Shown here one piece after another: positions 1 to 64,000 of a stretch of 64,000 nucleotides of DNA (position 1 is the stretch's first letter; each line of letters opens with the position of its first letter). The stretch comes from Tomocerus qinae (lineage: Eukaryota; Arthropoda; Collembola; Entomobryomorpha; Tomoceridae), in contig CM034546.1 of the NCBI GenBank assembly GCA_020055645.1, positions 83,018,001-83,082,000 on the forward strand, read 5' to 3'. Position numbers and translations under genes: made by a program. The notes under the pieces are model-generated. The model had not been told where the DNA came from. It saw only the letters and a list, made by a program, of their open reading frames with translations, and did not search any database.

Positions 1-1285
1 TCAGCAAAACGAATTCAAACCCTACAAGCTAAAATGTCTACTAACTCTTTGTCTCTTTCGGATGGAAGAGGCCGTCACCTGAATCGTCCAAAGAAACTGG
101 AAAATGGAATCAAAGACGCTATTCTTGTGCATATTAATTCATATGAAAAGTCTTGTAGCCATTATAGCAGTTTTTAAATGTTGCAATTATGTTCCGGGGT
201 TTTGCAATAGGGTTTGGAGAAGAGGCTCTGTCCTGGGAGTGGGTTTACCGTAGTCTTTTCAAAGAGACAAAACTTAAATTTGGCATACCCAAGTCCGATA
301 CCTGCACGAAATGCGATAGATATCATAACAAGATTTTGACTCTAAACGAAAATATTCCCGATGAAAAGGAAATTTTGGAACCTATTTGGTTAGAATTTAT
401 CGAACACCAGCTCCATTCCAAAAATGGGTACACAGAGCTGAAGAGAGACACTGAAAGAAGCAAAATGGATCCAAGCTACATTGTTTTAAGTGTAGATCTC
501 CAAGGAATTCTTCTGTGTCCCCGTTTGTCCAATAGCGATTACTATTATCAAAGAAAATATCCCTGCTTCAATCTAGGAATCCACTATGGAAATACTAATA
601 AAACCACAATGTCATTTTGACACAAAATAGAGGGTCAAGTGAAATTGCGTCTTGTATTTACAGATTTTGTATGGAAACTTTCGAAGTCCTGGAAAATGCA
701 GAAATGCGAACTCTGGTAGTGTTCTCTGATAGATGCGGAGGACAAAATAACAATTTTATGTTGCTTTCCATGTATCGATTGTTATTGGCCAAAAGACTTT
801 TTACGCAGGTGAACCAGAAGTTTATGACAACTGGTCATAGTTTCTTGCCCTGCGATCGCCACTTTTCTTTAGTAGAGAAGAAACAAAAAACTGCATCGAT
901 ATTCACTCCAATGGATTGGATTAAAGTTATAGAACAGTCAAATTTACAAAATCCTTTTGTAATTCAGAGAATGACTCAGCCTGAATTCTTCGACTTCATG
1001 TCACTTTCAAGATTATTGACTAGGCCAGTAACATCAAAAGTAACTGAATTCTTATGGTTCCAAATGTCTGTTGAGAATCCTGGAATAATTCTAACAAAGG
1101 AGTTGCTGTAAAACGAAAACTGGAAATCTCATCGGTTATTAGTTCCAGAAGATTTCGCAAATACTCAACTGTTGCCTCTTTACGATGGCCCTATTCCTTT
1201 GCCAGCAGATCTTGTTAAAGATTTGAGAGCAATGCAGGATTTCATTCGTGAAGAATCTAAGGCGTTTTGGAATTTCCTGAATTAA
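1..1285 (+). pseudogene. DUF7869-like transposase-derived gene, 5'-truncated and broken
   Basis: Four pieces of one protein are readable. Positions 1-177 give a basic segment with DGRGRHLNRPKK and a CSHYS motif. Positions 189-617 hold a C-x2-C pair (CTKCDRYH) and the first acidic strand (SVDLQ). Positions 617-1108 hold FSDRCGGQNNN, GHSFLPCDRHF and EKK. Positions 1112-1285 are the C-terminus ending NFLN. This order (basic N-terminus, zinc pair, SxDxQ, SDxCxGQN, GHSxxxxD) is what I know from the DUF7869 proteins that are multicopy in many invertebrates and look like RNase H-fold transposases. Breaks: a stop at 175-177 with a frame change, a second frame change near 612, and an in-frame TAA at 1109-1111. 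The N-terminus lies before the window. A second, diverged relative sits at 39759-41508. Confidence 0.75.
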
Positions 1286-2680
1286 TGTTGCTAACTAATT
1301 TATTATTATTCAGTTGTCGGGTGCGTTGTGAAGTTACTAGCGGATAATTAGTTTGTCTACAGTTCCTATTGTAAAATAAATATCAGGGTGAGCTGGATAT
1401 TATTCTAACATGCACCATTATTCGGCTTAAACCGTAAGATATTGTGACATTATTATTAAACTAGTGAACTCAGTTAAGGGGAGAACTTAGCACTCAAGAG
1501 AATTTCAGCAGGCATCACTATCCCTACTCCTACTATTAGTTAAACGGCAAAAGTTAGTCACGTGACAATTCCGTTTGTATGTTTGTACTTCTGTGTGTTG
1601 ATTTGTCGCAATTCTAAATCGCATTCAAGCACAATGTAATAAAATTAAATCCTGCTTAAAATAACGCACTTAATGCGGAAAATCCCTACACGTCCGAATC
1701 AGAAGAACTTCAAGCCAGTGCGCGCGCATCAAAATTAAGCACTTTGCGATCAATAGAAATATTTCATAATTAATAGTTCATGCAATCTTCAGCAAACTTA
1801 AACCTGATCAGTGTGGTGTGAGTGTGATAATGAAAACGTCGTGATTTTAGATGGTATATCACACATTTGAAGCTTTTTCATTTTCATTCAGAACTGAAAT
1901 TGCAAACTGATATTGTAATTAAGTCAGTAAAACTTAAACTGGCATCTCTGTCACAGGACAACTGCTAACGTCTCTTTCACTGGAAAACTGCTACTGATTT
2001 TGCTAACCGCCACCAGTCGCCTTCATCATTAAAATTTATTATATTATAATTGGGCTGAGTGACACATATAAGTTTGGAGTATGAAATTTTACAAATGTGC
2101 AAGCCGCTGACAGCAACAATGGTGAAAATTATGTTTTCTTTCCGGTATCCAAAAATTAAAAAAATAAATTAAATAGGTCTACAGTAAATTCCTCGAAGTC
2201 TCTTTTGTCTTTTCACAAACCTCATTCTCCATCCCTCCTCCCTTATTTCCTTTTCAACTTCTTTCTTTAAGAGGTGTCTCTGTCACTGAAAAACTCCTAC
2301 CGGTCTTGCTACCCGCCATCCGTCGACTTTATCATAAAATACTAGTAGCTCCCAGCCCAGTATACTCGATTTCAAAAGGTATTATGTAGTAATAATGACT
2401 CCTTAGTTCAACGCGGTAAAATTCAAATTTACCCTACCAGACATACATAGTTATATAGGTAGGTAATTTTATTTCAGTCTGTGGTTATATTATAGAGATA
2501 ATATAATAGGGCTGACTGATCTGTACATATAACTTACATGGGCATTAAATGAAGTATTATGTGTTTAATCCATATTGTAGTGTTTTTATTTCAGGAACAG
2601 AAACAGCTTTTTTGAAAGCTGCACAAAAAATAATTGTTATAACAGATATTTAATTTTCTAAATTTTATTGATCTCTCAAA
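1286..2680. other. Non-coding AT-rich stretch with repeat fragments
   Basis: No supported gene. Positions about 1300-1430 match 13676-13800 (CAGTTGTCGG, then GGGTGAGCTGGATATTATTC), the right end of the element at 12392-13803. Positions about 1464-1515 match the start of repeat R1 (compare 6116-6165). Near 2120-2150 is a short block also seen at 21586-21615. Confidence 0.6.
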
Positions 2681-3752
2681 GCCAATTAAGGCTAACTTGA
2701 CCTCTAACGGTCATTGCCAATTAAGGCTAACTTGACCTCTAACGGTCCATTGCCAATTAAGGCTAACTTGACCACTAGACGGTCCATTGTTAATTAACCT
2801 AACTTGTCAACTAGACGGTTCATTGCCAATTAAGGCTATCTGGACCTCTAACGGTCCATTGCCAATTAAGGCTATCTTGACCTCTAACGGTTAATTGCCA
2901 ATTACGGCTATCTTGACCTCTAAACAGTCAATAGTCAATTAAGGCTAACTTGACCCCTAAACGGTACATTGCCATTTAAGGCTAACTTGAATTTTAAACG
3001 GTCCAAGGCCAAATAAGGCTGAACATGTAAACTGTCCATTGCCAAATAAGCCTAACTTGTCAACTAGACGGTCCATTGCCAATTAAGCCTAATTTGTCAA
3101 CTAGACGGTCCATTGCCAATTAAGCCTAACTTGTCAACTAGACGGTCCATTGCCAATTAAGCCTAACTTGTCAACTAGACGGTCCATTGCCAATTAAGCC
3201 TAACTTGTCAACTAGACGGTCCATTGCCAATTAAGCCTAACTTGTCAACTAGACGGTCCATTGCCAATTAAGCCTAACTTGTCAACTAGACGGTCCATTG
3301 CCAATTAAGCCTAACTTGTCAACTAGACGGTTCATTGCCAATTAAGGCTATCTTTAACATTTAACGGTCCATTGCCAATTAAGGCTATCTTGACCTATAA
3401 CGGCCCACTGTCAATTAAGGCTATCTTGACCTATAACGGTCTACTGTCAATTGAGGCTATCTTGACCTCTAACGGTCCATTGCCAATAAAGACTAACTTG
3501 ACCTTTCAACGGTTTATTGCCAATTAAGGCTAAATTGACCTCTAAACGGTCCATTGCCAATTTCTAACTTGACCACTAAACGGCCTATTGCCAATTATGG
3601 CTAACTTGACCTCTAAACGTCCATTGTATATTGAGGCTAACTTTACCACTAGAACGGTCCCTTGCCAATTAAGACTAACTTGGCCACTAAACGGTCCACT
3701 GTAAATTAAGACTCTTCATTTCTAAGAATCTTTTGTCAATTTAAGGCTAACT
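2681..3752. repeat. 37-bp minisatellite array
   Basis: About 28-29 tandem copies of a 37-bp unit whose core is TCCATTGCCAATTAAG followed by GCTAACTTG or CCTAACTTG. The central copies (about 3055-3330) are nearly identical and carry CAACTAGACGG. Copies at both edges are diverged and carry GACCTCTAACGG, as expected when unequal exchange homogenises the middle. No open reading frame runs through it. Confidence 0.9.
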
Positions 3753-3765
3753 TACTTAAATGTCT

Positions 3766-5202
3766 GGGGGCTATTCTCTATGGTTTGCTTAGGATTTTGG
3801 ATTAAGTATCCGAATATAAGATTGACTTAGCAAAAAGTTAATCCATTTCTTATGTTAATTCAGTAAAAAAAATGCTAAGAGTCGGTTAGCAAAAATTGAC
3901 TGCTAAGTAAAACTTACAATAAGCAACCATTTAAGAAAAAAATTCCCAAGCCTGCGACGTAACCAAGCGCGACGTTTTAAAATTCAAAACACAAGCATTA
4001 TAAAAGTAAACCTATTCTTATTAAATCGAGCTACCAGTGTTACCGGCTTCTTTTCCTGCGGATTTGACGGACCCTTGAGAGATCAATGGCAAATCCGTCA
4101 ATAGGCAACATGTTGTTTTTAGTTGTAGTTAGTTTTGGAAATGGCCGATTTAGTGTTAAATTGGTTACGTACGACGGAGTATCTTGATGATTCAATTGAA
4201 AATTGAGTAAATGTGATAATAATAAACTCAGCATTTATCTACTACCACCTTCGACAACAAAGCAACCCTCCTCTACCCTACTTTTATCAAAGTCACTCAC
4301 TGTCAACAATGTCATCCTCCTCCTTCAAAATCACTCATTGTCAACAAATTAATCCTCCTCCTTCACAATCACTCATGGCCAACAATGTCATCCTCCTCAT
4401 TCAAAATCTCCCACTACTAACAATGTTACCCTACTTCAAAATCACACTGGTTACAATCACATCTTTCACCTTCAAAATTGTCCACTGCCATGCAACAATG
4501 TCATCCTCCTCCTTCAAAGGCACTCATTGCCAACAAACTACTCCTCTTCCACTCTATCCCCATCATAGTCACCAAGTCACCCACACCCAACAATGTCCTC
4601 ATGTTCAAGTCACCCAATGCTAACAAACAATGTCATTCTCCTCCTTCACAATTATTACTATTACAAACTAAAATCAAGGACAATGGAAACAAAGGAAACA
4701 TTATCACTAATTGGATATTTTGCATTGTGTTGCTAATTGCTTTTCAATTGTCTTTCCTCGACCAGCACTCGCTTCGCCGAGCGTCGAGGAAAGAATACCG
4801 AATTTACTAGCTGTATCACGTCCAACCTTTCAACATGCTACGACCTATGCCTATGAAAAATTTGTAATAAGATCTACGCAAAAGTTCATTTAAAAACATT
4901 ACAATCCTACTTCCAATCTCAACAATCCCACTTAGGGTAACTCCGATCATCCCTATCTTTTTGCTCAAATAATCTGTCTTAAGTCACCATCTTCGATTCA
5001 GTAAAGATACTGAATTAAATTTCAGACTTAAGTCCGAAAATTGCTCTCAAGCTTGACTTAATCACTTTTTCAGGCTTAAGTTCATTCAGTAAGTATCGCA
5101 AATAATTGTCTCACTTTTTGGAAATACTTAGCAATTTTACTGAATCAAAATTTTCTTAGAAATAGCAAAATTTTGAAATAGGAACCATAGTGAATAGCCC
5201 CC
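3766..5202. mobile_element. Harbinger-like DNA element, non-autonomous
   Basis: The ends are inverted: GGGGGCTATTCTCTATGG at 3766 and its complement CCATAGTGAATAGCCCCC at about 5185-5202. A GGG...CTATT terminus is familiar from PIF/Harbinger elements, which normally make a 3-bp duplication; I could not define one here. Inside, 4142-4204 encodes a short peptide beginning MADLVLNWLRTTEYLDD that could be a relic first exon. Positions about 4280-4640 are an irregular array of a roughly 40-bp pyrimidine-rich unit (CATCCTCCTCCTTCA). No nuclease or Myb-like gene is visible, so the copy would need help to move. Confidence 0.5.
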
Positions 5203-5386
5203 CTGGACTATTGAGGAACACACGAGGGTTTCTGGATTTTTGATATCATTGCTTTAAATGGTATGGGGCAAAAAAATCAAAAAATTAATCAGTTTTAGTT
5301 TTTATAAAGTTTTGATTGTTTTGCACCATTTAAAGCAATGATATCAAAAATCCAGAAACCCTCGTGTGTTCCTCGATAGTCCAGGA
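5202..5386. repeat. Long hairpin (inverted repeat, arms about 65 bp)
   Basis: The left arm begins CCTGGACTATTGAGGAACAC and the right arm ends with its complement, with one mismatch (ATT/ATC) in the first 20 bases. The arms run through GGGTTTCTGGATTTTTGATA and close on an AT-rich loop of about 50 bp. It abuts the Harbinger-like right end. The structure is MITE-like; no duplication was identified. Confidence 0.8.
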
Positions 5387-5462
5387 TTCCAAAAAATTAA
5401 GTCCCATAAAAATAGGGCTTATCCTTCGGGAGGAATAAAGCCCGATGTAAAACATTTTTTAA

Positions 5463-5862
5463 CCTGCAAGCTACTACCGATGGGTTCGGTATCCATGACA
5501 AAATTGGCTTTATTATTTTACGAAATTTTGATTATCGTATCCTAAGTTACGTAACTGGACATTTTGGTTATTCGGATTATAATATTGAGAAACGAGAATA
5601 AATTACTGTCCCAAATAGAGGAATAAAGGCTTTCATATTTGAAAATTATGACGGAGTCTGGCCCAAGTGACATACTTATGCAATACGTCACATGGCGAAT
5701 TTGGTCCTTTAGATTAGAGTAGTTTGTAGTTTCTATAACTACGTCTTATGAAGTATTTGGTCTATTGTTACGACAATTTATTTCCGTCATATGACGATTT
5801 TGGGCAATGAAAAGTGTTTGTTCGACTACATCATTAATTTGACGGAGTTGGTAGCTTGCAGG
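5463..5862. mobile_element. piggyBac-type MITE, TTAA-flanked
   Basis: The termini are CCTGCAAGCTACTACC at 5463 and the inverted GGTAGCTTGCAGG ending at 5862, each bordered outside by TTAA (5459-5462 and 5863-5866). TTAA target duplication is the hallmark of piggyBac-type transposition. The 400-bp interior has no coding potential. Its ends are unrelated to those of the piggyBac at 18235-20785, so it belongs to a different family. Confidence 0.7.
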
Positions 5863-5924
5863 TTAACATGCATTTGATGGTTGTGTGGTTGCTATGCCGG
5901 CGTGCGTGGAGAGCCTTGTGCGAA

Positions 5925-6040
5925 CGTGCATATATTACGTGCTTAGTTAATGGGGGGATGAGGTACCCAAAAAGGTGTTACTATCAGCACTTGCGTTACA
6001 CATGGGGGAGGGGTTTTTGCGTTACGTAATATAAGCAGGC
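5925..6040. repeat. Partial R1 repeat (3' palindromic module)
   Basis: An imperfect inverted repeat, GTGCATATATTACGT to TTACGTAATATAAGCAGG, with GCACTTGCGTTACACATG inside. The same module ends the R1 copies at 6116-6981 and 27328-28208. Here it stands alone, so it may move independently or be a remnant. Confidence 0.65.
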
Positions 6041-6115
6041 TTCCTAGGCCCTCAAACCAAGACATACATACATACATGCATACATATAATATATAGTATA
6101 GATATATGTACATAT

Positions 6116-6981
6116 AGTGAACCCAGCTAAGGGGGCAAATCTAGCACTCAAGAGAAATTCAGCAGGCCACCCATCACAGTAATAAAAACAATTTCGAAAA
6201 CATCCCATTAGGTTGTTAACTTTGTAAATACAAAGTACATTTAAATTAATACACCTTTATTTTCTACAGTGGTTGGAAAAATTAGCTGCAGCCCCAACTT
6301 CCTGATAAAAAGGAATTTCCTACACCAAAATAATAACTGTAGATAGTAGCATCAAATATAGGGAACAATGAAAGACTATTTCCGAAAAAACTCCCACAAA
6401 GTTACCAAAACTTTTAAAATCGAAAAAATAAGATTCCCTCTAGGATTTTGGAAAAACGTTCAAATCCCATGAGTACAACTTACGAATAAATATTTTTAAA
6501 GAATAGTTAATTACCCAGTTCTGTTATTTAATTCTACAAAAAGATATCCCAACTGGCACAAAGGAATTAAGAGGGTAGTAAAAAGTAAACCTAGCTCTAT
6601 TAAAAAATGTTGAATAAGTTTTTCGATATTATAGCAGAACCAATTTGGGTTAGAAGTTTTGAAATGCTATTTAATACGCACATTCAACATTACGATCATT
6701 ACGAAATGTTCCCTTTCGCTAATCATTTCCATTCGATCCCCACTAACCATTCAACCTTCTTATGTAAACTATTATTATTTAGATGTTATCACAATAATAT
6801 GAAACGACTCATTTCGTTGGTTTAGAGGAATTAGGCTTGCGCATTTTACTTTTTTTGCTTTTAAGGAGCCTGCATATATTCCGTGTGCAGTTGATGGGAA
6901 GAGGGGATACCCAAAAGTGTTGCAGTCAGCACTTGCGTTACACATGTGGGAGGGGGTTTTGCTTTACGTAATATATGCAGG
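6116..6981 (+). mobile_element. Dispersed repeat R1, near full-length copy
   Basis: It begins AGTGAACCCAGCTAAGG and CACTCAAGAGAAATTCAGCA and ends in a 113-bp palindromic module (CCTGCATATATT to AATATATGCAGG, 6869-6981). The same order occurs inverted at 27328-28208, and a partial copy lies at about 26530-27256. There is no credible protein: the 72-codon frame at 6607 is not shared as a frame by other copies. Its class is unknown; a non-autonomous DNA element is the likeliest reading. Confidence 0.7.
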
Positions 6982-7083
6982 TTCCCTAGGTTCTCCCTAC
7001 CACACGTACATACATACATATATATATATATATAAATATATATAGACAGGTAAATTTATCAAGTCTGCGATTATATATAGAGA

Positions 7084-7247
7084 TGCTTTGCATATTATGA
7101 AACAAACAATTTGTTTTTCGAGTTGCGTTTTAGGCATTGGAAAGAGTGCTTTGCATATTATGAAACAAACAATTTGTTTTTCGAGTTGCGTTCAGGCATT
7201 GGAAAGAGTGCTTTGCATATTATGAAACAAACAATTTATGTTTGGGT
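7084..7247. repeat. Tandem repeat, 62-63 bp unit, about 2.5 copies
   Basis: TGCTTTGCATATTATGAAAC starts at 7084, 7147 and 7209. The unit also contains TTTTTCGAGTTGCG and GGCATTGGAAAGAG. Preceding bases (about 7005-7050) are a CATA/TA microsatellite. Confidence 0.85.
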
Positions 7248-7687
7248 ATTGGATAATCTGGGCTGCACTGTATATGTTCCAATGTCCAATGCCAATTCCA
7301 AACTTGCTTAATATTTACTTACTTACTTTACGTGCTCCGATGGCTTAGAAAGTTAACATGCGCATTTTGAATTTGGAATCACCCTACCACACGTACAGAC
7401 ATAGACAGGTAAATTTATTGCTTTCTCAAGACTAAGATTATATATATGATAGGTGGGTAAATTTTTTCAAGTCTACGATTATATAATAGGCTCCCAGTAA
7501 AAGGCTAAATTTAGAAAGGTAGGCATCCGCAGAAACTTAACTGTATTCATAAATTAAGGTGCACAACTAACCAAAGTAATCCAAAAGTGTATAAATCTCT
7601 ATGGATACGTATCACTAAGCCCCTTGATTACCATGTACAAATTGTACATTTTGGACAAAAAGATACAAGTGAAAAAATTGCATGACA
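7248..7687. other. No gene seen
   Basis: AT-rich sequence with short repeated scraps such as ACAGGTAAATTTAT. No coding or structural feature supported. Confidence 0.5.
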
Positions 7688-8014
7688 ATTTTAGCAAAGT
7701 CCCTAAGGATCTGAACTTACTGGACCTACGAAGAACTGTAAATACCAAAAAAAATCACTGGAACTTCTTTGACAAAAGACCAGTTGAAAATTTAACATTT
7801 TCCTTTTTTATATTGAAGATATCGCGATTTCAAAATTACAAAAAAACAATATTTTAGTGTTTCTAACTTTGAAATCGCGATATCTTCAATACAAAGATGA
7901 AAAATGTCAAATTTTCGACGGGTCTTTTATCAAAGAAGTTCCTGTGATATTTTGGGTATTTACACTTCTTCGTAGGTCCAGTAAGATTAGATCCTTAGGG
8001 ACTTTGCTGAAAAG
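7688..8014. repeat. Long hairpin element, arms about 160 bp
   Basis: TTAGCAAAGTCCCTAAGG near the left edge is answered by CCTTAGGGACTTTGCTGA at the right edge. The arms share TACTGGACCTACGAAGAA and ATATCGCGATTTCAAA and fold at about 7853. Arm identity is roughly 85-90 percent by eye. Open frames on both strands are a by-product of the symmetry. Confidence 0.85.
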
Positions 8015-8145
8015 AAAAATAACGTTGAATATGATAGTCAAAAGACGTCCTGTTGTGCCATAGCTACGCGTACGTGTCCTTCTTAAGAGTCCCGGTTACC
8101 AAGTCACGTGACTTGATCTCGACTATCAAATTAGCCTAGCCCCAC

Positions 8146-8443
8146 ACTTTTTTTTGGAAACTTGAAACTCCTCCGAGAATACTGGTCGTAGAAAGACAAG
8201 CGTTGCCTCTAAAAACGCAGAAAAGGTTGTTTTAACCAAGTACGTTGGAATATTCACTATTTTAAATTCCGATTTTGAGATTAATGTTTTTGTGGAAAAA
8301 ATGGTAATACCTCGCAACCATAGGTAAAATTTTAAAATTTTCCAACATACTTGGTTAAAACAACCTTTTCTGCGTTTTTAGAGACCAATCTTGTCTTTCT
8401 ACGACCAGTATTCTCGGAGGAGTTTCAAGTTTTCCAAAAAAGT
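8146..8443. repeat. Long hairpin element, arms about 105 bp
   Basis: The left arm (ACTTTTTTTTGGAAACTTGA, CTCCTCCGAGAATACTGGTC, AACGCAGAAAAGGTTG) is repeated inverted at about 8338-8443 with few mismatches; the loop is about 85 bp. It is a different sequence from its neighbour at 7688-8014 but has the same foldback design. Confidence 0.85.
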
Positions 8444-9190
8444 ATTTTTCAGTATTATTGTCATAAAGTAAATTTCTGTGCCTCTATGTACTTTTAAAAC
8501 GTAGCCATAGCACAGTGTTTTCAATACATGTATCAAAGTGGAAGCTAAAAGCTGAGTTAGTTCTCTTCAATTTTACATTGAAACTCCTATTCATATTTTT
8601 ACAAATCGTTTTTAATACAGGCACTATCGACAGAGAGCATTGATATATACATCATTCGAATCGTTACATTCGAATTAATACACGTAATTAGTAATAAGAC
8701 CCGGCTTGGCCCGTAGCGTTAGATATAGCGATTTTAAAATCGTATATTTAGCATTGGTAGTATAGGAGCATTCAAAGTCAAGCCCCGCCCCCTCTTTTTC
8801 TGACGACCGTTTGAGACAGCTTACTGCAACACAGTGCATAGATACTTCCCCGTAACCTTTACTTGACCTTTTTTAACGAATTTCTCCGTATTTTGAAAAT
8901 ACCTGAACCTTAATTATAAAAATTCCTCACCTTGCCACAAAAAAACAGAACACTTTTTAAGCACGTTTGAGATTGCTATGACAATTAGCGTGACGTATTA
9001 TAAAACAACTCATTTCGGTAGTTAAGAGGAAGTCGCCATGCGCACTTTCCTATTTAGCTTTTAAGCGATTGGGTATACGATTTGGGAAATTCAGGTGACT
9101 ATCAAAATACATGTTAAAATTATTTTGCCATTCTTGATTCAACTTCCTGAGTTTTACTCCGACTTCCTTATGAAGTACATTTTCGGTAAA
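8444..9190. other. No gene seen; one R1 scrap
   Basis: Positions about 8998-9065 resemble the last part of R1 (AACTCATTTCGGTAGTTAAG, GCCATGCGCA). The rest is unassigned AT-rich sequence. Confidence 0.5.
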
Positions 9191-9364
9191 TACATTGGCT
9201 AGGATTTGGGTTGGGAAAACTTTCGATTTTTTAAATTATTTAGCAGTAGCAATGGTTCAAAATTTTAGCTGAAATTGTATCCAGAAGTCAACATTAAAGT
9301 GTGAAATGTATATAAACTGAGGCAGCAATCGGAAATTTTCCCAATTTAAATCCTAGCCAATGCT
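9191..9364. repeat. MITE-like inverted repeat
   Basis: TACATTGGCTAGGATTTGGG at the left is answered by the complement of CCCAATTTAAATCCTAGCCA at the right. Arms are about 32 bp with a 110-bp interior, and no coding potential. Confidence 0.7.
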
Positions 9365-10552
9365 TTTGCCTATTGTCATATTTAATTTTCAATGGTAGTG
9401 TGATGCAAATCAAAAAAACAAGTTGCAAGGGGATTAATTATTAGGCGGTGTGGGGACTGTCAGCTAATATATATTGCTCAGAACACACAGTCATTTGTAA
9501 TTTTGTAATTTGTAATTGTTTTATTGTCATACACTATACAGCAAGGAACAAGAGGAAGACCAGCTTAGGCTTCTATACGTCTCCCAAGTATATCTCTCAT
9601 CAAGAGTTCCTTGCTGTTGCTACAAGGTACGCAGCCGTTTTGCTATTGGTCGGACGCAGTCGCTCTCTCATTGGCTCCCGTATGTACCTACGTGTATTCT
9701 AAGTGTGGACCATTTCTCTTATGGAAGCTGGTCTTCTATAGTGAAACGCCAGCTTCACAGCCACCATCGGTATTCTATGCTATACAGTCTCAAAGTTGTT
9801 ACATTGATACTGATTTCCAATAGAGGACCTAAATAAATGGGTAGGTACTAGGTACTAGGTACGTAAAGTAAATAGGTACATACATACATAGTCATTCGGT
9901 TTCTGAATGTACCAAGGTTTTTAAGACGTGAACATGAAGCCCGATATTTGTAAATAATTTTTTAAATCATTGAAAATTCAATTTGGATTTTGAGTATGGA
10001 AATACATGTAATAAATACATTTTGAATTTTTGTTTGTTTCCAGACACAAATTCTAAAAAAGGTACCTCATGCTCGCTCTCATTTTCTTTCCTCTTTTTTA
10101 TGGCATTTTTGTTATATTTTTAGGGCTTACCAGAATCCCGGAATCATTGTTTTCTGATTTTCCTTAGTAATTTTTAGTAAAGATGGTAACAAAACAACTG
10201 CAATTTTACTACGGGACGTGAGACAATTTAGATACCACCCACGATGCAAGAAATCAGTGGTGTGCATCTATTGTGATGCTTCCCGTAGTAAATTACCCGT
10301 TGGCATGGCAACCAAAGTCCCCAAACGTCCTTAATGAAAGTAAATGACTCACGTCGTGTTCATGCTCCTCCCAGTTGTCATTGAAAGATTTCAAATTTCT
10401 GCTGTAAGTATTGAAGATTTGATTGAGTTGATCTCCGGCTGGACCGAAAAGTTGACCAATTCTCTAGATTGTACATAACAAAATCAAATTTCAAGCTCCT
10501 TTTTATAATACGTAAAGACCAGGGTTCTGGTTGTCTAGTAATAAACCCTAAA
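9365..10552. other. No supported gene
   Basis: Overlapping short frames at 9448-9836 lack any recognisable domain and look like chance. Around 9840-9895 is a short GGTACTAGGTA/CATA microsatellite. Nothing else stands out. Confidence 0.5.
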
Positions 10553-10775
10553 TTTGCCTTAAAAATGGGTCTAGACAGTTTAGCTTTAAAAAATCGGGTC
10601 GGTTTTGTAATGATAATCATTACAAATTATCCATGGTTATTATAATAAATAATAAATCACAACCGTAATTCATTTCAAAATTTTATATGATTTTCACGAA
10701 CATTCTCAGGGGGAATATTTATTGCAACATTTGACTTCTGCATTACAGTCGTTAGATATCAGTATACATTACATA
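10553..10775 (+). repeat. Left arm of an inverted-repeat pair (with 13806-14012)
   Basis: GGTCTAGACAGTTTAGCTTT, ATCGGGTCGGTTTTGTAATG and CATTACAGTCGTTAGATATC are all repeated inverted at 13806-14012. The two arms could bound a 3.4-kb element into which other elements later inserted. Part of the arm (GATTTTCACGAACATTCTCA, then AATATTTATT) resembles the arms of the Tc1/mariner-type palindrome at 14586-15934. Confidence 0.7.
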
Positions 10776-11064
10776 CCTTTTAGCATATCATGTTAATACC
10801 ACCATCCTAAGCTACAATTATCATATCATATCATACTACTCCACTCTATGAATAATACAAGTTATAATTGAGTTTGAGATTTCTAAAAGTACACTTTTCA
10901 GTAACAATCTCTGTCTCTAATGGAGACAACAAAGTGCCACTATTGTCACCCAAGAGCAATACTCGACAGTCTCCAATCAATTACATCCGACAAAAGACTT
11001 TCCAACCTCAGCTTTGTTAACAACCACATTTTGTTTCTAAGTAAAATGAGCCCAATCCCACATA

Positions 11065-11933
11065 CCGTAAATATCGATATAATTCCGCGCGGAATTATTG
11101 TTTCAAAGGCACAAAAAAAGGGTGAATAGTCGAAATAATTCCGCAGCTGCGGAATTATTTCGATACGCGGAATTATTTTTCAGTCAATTTTTATTTAATT
11201 TTCAATGCTAAAGTTAAAAATGAAAAGAAAGTTTAATAACAAATGGATTTATATTTCATCTTCTGAAGACAGTGATATATCCATCGGGTACACAAGATTG
11301 AGGTCCATGTCTTCGTCGTCCGAAGGCAGTAAAATATCATCCTTATTGATCAAGGGCTGTTCCAATTGCATGTACTGCTGCCGTAGCATTTCTCTCCCTT
11401 CATTACAATCTTTGCCTGGTTTAAAAGCAGTGATTAAATTGTCCTGGCTTCCATCCGTAGCATTTAGAATTCCACATGAAAAGAAGGAATTAAACAAATC
11501 TCTGCCAATAACTGTCCTCAGGAATATTGTAGTTAAGGGATCATCCATCCACACTTTTCCGGCATAAACTAATTCCAGTTTCGCAGTGAATTTCTCTGAA
11601 CCCTTTATTGTACACGCACTCGATTTAATAACACAAAGGGTTTCAGTTTGGTTCTGTCCGCCTTGGCAGTCAACATGATTGTTATGTATGCATAGTTTAT
11701 TGTGTCCAGTTGTAAGAACTGTTCTTATTTCCTTAGTACATATGCACTTATTTATTTTATCTTATCATTAAAACCTTTTACCTACACTAACATGAATACG
11801 CAGGTAAAGGTACGCGGAATTATTTCGATACGCGGAATTATTTGCTATAACGGCCTAAAAAGCTAAGTAAAATCGAATTAATTCAGCGTACGCGGAATTA
11901 TTTCAGTAGGCGGAACTATATCGATATTTACGG
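11065..11933 (-). mobile_element. pogo-type element, internally deleted copy
   Basis: The terminal repeats CCGTAAATATCGATATAATT (left) and its near-complement (right) are flanked by TA (11063-11064 and 11934-11935), as in pogo/Tc1-mariner elements. On the minus strand, 11554-11249 encodes WMDDPLTTIFLRTVIGRDLF joined directly to a C-terminal part with SCGILNATDGSQD and an acidic tail. Compared with the fuller element at 23475-25642, the DNA-binding region and most of the DDE domain are gone. Subterminal copies of GCGGAATTATTTCGATA occur at both ends. Confidence 0.85.
11249..11554 (-). pseudogene. pogo transposase remnant (end of DDE domain fused to C-terminus)
   Basis: A 101-codon frame. Residues 2-21 (WMDDPLTTIFLRTVIGRDLF) match a block of the transposase at 23475-25642 (WMDDPLTAIYLKKIIGRDLF). 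The next residues match its C-terminus (YSCGILNAPDGSQNDLI, FKPGKDC, then an acidic DDED/SSED tail). The two blocks are about 100 residues apart in the fuller protein, so this copy has an internal deletion that kept frame. The catalytic residues are missing, so it cannot act as a transposase. Confidence 0.85.
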
Positions 11934-11935
11934 TA

Positions 11936-12391
11936 AATGTCTATAAAGAACCTATTCTTCGCAACAATCTAGCTACTCTGTCGGGGGTGACTACAAAAAT
12001 ACGTTTAAAAGTTGATGCCGTCATTGGAAAATTCCGAATTGAAAATTCCGAAAGTCATCCGAAAATTCCGTATAGTCCGAGCTCATCGATAAGCTCGGAC
12101 TATACACGGAAGCTCCTCCCATTTGGTGCCAGCTATCCATAGGGCCACTTGCCATGGGGCCAGGTATCCGGGTGGCCAGTTTCCATGGGGCCACCTCGCC
12201 GGACACGCCCTTTGCTACCGGTTAACGACGAGTGGTCCATTAGACCATTGGGCCCTCCTTTTTTAAGCGAGTTTTATTCTTTTTAAAGTGATTTACAGTG
12301 CCAGTGCCACTTTATTTGCTTAGCTATAGTTAACAGGCGACATTAACGCCACATTTGGCGTTCAATTTTATCCGACCAAAACCGTAATATG
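11936..12391. other. Unassigned, with a 34-nt perfect stem-loop
   Basis: Positions 12071-12104 read TATAGTCCGAGCT, an 8-base centre, then AGCTCGGACTATA: a perfect 13-bp stem. It is followed by a G/C-richer patch with repeated CCATGGGGCCA-like words (about 12140-12200). No coding region supported. Confidence 0.55.
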
Positions 12392-13803
12392 ACGGCTTAA
12401 GCCGTAGAACGATGTATGTTAGAACAAAGTCCTAAAATTGTTTAAAACCCATAGTAACAAAATGTTGCCAACTCGAAGGATACCAGTACACACGAAAGAA
12501 TGCATCCGACACCGAGACAATTTTGAATTCTTTTGATAGTTATTAATAAATAGCTGAAAACTGGTTTTTATTGAAACAAGTTTCATTTCAAGGCGCATTG
12601 GTTTTCACTATTATTGAGTTTCATTTCAGTGCACAAAAAGCAGTCTGAAAATTCAAATTTCAGTGCTTACTGCGTTCTAAAAACTAAAATTCCAAAACAA
12701 AAATTTTAAGTTACTGCAAACAAACGAACTAAAACTGTAAACTGGAGTTTCTTTGCATTCTGCGGCATGAAAATTAAATTTTGTATTTGTATTTATTTAA
12801 ATTGTAGTTAAATAAAGTATTTGTCCCCATTTCTTCGGTGTGGAAACTTAAATTTTGAGTTTTTGTAAAATTTAGGCCAAATATTATAATTTATATTGTG
12901 AATTTCGATTTTTTACACTGCTTTATGGACGGAAACTCGAATTTTTAATTTTCTCACCGCAGTGTCCACAATAGCTCAGAATTTTAGTTTTTAGGCAGAA
13001 ATGTGTACAGTTTTAATTTGTAGACCACTTTGTGCACTGAAACTAATTTTAAATGTTTAAATCGTTACGTGCACAAGACACTTGAAATTTAAATTTTGAG
13101 ACCCCTACGTTCTCGTTATTAAGTGCTGTTAGTGGTTTTAATTTGGTCCGTTCAGTTTGAGGGGTAATTTTTAAGCGTTGGAAAATTTGGAGGCTGAATT
13201 TAGGCAGCGGAATACCAATTATTCCGTTTCCTCCAAAGTGCCACATAACCTATTATCCGTTTCCTCCAACTCCAATCCAACATCCAAACTTAATAAAATA
13301 CCCTAATATACATTGCCTCCCGTGTTACTATTTTTGCCTCCTTTCTAAACTGATGTAATAAAAAATATAGCTAATAGGATAATAGGTTATGTGGCATCTT
13401 GGAGGAAACGGGGTAGGAGAAAACGGTGGAAACAATATCCCGCTGAGTAAATTCAGCCAATTTGGACCCTACCTTGACTTGGGATGGGAATAGTGTTCGG
13501 TCGGTGACCAGCCGGCTGGTCGGCTAAAATGGCTTTCAAGGCATTTAAAAACGGTTTAAATTCTTTGTTACCAGTCGACTGTCGGAAACTTACTTCGAAA
13601 ATATTTCAACCGTTTTATAGATTTCCAACTAAAATTTTGATTGTTTTTGCACTTTTTGCACTATCCCATTTAATTACTAACATTATTATTCAGTTGTCGG
13701 ATGCGTTGTGAAGTTGCTATCGGATATTTAGTTTTATTGTAAAATAAATACCAGGGTGAGCTGGATATTATTCTAACATACATCGTTCTTCGGCTCAAGC
13801 GTT
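12392..13803. mobile_element. DNA element with about 33-bp terminal inverted repeats
   Basis: The left end ACGGCTTAAGCCGTAGAACG continues GATGTATGTTAGAA; the right end is its complement with small changes (GTTCTTCGGCTCAAGCGT). A right-end fragment of the same family is at about 1300-1430. No transposase is visible. Inside, 13218-13412 holds a smaller inverted repeat (CCAAAGTGCCACATAACCTA and complement), probably a nested MITE. Superfamily not determined. Confidence 0.6.
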
Positions 13804-13805
13804 CA

Positions 13806-14012
13806 TATACTGATATCAAACGACTGTAATGCAGAAGTCAAATGTTGCAATAAATATCCCCCCTGAGAATGTTCGTGAAAATCATAAAATTTTAAAATGA
13901 AATACTGTGTTGTGATTTATTATTTATTATATAATATCCATGGATAATTTGTAATGAATATCATTACAAAACCGACCCGATTAAAGCTAAACTGTCTAGG
14001 TCTAGACCAATG
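13806..14012 (-). repeat. Right arm of the inverted-repeat pair with 10553-10775
   Basis: Inverted copy of the left arm: ATATCAAACGACTGTAATGC near its start and AAAGCTAAACTGTCTAGGTC near its end. It lies directly against the right end of the 12392-13803 element. Confidence 0.7.
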
Positions 14013-14316
14013 TGTTTCCATAACCACTTTATGACCTCTTCTTTCTCATGTGATGAAACTTCGGAGTTTTACCTGTAAAAATTTGGAATAGCCTACGGGA
14101 CGTAAGACAAAGGAAATGTCAACACTAAATTAATCATCGTCATTGTGGAAGTGAGGGTATGCATGATTTACTTACATTCTCCATTTAACTAACCCCAGGA
14201 GTACAGTAAAATGCGATGATTATGCAATAAAAGTAGCATAAAGCTAAAAATAACAAAATGCTCTTATTTAACCTCTTTAAAACAAGATGTTGCATTAACT
14301 TTCTAGAGCTACTCAA

Positions 14317-14583
14317 TCACATGCTGACAAGGTACACTGATTGAATCTTGAGGTAATAATTATTTTTAATAATCCAAACATCTTTAAATTGACATGTATA
14401 AAGTTCTGTCCAAAGTCTAACATTTTTTGTACTCATATGGTGAACAATTCCTACAACTTCCAATTCGCACTTGTGAACTTTACATATAACTTCAAAAAGC
14501 TTCTGTTTTGTAACTTTTCCATCGTAGCTAAAATGCACTATATGCTTCCAAGTTGGGCCTAGACCTCGCACCGAAAATACCAT
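14317..14583 (-). pseudogene. P-element (THAP9-like) transposase fragment
   Basis: Minus-strand frame reading VFSVRGLGPTWKHIVHF, then LFEVICKVHKCELEVVGIV and NVRLWTEL. This is the block of P-type transposases with the pattern RGLxxxWKxP...L...I..V...G..V...V.D.G..N...W..L. The second catalytic aspartate of the family (VCDMG in the 34927-38324 protein) is replaced by HH here, so the copy is dead. Homology begins exactly where the Tc1/mariner-type palindrome ends, so that insertion split an older gene or truncated it. Confidence 0.7.
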
Positions 14584-14585
14584 TA

Positions 14586-15934
14586 CTGTTACAATTATCG
14601 CTACGCGATATTTTTCAAATAATAACCGCAGTGAAAATCGCTTCTGATTGGTCGATGCATTTTTGAAATTGACCAATCAGAGCACAGGATTCCATAGCAA
14701 AATTTTATATGATTTTCATAAATCATTCCCAAGGGAAATATTTATTTTAACACCGAACTTTGAACTACAGACTTGTGATAGGATAGGAAAATACGGACTC
14801 ACACTTTTAGCATAATCGCAAACTAATACACTGCACTCAACTCTATGTTGCTTACTTGCTGAACAGAGCAATTGCTTTCATGTGTTACAATTGATTATTC
14901 CTTCACTAAGCAGTCTGAACAAACATATAATCATAACATTTTGCATAAATATTATCACCACTACTACAATCCGTATTCATCTTTCTCTATGAAGTAGTAC
15001 AAACTAATTAATTAGATTTACTTTTAAAATTACAATTACAAGATATGATTGAAAATAAATATTTTGCATAAATTTTTTTAGCATAATCGCAAACTAATAC
15101 AGTGTACTATAAATTAAATTACAGACTAACTAATTTACTTACTGAACAGAGCAACTGCTTGCATGTATTACAAATTTGATTATTACTTCACTATTATAAG
15201 CAGTCTGAACATACAAAATCATAACATTTTGAAAACTATTATTATGTACTAGATACTTTAAAGTATACTAAGACGTAACTATTACATAGTACGATGTTTA
15301 AGCACAATTTAAATAATATTTAAATATCTACCACCTGACAGACCTGTACTATCTGACTGACATATCCAACTAGACTGACCTATCCAACTAGACTGATCTA
15401 TCCCACTAGACTGATCTATCCCACTAGACTGACCTATCCCACTAGACTGACATATCCCACTTGACTTTCAATCATATCTTGTAATTGTAATTTTAAAAGT
15501 AAATCTAATTAATTAGTTTGTACTACTTCATAGAGAAAGATGATTACGGATTGTAGTAGTGGTGATAATATTTATGCAAAATGTTATGATTATATGTTTG
15601 TTCAGACTGCTTAGTGAAGGAATAATCAATTGTAACACATGAAAGCAATTGCTCTGTTCAGCAAGTAAGCATCATAGAGTTGAGTGCAGTGTATTAGTTT
15701 GCGATTATGCTAAAAGTGTGAGTCCGTATTTTCCTATCCTATCACAAGTCTGTAGTTCAAAGTTCAGTGTTAAAATAAATATTTCCCTTGGGAATGATTT
15801 ATGAAAATCATATAAAATTTTGCTATGGAATCCTGTGCTCTGATTGGTCAATTTCAAAAATGCATCGACCAATCAGAAGCGATTTTCACTGCGGTTATTA
15901 TTTGAAAAATATTGCGTAGCGATAATTGTAACAG
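14586..15934. mobile_element. Tc1/mariner-type long-palindrome element
   Basis: Arms of about 470 bp (14586-15055 and 15467-15934) are near-identical inverted copies beginning CTGTTACAATTATCGC. TA flanks both ends (14584-14585, 15935-15936), the duplication made by Tc1/mariner/pogo-type transposases. The middle holds a partial second copy of arm sequence (about 15070-15245) and a tandem 18-bp array (GACTGACCTATCCCACTA-like, 15351-15466). No transposase gene. A shorter one-armed relative is at 43966-44421. Confidence 0.85.
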
Positions 15935-16197
15935 TACGTTTTTGTTGTTTCCCAAAATTACGCTCCAGTAAAACCATAACAATATTTGCTGTCAATTGCC
16001 ATCTAAAATAATTAAAAACAATCAGTAAATATATTTTATGAAGGAAGTACTGTTTAGGAATCCTATTAGGAGTAAAATCTTTTAGGAGTGATTCCCTCGT
16101 ATGAATCGATCCCTGACAGCGAAATAGTTTTCTTTGCGTAAGATAACTGCTTTTCTAGGTCGGCAACATACGATTTCATAGTTCTGGTAATATCTTT

Positions 16198-16548
16198 TCA
16201 ATGAAATGAGAACCTTAAGTTACAATTCACTAGGAATTTTAGGATTTTTATTATTATTGCACCTTTAGGGACACTTTCTTTAGCTTTTTTTACCGACGGT
16301 ACTGCAAACGAATGAAGCTGACGTGTTTTTCTATCTGTAGCGTTGGGTTTGTAATCATCTTCAGTGAAGTGCAATGCACAAACGCCGCAATTTCGAATGT
16401 CCTTATCAAATTGCGCTCCTGTAGATATGAAGTCCATCCACTTTAGTCTGTGCGTTTCATTTTCATCGTCTTTGGGTATCAAATGAACAGTGTCTACAAC
16501 ATTATTTTTCGAATTGACACAGCCTTTAAACACACACCTTCGTCCCAT
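16198..16548 (-). pseudogene. THAP-domain exon of a P-type transposase gene
   Basis: The predicted peptide begins MGRRCVFKGC and has the THAP C2CH zinc pattern: C5 and C10, then VCALHF (C and H), with a conserved W in KWMDF. THAP domains bind DNA at transposon ends or promoters. A donor-like AAAG/GTGCAA follows VPKG; further minus-strand sequence at about 16190-16060 could be a coiled-coil exon (YVADLEKQLSYAKK). With the fragment at 14317-14583 it makes a scattered, disrupted P-type gene. The THAP frame itself is uninterrupted. Confidence 0.8.
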
Positions 16549-18230
16549 ATTATTAGCATTTAATTCCTTAAATTTAATCAGTTTTAGTAAAAGCTACTAC
16601 CAAAGAACCTATACTATGATTACGTCCCGTAGCCTATTCTGTTATAAATCCAAAGTTTCATCACAAGGGTTCTGAGTCGTGTTTTTTATGGGTTGGGGTT
16701 TCTGGAAAAAAACCCACCCCGCTTAACTTAAAAAACCCTGGGTTTATCGGGTTTTTTACAAAACATCCAATAATATGTACTAAAGCTCTATATAGATAAG
16801 CAAAACATACTAATTTGCTCATATTTCTAATCAAAAATGTAAAAGAAATGTAAATGCAGGTGGAAAGTGGAAACAAATTATAGCTTCTACACTTTTACGT
16901 GCAATAAATGTATCGTATCGAGATAACTAAGTATATAATATTAGTTATATGCAAATTTTAATCAGTGTGAAAATAATATTATTGTTGTTTACATAATTCA
17001 TTGCTGTACTGCTTCACAATTAAAGCACTAAATTAATAAAGGAATTTCATAAAGTCAATTTAATCAGTAAAATATTATATTGCAGTTATAGTTGTTATCA
17101 AACCGTTAAATTAGTATAGGTGCTAAAAAAATTACTGCGTGTTTGCCGTACCGGAATCTCGTTTCAGCAGGTGCAGACGCTGAAAAGAGATCCCGGTGTT
17201 TGCCGTTTGCTGTGTTAAAATATGTTACCAATAAAACTTTTTGTGCTTATGTTTTTATATGTGTAAATAATAGCAGTTGCAAGATTACACAAATATTGTT
17301 ATTGTCAGCTGTAATTTTCCTATATGGCCGTGTGTTTTTTCCTAAAAACCAGGGTTTTTATTGGTTACCTTGGTAAAGACAAGATTACCTGGATGAAGCG
17401 GTTCACGAATTGAGGAGTGGTGGGATAGGCTTTTGAAAAGGCTTTTTGCACATCGAGGAAGAATTGGAAGGTTTCATTGCGGAGATTGTTTCCAAAAGAT
17501 TCCCAGCTCTGGTCAATTAACCCGATGAGTCTCAAAAGACTTTTTTGAGTTTCCAAAATTACTTTCTGCAACTCTTCCCTCTGAGACTGAATGCTACCCG
17601 TTGGGACGGTGGTAATGGATGTCATCAAAATGGAGTAGGACGGAGGATTTAAGTCAGATGTCCTCGCTGCTTTGAATTGAAAGAGCCATTGATTGTCATC
17701 ACTTTTTTGTCAATAAACTTTTCTTCATAGGGACACATTCGATTCGAGGCAGGCTAACCTGCTCTCAGGATTTGTCAATCACTATGTATGAGGTTGGGTT
17801 AGGGATTGAATGTAAAAGCATATCTCGACAACCTAAAACTTTTGTCTAACAATTATATTATATTATTCTTAGATTGAGCGTGCTTTAATTCAGCAACTCT
17901 GTCGGAGGACCGGTTCTCCCACTAGACACCGAAGATTCAGTTATTCATGACTATATTTGGTCGTCAAATTCAATCATCATTGCACATTGTTCACTAAGGC
18001 CTACTGAAATGGCCATGCATTTCGTGCCAGAAAGAGCGGATTTGACTTTTTCCTATCTCTCTAATGTTAAATAAACGAATTTCAAATGGCTATAACTTTA
18101 GCAACGGATCTATGCGGATCTTGTAACTTACATATATTGTTAATTACGATAATACAATTATTCTACTGATGTACATATATATCATTGCTCCAGTTCGTAC
18201 CAGTATACGTCAAAAACCGATCGGAAATAT
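16549..18230. other. No recognised gene; one strong stem-loop
   Basis: Positions about 17151-17202 form a 19-bp imperfect stem (ACCGGAATCTCGTTTCAGC against GCTGAAAAGAGATCCCGGT). An 87-codon minus-strand frame at 17365-17628 has an amphipathic, coiled-coil-like composition, but I recognise no family and do not call it. The remainder is AT-rich. Confidence 0.5.
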
Positions 18231-18623
18231 TTAACCCTTTGACCTGGACGGAGATCACAAATTTTTTAACGTTACTATGGGTGTTCTATAATAAGTTATG
18301 TGAAGTTCGTAGGGACAATAAATACATTAGTACTTTCTTCACAACGGCATACTATTTTAATGCTAGGATTCGCAAAGCGGGCGTATTTTTTACTTCAGAA
18401 ATAATCTATTATTAATTTGTAAAATAAAAGTAATTCAATAATAGAAGCCATACAACAATGAATAGTCGTTTGCAGTAGACAAATTATATTTGAAATATTC
18501 GATACATAATATATTATACAATTTTAATCTAGATTACTAATGAAATATAGCAGAAAAGTAATTAGTAATTACTGCAGAAATACGAATATCTGAAATATCT
18601 ATTATAGAGAGCCACTAAATAAA

Positions 18624-20464
18624 TTAAAATGATTTTTTAGTGTGATAAATTTCGAAACAGGGTACAAGGCATAGTGGAACCTCACAAGTCTTACAGCTGT
18701 AAGTAGTCCTTTTTTCTACCGCATTATTTTTCTTATTAGCACACACGTAGCATCGCCTGGCTCCATGGGTCGAGTTTTTAGTCCCCAAATTTCGTTTGAT
18801 AAAATGCTTTCCGACGAGCCGGGCTGGTTGGCATCCCAAAACAATTGGTCCTACTGATTGCATAGTGTTTTCTTGAGACAAAATCTGACTGATTATATTC
18901 TGACGGAATTGAAGAAATCTCATTTTACGGGGATGATCATCATGAAATGATCGAAAAACCGCAAACGCATTGAAAACACAGGTATCCACTAAGTGAAAGA
19001 ACAGTTTTTTGTACCAAAACTTTGTTTTTCTTATTATTTCATAGTTGTGCATCTGCATATCAGCCAAATCTATTCCTCGGGCATTATCATTATATTGTAG
19101 GACAGAGTTGGGCTTCGACTTATGGGTCCCATTCCTTAGAGTAACCTCGGTCATTCCATGTTCCATTCCTGTAGTAATCATTGTCACGACCTTTTTGTCC
19201 TTCCACCGTTCAACCACGACTCCATTACTTGAAAATACTCGAACATCGCCTCGTTTTAACTTTTCTTTTAATAAATCCTTTGGAAGATTCTTCCGATTAG
19301 ATCTTAACGTTCCACATAGCTGAGTCTTTTTTTTACTTAAAGCCAAAGCCAAATTCGGAGAGTTGAAGAAATTATCTGTGTAAATTGTGTGATTATTATC
19401 AAAATATTTTTCTGTTAGTTCAATCACAATCGCTCCCCCATAGCCAAATTCTTGCGGGCATGCTCTTAAAGTTTCTTTTCCTTCGTAGATTTTGCAGTCG
19501 AGTATAAATCCTGTCAGGACGTCAACTAATCGCCATACTTTAATTCCAAACCTTGATCGCTTAGATATATGGCGAAAATATAATCTTCCTTTAAACAAAA
19601 TAAGGGACTCGTCTACGTTTAGATTCCTGAATGGCTTCAACAGACTCTGGAAATTTTCAGTGCATATGTTCCATATCGACCTAATTTTATATATGCGATC
19701 ATTATCTGGAGTTTGTCGATTATCGGAGAAATGTAGATACTTTAATATTTCAAAGTAGCGATCCGACGGCATTATTTTTGGAACGATTGTCGTACCATGT
19801 AAATGATTTTTACTCCAGTAATGCTTTTGTTCCGGTTTCTGGTCATATCCCATAATCAGACGTATTGCCAACTCTTGTTTGTCTAGTGGGTACCATTTTC
19901 GCATTCGTTTCGTTTGCCTTGCAGTTTTTCTGATAGTCTGTTCTGTGTATGAATTCGTTTCTTTAAGAATAAGTTCAACTGCCTCGTCAGGAAATACTTT
20001 TCTTAATGTTTTCAATTCATCAAATTCCGATGCATCAAATGTCCAGCCAGAGTTTTCAGCATCAAATTCTTCAAAATCATTTGAATGGCAGCCAGGCTCC
20101 CAATTCCAATGTATTAGGAAATTGTCCTCTTCGTTATTGTTATTTATATCGATTTCTGAATCTCTGAGTTGATCTGACAGATTTTCGTTTTTCGTTGCAG
20201 AATCTGCAGATGTGAGCAATGATTTTAGTCAATCGCCATAAATATATTGATATAATATTGCCATTTTATGAATAATTTATAAAAGTAATCTTCATAAATG
20301 CTAATACCATACCAGAATGAGATTCGACGTCACTGTCATCAGTAAACTCATTTAATTCCCCGGCTGAGGAGTCACTTGAAGAATGGCTAATTGTCCCTTC
20401 ATCAGCTATTGAACTTTCTGATTCTGACTCTGACTCACCTAACAGACGTGACTCAATACGGCGT
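18624..20464 (-). CDS. piggyBac transposase, PGBD4-like
   Basis: DDD transposase that would cut and paste its element at TTAA. Exon 2 (20203-18624) contains the three catalytic aspartates: VDESL (residue 203, counted from the TTG at 20219), IYTDNFF (282) and GIDLAD (384/387). It ends in a cysteine-rich C-terminal finger (CYVCANK, YSCKTCEVPLC). Exon 1 (about 20464-20313) is acidic and serine-rich (GESESESESS). The intron 20312-20204 starts GTATGG, ends TCTGCAG, and keeps frame (S-H-S-D-S-A-T). Odd: no in-frame ATG opens exon 1. The nearest ATG (about 20478) meets a stop two codons later, which a 1-2 base indel would explain, so the copy may be recently inactivated or start elsewhere. Confidence 0.9.
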
Positions 20465-20578
20465 TTTATGACATTTTTTATTAAAATTACTATTTAAAAA
20501 TAAAGTATCACTGCCGAATCTTGTGAGGATGCTGAAATTAAATGATTTTCTACTACGAAATGCAATTTCAATTTTCAC

Positions 20579-20769
20579 TGGGAAGTTTATATCCCAGTCC
20601 GTAGGATGGATGAGACATGTGGTGGGAAATAAAGTTCCCAACCCATAGTAACGAAAATATTATTCTGGGAAGTATAGTTCCCGTTCCGTCATAACGATCT
20701 AACCTTTACGGGAAGTATACTTCCCAGCCCGTTTCATGGCAACTTGTTTTGCTGGGAAGTATATTTCCC
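20579..20769. promoter_or_regulatory. Five spaced 16-bp palindromes in the piggyBac 5' end
   Basis: Variants of GGGAAGTATACTTCCC are centred at regular steps. They start at about 20580, 20624, 20667, 20710 and 20754, which is 43-44 bp apart. The best copy is a perfect palindrome (20710-20725). A weaker shared tail (CCAGYCCGT or CCGTTCCGT) follows several copies. Nothing like it is at the other end of the element. Binding sites for the transposase or for an expression factor are the natural interpretations. Confidence 0.8.
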
Positions 20770-20789
20770 GATCCAGCTCAAAGGGTTAA

Positions 20790-21699
20790 GTAGGGAACTG
20801 CGTTGTTAAGCAGTGTGGTTCTAAATGGCCACCAGTCCCTACACTAGCTTAAGTATGTGCATTGTCACATTCAGTTTCCCTAGAGAAGGTGCACTAGTAG
20901 GAACATAGTGTAGTAAGTGTAATACACTTTCGAAGCCGTATGAATACGTCCAATCACCCCACTGCACTGTCTTAAGCACAGAGCTTACCTAGTCGGAAGC
21001 GCACCAAGAAAAATGGCTATTTTTTACCCAAAGGCGTGGGTGTGGAATGAAAGCCGACCACACGAAGTTGAACGTAGCCGAAAAAGAACCCAAATCATCA
21101 AGGACGTATTTAGGGATGGGCTTTACGGGCTAAAGCCCCCCCCCCGAAATCCAAGAATAAGGGATTTTTTTTCACAAAATTGCAAAAAACTTAGCGCGAT
21201 TATTTGCCATTTTTAGGCCATTTTTGACTCATTTCCTTCAAAAAATACCAAAAATTTTCGCGTTACGCGCGAATATATATACTTAAAATATCTATTGGAA
21301 ATTTAGCCCCCTCCGAAACTCAGTTCTGCATACGTGCTTGCAAATCACAAAGCTGCACTACATTCTTATAAATAAACGGCAAAAGCATTGTTCGATGACC
21401 AACCGGCTGGTTGGTTAAAATGACTGGCTAAAATGGCCAAGAATAGTCAAATGGGGGTATGTGAACTGAGAAAACCATCCTTGACTTGGCGGGATTAAAA
21501 AATCATGATTTTTGGCCACTAGCCATTTCAGCCACTTTAGCCGGCTGGCTGGTCAAAATCATTTTTAGCCGGCTCGCTGGTGGAAATTATGTTTTCTTCC
21601 CAGTATCCAAAATCCTTCCCGGTTTTGAGTTATTTCTTCCCAAATGTATTGTAATACATATTGGAACCAATGATAGTTACCCTTTCTTAGTTACACTTT
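20790..21699. other. No gene seen; short CCGGCTGG repeats
   Basis: Positions about 21395-21600 repeat words such as AGCCGGCTGGCTGGTCAAAA, also seen near 13505-13525. Positions 21586-21615 match about 2127-2155. A C-run (CCCCCCCC) occurs at about 21138. Confidence 0.5.
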
Positions 21700-23474
21700 C
21701 TAATCCTTTACCGACCTAATTCTCACATCTCCTTTTTTAACCAGCTAAAAAAAGAATTAGTAGACGCAACTGGAAAAGAAATGTATGTTATTGGAGATTT
21801 AAACATCGACTTTCTAAAATATAGTAACAATCTTAGGCACTTAAAATCAGTAATGAATCAGCACTGTGTTACGCAACTAATATTAAAACCTACGCGAAAA
21901 ACTGACAACACGGAAACTCTAATAGATATTATCATGTGCACAGAAACTACTAAAATTACTAAATGTGGAGTTTTACCCGTCAACGTAGCAGATCACGAAT
22001 TAATTTATTTTATACGAAAGAAAACAAGAAACGACAACAAAAATATTACTAAGTCAGTATGGCAGTATGGAAAAGCTGACATCAAAAGGTTAAAATTTTT
22101 AACTCAATCAGCACCTTGGTGGATTTTGGACTTATGTAATGACACAGACACAGCCTTTGTTACATTTAATTACATACTAACGTTTATCCACAATATTGCC
22201 ATGCCAAAGAAAACTATCAAAGTAAAAGCTATAAGACTCAAATGGGTGACACCGGAATACTTAAAGATGTGCAATGAAAAGAACAAACTTAAGAAAAATG
22301 ACCGAATGTACCGGAAACTACGAAATCAATTAAACAGAAAGAAAAATAAACTTAAAGCTCTATACAATGCACAAGAGACAGAATGTTCTAGCAACAAAAG
22401 TAAAACTGCGTGGAAAATGTTTAATGAAGAAACGGGAAGACATTGTAAAACTGAAATAAAAATCCCATGCCTTGTTAACAATAATGAGAAAGTGACTGAT
22501 ACTAAAAACATCTGCAATATCCTTTGTTCCTCCTTTATCATACCTGGTAACAACAACTGCACAGATACCGATACTACATATAAAGAGAATTTTCTGAATA
22601 TCAATCCGACCCCCTGTATAATAAATCTGACTGTGAACTCAGAAATTGTTTTAGCTGCCATCAATAATAACCCAAGCAATAAGCCAGCAGGAATTGATGG
22701 GATACCTGCACTATTTCTGAAGCTAATTGCAAACGAAATTTCACCAATTCTAGCAAAACTGTTGAATCGAGCAGTAGAAGAAAACACATTTCCGAAGATA
22801 TACAAAGAAGCATATGTTTTACCATTATACAAAGGAAAAGGAGAAAAATTCGATGCTGGGAACTACCGACCAATCTCCATACTATGTGCAGTATCCAAAG
22901 TAATTGAAAACATAGTCAACTTAAGCGAAGTATTCAACACGCCGATACACTCTCACCCGCACAACATGGTTTTAGACAAGGATTTTCTACTTTCTCTGCA
23001 GTGGCTCGTGTGACAAATGACATCTTTATCGCTGGAGAAAGAAAACAGTGTACAGTTGTTGTATTCCTAGACTATACGCGTGCATTTGACGGAATCTTCA
23101 CACACACTTTTAAAGAGAAACTAATTAACGTTGGAATCGGTGGAAAAATGCAAAACCTAATTTTATCATACCTGACAGACAGAAAAATGAAAGTGAAACT
23201 GAAAGAAACTTTCTCGGACAGTGGAAAGCTGTATCGAGGCACGCCGCAAGGCTCGTTCCTTTCAGGTTTATTGTTCACCATCTACATAAATGATCTACCA
23301 AACGTGCCAATTTTTTGCAAATGTGTGCTATATGCCGACGATGTTGCGTTATATTTTTCGTCAAAAAACATAAAAGAGGCAGAAGCGTTTGTACAAATAG
23401 ACTTGAATGCCATCATACAGTGGGGCAAAATTAATGGTCTTGAAATTAATGTAAGTAAAACCAAATACATGATA
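21700..23474 (+). pseudogene. CR1/Jockey-type LINE ORF2, first part (endonuclease end and reverse transcriptase)
   Basis: From about 21721 the frame encodes the C-terminal half of an APE-type endonuclease: YVIGDLNIDFLK, then TRKTDNTETLIDIIM and VADHELIYF, i.e. the GDFN, TLID and SDH blocks. Next comes a linker and a reverse transcriptase with GIDGIPALFLK, YRPISIL, FLDYTRAFD, GTPQGS and the catalytic YADD (YADDVALYF). A frame change lies at about 22930-22968. The 5' part of the element is missing, as usual for LINEs. The frame is cut at 23474 by a pogo element and resumes at 25645 when that insertion and one TA are removed. Confidence 0.88.
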
Positions 23475-25642
23475 CCGTATTAATCGATTTAGTTCCCCAT
23501 ATCGAAATAATTCCCCAGTTGGGGAACTAAATGAATAATTTTGTGAAAATATGGCTCTTCAAATATTTAGTTCCCCATATCGAAATAGTTCCCCACCCCA
23601 AAATTCTAAATTAAAGGTATAAGTACCATAAAACATATCAGAGGAGTGCACCTGTACTTAGCTAGTGTACTTGTACCTAGTCAGTGCATATGTACCAACT
23701 TAGTACATCTGTACTAATCAGTATTCAACATAAGAGAGAGGTGAATACTATCTGATTAAGGAAGATAAAGATTATAGATTTGTTTCAGTTAGTAGAAAAT
23801 GTCTGAAGCTGAAGGAAGAATTTGTTTGACACCCACAAGGCCAACTTCATATATTAGTCGTAATTTGGACTTTAAATTAAAAGCGATACAATTATGTGAC
23901 ACAACGTCAATTAACAGTGCCAGTAAGCAACTTAATGTCGACCGAAAAAGTTTAAGGGATTGGAAGAAAAGACGCCTTGAATTTGAGAATATTCAAGCGA
24001 CTACTGCAGGTAACAATGACTTGAAAACATTGAGCTTGAATTGAAATTAATATTTGTGCAATAAAAGATCCATGTCCAATTTTTGTGTCCTTGTATGTAT
24101 ATTTAAAATATGGTATAATATTGTTGATCCACTGTAGGATCAAGTAGAAAACGACTGAAAGGAGGAGGAAGAAAATTGAAAAATGCAGAAATGGAAGAAG
24201 AGTTGTATACTTGGATCCTACAATTACGAGACAAAAAGTACTGTGTCTCGAGAGCAATAATTCTACGTAAAGCAATGAAACTTTGCGAAAATATGACTAC
24301 AGTTCCCAACTTATCATGGCTTCAACGATTTATGAATCGCAAAGGTTTGACTCTCCGAAGAAGAACTACCGTCTGTCAAAAACTTCCAACTAGTTACATA
24401 CCAACAATTGTTTCGCATATTTTGTACATGCGTAAATTGATACTGGAAAACAAATTTCTCCCGTCGGATGTTTATGCTGCAGATGAAACTGCATTATGGT
24501 TGGATTGTGCAAGCAACACAACTGTGGCGATCAAGGGGTCAAAGGAAGTACCAATTGTTACCACTGGTCATGACAAGTTACGTATTACTGTAATGCTGAC
24601 CGCAAAAGGGGATGGAACCAAATTAAAGCCATTTGTGTTGCTGAAGCGTGTACGTCCTATGAAGGAGTTGAAAAAATTTTCGTCAAAACTGGAACTAGTG
24701 TATGCTGGACGGGTATGGATGGACGACCCCTTGACTGCAATTTACCTTAAAAAGATCATAGGACGAGACTTATTCAGAAGAAAATTTGTAGTGTGGGACA
24801 GTTTCAAATGTCATATCAGTGAAAATACTAAGAAGGAGCTGAAGAAACTCAACATCGACACTGCTGTAATCCCAGGAGGCTGCACAAAATACATTCAAGC
24901 AGCAGACGTTAGTTGGAACAAACAAATCCGTTCAAGGATTCAATTCGAAAGCAGTACAACGAATGGATTTCAACACCCGGTAACATTGAGTTGACTAAAG
25001 GAGGAAATCCTAGGCCGCCGCCGTTACCAACAGTTTGCAATTGGATTTGCGAAGCCTGGGACAGTGTGTCAACGGAAATAATAAAGGATTCATTTTACTC
25101 GTGCGGGATATTAAATGCACCGGATGGCAGTCAAAATGACTTAATCACAGCCTTCAAACCTGGTAAAGATTGTAGTGCTGGTAGAGAGGTGCTACTACAA
25201 CAACAAAACAGCCAAATTGAAGTTCCCGTACTCAATGAAGATGATATTCTGTTGCCGTCAGATGACGAAGAAATGGATGTCGATTTAACAGAGCCAATGG
25301 ACGTATCTCTATCCTCTGACGACGATGTTGAAAACTAAATTCCTTCTAAAATATTCAGTTACTATATTCATAATTTAATTTTGCATTGAAATAATACAAA
25401 AATTTGACAATGAAATAATGCAAAAATTTGACAATGAAATAATACAATAATTTGACTTTGAAATAATACAAAAATTGACATTGAAAGAACACAACAATGT
25501 AACATTGAAATTTTATTTGTCATTTGAAATATAGTTCCCCATATCGTAATAATTCCCCATGGGGGGAACTATAAGAGTATTTTTGACCAAAAACAGGGCT
25601 CGAAATGGGAGTTCCCCTGGGGAACTAAATCGATTAATACGG
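23475..25642 (+). mobile_element. pogo-type transposon inserted in a LINE
   Basis: Perfect terminal inverted repeats (CCGTATTAATCGATTTAGTT and on through CCCC) are flanked by TA at 23473-23474 and 25643-25644. Length is 2168 bp. Subterminal copies of AGTTCCCCATATCGAAATA are at the left (about 23499 and 23570) and AGTTCCCCATATCGTAATAA at the right (about 25531). It carries one transposase gene with a single frameshift. Excision restores the LINE reading frame. Confidence 0.95.
23799..25338 (+). pseudogene. pogo/Tigger-family transposase, one frameshift
   Basis: Exon 1 (23799 to about 24009) encodes a psq/CENP-B-type helix-turn-helix (FKLKAIQLCDTTSINSASKQ, VDRKSLRDWKKR). A donor CAG/GTAACA and an acceptor CTGTAG at about 24137 splice to exon 2, which starts SSRKRLKGGGRKLK. 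The DDE_1 domain shows AADETALWLD (first D), VWDSFKCH (second D) and CTKYIQAADVSWN (third D). Immediately after WNK the frame shifts (about 24920) and continues as KDSIRKQYNEWI through an acidic C-terminus to 25338. The triad is intact, so the copy is one mutation from full length. A deleted relative is at 11065-11933. Confidence 0.92.
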
Positions 25643-25644
25643 TA

Positions 25645-26398
25645 TTCCATGCACGTAACTTTAACACAAGCATGATTACCCTAAAAATAGATAATATTGA
25701 AATTGAAATAGTAGATGAATTTGTATACCTAGGTGTAATATTATTAGATGTTAAACTAAGCTGGAATCCGCATGCAGATAAGGTTATAGCTAAGATGAAA
25801 AACAGAACTAAATTAATATTGAAGTACAAAAAGTTTTTCTCTAAAGACCAAACGAAAATGTACACTAACTCTTTAGTTATATCCGTTCTGGACTATTGTT
25901 TACCAATCTGGGGAAAGGTTTGTGCAACGAAAACTAGTAAAATTGACTCAATAGTATCTAAACTAGCTAAAAATATTTCTGGGAAAAAAATTAACAACCA
26001 TGAAGATTTAAATGATGCTCTAGAAATTTCTAATTTATTGACATTTAAAGAAAAATGTAACTTATGTACTCTTCAATTTATATATAATCATGTAATACGT
26101 GAAGACCGCTATCTTCGACATGAGATTAAAAAAGACTATGTCAAACTACAACCTATAAGATCACTAAGGAGTTGCATGAACCTTGAAATTCCAAATCTTA
26201 AAACTGAATATGGTAGAAAGTGTTTTAGTTATAGAAGTGCTCAAATGTGGAATTTACTCCCTAATAGTATTCAAAGTTGTGAAACATATATCTTATTTGA
26301 TAAAATGGTAAGACAGTACAATATAAGCAATCGACAATCACCAAAATCAAATTATTATCTCTATATAATAAAATTATTTATTTCTATGTCGCAGGTAT
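25645..26398 (+). pseudogene. LINE ORF2, second part (reverse transcriptase thumb and C-terminus)
   Basis: Continues the LINE interrupted at 23474. It contains VDEFVYLGVILLDVKLSWNP, the FxYLGxxxxxxLxWxxH motif that follows the YADD box in CR1/Jockey elements, and later VLDYCLPIWG and QMWNLLPNSIQS. The frame ends at 26523, but the LINE match is lost at about 26395, where a sequence related to R1 begins. Confidence 0.85.
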
Positions 26399-27256
26399 CT
26401 ATGTATCTATCTATGCCATGGACAATGCGGCATTTTGTTGCAATGCACATGCGCGTATACAATACATGTTTCATAAAACAAGGACGTCCAATATGGGTTA
26501 ATATTAGCTTATTTCGAAATTAGACAATGATAATATGTATAATCATTTTGAAATTCAGCAATGGTACTGGGTGCCTATATTATTATAACATCAAAACAAA
26601 AATAGAAATTTACGTAAGATGATTATTTTGTAATGAAAATGATTGGCGAAAGAGAACATTTCGTAATGATCGTAATGTGCGTATTAATTAGCATTTCAAA
26701 ACTCCTAAACCAAATTGGATTTGTTAAATTGACAAACAAATTTAGTATTTTTGGTAGACTGGTTTTACTTTTTATTACCCCTAGAACCCCTTGACTCCTT
26801 TGTGGCAGCTTGCACACCTTTTTGCACAATTAAATAACAGCACTGGGGGCCACTATTTATCCTTTAAAAATATTCATCCGTAAGTTGTACTCATGGGATT
26901 TATACGATTTTCTAAAATTCCAGGGGGAATCTTATTTTTCTGATTTTAAATGAGAGCTTTTCGGTAACTTTTGAGCAGATTTTTAAAAATGGAGTCTTTC
27001 ATTGTCCCCTGTGTATTTGATGCTACGATCTACAGTTATTGTTGTAGTTTAGTAAATTCCTTTTTATCAGGAAGTTGAAACTGCAGCTAATTTTTCTAAC
27101 CGCTGTAGAAAATAAAAGTATATTTATTTGTATTAACAAATTTAATAACCTAAGGGAAATGCCAATGATTTTTTCTGAATTGTTTTTATTACTGTGATTG
27201 GTGGCCTGCTGAATTTCTCTTGAGTGCTAGGTTCGCTCCTTAGCTGGGTTTCACTA
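26399..27256 (-). mobile_element. Repeat R1-related copy, inverted
   Basis: Read on the minus strand from 27256 it begins AGTGAAACCCAGCTAAGGAG and then GCACTCAAGAGAAATTCAGC, like the R1 start at 6116. Its far end (about 26415-26580, with ATGCACATGCGCGTATACAA) matches 48430-48600 instead of the palindromic module of other R1 copies. So R1 has at least two 3' variants. Confidence 0.65.
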
Positions 27257-27327
27257 TAATAAATACAGAAGGAAAAAAGCTTACCAATCTATCTATCTAT
27301 CTATGTCTGGTAGGAGAGCCTAGGGAA

Positions 27328-28208
27328 CCTGCATATATTGCGTAACCCAAAACCCACTCCCCCCATGTGTAACGCAAGTGCTGACTGCAACACTTTTGAG
27401 TACCTCCTCTTCCCATCAACTCCAAACGTAATTATGCATGTACCTTAGAAGCAAAATGCGCAAGCCCAATTCCTCTAAACAACCGAAATGAGTCGTTTTC
27501 GTTTCATATTATTATAACATAATAACACTATAACAATAATAGAAATTAACATAAGAAGGCTAAGTGGTGGTGAGTCGTGATTGAATGGAAATGATTAACG
27601 AAAGGGGACATTTCGTAATGATCGTAATGTGGCTTATTAAATAGCATTTGAAAACTTCTAATACAAATTTACATAGCTACATAGACAAACTTAACATTTT
27701 TTAGTGGAGTTGGGTTTACTTTTTACTACCCTCTTGATTCTTTTGGCAGTTGGCACCACTTTTTGTAGAATTAAATAAGAGTAGTGGGTAATTAACTATT
27801 CTTTAAAAATATTTATTCGTAAGTTGTACTTATAGAATTTGTACGTTTTTCCAAAATCCCAGGGGGAATCTTATTTTTCTGATCTAAAAGGGAGCTTTTG
27901 GTGACTGTGGGATTTTTTTCAAAAATGAAGTCTTTCATTATTCCCTGCATTCGAAGCTACGATCTACAGTTATTATTTTAGTTTAGGAAATTCCTTTTTA
28001 TCAGGAAGTTGGGGCTGTACCTAATTTATCCACCACTTTAGATATTAAAGTATATTTATTTAAATTATACTTTGAATTTACAAAGTTATAACAAAGTTAA
28101 CATAATAAATAATATCCTAATAGGATGTTTTCGAAATTGTTGTGATTACTGTGAAGGATGGCATGAATTTCTCTTGAGTGCTAGATTTGCCCCTTAGCTG
28201 GGTTCACT
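27328..28208 (-). mobile_element. Dispersed repeat R1, near full-length copy, inverted
   Basis: Minus-strand order matches 6116-6981: AGTGAACCCAGCTAAGG, GAAATTCATGCCATCC, AACATCCTATTAGG and TTCCTGATAAAAAGGAATTT, ending in the palindromic module (27328-27440, CCTGCATATATTGCGTAA). It is separated from the preceding copy by a short TCTA microsatellite (27285-27304). Confidence 0.7.
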
Positions 28209-28311
28209 AGTAACATATAATAATATTTGAATTAATGACTACCTATTGTGTGAAGTATATTATTTGTTCTCTATATAATGACAAGTCTAGTAATTAAGTT
28301 TATCATTTTCA

Positions 28312-30482
28312 TTAACAATTAGTGTAGTGATTCCTCAGTGGTTGGGTGATTGTTGATAATCTTGGTAAGAATTTTGATAAGTACTGGACCATTCCCAAAA
28401 ACCTCATCAGTTCTGTTACATTTCCTGGCTTTGGTAATTTTACTATTGCTTCCATCTTCTTCGGATCTGGTTTCAAACCGTCTCGAGTTAAGATATGTCG
28501 TATAAATTGTATTTCTGGTAATCTGAACTGAAATTTCTCTGGATTTAGCTTCAGGTTCTTTTCTCTCGCCTTTTCCAAAAGTTTCTGTGAATTCCTGTCA
28601 TGGTCCTTTTTTGCTTCGTCATCGGTGTCTCCGAATCCACATATTAAAAAATCATCTGCTATGACTTCTACTCCTTTTAAGTCTTCTGCAAATTCATGCA
28701 TTCTTCTCTGCCAAATCTCTGGTGCTGAGCTGATTCCAAATGGCATTCTTTTCCATTTGTATCTTCCAAACGGGGTATTGAATGTTGTGAGTAGGCTACT
28801 TTCTTCGTCTAACTCTACATGCCAAAATCCCTTTCGTGCATCCGCTAGGCTAAAATATCTTACTCCTTTCAATCTAGTTGCAACGTCTTCCAGCACTGGT
28901 AAAGGATAATGTTCTCTTTGAATCGCTTTATTCAAACCTTTTGGGTCTATACAAATTCTTAATTTGTTTGGTTCCCTTTTCAACATTAGACTCGAAACCC
29001 ATTCTGTTGGTTCAGTCACTCTTTCTATTACTGAATCATTTTCCATCTGATCCAAAACTGTTTTCACTTCCTCTCGTAGAGCCACTGGAACTTTCCTCGG
29101 TGGGTGTACTACAGGTTTCGGATTATCTATAAGTTTGATTTTGTACTGTCCCTCTAGTTCTCCTATTCCTGAAAAAACATCACCATAATCTTTAATTACT
29201 TCTTCTTTTGTGACGGTGCCGAGTTTCCCCTGTCCAATCCGCACCCCCTGCTGATGAGCGGGCCGACTCCGGACATCCGAGTTACTCTGTGTCACAGTCG
29301 CCGTAATTTCTGTTTTCGTTTGTTCTTGATCACAATTTAGGATTTTCACTAGACCTAATTCTTCTGAAGTGATAACAGTGGCTGGGCTTGGAAATTAACG
29401 ATCGCACACTTTAATGAATATATCTTGCTATCCATCAAAATTTTGATTGTTGCTGTTCCAAGTGTTTCCCACTGATTTCCTCCATACGATTGTAAAGATA
29501 TCTTTTCTTTTCTGATCTTTTCTCCGTTGTAATCAGCTGTTATTCTTTTGTATTCCACAAACGATAATACATTACACGTAGCACCAGTGTCTATTTGAAA
29601 TGTCAACTTCTTCTTCGTTGGCTCAATAGTCACGGTCTTCGTTTTCTTCACTATGCTGATTTGAAATGCTTGTTCTACATTTCCAATCTCCTGTTTTTTC
29701 TGACTAGATCTACAACATTTAGCAAAATGATTAGCTTTTTTACCTTTAGCACATGTCTTACCAAATGCTGGACAGAGTTTTTTCCGCTGGATATGATTTT
29801 TGCCACAAAACTTACAATCAATTTTCTTCTCATTTGACTGCTGGTTGCTTTGTTTCTTATCCTTTTCAGCTTTATTTCCATTTTTCTTCTGGAATTTCTT
29901 CAGCTGGTTTGCCTCTTCTTCCTTCTTTAAACTTTTAGTAAATTCTTTGGACTGTCTCTCAGCTGTTTCTGCAGCTCTGACAAACTCAAGCACTTTTGAT
30001 AAATCTGGATCCTTCTCTCTGAGTACCCTTTCTCGTATTCTTGAATCTCGAAGTCCAAATACAACTTCATCTCGTATCCTTCTGTCTTTCTCTGTAAATT
30101 CACAGTTATCTGCATTTAATCTGAGACTGGTGACGTACTGATCCACTGATTCGCTTTCATCCTGCTTCCGGGAACTGAAACGATATGTCTCGAACATGAC
30201 ATTTTTTCTTGGTATGCAGTAGTCTTCGTACATTTTCAAAACTTTGTCAATTAATTTACTGTGGTCTGGATCTGGCCAAGTGTGTGTTTCGTACACTTCT
30301 CTTGCTTGGTCTCCAATTATTGTAAGTAAAGCACCAACTCGAACGTCATCCTTCTTCTTCGAAATTTCCGACGCAAGTTCATAGTAGGTCCACATTTGCT
30401 TGAACTTCCTCCAGTTTTCAGCAACATTCCTTTCTTGGAGATTCAGCTCCTTGGGCACAGGTATATTTATCACGCCTGCCAT
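28312..30482 (-). pseudogene. Ty3/gypsy retrotransposon gag-protease-RT, truncated
   Basis: The gag-pro frame (30482-29355) starts MAGVINIPVPKELN. It has a capsid-like region with SVDQYVTSLR, a zinc-knuckle region (CKFCGKNHI and CAKGKKANHFAKC) and an aspartic protease motif (FQIDTGATCNVL). A frame change at about 29365-29385 leads to the reverse transcriptase frame (to 28312). That frame has EPTEWVSSLM, LRICIDPKGLNKAIQREHYP, FSLADARKGFWH, FNTPFGRYKWKRMPFGISSA and an active-site box reading VIADD where YVDD or YADD is usual. RNase H and integrase are absent. The style is that of the mag-like lineage. Dead: truncated, frameshifted and without a 3' LTR. Confidence 0.9.
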
Positions 30483-30522
30483 TCTTTCTTTACTGTATTA
30501 TTTTTTCAATTTTCTTAAAATT

Positions 30523-30781
30523 GAGTCATTGCTGACACCATGTAATGATTGTCCCTATTCTAGGTACAATCTATCTAGCAAAGACAAGAATGTTATGGAC
30601 TACTCAATAATGCCTTAATTGACACGAAGGATTCTCTATACAAGTGTCGTCATTTATTGTCACTTATTATGTACAATCCTTACTCGTTGACTGCCTCATG
30701 CAACTCTACTTTAGTTATCCCGCTTCGACTCCACCAAGATCACACACACATGACAACCATGATATAGACACACATATCACA
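30523..30781 (-). repeat. 5' LTR and primer-binding site of the gypsy element
   Basis: On the minus strand the presumed LTR runs from TGTGATATGTG (about 30781) to ATCATTACA (30541), a TG...CA unit of about 240 bp. Directly after it is TGGTGTCAGCAATG (30540-30527), close to the TGGTGTCAG of leucine-tRNA primer sites. The gag ATG follows 41 bases later. No second LTR was found in the window, so the upstream border is an estimate. Confidence 0.6.
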
Positions 30782-31060
30782 CTTCCTTTTTTTTCTATTC
30801 TTCCCTCTGCCTTTTTGACTTAACTTTGTTTTCTTCCTTCTTTATTTCCCATTTTTTAGTTTTTTTCTTCTTTTTCCTTGCTCCGCTCATTTTCACTTCA
30901 TTAAAATAGATCAATAATAATAGCATTGGAAGGTTTATTTCCCTCTTTTTTCTTATTTTTCCTGATATTTCTCTCTTTTTCTTCCCTTCCCTCCTTTTTC
31001 TTTCCTTCCTTCTTTTTTCTTCCCTTCTCTTTTTTTTCTTCCCTTCGCTTGATTGAAAGG
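30782..31060 (+). repeat. Polypyrimidine tract
   Basis: Long runs of T and C (TTTCTTCCCTTCCCTCC-like) with few purines. Low-complexity; no coding meaning. Confidence 0.85.
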
Positions 31061-31067
31061 ACTTACG

Positions 31068-31318
31068 TTCAAGTCAAAATAGAAGACCCCTGGCAATTCT
31101 GGGTAGGTTACGAGAAATGGCAAATTGTAATTCGTATCTATGAAGAAACAAAAATTTTAGCAAACTTCTGAACTGTGGCTTCAGAAGCTGGTACTTTAGA
31201 TGAAAGATAATTGTCGTCTAGGCATTTTATTAATAAATTTTATGAAAGTTTCAGGAAACCTCGCATTATTCGTCAATGTAATTTTTCGCTCCCAGGGGTC
31301 TTCTATTTTGACTTGAAC
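31068..31318. repeat. Inverted repeat with 27-bp perfect arms
   Basis: GTTCAAGTCAAAATAGAAGA, then CCCCTGG, at 31068-31094 recurs inverted at 31292-31318. The roughly 200-bp interior has no recognised content. Confidence 0.8.
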
Positions 31319-31321
31319 TAG

Positions 31322-31628
31322 TAGGTCAATATACATTATTAAATAAGTTATAGTCATCCCCAGACAGGGGAAGTGGGTGAAATACAAAAAATAACTGAAA
31401 ATCGATGTAACTTCAGTTCTATTCGTCCTACAAAGTCGTGTAATGACTCGATTGAAAGCTGGCATGTCAATAGACACTATTAAGTAGATTATTGTCATCC
31501 CCAGACAGGGAAGTGAAAATACATATAATAACTGAAAATCGATGCAACTTCAGTTCTATTCGTCCTACAAAATCGTGCAATGACTCGATTGAAAGCTGGC
31601 ATGTCAATAGACACTATTAAGTAGGAAC
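31322..31628. repeat. Tandem repeat, about 142-bp unit, just over two copies
   Basis: CATCCCCAGACAGG occurs at 31355 and 31497. Each copy continues with AACTGAAAATCGATG, CTATTCGTCCTACAAA and GACTCGATTGAAAGCTGG. A third copy is cut after TAGACACTATTAAGTAGG. Confidence 0.85.
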
Positions 31629-31805
31629 TGTGCTTTACTTCAACTGGTGACCAGAAAGCAATTGTGCAAAAGGCTTATAAGAGCTCGTTCAATAATATCT
31701 CACTAGTGAGCTCAATAGCCAGCTGAAGCTGTAATTGCGAAGTATGATAATCTATCCCAGCAAAAGAAGTGTGACAAAAATGCACTTCATTTTGATAAAG
31801 TTGAC

Positions 31806-31910
31806 ACATGTAAAAGTGCCTAGATTATGACGTCATAGCTATGACGTCATAATCTATTGCTATGAGCTATGACGTCGTCGCATAGTTCAGGCACTTTTAC
31901 ACGTGTAGTA
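31806..31910. repeat. Nested palindrome with four TGACGT-type sites
   Basis: Positions 31822-31855 are a perfect 34-bp palindrome whose half is AGATTATGACGTCATAG, giving two full TGACGTCA (CRE/ATF) octamers 8 bp apart. A third CTATGACGTCGTCG lies at about 31867. The set is enclosed by an outer inverted repeat, ACATGTAAAAGTGCC (31806) and GGCACTTTTACACGTGT (31894-31910). It may be a MITE or a regulatory cluster. Confidence 0.7.
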
Positions 31911-32342
31911 TCTACTTAAGCATTGTGGACTGTGATACTAATAAGGTGACTTGTGACTTGAAAGCTGTGAATTTCTAAACCCAAACTGTGTTCGTTATAA
32001 ATAGCTGTCATGATCTGTGTACTAGGTGATGGAAAACTGATTTTCGGTTTGATACTTCAAGTCGGCGAAAATTTTCTGTCACCATGACGCAGTTAAAATT
32101 TCGACTAGGAATTGATAATAGCGAAATCTCGATCTGTGTGCTAGGCTATAATCGGTATTATGTATAATTTCTGTCCTTACTCCGTTATTCTTTTACACCA
32201 GTTACTATGGTTTATTTTATTATTTATATACATGAAGCATAAACTGTAGTAATAAGGTAATTTCATGCTCCAAAAACTTGATTTTTTTTGCAACCACATA
32301 AGAGGCGACATTCCCCTTTGACCCCTGCAGTTAACTTGCCAC
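31911..32342. other. No gene seen
   Basis: AT-rich. Positions 32252-32271 are the left half of a 20-bp perfect inverted repeat with 39295-39314 (ATAAGGTAATTTCATGCTCC). Confidence 0.5.
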
Positions 32343-33196
32343 TTGCTCGCCGATATACTGTTTCCTGAGTATGTCTCCCACAATAACTGTACTATAGAAA
32401 GGAAATTTTCATTTAAATACTTTGGTGTCGATTTGGATGATACGCTCTCTTTTAATAATCATGTTGACCGTATTTGTACTAAAATGAGTTTAAGAATGGT
32501 TAATCTATTGCGTTTTAAAAACAAAATACCATCTAAGTCTATGCCTGTCCTATTTAGAGCTATTGTATATACAGTTTTTGAATATGGCCTTATTATTTAT
32601 TCCTGTACTGCTTCTAGTAATCTACACCGTATACAAAGCCTTTTCGATCATTTTTTAATTAAATATTTTTACATTGCTAAATTGTATAGAAGAATTAAAG
32701 CTGGTAACGCCACTATGCCAAATTTATTTGCACTGTATGACAAGTTCCGAATATTATCGGTTGATGAGCAAATCAAATACTCTCTCTGTATTTATGAATT
32801 TTCGTTTCGGCAATATTCTCATTTGTACCCTAGTCGCTTAGCAAATGCTCTGTGCGTAACTCCTAATGTCAGGTCCACTAGACAAAATGAAGATTTAATT
32901 GTTGCTAATTGTAAATTCACCTTTACGAAGGATTCGTTTATAGTAAGAGGTAGTATGGAGTGGAATAAATTGCCCTTTGCCCTAAAGAAAATCATTGACC
33001 TGTCTCTGTTCAAAGTGAAACTGTTAACCTATATTAAATCACTTCGTAATAAATAATTACTAGTTAATAAGTCTCTTTTTGACCCTTTGATGATGTTACT
33101 TAATATAGGTTATTCTTTTTATGTATATGCTCTACGTTTTATATTTTGTGTAGCTTATGTTATTTTTGTCAAATTAGTATTTTATGTCTGAGTCAG
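32343..33196 (+). pseudogene. 5'-truncated CR1/Jockey-type LINE: RT C-terminus and start of 3' UTR
   Basis: A 237-codon frame to 33056 begins inside the reverse transcriptase thumb region. KYFGVDLDDTLSFNNHVDRI is the YLGVxxxxxLxFxxHI block, followed by LFRAIVYTVFEYGLIIY, HRIQSLFDHFLIKY and SMEWNKLP. Everything upstream, including the YADD box, is missing. The 3' UTR runs from 33057 to 33196, is interrupted by a 6-kb P-type element, and resumes at 39214-39275 with a GATTTGATTTGATTTT tail. Confidence 0.85.
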
Positions 33197-33503
33197 GAGA
33201 ACAGCATAGACAAAGTTAACATAGCACAAAAATCATATTTTTTTGCTATAAGACCCTCTAAGAGCCTTTATCGTTGAGAATGCATTGGAGTGTGTAGTGA
33301 TTGGTTGTGTAATGTAGATGCGGGCGGTTCCTTATCGCTTCTTAAAGTAAGCGAAATTGGACCGATCAAAGGAGCGAACATTTGAGTTAGTCTTGTTCTG
33401 GTTTGTGATTACTGCTCTGTATTCGTGAATCATATCCTATTTGCAATTTTAAAAACAGTCCTTTTAGAAAACACAATAGTACTACAACTACTGATTACAA
33501 ACA

Positions 33504-34732
33504 ATGAATAATAATTTGGTAAGTGATTTTCTATGTGTCATACATATAAACAAAATAATATTTTTATCTTCAAGGTTATCTTTGTGTTATTGTGCTTAAT
33601 ATGTATTTGTGGTAGGAGGAATTGCTTCATAAAATCAGGAGCTTAGGAAATGAAGACTACCGTGACCTGATGATACGCGCCTTCGATAATAGTCGCCCTG
33701 CCGATATTCAGAAGTTTATTGTCCAATCAATTAAGAAAAAAGGATCAAGAAACTGCTCCAGGGGGGAGAGCGGTCACAAGGAAGATTCTGGCGTAGACCC
33801 ACAAGGCACCGTGCTGTCATGGCCGTCTCTTCCTTGTGGATCATCAAGATCGGCATGGAATGTAATTTTATTTTTAATAAAATAATTTTATTTTAGGCTA
33901 CCCACAAAAATGTCCATTACTATTGTGAAAGTGTATTATATATTATGCTATAATAGGTGACATTTATTTACCGCGGCGATCTTGTTCCGGTCAAAGGACA
34001 TGTATTTTTTGACGTGGAAAAAATAACTTTAAAGACTGAAATACAAACTCATGAGCAAGTGGGATGCGTTATTGCTGTGGTGAATGAACAAAAAGATTTG
34101 ATATTTTGGAGCTTCATTAAACCAACAAAGGACGTCTGCCAATACTTCAAAAGCATCACCGGGGTTGATAAAAGGAAATTGGAATTAGGTCTTCCTATGG
34201 AAACTGTAAGCACTAATATATTTCTATACTAGTAGCAGTCTAGTAGGATAGAACAAAAGTACATATTCAGTACATGACAAAATAAATGTAATAAACTTTA
34301 CAGGTTTCCTTTTTTGCAAAGCTGTGTTTTCAAGGAAATACCGTAGTGGGATACGACATGAAGAGTGATCTCAAATGTGTTGGCTTAGAAGATGTTTCAC
34401 TTACAGATGACTTGTCCGAATACTTTTATGAAACAAAATTAGCTAATAACTCGAATAAACCAATCAAAGAAAAGTATTCGGTGAAAGATCTCAATAGCCA
34501 TTTCTTCAAAACCGATATCCAGTGCTCGGTTCACTCGGCAATAATAGATGCCAGAAAAACCAGGGATTTGTGGATGAAAAAAGTTGAAATTATTGATCAC
34601 CAGCCAATTTTCGTGGAAAATGTTATTCGATCTGCTAAAGGGTCGTTTAAATACGACAAAACCGATGTGTGTACATGCCCCAATACCAAGACAAACCTAA
34701 GACGTACTGGACTGCAATTTCTTCACCGATAA
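33504..34732 (+). CDS. DEDDh 3'-5' exonuclease (REXO4/ISG20-like fold), four exons
   Basis: Predicted 312 aa. Exons 33504-33518, 33616-33861, 33957-34205 and 34304-34732 all join in phase 0 at GTAAGT/TAG, GTAATT/TAG and GTAAGC/CAG sites. The first 87 residues are of unknown type. Residues 88-260 are a DEDDh nuclease: ExoI HVFFDVEKITL (D106, E108), an alpha/beta middle with FWSFIKPTK and ITGVDKRKLE, ExoII VVGYDMKSDL (D192) and ExoIII HSAIIDARKTRDLW (H247, D252). All five metal or catalytic positions are present. Family members trim RNA or DNA 3' ends using two metal ions; the substrate here is unknown. It lies inside a P-type transposon and converges on the transposase gene, so it is transposon cargo or a captured host gene. 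Exon boundaries are by consensus only. Confidence 0.8.
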
Positions 34733-34926
34733 TTTATTAAAAGAGGCCACATGTCACATTATTGTGAATTAAATGTATTGTTAATTTGCATATCTTAGTT
34801 TATGTATTAATTAAATATGGTATTACAATAAAAACCTTTACTACTGATAAAATATTAATTAATATTATTTATTAAGGAATTATTACAATGCATCTGCTTA
34901 ATGTTACATTATCAATTAATTAACCT

Positions 34927-37900
34927 TTATTGATTACGCAGTTCCCTTCTAGTTTGACTCCACGACTTAGATTGTTTTACACTCTCATTCTTGTCTTTTA
35001 TTATCCTAAACATAATAACCCGTAAATATTTAACAAAAATACTATATCTGTGAATACATTGTGTAGGACATAGCCACCTTTCAACCAACGGTACTGTATT
35101 GTAGAATGTAACCATGTTTGTAATCAAATTAGCACCATTACCATTGAGAGTCTTACTTAATACATAACGGAAAGATTTCGCTACATAAAAGAATACATCG
35201 AAGTTGGCTGACGTCATAACAGTTTTGTAATCTAGCTCGATGAAATTTCTCTGAGAAATAGAATAAGCTTTTTCAAGGACAAGCATTTCATTTTTTGTGG
35301 ACAAAGAGCTGTGGCATAGCATATTTTTACACTTTCCACAATTAGTCTTTGCTATGCTGCTTTTAATACAAAAGCTTCCAACGTACATGGCTACCATTTT
35401 ATTATGTTCATCAATCTTAACCTCCTTTTCTTTTGATTTTAATTCTGAAAAAAAGTTGGTTGCAAGTGGGCTTTGATTACGAAGTACAGCCTCACTTTCA
35501 ACTTCACAGGGAGTACTAAATGGACATGCCAACTCTGTACCTTGAGCAGCTACTCCAATAGTTGTGACTGTTTCGGAAGTGTCGTTGCACGCAAACTCTT
35601 CAACCGTTTCACAAATTAGGTTATTATTCGCTGTGATATTTGTTTCAGCTAATGTGTTTTTAGGAAGAACTAATTTTCTCAAATCTGAGATTGTTATAAG
35701 GGAATTTAAAGAAACATTTTCACAGTTTGCATACTTAGACACTCTCAGTGTACTATTAAATACTAAAAATCGAAAATTTTCTCTGAACTGCCTAGCTGTA
35801 GGATTTTTACACCAACCACCCTTTGATCTGATTAGAGAAAAAAAATTTTCACAGCAATCTTGCTGAATTTTACGAGTGTACACCTTATGGTATCCATCGG
35901 TTTTTAAATCCTGAACCAGCATTTTTATTCCCGTAAGTGTTATTTCTAGGCCCTTTAAAAAGTCTGGTATTCCTTCCTTTCCGCGTGGTATTTTAATTGA
36001 TTTCACTAAATTAATATATTTATCAAATAATAGGGTATTTTCAAAAATTTTGCTTGCGCTTTTTATAGGTTTTGAATCCCACATTTTGGAAATATTACAT
36101 AAATCAAACATTTTGTCAACATCCTTGACAAAAACAGCAGTAGGGTGTGCCATTTTATTCATTCGTTTCCTTTTAATCATTGTCATCATACCACAACCTA
36201 CAGAATGACTAAATATTTGCGCAGCTAATTTCACCTTCATTTTGCTAAAATCTTTTACATTCAAATGTCCAACAGTAAGCTTGGGTGCCATTCTTAAAGT
36301 ACAATTTCTATCTTTCCTAGCAAACTGGTTAATGTACAGCCATTTAATCATTTTCTTTTTCTTTCCTTTGCCAATGACAAAACAATATTTCATTAAATTA
36401 TTACGTATTAATTTGAGTAGATGTGGCATATCAAACACCATATAAATTTTGCGATTACCAATATTTATGAATGGTTTTGCAGGAGTTATTTTCCAGGCTC
36501 TATATAACCCCTGGTTACAAAAACCCATATCACATACACAACCACGCAATTTCAAGTTTATGGACAATATACTATTAATATTTTCCCTTACGATTGCCTT
36601 TAGATTGTCGGTAGTTGTATTCGATGATGAAAAATAATAAGAGAGGGGTAATTTCCAGTCACCGTATAAACCCTGTATCATAAACACCAGACATTCGGTA
36701 GCGAGTTCCAATTTACGACACCCTTTTCCTAGATCTGTTATCCCCGTCAATCTATCTTTGTATTTGTCGTATTCAAGTAACTCCTTAACAGAAACTTCGT
36801 CCCAGACCAAAATGCACTCCAATTCTTCCGACTTCAGAGTACTGACTTTTCCTCTCACCGCCTCAAGTAGTTGTTTATTGATCCCAACCTCAAATTCATA
36901 ATTTGTCATCCAGAATTGAATAGTAGATATACTCGGTAGCATAAATCCCGTTTCGATTAGAGTCCTGAATAATTACACAAGTTAAGCTAACTGATATATC
37001 GATTAAAGTATATTTTGATTTGTGCAATGCTAGAAAATTATAATTACTGGTATCCTTTAGAGCCGCATGAGTAGTATAATGTTAATGCATTAGATTTCTC
37101 CGTTTCGGTGTACAGTAACTTTTTTTTGCTTTGATATCGGTTTACTTGAGACATAATAATGTCCTTTACACCAGGACTCTTTTGAAATATTGATTCAAGT
37201 TTTTGATTTAAGGTTTTAGATTTCTTCAGCTTCATCTGTAGTCTTTGTTTAGATTGCTGACACAGTTTTAAACGTCTTCGTAGATGAAGAAGCCTGTCGT
37301 TCTTTGTGTCAGTTCTCCTAGGTGTCAAATTAGGATACGCCTTATCAAAGTTGCGATCGGAACTTCCACTAGAAACAGCTGTTGAACTTTTATATGTGTG
37401 GTTGATTGGCTTTGGCAGCAGTTTTCTTCGAAAATATTAAATAATAACGGCTTAGTATTAAAACACTGATATTGGTGAATAAAAAATTAGATGAAAAAAC
37501 ACCTATATACTTTAGGAACCGGTATGACATTGTTTTTATTAATTGGAGACTCCAGCTGTTCTTGTCTGTATTGGATCAGTAGAGGAGAGGGATACACCAC
37601 AGCTGTACCTTGCAGGGCCATTCCACTAGTATTAATAGACAATCGAATCTTTTGCTGTGATTGTGGACCACTGAAAATATTACAAAATATGTAATCAGAC
37701 TTAATCAACTCAATTTTTACGATTAATGCACAAGTTTTCCTTTTTGCTATAGAACGTGCTATAAAATATATAATTTCAAATAATACGTATATAACTGATG
37801 ACTGTCACTGGGATGCAGCTGTCCATGTCCACACGGAGGCGTGATTAGTATAGGTTGGGGATACGCTACAGCTGTACCTTGCTTAGCCATTCCACTAGTT

Positions 37901-38324
37901 TTTGTTGACTGGTTCATTTGCAGAGCTTTTAGAGGGCTGGAAATAAATATAGAAAGTAAAATAAAATTTGAATTGATAATATTACAGATTCATCACTGAT
38001 TACACTTAAAATTGTTTGAATCTTTCTTTACCTGCGTATCGACGTAGTTTTCAAATTTTCGTTATTTTCTGACACTGAAAATATGATTTCACTTTCTGAA
38101 GCACCAAAAGGCAAGGCTTTTTTCTTCAATCGACAAGATAATTTTTGGTCAGCTTTAAAATGTCTGTCACAGATAAAACTAGAAGATTTCAAATGTTGAT
38201 CATCGATATTTAGTATTTTAATCCACTCTTTTCGTCGTTCAGGTGTTTTCGGAAGTCGATAAAAATGTGATTTCCGGGAGTTTGCTTCTAACACCCCGCA
38301 ATACAAACATCTACGATGAGTCAT
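34927..38324 (-). CDS. P-element transposase, THAP9-like, five exons
   Basis: Predicted 1005 aa from exons 38324-38032, 37936-37796, 37670-37503, 37425-37048 and 36964-34927; every junction has GT-AG and is in phase 2. Exon 1 is a THAP zinc finger (C6, C9, C52, H55, with W34). Exons 2 and 3 both encode TSGMAxQGTAVxYPxP and look like a duplicated exon. Exon 4 has a basic coiled coil and a segment ending LTLYYSCGSKGYQ, joined to LIETGFMLPSISTIQFW, the helix-turn-helix of P transposases. The RNase H-like core shows ILVWDEVS (D382), CVCDMGF (D472) and QDCCENFFS (E699), with VFDMPHLLKLIRNN in the GTP-binding insertion and a C-terminal CGKCKNMLCH. No stop interrupts the model, so it may be functional. 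It acts in the nucleus on the element's own ends. Confidence 0.88.
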
Positions 38325-38520
38325 TTTATCTTTAATTATCTTTTTTTGTAACTGAACAAAACAAATGATGAATGAAGAAGTGTTCTCTACTTGAACGTAT
38401 AAAAGTATGAATGTGGAACAATTTCTGACGCGGCGAGTTTATGTGAAACATGTGATCGACTCCCATACTCCTCCTATTCTCCGCCCGCTGGAATATTAAG
38501 AATTGTGTGTGGCTCCCAAC

Positions 38521-39115
38521 CAGTGTACAAAATTTACCACTTTTTAGCCTTTTTTACCATCACAGTGGTAAAAATGCACTTAATGGTAAAAATGCATTTA
38601 ATGGTAAAAATGGTAAATTTTAGCGATTGATTTTTACAGCTGGGTACAGATACACTAGACTTCCTAAAATTTAAGTTTTAAAACTTTATTTTCTATGAAA
38701 TATTTCCAATTAGCCCCTTAATCAATTAAAATATTCATATATATTAGATTAGATTATACACCAAAAGTTATAAAAAAATGAAGAAAAAAAGATTGTATTT
38801 GGAATCGCCCATTTAAAGTTGGTGCTAATTTAATTGCAATTATTTTCCAATCGGCAAAGGTTGTTAGCTCCCCCATTGGTTGAATCCTACTCTGGTTGCT
38901 GAACACTTATCAATTTGTGACAACAATCATCATCTGCTAAGCTATTTCATACTTTGGCACCGAATTTTATACAAAATTAAAACACGAAATTTAAATGAAA
39001 CTATTTTTTACCATTTTTACCACTTACCACTACTTATTAGGTAGTGGTATTTAACGTTAAATACCATTAAAAACCACTTACCAGTGGTAAGTGGTAAATG
39101 GTATTTTGTACACTG
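38521..39115. mobile_element. hAT-type MITE inserted in the P element
   Basis: The ends CAGTGTACAAAAT and ATTTTGTACACTG are perfect inverted repeats of the hAT CAG/CTG type. The 8-bp duplication CTCCCAAC is exact (38513-38520 and 39116-39123). The interior has clustered GGTAAAAATG and ACCATTTTTACC words at both ends, extending the foldback. No coding region. Confidence 0.92.
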
Positions 39116-39213
39116 CTCCCAACCAGCCAACTATAATGAGTAATATTCCAGAGCTCGCTCGCAAAATTAGATAGAGATTGGGCCTATTAACTACTTTCTA
39201 TATGGGAGAACAG

Positions 39214-39275
39214 TGTATCATTTTCTGATATTTCTGATGTAACTTGACAATAAAGCAATGATTTGATTTGATTTT
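39214..39275 (+). repeat. LINE 3' end displaced by the P-element insertion
   Basis: TGTATCATTTTCTGATATTT, TGACAATAAAGC and then GATTTGATTTGATTTT: the polyadenylation-like signal and short-repeat tail that end many CR1/Jockey LINEs. With the P element removed it continues the 3' UTR ending at 33196. Confidence 0.75.
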
Positions 39276-39758
39276 CCGTTGCCATTGGCAACGGGGAGCA
39301 TGAAATTACCTTATCCCTTTGTCCCTTTCAATCTAATATTTTACTTACATTGCTGTAGTAATTACTAGTCATAGCGCTATATAAGTCCAGTAGCGAATTT
39401 TGCTATATAGATTTCTGAAGATTTATAATCCGGATTATTTCTGAGAAAAATCCCTTACCTTACCTTTGCTATAATGCTTCAACATTGATTATCTCACTCC
39501 AGCATCAAAGTAATTGAAGCTGTGAGATGTAGAAGTCTAACTTTCAGAATATTGAAATATCGTCATAGAAATAGTCTAAATTTGGTCATTAAATGGGGGA
39601 GGTCCACTAATAATTTTCCCGCTCTTTTATGATTCATTATAATTCGTCAATCATCTGAATCATTTCAAGAAGAAAACAAATTACTTCAAGGACATTTTAT
39701 TTCATTGTAAAAAACTCATTTCGGATAGGAAAGTTGTATCTATTTAAGTTAGTAAGAA
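39276..39758. other. No gene seen
   Basis: Contains the short palindrome GTTGCCATTGGCAAC (about 39279-39293) and the right half (39295-39314) of a 20-bp inverted repeat with 32252-32271. Otherwise AT-rich and unassigned; it may include the promoter of the next gene. Confidence 0.5.
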
Positions 39759-41508
39759 ATGGTGAACCAGGAAAATATCCATCCATTAAAGCCAAAAAAG
39801 AGAGCTAAGGATGAACAGAATTGGCGAAGAAAACGAACCAAGTTACAGAAGGCTAGAGGTAATGCTGATATTATTATGGTGGTTTTAAAAATTTGCTCTC
39901 CATAATATTAATAAATTACGCAATACTAAGAATTGAGTGTTATTTTAGGCGAGGGCTATATCTCTCACCACAGCATGAACATAATGCCACCAAGAAGCAT
40001 GGCTGACAATCACTGCCGACATGATTGCCGTGCCAAGTTAACCACGGCACAGAAGGAGCATGTATTTAATAGCTTTAACCAGTTAGCTGATCACGAAAAA
40101 CAAAATATTTACTTGAGAAAAAGCGTCGGATTGATAGATGGCCAGCAAAACTGGATACTTCATCTTCCTCAAAAAATCGAGAATGCTTGTCTAAAATATT
40201 TCCTTGGTTTGCACAGAATTAAGAGAAGTCGTTTACAAAGAAAGGTCTAAACTACTACTATTCTAAATACTACTTGACACTTTTTTTATAATCAACAAAT
40301 GTTAATAACAAACAACGATAACTATATAGGTTTTAAAAAGGGAAGTTCACATCCAAGACGGAAGGGGGAAACATGGTCATCACCAGCGTACTGATGAGGA
40401 GATTTTACTGGCTGTTCGACACTTTTTATCGAATTTAGGGTCTAGAGAGAGCCATTACTCCCGAAATAACAATGCAAACAGAAGCTACTTGGAATCTCGA
40501 GTCACCGTTGCGTCTCTATACAGAGATCTGTGCCGGAGCGAACAAACGATTATCACGGAAGATAAAGTTGTGGCAATTTCGAAAAATCTATTCCTATGAG
40601 TTCAACATTTCTATCTGTTTTCCAAGGAGCGACGTGTGCGAAACCTGTGAGATGATTAACTGCAATTTACGAAGGGCTCAATCAAATGGAAATGATGAAG
40701 AAGTGCGAAATTTTAAGGATGCACAGGAAGCGCACTGGAGGGCCGCTGAACACTTCATTTTAAGAATGTCGAAAGAAGTCGTAGTCGCTTCAGATGAAAC
40801 TCATGGTTATTTCTGTTTCGATTTTCTGAAAATCCTACCCTTTCCAGTAACTAATGTAGGCAAAGAGTTTTTTCTCCGCCAAATCTAGCTCTACAATTTT
40901 ACCATTCATGATCTGAAGACCCATCAAGCTTATATGTTCTTGTTCTGTGAAAATTTTGCCAAAAAAGGGTGTTCTGAAGTAACAAGTTTCATTAAATACT
41001 TCATCGAAAATATTGCTGCACCTGAAATTCGCCATTTGTATTTATTCAACGATAACTCTTTTGGACAAAACAAGAATCGATTCCTAATGTGCTACTGTCA
41101 ATCTATTTGCGGGACAAGATTCGACAGTATTGAAATTAACTACCCCTTGCCAGGTCACAGCCGCATGCAGGGGGATGCTGATTTTGCACTAATTGAGAAG
41201 AAGAAGCGTAAAAAGGACAAAATTGAATTTCCTTCAGATAGGTTACCATGATCCGTGAAACAAGACAGAACAATCCTTTTAATGTAGTATTCGTCAATCA
41301 TCCGATTACAGATTCTCTTCAAAATGATGGTACACCTATAGCACAAGTTTACAATTTCAAGGATAGTTTTAGTCCCCATCTTGTCCAAGCTCAGGGCATC
41401 AGAGGAATTCGACGCATGTTATTTACTCAGGAACGAATGCAACCATTACACAGTGTCTTATATGCTTTTGATCGAGGCCCAATCAACGAATATGGTGAAA
41501 TCTATTAA
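39759..41508 (+). pseudogene. DUF7869-like transposase-derived gene, second copy, broken
   Basis: Exons 39759-39858, 39949-40244 and one starting at 40330 join in frame at GTAATG/TAG and GTCTAA/TAG sites. The protein has a basic start (LKPKKRAKDEQNWRRKRTK), a cysteine region (CRHDCRAKLTTAQKEHVF), the GRGKHGHHQRT and SHYSRNN motifs, then a C-x2-C pair (SDVCETCEM), VASDETHGYF (first acidic strand), YNFTIHDLKTHQAY, LFNDNSFGQNKN and GHSRMQGDADFALIEKK. Defects: a frame change at about 40540-40585, an in-frame TAG at about 40886, and another frame change at about 41248. The family and domain order match the copy at 1-1285, but the sequences are well diverged, so these are two lineages. Splice sites still look good, so inactivation may be recent. 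Confidence 0.8.
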
Positions 41509-42173
41509 AAACTGTGGAAGGGGATGTGAAAATGTGTTAGCAAACTATTTTGAGCCAATACAAAAATTGGGGCGAGCTTCCCCCCTTTGGGGCTATCTCC
41601 GCCCCCTGTTGTAGGAATTGTTTGAAACTTAAAAGAAACTTTTCTCACATTTGCTGAAACTTATCAGCGAAGTTTCATCAAAATATTCCCTTTACTTTCA
41701 GAAATATTTAACTTCAAAGACAATTTTTTGTCATTTTGGGACCCTTTTTGAACGCATATAACTCGAAAGTTGGTATAGTTTTTGCAGACTTTTTAATTTT
41801 TAGCATGCACTCCACATGTCGGTGCATCACTCTGATAAGAAATCTTGGTGGGAACAAGCTGATTTTTTAAGTTATAAGGCTCAACAGCAAAGGGAGTATT
41901 GGGTATCTTTTTTCGTTAAAGTGACTAATTTATTCGAAATCAGCATGTTTTGAAACTTCAAAATCCAAATTGGTAGTAAAATACAACTATGTTCACCAAT
42001 TGGGTGTGGTTTCCCCTCCCCTTTTTTTATGTTTTGGATCAATGATTAATTATTACGACATTAACGTTTTTGAAATTTCAAATTGGTAACTATGGGCCTA
42101 ATGCCATCAAATTGACTAGACGGGTTTGGTAGCCACTCCCACAATTTTGGTTTTTTCGAAATCAGCATATTAT
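41509..42173. other. No gene seen
   Basis: Unassigned sequence with T-rich stretches and a CCCCTCCC patch at about 42011. The last part (about 42090-42173) may be flank of the next element. Confidence 0.5.
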
Positions 42174-43682
42174 AGCTCGCCTGACGAACTATATAGAATC
42201 GCACAGTCTGTCCGTCCGCGCGATGAAACTACACCAAGTTTGTCCCCACGATAACTCCCGAAGGAATTGACGGAATTTGACCAAACTTGGCAAAAACGTT
42301 TTCTATGGGCTTGTGACGATCCCTATTGATTGTTGACAAAATATGTCTAAAGTTTCGCAAATAACAGCCGAAAAAATGTGTTTTTTAATCTTAGTTGTTA
42401 CTGTTGATTGCCATAATGCCGCTTTTATTGAAAACTTGTTGAAATATTTGTAATAGTTGTAAAACACAGACCAAAATAAATCTGTATGCTTGTCAAACAT
42501 GAATTTCTGCTCTTATATAACTTGGATTAATGTAGTATTAATTGGTTATTGGTTAACATATTCAACCTACAAATTGTCCATTTTATTTGCTTGCTTTTAA
42601 TAGGTAATTTTATAGTCGCAACAAACGTGTCTACTTAAAACTGATCCTGTTAGTGGAAATTAAAAATGGCAATAAAACATTTGAGTGTTTCTAAATTAGA
42701 CTTTTTTCAATAGTAAGAACAATAATTCAATTTTTTTGTTTGTTAAAACTGCTTCCAGCTGTCGAAAAACGAGGATAAAAAAGATTAAATTGAAAATTTA
42801 GATGTGTTTTTGTTTAACAAAGCATGACGATTTCATTTAGTAGACAATATTAATGCATTATTGTGCACAGGCGTTTTAGCTCGCCTCAATAAGAAATTTT
42901 GATAGTCAACATTAATCAATTGTGATTTTCAGTTGATTTTCCTAGTCAACATTAATCAATTTTGATTTTCTGTTGATTTTCCTAGTCAACAATTATCAAT
43001 TTTGATTTTCGGTTGATTTTCATAGTCAACATTAATCAATTTTGATTTTCTGTTGATTTTCCTAGTCAACAATTATCAATTTTGATTTTCGGTTGATTTT
43101 CATAGTCAACATTAATCAATTTTGATTTTCTGTTGATTTTCCTAGTCAACAATTATCAATTTTGATTTTCGGTTGATTTTCATAGTCAACATTAATCAAT
43201 TTTGATTTTCTGTTGATTTTCCTAGTCAACAATTATCAATTTTGATTTTCGGTTGATTTTCATAGTCAACATTAATCAATTTTGATTTTCTGTTGATTTT
43301 CCTAGTCAACAATTATCAATTTTGATTTTCGGTTGATTTTCATAGTCAACATTAATCAATTTTGATTTTCTGTTGATTTTCCTAGTCAACAATTATCAAT
43401 TTTGATTTTCGGTTGATTTTCATAGTCAACATTAATCAATTTTGATTTTCTGTTGATTTTCCTAGTCAACAATTATCAATTTTGATTTTCGGTTGATTTT
43501 TCAAATAATATAACTTCGTTTCCTCATAATATCAATGTCTGAATATTTAATATATCGTAGCTAGATATATAAAGACTCAATTCTGAACGTTTGATCACAG
43601 TCCGTAAGCTCGGTTTTGTGTTACGTGCGAGTACTTTTCGTCTACCAAAATGTGTACACGTTAACCTTTACTCAGGCGAGCT
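42174..43682 (+). mobile_element. GCTCGCCTGA element, copy 1 (Helentron/DINE-like?)
   Basis: It begins AGCTCGCCTGA and ends with the inverted TCAGGCGAGCT, followed by TCTGTTACGGCTTGCTGTAGG, which is also shared by copy 2. The 5' block has a TCCGTCC core and ACGATAACTCCCG, then ATTTGACCAAACTTGGCAAA. The middle is a tandem array (42903-43500), and the 3' block has TGTGTACACG. Short subterminal inverted repeats, a microsatellite-like core and a central array recall non-autonomous Helentrons, but this class assignment is only a suggestion. No protein is encoded. Confidence 0.6.
42903..43500. repeat. 80-bp dimeric tandem array (40-bp monomers)
   Basis: Two alternating 40-bp monomers: type 1 TAGTCAACATTAATCAATTT with CTGTTGATTTTCC, and type 2 TAGTCAACAATTATCAATTT with CGGTTGATTTTCA. 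The A-B order repeats about seven times almost without change, so recent amplification used the 80-bp dimer as unit. Confidence 0.92.
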
Positions 43683-43963
43683 TCTGTTACGGCTTGCTGT
43701 AGGTTTTTTACTATAAAGGACATGATTTCAAAATTTTTTAGTAAGTTTTATTTTTTATGTATTAAGGGGCATTTTTTATCTAACCACCTCAAAAGGATTC
43801 TATTTCTACGCCAATTGCCCTCACATCCCTGCCTCCTGGTTGCGTCCTTCGATATTTGTTGTACTCACTTTTTAATAGCTTCTTTTACATCGCTGTGACC
43901 CCGCCGCGGATTTGAGAGCAGGAAATAGCCTGCCATCGGCCGGGATCTTGCATGATTGTTTTT
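43683..43963. other. No gene seen
   Basis: Shared tail of the preceding element up to about 43712, then unassigned sequence including CCCCGCCGCGGATTTGAG. Confidence 0.5.
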
Positions 43964-43965
43964 TA

Positions 43966-44421
43966 CTGTTATTGTAATTTTAAAAGTAAATCTAATTAAT
44001 TAGTTTGTACTACTTCATAGAGAAAGATGAATACGGAGTGTAGTAGTGGTGATAATATTTATGCAAAATGTTATGATTATATGTTTGTTCAGACTGCTTA
44101 GTGAAGTAATAATCAATTGTAACACATGAAAGCAATTGCTCTGTTCAGCAAGTAAGCATCATAGAGGTAAGTGCAGTGTATTAGTTTGCGATTATGCTAA
44201 AAGTGTGAGTCCGTATTTTCCTATCCTATCACAAGTCTGTAGTTCAAAGTTCAGTGTTAAAATAAATATTTCCCTTGGGAACGATTTATGAAAATCATAT
44301 AAAATTTTGCTATGGAATCCTGTGCTCTGATTGGTCAATTTCAAAAATGCATCGACCAATCAGAAGCGATTTTCACTGCGGTTATTATTTGAAAAATATC
44401 GCGTAGCGATAATTGTAACAG
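43966..44421. mobile_element. Tc1/mariner-type element, one-armed copy of the 14586-15934 family
   Basis: Ends CTGTTA and TAACAG, with TA outside (43964-43965 and 44422-44423). After the first six bases it jumps directly to the inner edge of the right arm (TTGTAATTTTAAAAGTAAAT) and follows that arm to GATAATTGTAACAG with high identity. The left arm and centre have been deleted, leaving a 456-bp unit. Confidence 0.85.
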
Positions 44422-44636
44422 TACAGGACATAAAAGAGGTCAAGTTCCTCGCCTCCCAACCCAGAATGGAAATACTTTTTTTACTCGTAAAACAGAGGCA
44501 CTCGCAGGAGGCAACAATGATATCAAGCAAAAATATTATGTGCGGTAGCTGTTAGCAACCCGCGGACATCCCCTTTGCAACAGAAAAATGGCTAGATCTT
44601 GTGGGAACTTTATATGGGATTTTAACTTCGAGTGAC

Positions 44637-44930
44637 GTCACTCGAGTATTTTCTAACTTTTCGAGTATTTTAGAAACATTTCGAGTATTTTAGAAACATT
44701 TCGAGTATTTTAGAAACATTTCGAGTATTATATAAACATTTCGAGTATTTTAGAAACATTTCGAGTATTTTCTAACTTTTCGAGTATTTTCTAACGTTTC
44801 GAGTATTTTTGAAACATATCGAGTGTTTGTAAAAGTTATCGAGTATTTACGAACTTTTCGAGTATTTTTGAACCTTTTCAAGTATTTTGAATTTTATAAA
44901 CTATTTCCGAACATTTTAGGCTATTTCGGA
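44637..44930 (+). repeat. 20-bp tandem array, CGAGTATTTT type
   Basis: About 14 copies of TCGAGTATTTTAGAAACATT and variants (TTCTAACTTT), most regular at 44660-44800 and decaying rightwards. Its complement is the theme of the array at 46310-46855. Confidence 0.85.
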
Positions 44931-45053
44931 CAATATTTGTTATACTTTGTAAGACTGAAATTCATCAGATACGACGAGTTAAAGTAGAAATACTCGAGAA
45001 GTATTAAATAATTAAAACCGTTACAAAGGTTTCATAAATACTCGTAAAGTTTT

Positions 45054-46247
45054 AGCTCGCCTGATAAGGCAGCTTATAGAATCGCACAGTCCGTCCGTCC
45101 GTCTGTTACCACGATAACTTTCGAACGCATTGACCGATTTTGATCAAACTTGTCAAAAACATTGCCTATGACCATTGGACAAAGCCAATTGAAAATGGGC
45201 CACATTGGTGAATAGGTTGCTGAGATGCCGCGCGCTCACTTTGTCTTCATTTTGATAGTCAAAATGAAAATGTGGCATTAATTGGACATTAAAAGTTCAA
45301 TTGTGCTTCCTATGAATTGTTAGCGGGATAGTACAAAATATTAAATGCCGATTCGACCAAATTTAAGATTTTATAATGAAGTAAATAAAACCGGAAAATA
45401 CCTATTATAGGACGGAAATAAATCTATTTCGCATTTATATGCAAATAGATAGTTAAATTTATATTTTTCGAATTGCTTTTCATTATGATAGCCAACATTA
45501 ATCAATTTTGATTTTCTGTTGATTTTCATAGTCAACATTAATAAATTTTGATTTCCTGTTGCTTTTCATAGTCAACATTAATCAATTTTGATTTTCGGTT
45601 GATTTTTCATAGTCAACAACTACCTACTTTGATTTTCTGTAGATTTTCATACTCAACAATTATCTATTTTGATTTTCTGTTGCTTTTCATGGTGTACAAT
45701 TATCTATTTTGATTTTCTGTTGATTTTCATACTCAACAATTATATATTTTGATTTTCTGTAGATTTTCATGGTCAAAAATTATCTATTTTGATTTTCTGT
45801 TGATTTTCATGGTCAACAATTATCTATTTTGATTTTCTGTTGATTTTCATAGTCAACAATTATCTATTTTGATATTCTGTTGATTTTCATACTCAACAAT
45901 TATCTATTTTGAGTTTCTGTTGATTTTCAATGTCAATCTTAATTTATTTTGAATTTCCGTTGATTTTCAACATCTATCTTAATCTATTTTGATTTTATGT
46001 TGCTTTTCATAGTCAACATTAATCTATTTTGATTTTCTATTGCTTTTGATGGTCAAAATTAATCTATTTTTATTTTCTGTTGATTTTCATTGTCAACGTT
46101 AATCTGCTTTGATTTTCTATTGACTTTGATGGTCAACATTCATACATTTTGATTTTGATACTGAATTTAACGAATAAATATGAAAATAAACCTATTTTTA
46201 TTATTTTACTAAAACTGTGTACACGGTCCCCTTCACTCAGGCGAGCT
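45054..46247 (+). mobile_element. GCTCGCCTGA element, copy 2
   Basis: Same termini as copy 1 (AGCTCGCCTGA at 45054, TCAGGCGAGCT at 46237-46247, then TCTGTTACGGCTTG). The same TCCGTCCGTCC core, CCACGATAACT and TTTTGATCAAACTTG blocks precede a tandem array (45480-46160) of the same 40-bp monomer, here strongly diverged and without dimer order. A TTTTGATAGTCAAAATG hairpin lies at about 45251. Confidence 0.6.
45480..46160. repeat. Diverged 40-bp tandem array
   Basis: About 17 monomers of the form TTTTGATTTTCTGTTGATTT plus CATAGTCAACAWTWATCTA. Neighbouring copies differ at many positions, unlike the homogeneous dimers at 42903-43500. Confidence 0.85.
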
Positions 46248-46309
46248 TCTGTTACGGCTTGTCGTAGGTTTTAATTTTAAAACTGCTTCAAAATTTTAAA
46301 AAATCGCAA

Positions 46310-46855
46310 AAAGTTTCGAAACTACGCGAAACGTTTCGAAAATACGTGAAGTTTCAAAAATGCTCGGAAATATTCGAAAATAGTCGAAAAGCTTCGGAAA
46401 TATTCGGAATTATTCGAAAATAGTCGAAAAGCTTTGGAAATATTCGGAATTATTCGAAAATACTCAAAAAGTATCGGAAATATTCGAAAATACTTGAAAA
46501 GCGGAAATATTCGAAAATACTCGAAAAGTATCGGAAATATTCGAAAATACTCGAAAAGTATCGGAAATATTCGAAAATATTTGAAAAGTTTCGGAAACAT
46601 TCGGAAATATTCGAAAATACTTGAAAAGTTTCGGAAACATTCGGAAATATTCGAAAATACTCGAAAACATTCGAAAATACTCAAAACATTCGAAAATACT
46701 CGAAAATACTCAAAAGTATTCGAAAATACTCGAAAATATTCGAAAATAATCGAAAATATTCGAAAATACTGGAAAATACTCGAAAAGTTTCAGAAATATT
46801 CAAAAATACTCGAAAAATTTCGAAAACATTCGAAAAGTTTCTAAAATACTAATGT
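46310..46855 (-). repeat. Degenerate AAAATACTCG array
   Basis: Repeated TTCGAAAATACTCGAAAA and TCGGAAATATTCG words at about 10-30-bp spacing. Long frames on both strands are translation of a low-complexity repeat, not genes. It is the inverted counterpart of 44637-44930, and the two bracket the element at 45054-46247. Confidence 0.85.
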
Positions 46856-47229
46856 TAAATTCTATTAAAATTAAGAGCACAATTTTTCTATGGACCGCCA
46901 AGGGCTGTGAGACACCTTGTCCTAAAGGGCCTACCTGTCCAGTGTAAAACCGTGAATACGGTCCACCTGGCTTATTTTACCCACGGGACATCCTTCTTCC
47001 ATCAACTCAATTCCTCTAATCACGTTGGAATTATTAGCGGAGGAGTACCATAATGGATTATGGGGGATCTTAGCCAATCAATTCTACTTGCATAATACAC
47101 AGTTACTACGACAATTTAGGGAATTTTCGTCAAAACTCTCAGGCCCACCCATGTCCCATTTGATTTTCATGGAATTTTTTCAAAATTCAATTGACCTAGG
47201 CCAATATGTCCAGCGATACCCGGTACACC

Positions 47230-47660
47230 CCTTTGGGGAAAAACAGTAAATTTATGAAGAAGAAACTGGAAATTTGTGAAAAAACTAGAAAATTTCAGCG
47301 AAAATGGAAATTTATAGAATAACTGGAAATATGGGAAAATATTGGAAATTTGGGAATAAACTGGAGAATTTGGGTTAAAATAGTAGGGAAAAACTGGAAA
47401 TATAGGAACATACAGGAAAATTTGAGAAAAATTGGGAAATTTGGGCGAAAATGGTAATTTAGAGAAAAACTGGAAATATGGCAAAATACTGGAAATTTGG
47501 GAAAAGTCTAGAAATTTGGGTGAAAATAAAAATTTAAGGAAACCCTGGAAATTTGGGGTAATCTGAAAATATAACAAAATACTGGAAAATTGGGAAAAAA
47601 CTGAAAGGTTTGTGGAAAAATTAAAATTTGGGGGAAACTGTGATTAAAAAAAAATTCAGG
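47230..47660. repeat. Degenerate GGAAATTTGGGAAAAACT array
   Basis: Purine-rich repeats of roughly 20-30 bp (AAACTGGAAATTTGGG, GGGAAAAACTGG) with heavy divergence. Frames through it are not considered genes. Confidence 0.75.
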
Positions 47661-47679
47661 TTGCACTGGAAATTAGGAT

Positions 47680-47732
47680 TAGCCCCGCCCCCAAGCCACG
47701 CCCCCTTCGGGGGCGTGGCTTGGGTGCGGAGC
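47680..47732. repeat. GC-rich 53-bp hairpin
   Basis: AGCCCCGCCCCCAAGCCACG, then CCCCC, TTC, and the near-complement GGGGGCGTGGCTTGGGTGCG to GGAGCT. The stem is about 25 bp with two mismatches and stands out sharply from the AT-rich surroundings. Confidence 0.8.
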
Positions 47733-47980
47733 TAAAGTGTGGAAATTACGAAATGGGAGGAGCTTGTTACTGTGGAAATTTTAATTTTTTCGATGCCTGG
47801 GCAAAATTATGGGATGAGAATCCTGTTTTGTAGCAGCGCTATGGAATTTCCCTATTCCTACGACAACGATAGCAAAGTTAAATCTACGACAATGATGAGA
47901 ATATGGATAATAGTAACTCCTGTGGTAACTCAATATTTGCTTGCGATTTTCCCTTGCTAAGGGGTTCAGAATATCGTCCC
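47733..47980. other. No gene seen
   Basis: Short overlapping frames only; no recognised domain. Confidence 0.45.
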
Positions 47981-48244
47981 TGATGACATTGTCGTATGAT
48001 AATTTAAAATATTTAATATCAAAAGGTACCCTATATATTGTGGGGTACCACTTTGTCGATAAAGTAGTTGCCATATTTGAAATCTGCGCTATCGATTACC
48101 CCATGTGGCCATCTTAAGACATTGTCGTATGACAATTTAAAATATTTAATATGAACGGGTACCCTATATTATTGTGGGGTACCATTTTGTCGATAAAACG
48201 GTTGCCATATTTGAAATCTGTGCCATCGATTACTCCATGGGGTG
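47981..48244. repeat. Direct duplication, about 130-bp unit, two copies
   Basis: GACATTGTCGTATGAYAATTTA, GGTACCCTATAT, TTGTGGGGTACCA and TTGCCATATTTGAAATCTG occur in the same order at 47985-48107 and 48119-48244. The copies are about 90 percent alike by eye. Each contains a GGTACC pair forming a small hairpin. Confidence 0.8.
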
Positions 48245-48985
48245 GTCGGATAATTGAAATGTACAATTTTGTTGTTTGGCAATAAAAATTAGAAAAAAAA
48301 TTTTAGATTTTCTATTTTTTGAATATAGGCAGTTGGGCACTGTGCCCATATAACGACCAAAATGTACTCTGAAATACATATAACAGAGCCTGTGACGTAG
48401 ACTGTTAAGAATTGGGTAATGAAAACTATCTATGCCGTGGGCGATTCGGCTTTTTGTTGCAATTGCACATGCGCGTATACAATTCATATTTCATAAAACA
48501 AGGAAGTTCAATATGAGTGAATATATTAACTTATTGCGAAATTAAACAATGTTAACATGGCTAATTCTTTTGAAATTGAGCAATACTGCTGGGGTCCCAG
48601 TAATTGATATTTATATGGACTACAAATTCGGTGAGGAGATTGGTTACTGCCGAAGGCAGCTGTGAAGCACCGCGTAGAGTTTGAAATGCAATTATGAGGT
48701 GCACTTTCCACTCACGGGTAACTGGTGAGGATTCAAGAAACAAGGTGGCTAATTCAAACTGTGACTAATTTTAATTACATCTATTATGAGCCTCATCCAC
48801 ACATCGCATTTCCGTTAAGAAATAGAACGTCTGATAGCAGTTGGCACCCACGGGCAGCCGCCGTCAAAATTTTTTTTCCAAAAACTTACTGTATGATATT
48901 TCCCCCGTTTAAAAAACAAAAAAATGCGCGCGAGCGCTCAAAGCAAGTTACCCCAACAGGACCACAGTGCCCCCAATTCATTCCA
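48245..48985. other. Unassigned, with an R1-variant fragment
   Basis: Positions about 48425-48600 match 26410-26580 (GCACATGCGCGTATACAA, TTTCATAAAACAAGG). The rest shows no supported feature; the G/C-richer CACGGGCAGCCGCCGTC lies at about 48850. Confidence 0.5.
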
Positions 48986-48989
48986 AATA

Positions 48990-51735
48990 AAAATAACTCA
49001 AATCATATCTCCCGCCTTAACAGCTTAACCAATTTGGACAATAATGGACCAAACTGTACTACTATATGTTACCTACCTGTCACCCGTGACCCATGCCGCA
49101 CACTGCCCGGTTTGCGCGCAACTCAATTTCAAAGTTGATACATCTGGTATATCATACTGATTGTAATCACATCTCCCGCCTAAACAGCTTAACGAATTTG
49201 GACGATAATTAACCAAACTGCAGTACTATATGTTACCTACCTGCCAGCCGCGCACCAATGCCGCACACTGCCCGGTTTGCGCGCAACTCAATTTCAAAGT
49301 TGATACATCTGGTATATCATACTGATTGTAATCACATCTCCCGCCTAAACAGCTTAACGAATTTGGACGATAATTCACCAAACTGCAGTACTATGTGCTA
49401 CCTACCTGCCAGCCGCGCACCAATGCCGCACACTGCCCGGTTTGCGCGCAACTCAATTTCATAAATTTAAACATATGGTATATCACACTGAATGTAATCA
49501 CATCTCCCGCCTAAACGGCTTAACCAATTTGGACAATAATGAACCAAACTGTAGTACTATGTGCTACCTACCTGCCAGCCGCGCACCAATGCCGCACACT
49601 GCCCGGTTTGCGCGCAACTCAATTTCATAAATTTAAACATATGGTATATCACACTGAATGTAATCACATCTCCCGCCTAAACGGCTTAACCAATTTGGAC
49701 GATAATTAACCAAACTGCAGTACTATATGTTACCTACCTGCCAGCCGCGCACCAATGCCGCACACTGCCCGGTTTGCGCGCAACTCAATTTCAAAAGTTG
49801 ATACATATGGTATATCACACTGAATGTAATCACATCTCCCGCCTAAACGGCTTAACCAATTTGGACGATAATTAACCAAACTGCAGTACTATATGTTACC
49901 TACCTGCCAGCCGCGCACCAATGCCGCACACTGCCCGGTTTGCGCGCAACTCAATTTCAAAAGTTGATACATATGGTATATCCCACTGAATGTAATCACA
50001 TCTCCCGCCTAAACGGCTTAACCAATTTGGACGATAATTAACCAAACTGCAGTACTATAAGTTACCTACCTGCCAGCCGCGCACCAATGCCGCACACTGC
50101 CCGGTTTGCGCGCAACACAATTTCAAAAGTTGATACATATGGTATATCCCACTGAACGTAATCACATCTCCCGCCTAAACGGCTTAACGAATTTGGACGA
50201 TAATTCACCAAACTGCAGTACTATGTGCTACCTACCTGCCAGCCGCGCACCAATGCCGCACACTGCCCGGTTTGCGCGCAACTCAATTTCATAAATTTAA
50301 ACATATGGTATATCCCACTGAACGTAATCACATCTCCCGCCTAAACGGCTTAACGAATTTGGACGATAATTCACCAAACTGTAGTACTATGTGCTACCTA
50401 CCTGCCAGCCGCGCACCAATGCCGCACACTGCCCGGTTTGCGCGCAACTCAATTTCATAAATTTAAACATATGGTATATCACACTGAATGTAATCACATC
50501 TCCCGCCTAAACGGCTTAACCAATTTGGACAATAATGAACCAAACTGTAGTACTATGTGCTACCTACCTGCCAGCCGCGCACCAATGCCGCACACTGCCC
50601 GGTTTGCGCGCAACTCAATTTCATAAATTTAAACATATGGTATATCACACTGAATGTAATCACATCTCCCGCCTAAACGGCTTAACCAATTTGGACGATA
50701 ATTAACCAAACTGCAGTACTATATGTTACCTACCTGCCAGCCGCGCACCAATGCCGCACACTGCCCGGTTTGCGCGCAACTCAATTTCAAAAGTTGATAC
50801 ATATGGTATATCACACTGAATGTAATCACATCTCCCGCCTAAACGGCTTAACCAATTTGGACGATAATTAACCAAACTGCAGTACTATATGTTACCTACC
50901 TGCCAGCCGCGCACCAATGCCGCACACTGCCCGGTTTGCGCGCAACTCAATTTCAAAAGTTGATACATATGGTATATCCCACTGAATGTAATCACATCTC
51001 CCGCCTAAACGGCTTAACCAATTTGGACGATAATTAACCAAACTGCAGTACTATAAGTTACCTACCTGCCAGCCGCGCACCAATGCCGCACACTGCCCGG
51101 TTTGCGCGCAACACAATTTCAAAAGTTGATACATATGGTATATCCCACTGAACGTAATCACATCTCCCGCCTAAACGGCTTAACGAATTTGGACGATAAT
51201 TCACCAAACTGCAGTACTATGTGCTACCTACCTGCCAGCCGCGCACCAATGCCGCACACTGCCCGGTTTGCGCGCAACTCAATTTCATAAATTTAAACAT
51301 ATGGTATATCCCACTGAACGTAATCACATCTCCCGCCTAAACGGCTTAACGAATTTGGACGATAATTCACCAAACTGTAGTACTATGTGCTACCTACCTG
51401 CCAGCCGCGCACCAATGCCGCACACTGCCCGGTTTGCGCGCAACTCAATTTCATAAATTTAAACATATGGTATATCACACTGAATGTAATCACATCTCCC
51501 GCCTAAACGGCTTAACCAATTTGGACAATAATGAACCAAACTGTACTACTATATGTTACATACCCGGCAGCCGCGCACCAATGCGGCACACTTCCCGGTT
51601 TGCGCGCAACTCAATTTAAAATATTTATACATATGGTATATCCTACTAAATTTAATCACATCTCCCGCCTAAACGGCTTAACCAATTTGGACAATAATGA
51701 ACCAAACTGTACTACTATATGTTACCTACCTGCCA
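48990..51735. repeat. 166-bp satellite with 996-bp six-monomer higher-order repeat
   Basis: About 16.5 monomers with CCGCACACTGCCCGGTTTGC at 49096, 49261, 49426, 49592, 49758, 49924, 50090 and so on, every 165-166 bp. Monomers also share CATCTCCCGCCTAAACGGCT and ACCTGCCAGCCGCGCACCAA. Distinct monomer types (TTCATAAATTTAAACATATG versus TTCAAAAGTTGATACATATG) recur in a fixed order with period 996 bp. Positions 49442-50437 and 50438-51433 are, as far as I can read, virtually identical. Short open frames per monomer are coincidental. Confidence 0.95.
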
Positions 51736-51956
51736 GCCAGGGAACAAAAAAGGTACTCCTTTTTACAAAAAAGGTAAAAAGTACTACTTTTTCTAAAAAA
51801 GCAGTCCTTTTTACCTTATTTACATATAAAGTGGAAGTAAATGGGGCAAGCTGCTACATCAAAAAAGGTATAAACAGAAAAAAGGACTGCTTTTTTAAAA
51901 CCTTACTCCTACCTTTTTTATAAAAACGGCAAAAAAGGTCCTTTTTTGTTCTCTTT
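51733..51956. mobile_element. MITE-like insertion ending the satellite (AGGGAACAAAAAAGG type)
   Basis: AGGGAACAAAAAAGGTACTC at the left is answered by GGTCCTTTTTTGTTCTCT at the right, with inner inverted words (AAAGCAGTCCTTTTTACC and AAAAAAGGACTGCTTTTTTA). The satellite monomer stops at its left edge. Target duplication is unclear. A similar fragment lies at about 57862-57923 (GGAGCAAAAAAGG and TTTTTTTGTTCCTTGG). Confidence 0.6.
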
Positions 51957-53600
51957 GGTCTGCCTATGTATTCGTATGAGCATGCATGAGTTGTGGTTGG
52001 ACACATTCATTCATTAACCAATTTTTAATATTTTGTTACTGAAATCTAATAAAAGTATTATTTATTGTCTCAATTCAGGGTTTTTTGTTATACATTTCTG
52101 CTGCTTGACAATGTTTTTGTTCCTGTTCAACTTAGTACTTAGTATGTATAGTACTTTAATGCACTATTTATAGGTATACGCAAGGGTATCCGTATATTAG
52201 AATAATGTGAAGTTGACTGACTACTTTAGGCTTTTGCTGTAGCATACCGTATTCAATACGATTTTAATTAACGTACATACTAAAACTAATAGTACTATGT
52301 CACCTCCTGACAATTTTTCATTACCCCCACGTTTAAAATAATACAAGCCTTCATTTTCATAATGTATAACTAACACATGCTTTTAGTATAGGTAAGTAGG
52401 CATTTCAATATAGTACTAGTACATACCATTTTCAGTGTTGTTATTATCATTTTTGAAACTGGTAACGTGTATTTGTTTAAAGAAATAAAATAAAATTATA
52501 ATACAACTAGGGGCCCCGGGCGTCTATCATCACTTAATTTCATAAGTTACATGTTTTCAGCATAATTATGGTGCGTATCATGAAACTATTGCATTTCGGC
52601 TCTCCTACTACACAAACATACATGGTATATAGCTACATACATCGGTGGGTAATATTTTCAAATCTGGTTATCTAGAGGTAATAATTGTTTCAAGTTGTAA
52701 GTGCGTCATTTTAACTTGAGATGTAGGAAAAGAAGCCATTTGTACGAACAAGAGTTTTTTACACTTTAGAATTATTTTTATACATGTGCCTAACACAATG
52801 AATCATGGCAGTATTTGACCCTTTTGTCATTCATTGATCAATGATCATAAACCAATACACATCCGCAAGGCTGCAAATCTCAACCTTTGTTCTCCTAGGA
52901 TAATGGTGCCGATTCAGCACTAACACATTCCTCATGGAATACTTATACTTCATGTTAAGTTTGTCAGAGTAACCTTGTCTGAGGAGGAGTAATAAAATTT
53001 AATACGTCCGTTAGCTCTCCGATTTCAATTGATGCACAAGAAATGATTCTTATGATGCGAAAATTGCTGTGTGCATGGCTCCATTAGGATTATGTATGTA
53101 ACTGCTGTAGCAGTTATTAGTGATGGAATCTATTGTAATGAGTATAATAATACATCAAGCATAACTGGAAAACAGAAAGTAAAGAGTTAGTGTCAAGTAT
53201 GAAGTCAAAGGAGTAAAATACTGATTTTAATCAAGTGGAAATATTCATGTGTTAAGCCAAATAATTGAAAATAGGGAGTCAAGCGTCAAAATTAGTCCAA
53301 AAAATTACTGTAAAGCAGGGGAGTGAAAACCAGTTCCGCCTTAACCAGGGAAGTGAAAAACGTTCTAGTGTCAAGCCAGGGAGTGAATACAGCCCCGTGT
53401 TGGGCCAAAATTGGAAATTAAGTCGAGTCAATATAATCGAGTTTCCAGTCAATAGATTCTTGGATTAAGTGAACAGCAAACAATGGAAAAAGGTAATTCA
53501 TTTACTCTTAATAGTGAATAGTATGAGCACTTATTGTAGATAAATAGAAACCATTAGTTTAATATTAGCAGATAGAACTCATTGCACATTGAAAGTCACA
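51957..53600. other. No gene seen
   Basis: AT-rich single-copy-looking sequence. A G/C patch GGGGCCCCGGGCG is at about 52510. Positions 53270-53410 weakly repeat AGGGAGTGAA/GGGAAGTGAAAA phrases. No recognisable coding region. Confidence 0.5.
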
Positions 53601-53609
53601 GTGAAAACT

Positions 53610-53766
53610 AAGCACGTATCCAGGAATTTGACCTAGGGGGGCCCACCAAAATATATTGATAAATTTTTTGGATTTTTCACAAAAAGATTGCCTTTTCCTG
53701 TTTACTTAGGGGGGCCCGGACCCCCCCCCCCCCCCCACCGGCCGCCCCCCTCTGGATACGTGCTTG
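53610..53766. mobile_element. CACGTATCCAG MITE, copy 1
   Basis: AAGCACGTATCCAGG and CTGGATACGTGCTTG form the inverted ends. GTGAAAACT is duplicated exactly on both sides (53601-53609 and 53767-53775), a 9-bp (or 8-bp) target duplication in the hAT range. The interior has a poly-C run (about 53720-53737) next to GGGGGGCCC words. Confidence 0.85.
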
Positions 53767-53980
53767 GTGAAAACTACCCGGGTTTCAGAACACATGTAAA
53801 GCAACTAAGTGACAATCTGCGATCATTATTTGGGAGATAGAGAAAATACTCCTGTAAAATGTCACTATTTCATCATACCATAATCCCTAAATAGCGCATC
53901 GTTTTTTCTGGTTTTCTCACCGTATATTTATCCAGGTTATATCTGATTATAAACATTTTATGTTAAGAATGGGGTCAGGG

Positions 53981-55214
53981 TAAGGTGGGCTAAATTTCTA
54001 TAGCGACGCTTGTTTTGCTTATACACAGGTGGGTAAAGGACAATTATTTCGGGGGACAAACTCTGGGACAAAAATATGAATTTTTGTCCCAACAGTCCCG
54101 TCCCCATCTTAGATTCCTTGTATGGGTATTTCACATAATAACAGGCGTCTACTATTGTCCATTGCTAGAATTAGCGATGGTTAGGCAGTGTGCTGTCAAG
54201 TGTTGCACAAAAAGATAGCCCTTCTGCTCGTGTTTTATTTTGGAATGCATGGTTGGATTTTGTGCTTTGTTGTGGAGTTTTTAAAGCGAAACTCGCTGAT
54301 TGGTAATGGATTCGTTGACTACTTATTTAGGTGTAGCATTTATAATTTAAAAGTGCCTATTTTGGAATGAACTTCCTCAAGAAGTTCGCTGCGCTTAATC
54401 TCTGAGGTTCACATGGGGCCAGGTCAATGAGTTTGGAGGAACATGATCATGAACATTAAGCAACTTCCCATTGCCCCGGAACTAAGGCTGGAGTATGGAC
54501 TCCGATTGAAAATCTTTGTTAACCAGTGACTGAAATGTCCGGCCGGTTGACATGTTGTAGTTTAGTAGATTATTAGTGTCGATTTCAGAATGAAATTCCT
54601 CAGGAATTTGCTTGTGGTTTAAGGGCCAATGAGTCAAGTTGTACTGTGGATTATAAAAATTTAGCACCTGCCCCGCTGCCCAAGTGTGGCTCTAGTTGGA
54701 ATGAGTGGATGAATGGAGTATGGGCGGGGATAAGTAGGGAACGAGAATTTTATTATTTATTTAATTATTTCTGAAACCCATTACAGTTAAGCTCTCAGAA
54801 CTTCCACCTCTTTCTATTTAGGGACTTGAAATTGTCAAAAAACGAGATTAAAGTCTCTTTTCATTTGTGGATGTATTTTGCCAATGGGATTGCATATTTC
54901 CATGATTGCAATTGTTGCGTGTTCCATTGCATAGATTTCATCGTGAGTTTAATACTTTAATCTCGTTAAATAGGTATTAAGTACTTCTAATTAATTTGGA
55001 AACTAAATGATTATCAATTTGTATGGTATCTCTATGATCATTCGAATGAAAATGAGTTCCTAACATTTTTCTAACTACATTTGTATTGGTACCGCGAGCT
55101 GGGACGATCCGTCCCAGAGTTTGTCCGTATCACTTCAATGGTAATAATATAGAGTGCTTTCCTCACCTGTGTATCTACGATAAATGTATTGCTATAGAAA
55201 TTAAGCCCACCTTG
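53981..55214 (+). mobile_element. P-superfamily element A (THAP-bearing, non-autonomous)
   Basis: Inverted ends: left TAAGGTGGGCTAAATTTCTA and right, inverted, CAAGGTGGGCTTAATTTCTA. The similarity continues through ACACAGGTG and GGACAAACTCTGGGAC (about 100 bp of imperfect terminal repeat). Flanks are GGTCAGGG (53973-53980) and GGTCAGAG (55215-55222), an 8-bp duplication with one mismatch, close to the GGCCAGAC-like target consensus of P elements. It holds a ruined THAP exon starting at 54177 but no RNase H core. Element B follows with no bases between them except the shared duplication. Confidence 0.82.
54177..54420 (+). pseudogene. Degenerate THAP exon in element A
   Basis: Starts MVRQCAVKCCTKR (the THAP C-x4-C pair), then hits a stop. 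After frame changes it still shows sequence alignable to the exon at 57016. Not functional. Confidence 0.6.
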
Positions 55215-55631
55215 GGTCAGAGCAAGATGAGCTAAATTTCTATAGTGACGCTTGTTTTGCTTATACACAGGTGGGGAAAGGACTAAGGAATATAGAATAT
55301 AATATTATAAAAAAGGAATGGCAGATTATTCGATTTATTGGGGGTTCGGAACAAGTGAAAATGTGTGGAAAATTTACATGACTACAGCCGATCCCTAATT
55401 CCCCCCATTTGGGGATCTCAATTTAAATACACACTCGCCAATGACGTCAATTAGCGAGCTTTCCCACCCACTTTTCATTTTTCCATGGGGATCTGCCAGG
55501 GGTTGCGAAAGGACCTATATATCAGTGGACAAACTCTGGGAAAAAATATGAATTATTTTCTCAGCAGTCCCGTCCCCATTTTAGATTCCTTGTATGCGTA
55601 TTTCACATTATATAGATGCGTCTATTATTTT

Positions 55632-56968
55632 TATACGGGGAGAAACTGCAAAGCAGGCAGCGCATTGCCCGAAGGGCAATGTGTGGTTTCACCACTAGTA
55701 TCCAGTTAACTGAAGGGTCAATTTCCATTGACACCGATTGCTCGTAAACTAGCAGCTTCTGTAAAACACGGCATATATGACAGCGTAGAGAATTCTTCTG
55801 CGGGTTGTGCATTAATTTGAAATCAACTGTCAGGTTTCAACTTTAGCCGTAGGAACCGGAAAAATGATTTTTGAAATTGTTTGGTATCTCCTTGGCGACT
55901 TGTTACTACGCATCATATTCAATTGGGTATTGGATGGATAGGATGGACTAGGAATACCATCCACATGGAAAAGTTCCCTTTCCTAATGCAATCTCCGTAG
56001 ATACGGAGTACTGAGTGCACTGAATTGGCATTGGCAGGCATCATCTCAATAATGATAATAATGTCGGATTTAAAGATGCATTATTCCTGTTAGGCAGTAT
56101 TCCAATCTCATTGCCAATATTCCCAGTTCATTCATCTCAGTGCAAATACGGAGTACTGATAACATTTCCAGGGATGGAAACTATATTAGGCTTGAGGGAA
56201 CTTACAGGGATGGTAACAAATAAACAAGAACTCGAAAACAAGATATAATTTAGATGACACGATATAATTACAGCTCGTAATTTTAAAATTTTCTTCAAAA
56301 AATCTCCCCGTGCGTTTACAGTTAATTTCCTTGCAACAACCCTAAAACTTGTCTAAAACATTAGATTCACCCTATTATCAACTAAACTTTAAGTGCTAAT
56401 AACTGCAAATATAAATTCCATGGAAATGTAAATTTTGAAATAAGATGACACTGTATTTTAAGGCAAAAAACTTTTCTGTATTAAAAGCCAAAAATACTAA
56501 TTTCACAGTTACTTTGTATATTGTGGCCATTTCTTCACACTGCAACATTTTTATTGCACTTTGGACATTTAGTTGACAGTTATAGCGCAGTCATATCTAA
56601 ATATTTTACTGTCAAATGTTGTTAATACAGAAAAATGTTTACTCATAAATGGTGACTAATTACTATGAATACGACAATTTAACCTGGATTTTGGAACCTG
56701 GAATGCAACAATTACTGAGCAAACATGTTTTATGTACAATTGTAAAAGTGTTCCCACAGAACACTAAAACCAGCTTTGACTGACGTTCCCATTGTGGAAA
56801 ATATTTTCCATCCCCGCCTAAGGTTTTTCGAAGAGAGTTGCAAGTGAATTAGTGGTAAACGCACGGGGAGATTTTTTTGAAGAAAATTTTAAAATTACGA
56901 GCTGTAATTATATCGTGTCATCTAAATTATATCTTGTTTTCGAGTTTTTCCGGCCTTCTCCCCGTATA
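55632..56968. mobile_element. Insertion inside element B, TATACGGGGAGAA ends
   Basis: TATACGGGGAGAAAC at the left is answered by CTTCTCCCCGTATA at the right, and element A lacks this stretch. It contains GATACGGAGTACTGA repeats (about 55995 and 56145) and a foldback unit at 56229-56946. Superfamily unknown. Confidence 0.55.
56229..56946. repeat. Foldback unit, arms about 88 bp
   Basis: Left arm 56229-56319 (CTCGAAAACAAGATATAATT, ACGATATAATTACAGCTCG, TCTCCCCGTGCGTTTA) and right arm 56857-56946 are almost perfect inverted copies. The 540-bp centre has no gene. Confidence 0.85.
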
Positions 56969-57015
56969 TTTCTTCAGGTTTTTAACCTGTAATTTATCTA
57001 TTGCTGGAATTAGCG

Positions 57016-57345
57016 ATGGTTAGGCGGTGTGCTATCAAGAGTTGTCCTAATTCTAAAGGTAGTCCTTCGGCTACAGTATTTTATTTTCTAAACGTATAGG
57101 AAGAAATGATTGTGGTTGGATTTTGTGCTTTGTTGCCGAGTTTTTAAAGCAAACCTCGATAATTTTGGCGTCTGTAAATTGCATTTATCTTTGCACGATT
57201 TTATTATTCCGAGTTTGCGGTGGCTCAAGGCTAAAATAAATCCTTCTTCAGTCAAATATATCCTACATTTTTCGGCTAATCGATTCTTATTTAGGTGTCG
57301 CATTTATAATTAAAAGTGCCGATTTCAGATTGAACTTTCTCAAGA
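57016..57345 (+). pseudogene. THAP-domain remnant in element B
   Basis: Starts MVRRCAIKSCPNSKGSPSAT, with the THAP first cysteine pair (C5, C10) and a VFYF strand. After a frame change the W (KRIGRNDCGW or MWLDF), VCKLHLSLHDF (THAP CxxHF region, with H then L where F is usual) and SVKYIL follow. Two or more frame breaks; clearly the same exon as 54177. Confidence 0.7.
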
Positions 57346-57731
57346 AGTTTGCTAAATCTCTGATAGAGGTGGGTCTTTTTGGGTGGATGCATTTTGCCAT
57401 TAGCCAATGGGATTGCAGATTTCCATAATTGCAATTGTTGCGTGTTCCATTCATAAATTGCATTGTGTTTAATTTGTTGAAAATTTTACGTTAATCTCAA
57501 TACATAGGCAAGTAATTCAAATTAATTTGGAAACTATATGAACATCAATTTGTATGATATCTCTATGATCATTCGAATGAAAATGAGTTACTAACTGAAT
57601 TTGGATTGCCATGAGCTGGGACGATCTGTCCCAGAGTTTGTCCGTATCATTTCAAAGGTAATATAGAGTCCTTTCCTCACCTGTGTATTTACGATAAATG
57701 TATTGCTACAGAAGCTCACCTTGGGTCAGAG

Positions 57732-58204
57732 TGAATATTATCTAATTTCATGTTTATGGAAGTAATAAAAGTGGTAGGAGCCTTGAATATGAGATATCAC
57801 GCGCTTCTAATGTTTATATTATATGAAAAAGTAGCTTTCACTCATAACGATAATAAAGATAATAACCTTTTTTACAAAGGAGCAAAAAAGGAAAAAGCAA
57901 TAAAAGGTCTTTTTTTGTTCCTTGGAAAATTGTAGACTAAGAGTTTTAATTTTATCAGAAAATTATTTCATACTGAAAGTATAGGTAGGGTAGACATTAC
58001 ATACAAAATATATTATGGTACGTACTACGTACGTATATAATTATAACGAACAAGGGGAATTGGAACAATTGGAATACTACCTACATGTATTTCAAACTGA
58101 AACATGACATCATAGTATATTAAATGTGGGCAGGGAATTTGGGAATCAGGAAATCTATTTTTGTTAAAGGTTCTGTGACTTTTTGGCCTAACCCGGCCAA
58201 TGTT
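57732..58204. other. No gene seen
   Basis: Contains a fragment (about 57850-57935) like the MITE at 51733-51956. A short GTACGTACTACGTACGTA repeat is at about 58018. Confidence 0.5.
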
Positions 58205-58348
58205 CAGCACGTATCCAGGGGGACCCTACGTTTTTGGTTAACAATGGTTAAAAATCGAAAATATTTAGGCTTCGCTAGAGTGTGTCATAATTTTACCAAT
58301 ATATTTTGGTGCGCCCTCCCTTTTGTCAACTCTCTGGATACGTGCCTG
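58205..58348. mobile_element. CACGTATCCAG MITE, copy 2
   Basis: CAGCACGTATCCAGGGGG at the left and CTCTGGATACGTGCCTG at the right match the ends of copy 1 (53610-53766); the interior differs. A duplication could not be defined. Confidence 0.75.
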
Positions 58349-59445
58349 ATCAGAGGTCAGGTATCCCTTGGTTTAAACTTGCATATTCTGTTTATATGTC
58401 CTTACTATACGGTCTTTGTTTATGGTGTATGGTTCATTTCATTCTGTGTACATGATTCCATTCGATTTCATGAACGAAGGTACCATCAAGGCAAAAAAAT
58501 TACCCCACAAATGCACACATTCTATATTGACACAAATGTTTTGACTTATTTGCATGTATTTTCAAGCAAAATAGCACCAACTACAAACCTTGCTATACAA
58601 TTCATATTTTCAGTTACCACCCGCTATCCAAAAGTAATACATTTTATTAAAAAAGCCAACATACAAAATTTAAATCCGTCTGTCCCGCGCATACGTGTTA
58701 ATGTGAAACCTTTTGTCGCACATTAAAATCCGGATTAGTTCACCCCGTTCAAAATAGTTCAGAACCCCCACTCAATAAGGGCGGATCATAAATCGTAAAT
58801 TTGCAAATAAAAATATTAGCAATCCTCCATACAGGAGTTACCCGAATCCCCATCATAAATGAGTCGACAGAAGAGTACCCAAACAAACAGAGAAGGTTTT
58901 TGTATAAAATTCAACGTAACTAGTGGTAATGACATAGTGGTGACTTTTCTAAACTGAAAATAACGCTTGCTTCTCCACCCAACATGCAACAGCCACGTGG
59001 TTCCATGCTTTTTTAGTAGTTTTTAATAATTTAGATGTTTTTAGTAGTTTTGAGTAATTTTGAATTTCTTTAGTGTTTTAGATTAATTTTGAAGAATTTT
59101 GAATATATTTCGTAATTTTAAATAATTTTGAATACAGAAATTGAGAAAAACAAAAATGAGAGAAAAGCAAGAAAGGAAAAGGAGAAAAGTTTTAAGGTTT
59201 TAGGGGGTAAATGTCCTCCTGTCCCTCCTCGAAATCCAAGATAGAAACTTTTTTACCAAAACACCAATTAATTAAAATACATACCGACTATCAAATAGCA
59301 TGTTAAGGTTTCACATCCAGCTGAATTTCTTCAGCTGTACTCATCAGATTTTTATGCTGCTAGTGCTAACATATATTTTGATTTGCCAATACTTGGGTAA
59401 GCCTTAAATGTTTGGTATTGGAGTTTTAAATTCCACCCTACACTT
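58349..59445. other. No gene seen
   Basis: Frames here overlap the MITE or lack domains. Positions 59000-59110 are a degenerate TTTTAGTAGTTTTGAATAAT-like repeat. Confidence 0.5.
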
Positions 59446-59695
59446 TGGAAACTAATTGCACACTACGCATTTGAAACTAATTGCACCCAACACATTGGAA
59501 ACTAATTGCACACAACGCATTTGAAACTAATTGCACCCTACACTTTGGAAACTAATTGCACACTACGCATTTGAAACTAATTGCACCCAACACATTGGAA
59601 ACTAATTGCACACAACGCATTTGAAACTAATTGCACCCTACACATTGGAAACTAATTTCACACAACGCATTTGAAACTAATTGCACACAACAGCT
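59446..59695. repeat. 25-bp tandem array with 100-bp higher-order period
   Basis: Ten monomers of GGAAACTAATTGCAC or TGAAACTAATTGCAC type. Four variants (ends CACTA, CCCAA, CACAA, CCCTA; starts CACTTTGG, CGCATTTG, CACATTGG, CGCATTTG) recur in order, making a 4-monomer, 100-bp unit present about 2.5 times. Confidence 0.9.
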
Positions 59696-59977
59696 AAATA
59701 CGAAATGAATAAAAATCGTTGTAATTTTGGCCATTCTCACCGTGCAAAGTCGTGAAATAGGTTCTACCAGCACCCACACCGCAAAAATAAATTCAGAAAT
59801 AAGCCAAATTGGGCACTCCCACCCACCTACTTTACCTGCTAAAGTTGATTAATATTGACTAACAGGAAGATGCAATAGTTATGACAGTCATTATTAAAAT
59901 ACCTTAATTTTGACTATCAAAATTAAATATGAATTAGAAATTTTTGGCATAACGAAATTATTATGATTTTTACGCAG

Positions 59978-62025
59978 AGAACGATTATGAATCCATCAAA
60001 TCCTTTTCAACTGGGTACGGTACAATCACGGCCATTAGCAAACCAGATTTTCAAGATAGGCCTTTACCGCCTATACCTGAAGAATACGAGTACATTGTAC
60101 ATGAAATAACAGAGACTGCTGAAGCAGCAATAATTTTTGGAGGGTTTGCTGAAAATGAAACGGCGAAGCACAAAAAGAATGATTTCCATTCCACTGATAA
60201 CAATGAAAGCCGTCCATCAGCAAGAGTTAGCAACAGCAAACCGGTTTCGGATGCCGTCTATCCCCGACAGTGCAGAAACTCGTCAAGACAGAAAGTTAGC
60301 CTGTCTCCATTCAAAGGAAATACTTCAAATTTTGACCGTCAAATGCAGTACTTCAGGAATCAGGAAAAGCAAGCAAATAGCAAGAAAAAGGCTGCACCAT
60401 CTCATATTCCTTATTCTACAAGTACCTCCAACAACAGTATTTATAGAGATGACGCACCGTATTTTGCATCATATTTCAACGAAGATAAATACAAAAAGGA
60501 TGATGGTCGGCCATATTATGCATCTTACTTTGACCATAAAGAAGCCGCTTCCCCATGCACAGGGAACCAAGATTTTCAGAAAGAGCAAGAAAGGCTATTA
60601 AGATTAGAACGTGAATGGTTGCGGGAATTGGCCAAAGAAAGTCGACTACCAAGAGAAGCTGAAATACCCAGAACAGCTTCTATAGACAACCATGTCCATA
60701 GTGTGAAAGACGAAGTATGGGAGAAATTAGGTCATTTAAGTAAAAATTTGATGGAAAAGCTGAATTTCATTGATCCAGATCATTGGAGCCCTGGAGGAGA
60801 TAGAGAAATGTTTCTAAGACCAACTGAGTGGATTCGTCAAAATCAATGGTGGAAGTCTGCCTCTGAAAGGGCAGCTGCTATCAAAGAAAGGGTAGCTGCT
60901 GCAAAAGAAAGATTTATTCGAAGATTTAACAGAGCTCAAAACAGACAAGAAAATGTCCCATTGATTGACAACCACAATCGGAGAAGTCAGTTAGGAGCTA
61001 ATTTATTTAACCTAGAAGAGAAATTAATGTTTGACCACCACAGTGTTACTACTGGTGAAAATGTAAGAAATGACTTATCTGCTAATAGGCGAGATGTTAA
61101 CACAGCTTCTATTGGCAGGAACCAAAGTAATGGGTCGTCTACTCGCCGAGGTGTGCTAACAGCTACAGCTGGTGATAACAGGAATGAATCCTTTTTGAGT
61201 CACAGCCGCGAATATCAAAGCGGTCAGTCCCATGTAAGTGGACAATTTGAACAATCAGCAGCTGCTAATCAAGTTAACAGCAATCTCGCATCTGTAAACC
61301 AACCAAATAGACAAACCGCCACTGCTAGACAAAATAGAAACGCGTCATCTTCAAACCAACAAGATGGACAAACAGCCACTGCTAGACAAAATAGAAACAC
61401 GTCATCTTCAAACCAACAAGATGGACAAACAGCCACTGCTAGACAAAATAGAAACGCGTCATCTTCAAACCAACAAGATGGACAAACAGCCACTGCTAGA
61501 CAAAATAGAACCGCGTCATCTTCAAACCAACAAGATGGACAAACAGCCACTGCTAGACAAAATAGAAACGCGTCATCTTCAAACCAACAAGATGGACAAA
61601 CAGCCACTGCTAGACAAAATAGAACCGCGTCATCTTCAAACCAACAAGATGGACAAACAGCCACTGCTAGACAAAATAGAAACACGTCAACTGCAAACCA
61701 ACAAGATGGACAAACAGCCACTGCTAGACAAAATAGAAACACGTCATCTTCAAACCAACAAGATGGACAAACAGCCACTGCTAGACAAAATAGAAATACG
61801 TCGTCTTTCAGGCGCAGGCGGGTTCATTTCGGTGCTGATGTTGGCAACGAAACCGAACAGTTTGAAAAAGATATTGTCAATGTCGAAAAAAATACAGAAA
61901 ATCCGATTGACATAAGTTCACAAGAAAATGCCCAGCATGTTGGGAATGAGGTAGGGCATACTACCCCAGTAGAAGAAGTTAACCCATATCTCAAAACGAT
62001 TTCTACAAATTTTAAAAAATGGTAG
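59978..62025 (+). CDS. Disordered, repeat-rich protein upstream of the OTU gene (5' exon missing)
   Basis: The frame is open from 59953, has no ATG before 60343, and is preceded by TTTTTACGCAG, a fair splice acceptor at 59977, so a 5' exon is likely. Product: about 680 codons, starting acidic/proline-rich (DRPLPPIPEEYEYIV), then a charged helical part (KERVAAAKERFIRRFNRAQN, residues with WW/WL pairs nearby), then nine 19-residue repeats (ATARQNRNASSSNQQDGQT, 61315-61803) and an acidic tail. No enzyme domain recognised. It ends TGG TAG, overlapping the ATG of the next gene. Perhaps the first ORF of a large transposon; a nucleic-acid-binding role is a guess from composition. Confidence 0.6.
61315..61803 (+). 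repeat. 57-bp coding minisatellite (19-residue repeats)
   Basis: Eight full and one partial unit of GGACAAACAGCCACTGCTAG and so on. The unit length is a multiple of three, so all units stay in frame, and the +2 frame and one antisense frame are open as well. Variation between units is confined to codons NAS/NTS/TAS and SSS/STA. Confidence 0.95.
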
Positions 62026-64000
62026 ACTACTTGCAACAAGTGACTCGTTCAAGATCACAGCAGCTACAATATGAATCAACGAATCTGTCGAAAATCGAAA
62101 ATGTGACAAACTTTCCCGAAGCTAATCCTTCTTGCAATACCGCCTACCACTTGCCAACAGCCAATGAAAATAGGGTGGAACATATTGAAAACAATGAAGT
62201 TGCTGACGAAGATGACGATAATACCAACAATGCCAAATGCGAATCAGTAGTTAAAGATATTATTAATACACCTGGTTTCAAGGATTTAGGTAACAGTTAT
62301 CACCGCATGGCTCTCAGGCAATTGCCTTCTGTTGGGTCAGACGTACGTCGATTAAAAAACATTATGAAAACTTGGAAGGAAGACGTAGATCTTCTCATGA
62401 AAATTTGTGGAGTCAGTCGAGTACTTGCAAGTGACATACCAGTTGATCCTGAGTCGTTTGGAATGCTCCCAGGTCAACTAACTACGGACTTACAACCATG
62501 CACTGTAAGGGCACAGGGTGACTGTTTTTATGATAGTCTCTCCATGTTAAGTACCGGCACCATTGCCTACTCAAATGCAATGAGATTCTTGATTGCGGCC
62601 ATAATAATATATAACGAGGATTATTTTAAAGCTGTTGCGCTTCATGAAAATGCCGGACAAGTTTTAGAGTCACCAGTGAATCCTATATCGGAGTTGGTTA
62701 TTAAAGCACTTAAAAGTCCAAACTGGGGCGAAAGCGAACATGTTTTGGCTGCCTCGATGCTTTTTCAGTGCCCTGTGTACATTTATTTAAACCTTCCCAA
62801 TAGCTTAACGTCTGAACGATTAGAGAACTACATGGAAACGAGTTGGAAATTTCTTCAAAATAGGGAATGGGCTCTAAGACCACCTCTGGCACTACATATG
62901 CGTCCAGCTGACATTTCATTTGGTTCGGCTTGCAACCATTTTGTCCCTTTAATACCCAAATCTAATCGCCAAACTCCATATATACCTAGATTTGAACAGT
63001 TTAGAGACCTACAGGTTAACAGACCTCCCGCATTGCCAATAAACCTAACCACGGGTGTCCAGATGAGTATACCTTTGCAAATAAAAATTGCAGCTCCTAC
63101 GGCACTGGAACATCTACGCACACCACAATTTTATGATATGGACAAGCACCATGCTCTACATTCCACCAAGGTATGCAAGTGCAAAATAGCAAATAAAAAA
63201 TTTTGTACACAAACATGTGCTATACCAGCAATAGAAAACTACATCAAAGATTATGACCTTAAGGACATTGAGAAGTGGAGCAGGACAGATTGGAAAAAAC
63301 TAATTGACACTGTATTCGTGTTAAAGAAAACTGAAGCAGAGAGTAGATCAAAACTAATGGCTGTGTCTTTCAAGCGTAATGCAAAATTCCAACAATGGGT
63401 TCAGTCAGTGACGACAGTTAAAGCTTCATCTGTATGCCCCACAGATGATCCAATCGCAACAGTTTCAGAACCGCAAGAATGTCGCGAAGAGGAGTCTACC
63501 AGAGAAAACAATAATTTACCAAAAAATTCGGCCAATGACATCAGATCCCCATCGCTTAGAAAGTCAAACGAGACGGTTGTGCAACAAGAAGAATGTGAAC
63601 AAACACCTTCTGTAGAATGTAACACTGCAATAAATGCTCGAAGTAAAAAATACAGTGTTACAGTTTCTGCGGAGAATTGGAGAAACATTTGGGACTTCCG
63701 AAATAATCAATTTACAAAAGCAATCGATGACATTACGAGAAAGCCGAAACATTTAAAACTTACCAGCATCATGAGGCCTTTACTAGAAGAACATCATGAG
63801 GGAATCGAGTTCGCTAGGTCTACTGGAGCTAGAAAATTAAAAAATCCCAATAGCGTTGGGGCCGCGATAAAATTTTATGGCGGTTGTTCCTACAAGGCTG
63901 GAAGGTGTAAAGTGGCATTTTCATGCCACCTTAAGGAAATGCCGCAAGAAGGTTCAGAGGTAAAAATTTCCGTGACAGAACAGGGAACTCGAAATCATTA
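62019..64000 (+). CDS. OTU-type cysteine protease-like protein, 3' end beyond window
   Basis: An uninterrupted frame of 660 codons from ATG 62019 to the window end, with no stop. Residues about 160-312 read as an OTU domain: VRAQGDCFYDSLS (nucleophile C169 after D168), AMRFLIAAII, WGESEHVLAASML (the WGGxxEL block), VYIYLNLP and ACNHFVPL (H307). OTU proteases cleave ubiquitin or ubiquitin-like links. Downstream are a cysteine cluster (CKCKIANKKFCTQTC) and, near the window edge, GCSYKAGRCKVAFSCHLKEM, which resembles the WRKY-GCM1/FLYWCH-type zinc finger placed before MULE transposase domains. So this is probably the front of a large transposase; that core would lie after 64000. The start overlaps the upstream stop (ATGGTAG), in the -1 frame relative to it. 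Confidence 0.75.
   Translation, partial: MVDYLQQVTRSRSQQLQYESTNLSKIENVTNFPEANPSCNTAYHLPTANENRVEHIENNEVADEDDDNTNNAKCESVVKDIINTPGFKDLGNSYHRMALRQLPSVGSDVRRLKNIMKTWKEDVDLLMKICGVSRVLASDIPVDPESFGMLPGQLTTDLQPCTVRAQGDCFYDSLSMLSTGTIAYSNAMRFLIAAIIIYNEDYFKAVALHENAGQVLESPVNPISELVIKALKSPNWGESEHVLAASMLFQCPVYIYLNLPNSLTSERLENYMETSWKFLQNREWALRPPLALHMRPADISFGSACNHFVPLIPKSNRQTPYIPRFEQFRDLQVNRPPALPINLTTGVQMSIPLQIKIAAPTALEHLRTPQFYDMDKHHALHSTKVCKCKIANKKFCTQTCAIPAIENYIKDYDLKDIEKWSRTDWKKLIDTVFVLKKTEAESRSKLMAVSFKRNAKFQQWVQSVTTVKASSVCPTDDPIATVSEPQECREEESTRENNNLPKNSANDIRSPSLRKSNETVVQQEECEQTPSVECNTAINARSKKYSVTVSAENWRNIWDFRNNQFTKAIDDITRKPKHLKLTSIMRPLLEEHHEGIEFARSTGARKLKNPNSVGAAIKFYGGCSYKAGRCKVAFSCHLKEMPQEGSEVKISVTEQGTRNH

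Follow-up and report, generated by a model that had tools for sequence, protein, structure and literature searches.

The host is generally believed to clean up the staggered cuts that P elements make. Few cut-and-paste systems of animals have been studied as thoroughly as these elements, and their cuts are unusually long: the accessible part of a P-element review describes 17-nt 3' extensions at the cleaved transposon ends (PMC7776569), in agreement with the long overhangs named in the original prediction. In the seven Anopheles P subfamilies, terminal repeats measure 27–31 bp and the 8-bp target-site duplications are perfect, according to the accessible part of their description (PMC1562414). 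Exonucleases have been reported from other transposons, in the sections available of three papers. KolobokD, of the Kolobok superfamily, is a DNA transposon with a DEDDh exonuclease (PMC9587614). Two Dada elements, from Laccaria and Ectocarpus, contain a DEDDy exonuclease that is proposed to process 3' ends (PMC3706591). ISL2EU carries a YqaJ exonuclease ORF next to a THAP-containing transposase ORF (PMC4482050). Searches of the open literature turned up no P element with an exonuclease gene, and the word 'exonuclease' is absent from the accessible portions of the P review, the Anopheles P paper and a zebrafish paper (PMC10983969).

The locus described here lies in a 64-kb window, the whole stretch of DNA analysed, to which all positions refer. 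Judged from its sequence, the segment 33205–39204 is best read as a single P-superfamily transposon enclosing a transposase gene and an exonuclease gene. The preferred explanation, with a probability of roughly 0.6, is that a two-gene P-superfamily DNA transposon inserted in the 3' UTR of a LINE and later received a hAT-like MITE, with the exonuclease as a resident accessory in the element's transposition cycle. The evidence covers one copy of the element. Its overall features are as follows.

33205..39204, no strand assigned: P-superfamily transposon, 5,397 bp when the nested 595-bp hAT-like MITE and one copy of the MITE's 8-bp duplication are discounted
33196..33204, no strand assigned: left copy of the target-site duplication GGAGAACAG (8–9 bp)
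39205..39213, no strand assigned: right copy of the target-site duplication GGAGAACAG
33205..33220, plus strand: left terminal inverted repeat CATAGACAAAGTTAAC
39187..39204, minus strand: right terminal inverted repeat CATATAGAAAGTAGTTAA
33320..33327, plus strand: left-hand copy of the subterminal inverted repeat, GCGGGCGG, at a distance of 115 bp from that end
38481..38488, minus strand: right subterminal inverted repeat (CCGCCCGC on the plus strand), 113 bp from the right end with the MITE discounted

The transposase gene occupies the minus strand. In the spliced model, for which splice sites came from a search restricted to GT-AG, its five exons form an open frame of 1,008 amino acids.

38032..38324, minus strand: transposase exon 1, THAP domain with ATG (Pfam PF05485, E 1.1e-10)
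37787..37936, minus strand: transposase exon 2, first copy of a TxGxAxQGTxxxxP peptide
37503..37670, minus strand: transposase exon 3, in which the TxGxAxQGTxxxxP peptide occurs a second time
37048..37425, minus strand: transposase exon 4, basic, coiled-coil-like by eye
34927..36964, minus strand: transposase exon 5, with both halves of the RNase H domain, the GTP-binding insertion and the C-terminal part (PF21787/PF21788/PF21789; PDB 6p5a, E 9.1e-26)
34868..34873, minus strand: AATAAA 3' of the transposase gene; another minus-strand AATAAA starts at 34738

Pfam matches of the product comprise the TNP-like RNaseH_N (2e-31), GBD (PF21788, 2.4e-19), RNaseH_C (3.6e-11) and THAP (1.1e-10) families. 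The THAP domain is N-terminal, with CLYC at 6 and CDRH at 52. Drosophila P transposase (6p5a, 6pe2) is the sole PDB sequence match at E<=0.01, and residues D385, D475 and E702 align with its D230, D303 and E531. The predicted protein is a P-type transposase that retains each of the three catalytic acids. The THAP9-like gene named in the original prediction is recovered with its THAP, RNase H and GTP-binding domains and its catalytic D-D-E.

The second gene lies on the plus strand. Its four exons, with splice sites chosen by hand, encode 312 amino acids in an open spliced frame.

33504..33518, plus strand: exonuclease exon 1 (MNNNL), GT donor
33616..33861, plus strand: exonuclease exon 2
33957..34205, plus strand: exonuclease exon 3, with D106 and E108
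34304..34732, plus strand: exonuclease exon 4 with stop codon, with D192, H247 and D252
34827..34832, plus strand: AATAAA 3' of the exonuclease gene

The whole spliced protein matches three PDB entries, ISG20 (1.1e-4), ISG20L2 (1.2e-3) and SDN1 (0.019), and its core matches the same three (6.1e-5, 1.2e-3 and 0.0049); no TREX or ERI1 chain is among the PDB matches of the core at E<=10. The ISG20 alignment spans the junction of exons 3 and 4. Within this collinear match D192, H247 and D252 align with ISG20 D94, H149 and D154, positions that we take to be catalytic (the D of Exo II, the H and D of Exo III). The D-x-E motif D106-V-E108 stands at a fitting place for Exo I but outside the ISG20 alignment, and is assigned by motif position; the protein has DVEK where SDN1 has DCEM. 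All five DEDDh residues originally listed are therefore present, three by alignment and two by motif position. No match to Pfam RNase_T was obtained at E<=5 and no Pfam exonuclease family was matched; the corresponding SDN1 segment does hit RNase_T, with an E-value of 1e-5. For this reason the protein is described as a diverged relative rather than as a standard member of the REXO/ISG20/SDN group: it is a putative enzyme, a strongly diverged DEDDh relative of that group. Baculo_VP39 was rejected as an identity, its matches (E 0.0029 for exon 4, 0.013 for the spliced protein) falling short of the family cut-off. The openness of exon 4 was likewise discarded as stand-alone evidence, as 528 of 20000 random 426-nt window frames, coding stretches included, are also open.

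The two genes are convergent and both read open in their predicted splice models, as originally described. Their stop codons are 194 bp apart, with the AATAAA signals facing. The exonuclease ATG stands 299 bp inside the left end; with the MITE discounted, that of the transposase stands 277 bp inside the right one. This compact layout leaves little room for chance host flanks, which argues against a passive capture of the ordinary kind, in which a host exonuclease gene with introns was taken up by the P element without benefit and will decay. A captured gene with the three modelled introns would have been acquired as genomic DNA. The introns themselves favour such an event, as do the single copy seen and a somewhat different codon make-up (GC3 0.403 for the exonuclease, 0.314 for the transposase). 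A protein far diverged from the solved members that still has all five DEDDh letters is unexpected for a recent idle capture, and we consider this explanation unlikely.

The CA-initial imperfect terminal repeats of the original prediction are borne out, as weak and short structures: the ends CATAGACAAAGT and CATATAGAAAGT are identical at 10 of 12 bases, and gaps are needed beyond. Their score is equalled by 10 of 5000 random end pairs, and a general repeat finder, which counted 68 inverted pairs, does not place them within its 25 longest. The search box around the ends contains 40 nine-bp direct-repeat pairs, of which the 33205/39204 pair alone also has a terminal repeat scoring >=14. When this pair is left out, a 9-bp direct repeat together with a terminal repeat scoring at least 14 occurs in 46 of 1000 random boxes, and none of 1000 combines these with CA...TG ends; without the exclusion and with another random seed, the counts are 67 of 1000 and 24 of 1000. 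The direct repeat at both borders holds in so far as GGAGAACAG stands on each side, but it is 9 bp long and not a clean 8-bp duplication. A strict 8-bp register leaves one extra base at one end and lowers the terminal-repeat score to 10; in that register every pair in the observed box stays below 14, and a pair at 14 or more occurs in 26 of 200 random boxes.

It could be argued from the imperfect repeats and the unclean 8-bp register that these borders are wrong, and that a shorter P element adjoins an exonuclease gene of the host or of another origin. Continuity of the surrounding LINE, moreover, is inferred from this single copy. Against this stand the 8-mers GGAGAACA and GAGAACAG, which between 30,000 and 39,000 precede 33204 and 33205 only (<=1 mismatch), the absence of fully matching random boxes given above, and the matched subterminal repeat. 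GCGGGCGG has a single plus-strand occurrence in the window. Some matched-offset 8-bp inverted repeat is found in 506 of 20000 random end pairs, and one with >=7 G/C in 0 of 20000, a G/C criterion set after the repeat was seen. This subterminal inverted repeat, an addition to the original prediction, is a P-element trait, and it pairs the ends that enclose both genes. Misplaced borders are accordingly regarded as very improbable, and the original prediction of a P-superfamily transposon with a DEDDh exonuclease gene stands with paired ends around both genes.

The insertion site and the nested element are laid out below.

32322..33204, plus strand: 3' part of the recipient LINE (open frame and 3' UTR), which resumes at 39205 with a GATTT-type tail and reaches about 39275, continuity inferred
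38521..39115, no strand assigned: nested hAT-like MITE, 595 bp, with 13-bp identical ends CAGTGTACAAAAT
38513–38520 and 39116–39123: MITE duplication CTCCCAAC, flanking the MITE on both sides

Segment 32322–33056 is identified as LINE because it matches, at E 8e-12, a further LINE-like ORF of the window; it has no Pfam match. Position 39262 is the only place in the window with the LINE tail pattern TTTGATTTGATT, and an exact LINE target-site duplication of at least 9 bp was sought and not found. Once the P element is removed, the 3' UTR would be continuous across its site, reading through GAGTCAGGAGAACAGTGTATC. The MITE is presumably of hAT type, given the length of its duplication and the type of its ends. 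The MITE separates the right end of the P element from the start of its transposase gene, so this copy may be impaired.

On the preferred reading the putative exonuclease is most likely a resident accessory that trims 3' ends, of DNA or of RNA, in the 3'-to-5' direction and takes part in the transposition cycle. (i) On a DNA substrate, the enzyme would most likely act on the long 3' single-stranded tail expected on the donor chromosome after P-type staggered cleavage, because the 3' ends of the element itself would be lost to trimming if the transpososome did not protect them. (ii) On an RNA substrate, the candidates would be transcripts of the element or small silencing RNAs. The known relatives in the ISG20/SDN group are mainly RNA enzymes, which argues against a role at DNA ends. 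It also lends some weight to a third proposal, in which the transposon would encode its own suppressor of piRNA or siRNA, the exonuclease either breaking down small silencing RNAs or protecting the RNA of the element. SDN1, named small RNA degrading nuclease, is one of the three related solved proteins but the weakest of the three PDB matches, and the N-terminal 95 or so residues matched no Pfam family; we hold this dedicated anti-silencing function to be unlikely, and slightly less probable than idle capture. That a P-superfamily lineage has kept the enzyme as a working second gene, clearing 3' tails from donor breaks or destroying host silencing RNAs, is a tentative proposal.

Within the window, blastn at E<=0.01 returned internal repeats only, with neither gene and none of the ends present a second time, and Rfam gave 0 matches there at gathering thresholds. 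Relatives of the exonuclease and of the transposase were found in neither viral_contigs nor genome_contigs; exact-pattern searches of viral_contigs for the right border with its adjoining LINE (39205–39227) and for the left border of the element each gave 0 matches. These collections are viral and prokaryote, not insect, so such absences say little.

If the exonuclease is indeed such a working second gene, this would be the first P element known to bring its own end- or RNA-processing enzyme. Accessory nucleases would then appear to have arisen repeatedly in transposons (KolobokD, KolobokE, Dada, ISL2EU and P), as far as the available parts of the literature describe them, and their role would become testable via the biochemical tools that exist for P transposase.

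The present element shares with the Drosophila P element and zebrafish Pdre2/THAP9 a transposase with THAP, RNase H and GTP-binding domains and the same three catalytic residues. The Drosophila P element starts CAT and Pdre2 starts CATA; the present element also starts CA. Subterminal inverted repeats are common to P elements and this one, about 100 bp from the ends in Drosophila and 115/113 bp here, although the core is 8 bp rather than 11–12. The duplicated sequence is 9 bp, unlike the 8 bp of the P superfamily, and the zebrafish spacers differ in measuring 400 bp. Compared with the Anopheles subfamilies, as far as their available description goes, this element has short, imperfect terminal repeats, and its duplication measures either 9 bp or 8 bp with a single aberrant base. 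The exonuclease gene sets the element apart from Drosophila P and Pdre2/THAP9. KolobokD, in the portion of the source available, is alike as a DNA transposon bearing a DEDDh exonuclease, but Kolobok duplications are TTAA and its enzyme resembles TREX, ERI1 and exuperantia, in contrast to the ISG20, ISG20L2 and SDN1 matches found here; a Kolobok identity is ruled out by the P-type transposase and by GGAGAACAG in place of TTAA. Dada, again from partial text, also has a DEDD exonuclease in a transposon, of DEDDy type and inside the transposase. ISL2EU, on the same footing, likewise pairs a THAP-containing DDE transposase with an exonuclease in two ORFs, but belongs to the PHIS superfamily and has a YqaJ domain instead of DEDDh. 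The claim of unprecedented cargo therefore has to be narrowed: DEDD cargo was already described in other superfamilies, and what is new in this pairing of genes is the P superfamily and the REXO/ISG20/SDN-like type of enzyme.

The original prediction placed a P-superfamily transposon carrying an exonuclease gene at 33205–39204. This is borne out, for one copy, by a P-superfamily transposase, paired ends and an added subterminal repeat. The genes of the element are modelled as follows.

33504–33518, plus strand, exonuclease exon 1
33616–33861, plus strand, exonuclease exon 2
33957–34205, plus strand, exonuclease exon 3
34304–34732, plus strand, exonuclease exon 4
34827 (plus) and 34873 (minus), facing AATAAA signals between the two genes
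38324–38032, minus strand, transposase exon 1 of five, ATG at 38324
37936–37787, minus strand, transposase exon 2
37670–37503, minus strand, transposase exon 3
37425–37048, minus strand, transposase exon 4
36964–34927, minus strand, transposase exon 5
35522–35563, 37590–37631 and 37859–37900, peptide copies (TxGxAxQGTxxxxP) within the transposase

The transposase model, whose introns are GT-AG by construction, is the top scorer of four in-frame exon combinations in the ranges searched; these differ in length by at most seven residues. The spliced product is predicted to have 1,008 amino acids and no internal stops. Pfam identifies a THAP domain (E 1.1e-10) and the TNP-like RNase H N-terminal domain (2e-31), GTP-binding insertion (2.4e-19) and RNase H C-terminal domain (3.6e-11). 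The sole PDB sequence matching at E ≤ 0.01 is the Drosophila P transposase (6p5a, 6pe2; 9.1e-26). Residues D385, D475 and E702 align with its D230, D303 and E531, which we take to be catalytic. Judged by its predicted product, the minus-strand gene is a P-superfamily transposase. A 14-residue peptide, TxGxAxQGTxxxxP, recurs at residues 111, 162 and 798. Two copies, in adjacent small exons, share 79% DNA identity over 67 bp; the repeats are either a duplicated exon or a recurrent contact motif.

The exonuclease model, with hand-picked splice sites, comprises four exons and 312 amino acids; the lengths of exons 1–3 are each divisible by three. No exonuclease family was matched in Pfam at E ≤ 5, the only entry listed being Baculo_VP39 (0.013, below cut-off). 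A phmmer search of the PDB gave four matches at E ≤ 1: ISG20 (1.1e-4), ISG20L2 (1.2e-3), SDN1 (0.019) and an oxygenase (0.71). The 180-residue core leaves the ranking of the best three unchanged (6.1e-5, 1.2e-3 and 0.0049), after which come an oxygenase (0.37) and a cytochrome c (1.4); TREX and ERI1 chains are absent from these five matches at E ≤ 10. The ISG20 alignment spans residues 119–261. It thus runs over the junction of exons 3 and 4, which falls after residue 170, and so supports the modelled splice. All five predicted active-site residues are present. D192, H247 and D252 align with D94, H149 and D154 of ISG20, presumably its catalytic residues, and D106 and E108, slightly upstream and outside the alignment, would fit as the D-x-E. 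The aligned SDN1 segment is recognized as RNase_T (1e-5) and its exonuclease counterpart has no Pfam match, so the protein appears strongly diverged with its active-site letters retained.

The sequence GGAGAACAG stands at both borders (33196–33204 and 39205–39213). The terminal repeats, CATAGACAAAGT and CATATAGAAAGT, are identical at 10 of 12 bases, with gaps needed beyond; 10 of 5000 random end pairs scored as well, and the repeats are absent from the 25 longest of the 68 inverted pairs that a general repeat finder gave. A box of 2,250 × 1,500 positions round the ends holds 40 nine-base duplications, and only 33205/39204 also has a terminal repeat scoring at least 14. With that pair excluded, such a combination occurred in 46 of 1000 random boxes of equal size, and with CA...TG ends in none of 1000; a second run with another seed, in which the pair was kept, gave 67 and 24 per 1000. 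P elements duplicate 8 bp of target (PMC7776569, PMC10983969, PMC1562414). If the duplication is kept strictly at 8 bp, the score drops to 10. A score of 14 is then reached by none of the pairs in the observed box, as against 26 of 200 random boxes that contain such a pair. Either the target duplication is thus 9 bp long, or one of its bases is a chance match.

The ends are also paired by GCGGGCGG, 115 bp from the left end, and its complement, 113 bp from the right, discounting the nested MITE and one copy of its 8-bp duplication. Each occurs once in the 64-kb window. Matched-offset 8-bp inverted repeats of any composition arose in 506 of 20 000 random end pairs, and those with at least seven G/C, a criterion set afterwards, in none of 20 000. 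This repeat links 33205 with 39204 independently of the duplication, with both genes inside. Counting inwards, the exonuclease start codon is reached 299 bp from the left border, and the transposase start codon, MITE discounted, 277 bp from the right; the genes converge, their stop codons 194 bp apart, and the element contains little DNA left unexplained. The MITE, a 595-bp hAT-like insert (38521–39115) with identical 13-bp ends, separates the right end from the transposase start, which may have cost this copy its promoter context.

The surroundings fit an insertion that split a LINE 3′ UTR, which would be continuous without the element. An ORF at 32322–33056 resembles another LINE-like ORF of the window (26% over 210 positions, E 8e-12) and has no Pfam match, and a GATTT tail lies at 39262, beyond the right end. 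An exact target-site duplication of at least 9 bp belonging to the LINE itself was sought and not found. A near-perfect palindrome, CCGTTGCCATTGGCAACGG (39276–39294), was seen by eye directly past the tail.

Other transposon-related features occur in the window, whose transposons give the impression of an arthropod-like host. A second THAP-domain ORF lies at 16198–16593 (minus strand, E 4.9e-10); by eye, no P transposase core was found among ORFs of at least 50 amino acids at 11000–17000. Two related pogo/Tc5-like transposase pieces lie at 24128–25338 and 11249–11761; Pfam finds HTH_Tnp_Tc5 and DDE_1 in 24128–24994, and 11249–11761 is similar by eye. The stretch 602–1111 matches DUF7869 (1.4e-12) and is resembled by eye by 40439–41251, whose first part (40439–40888) has no Pfam match; both are possibly remnants of a transposon-like family.

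How might an exonuclease serve such an element? A DNA substrate has a serious rival in element RNA or small silencing RNA, because the closest solved relatives are mainly RNA-acting. Passive capture of the gene is also possible, and the single copy seen is in keeping with it. As for DNA, the second-strand cut in P cleavage falls 17 nt within the element and leaves 17-nt 3′ tails on the transposon ends (PMC7776569). By this geometry the donor flanks would also keep 3′ tails. If a 3′-to-5′ exonuclease attacked the ends of the element itself, it would destroy them, which makes the donor side the likelier DNA substrate.

The kind had been proposed to lack precedent. Among the matches listed, in open literature, titles and abstract starts, no P element with an exonuclease was found; absence from print is not thereby established, because Repbase reports and most subscription papers lie outside that literature. 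In passages of a survey of the RNase H-like superfamily, ISG20 and REXO proteins share a cluster and P transposase is placed elsewhere, with no link (PMC3985635). The terminal repeats are shorter than the 27–31 bp given for seven Anopheles P subfamilies, two of which have 8 and 6 mismatches (PMC1562414). The subterminal repeat, at 8 bp, compares with 11 bp and a spacer of about 100 bp in Drosophila P, and 12 bp and 400 bp in zebrafish Pdre2 (PMC7776569, PMC10983969); as a likeness, the described Pdre2 end starts CATA (PMC10983969). Exonuclease cargo as such is known from other transposons, and to that extent the proposal is weakened. ISL2EU carries a YqaJ exonuclease ORF, of unknown function according to its source (PMC4482050). 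Two Dada elements have a DEDDy domain with a proposed role in processing cleaved 3′ ends (PMC3706591), and KolobokD, one lineage of Kolobok, encodes a DEDDh exonuclease for which its authors propose degradation of DNA intermediates starting at the 3′ end (PMC9587614).
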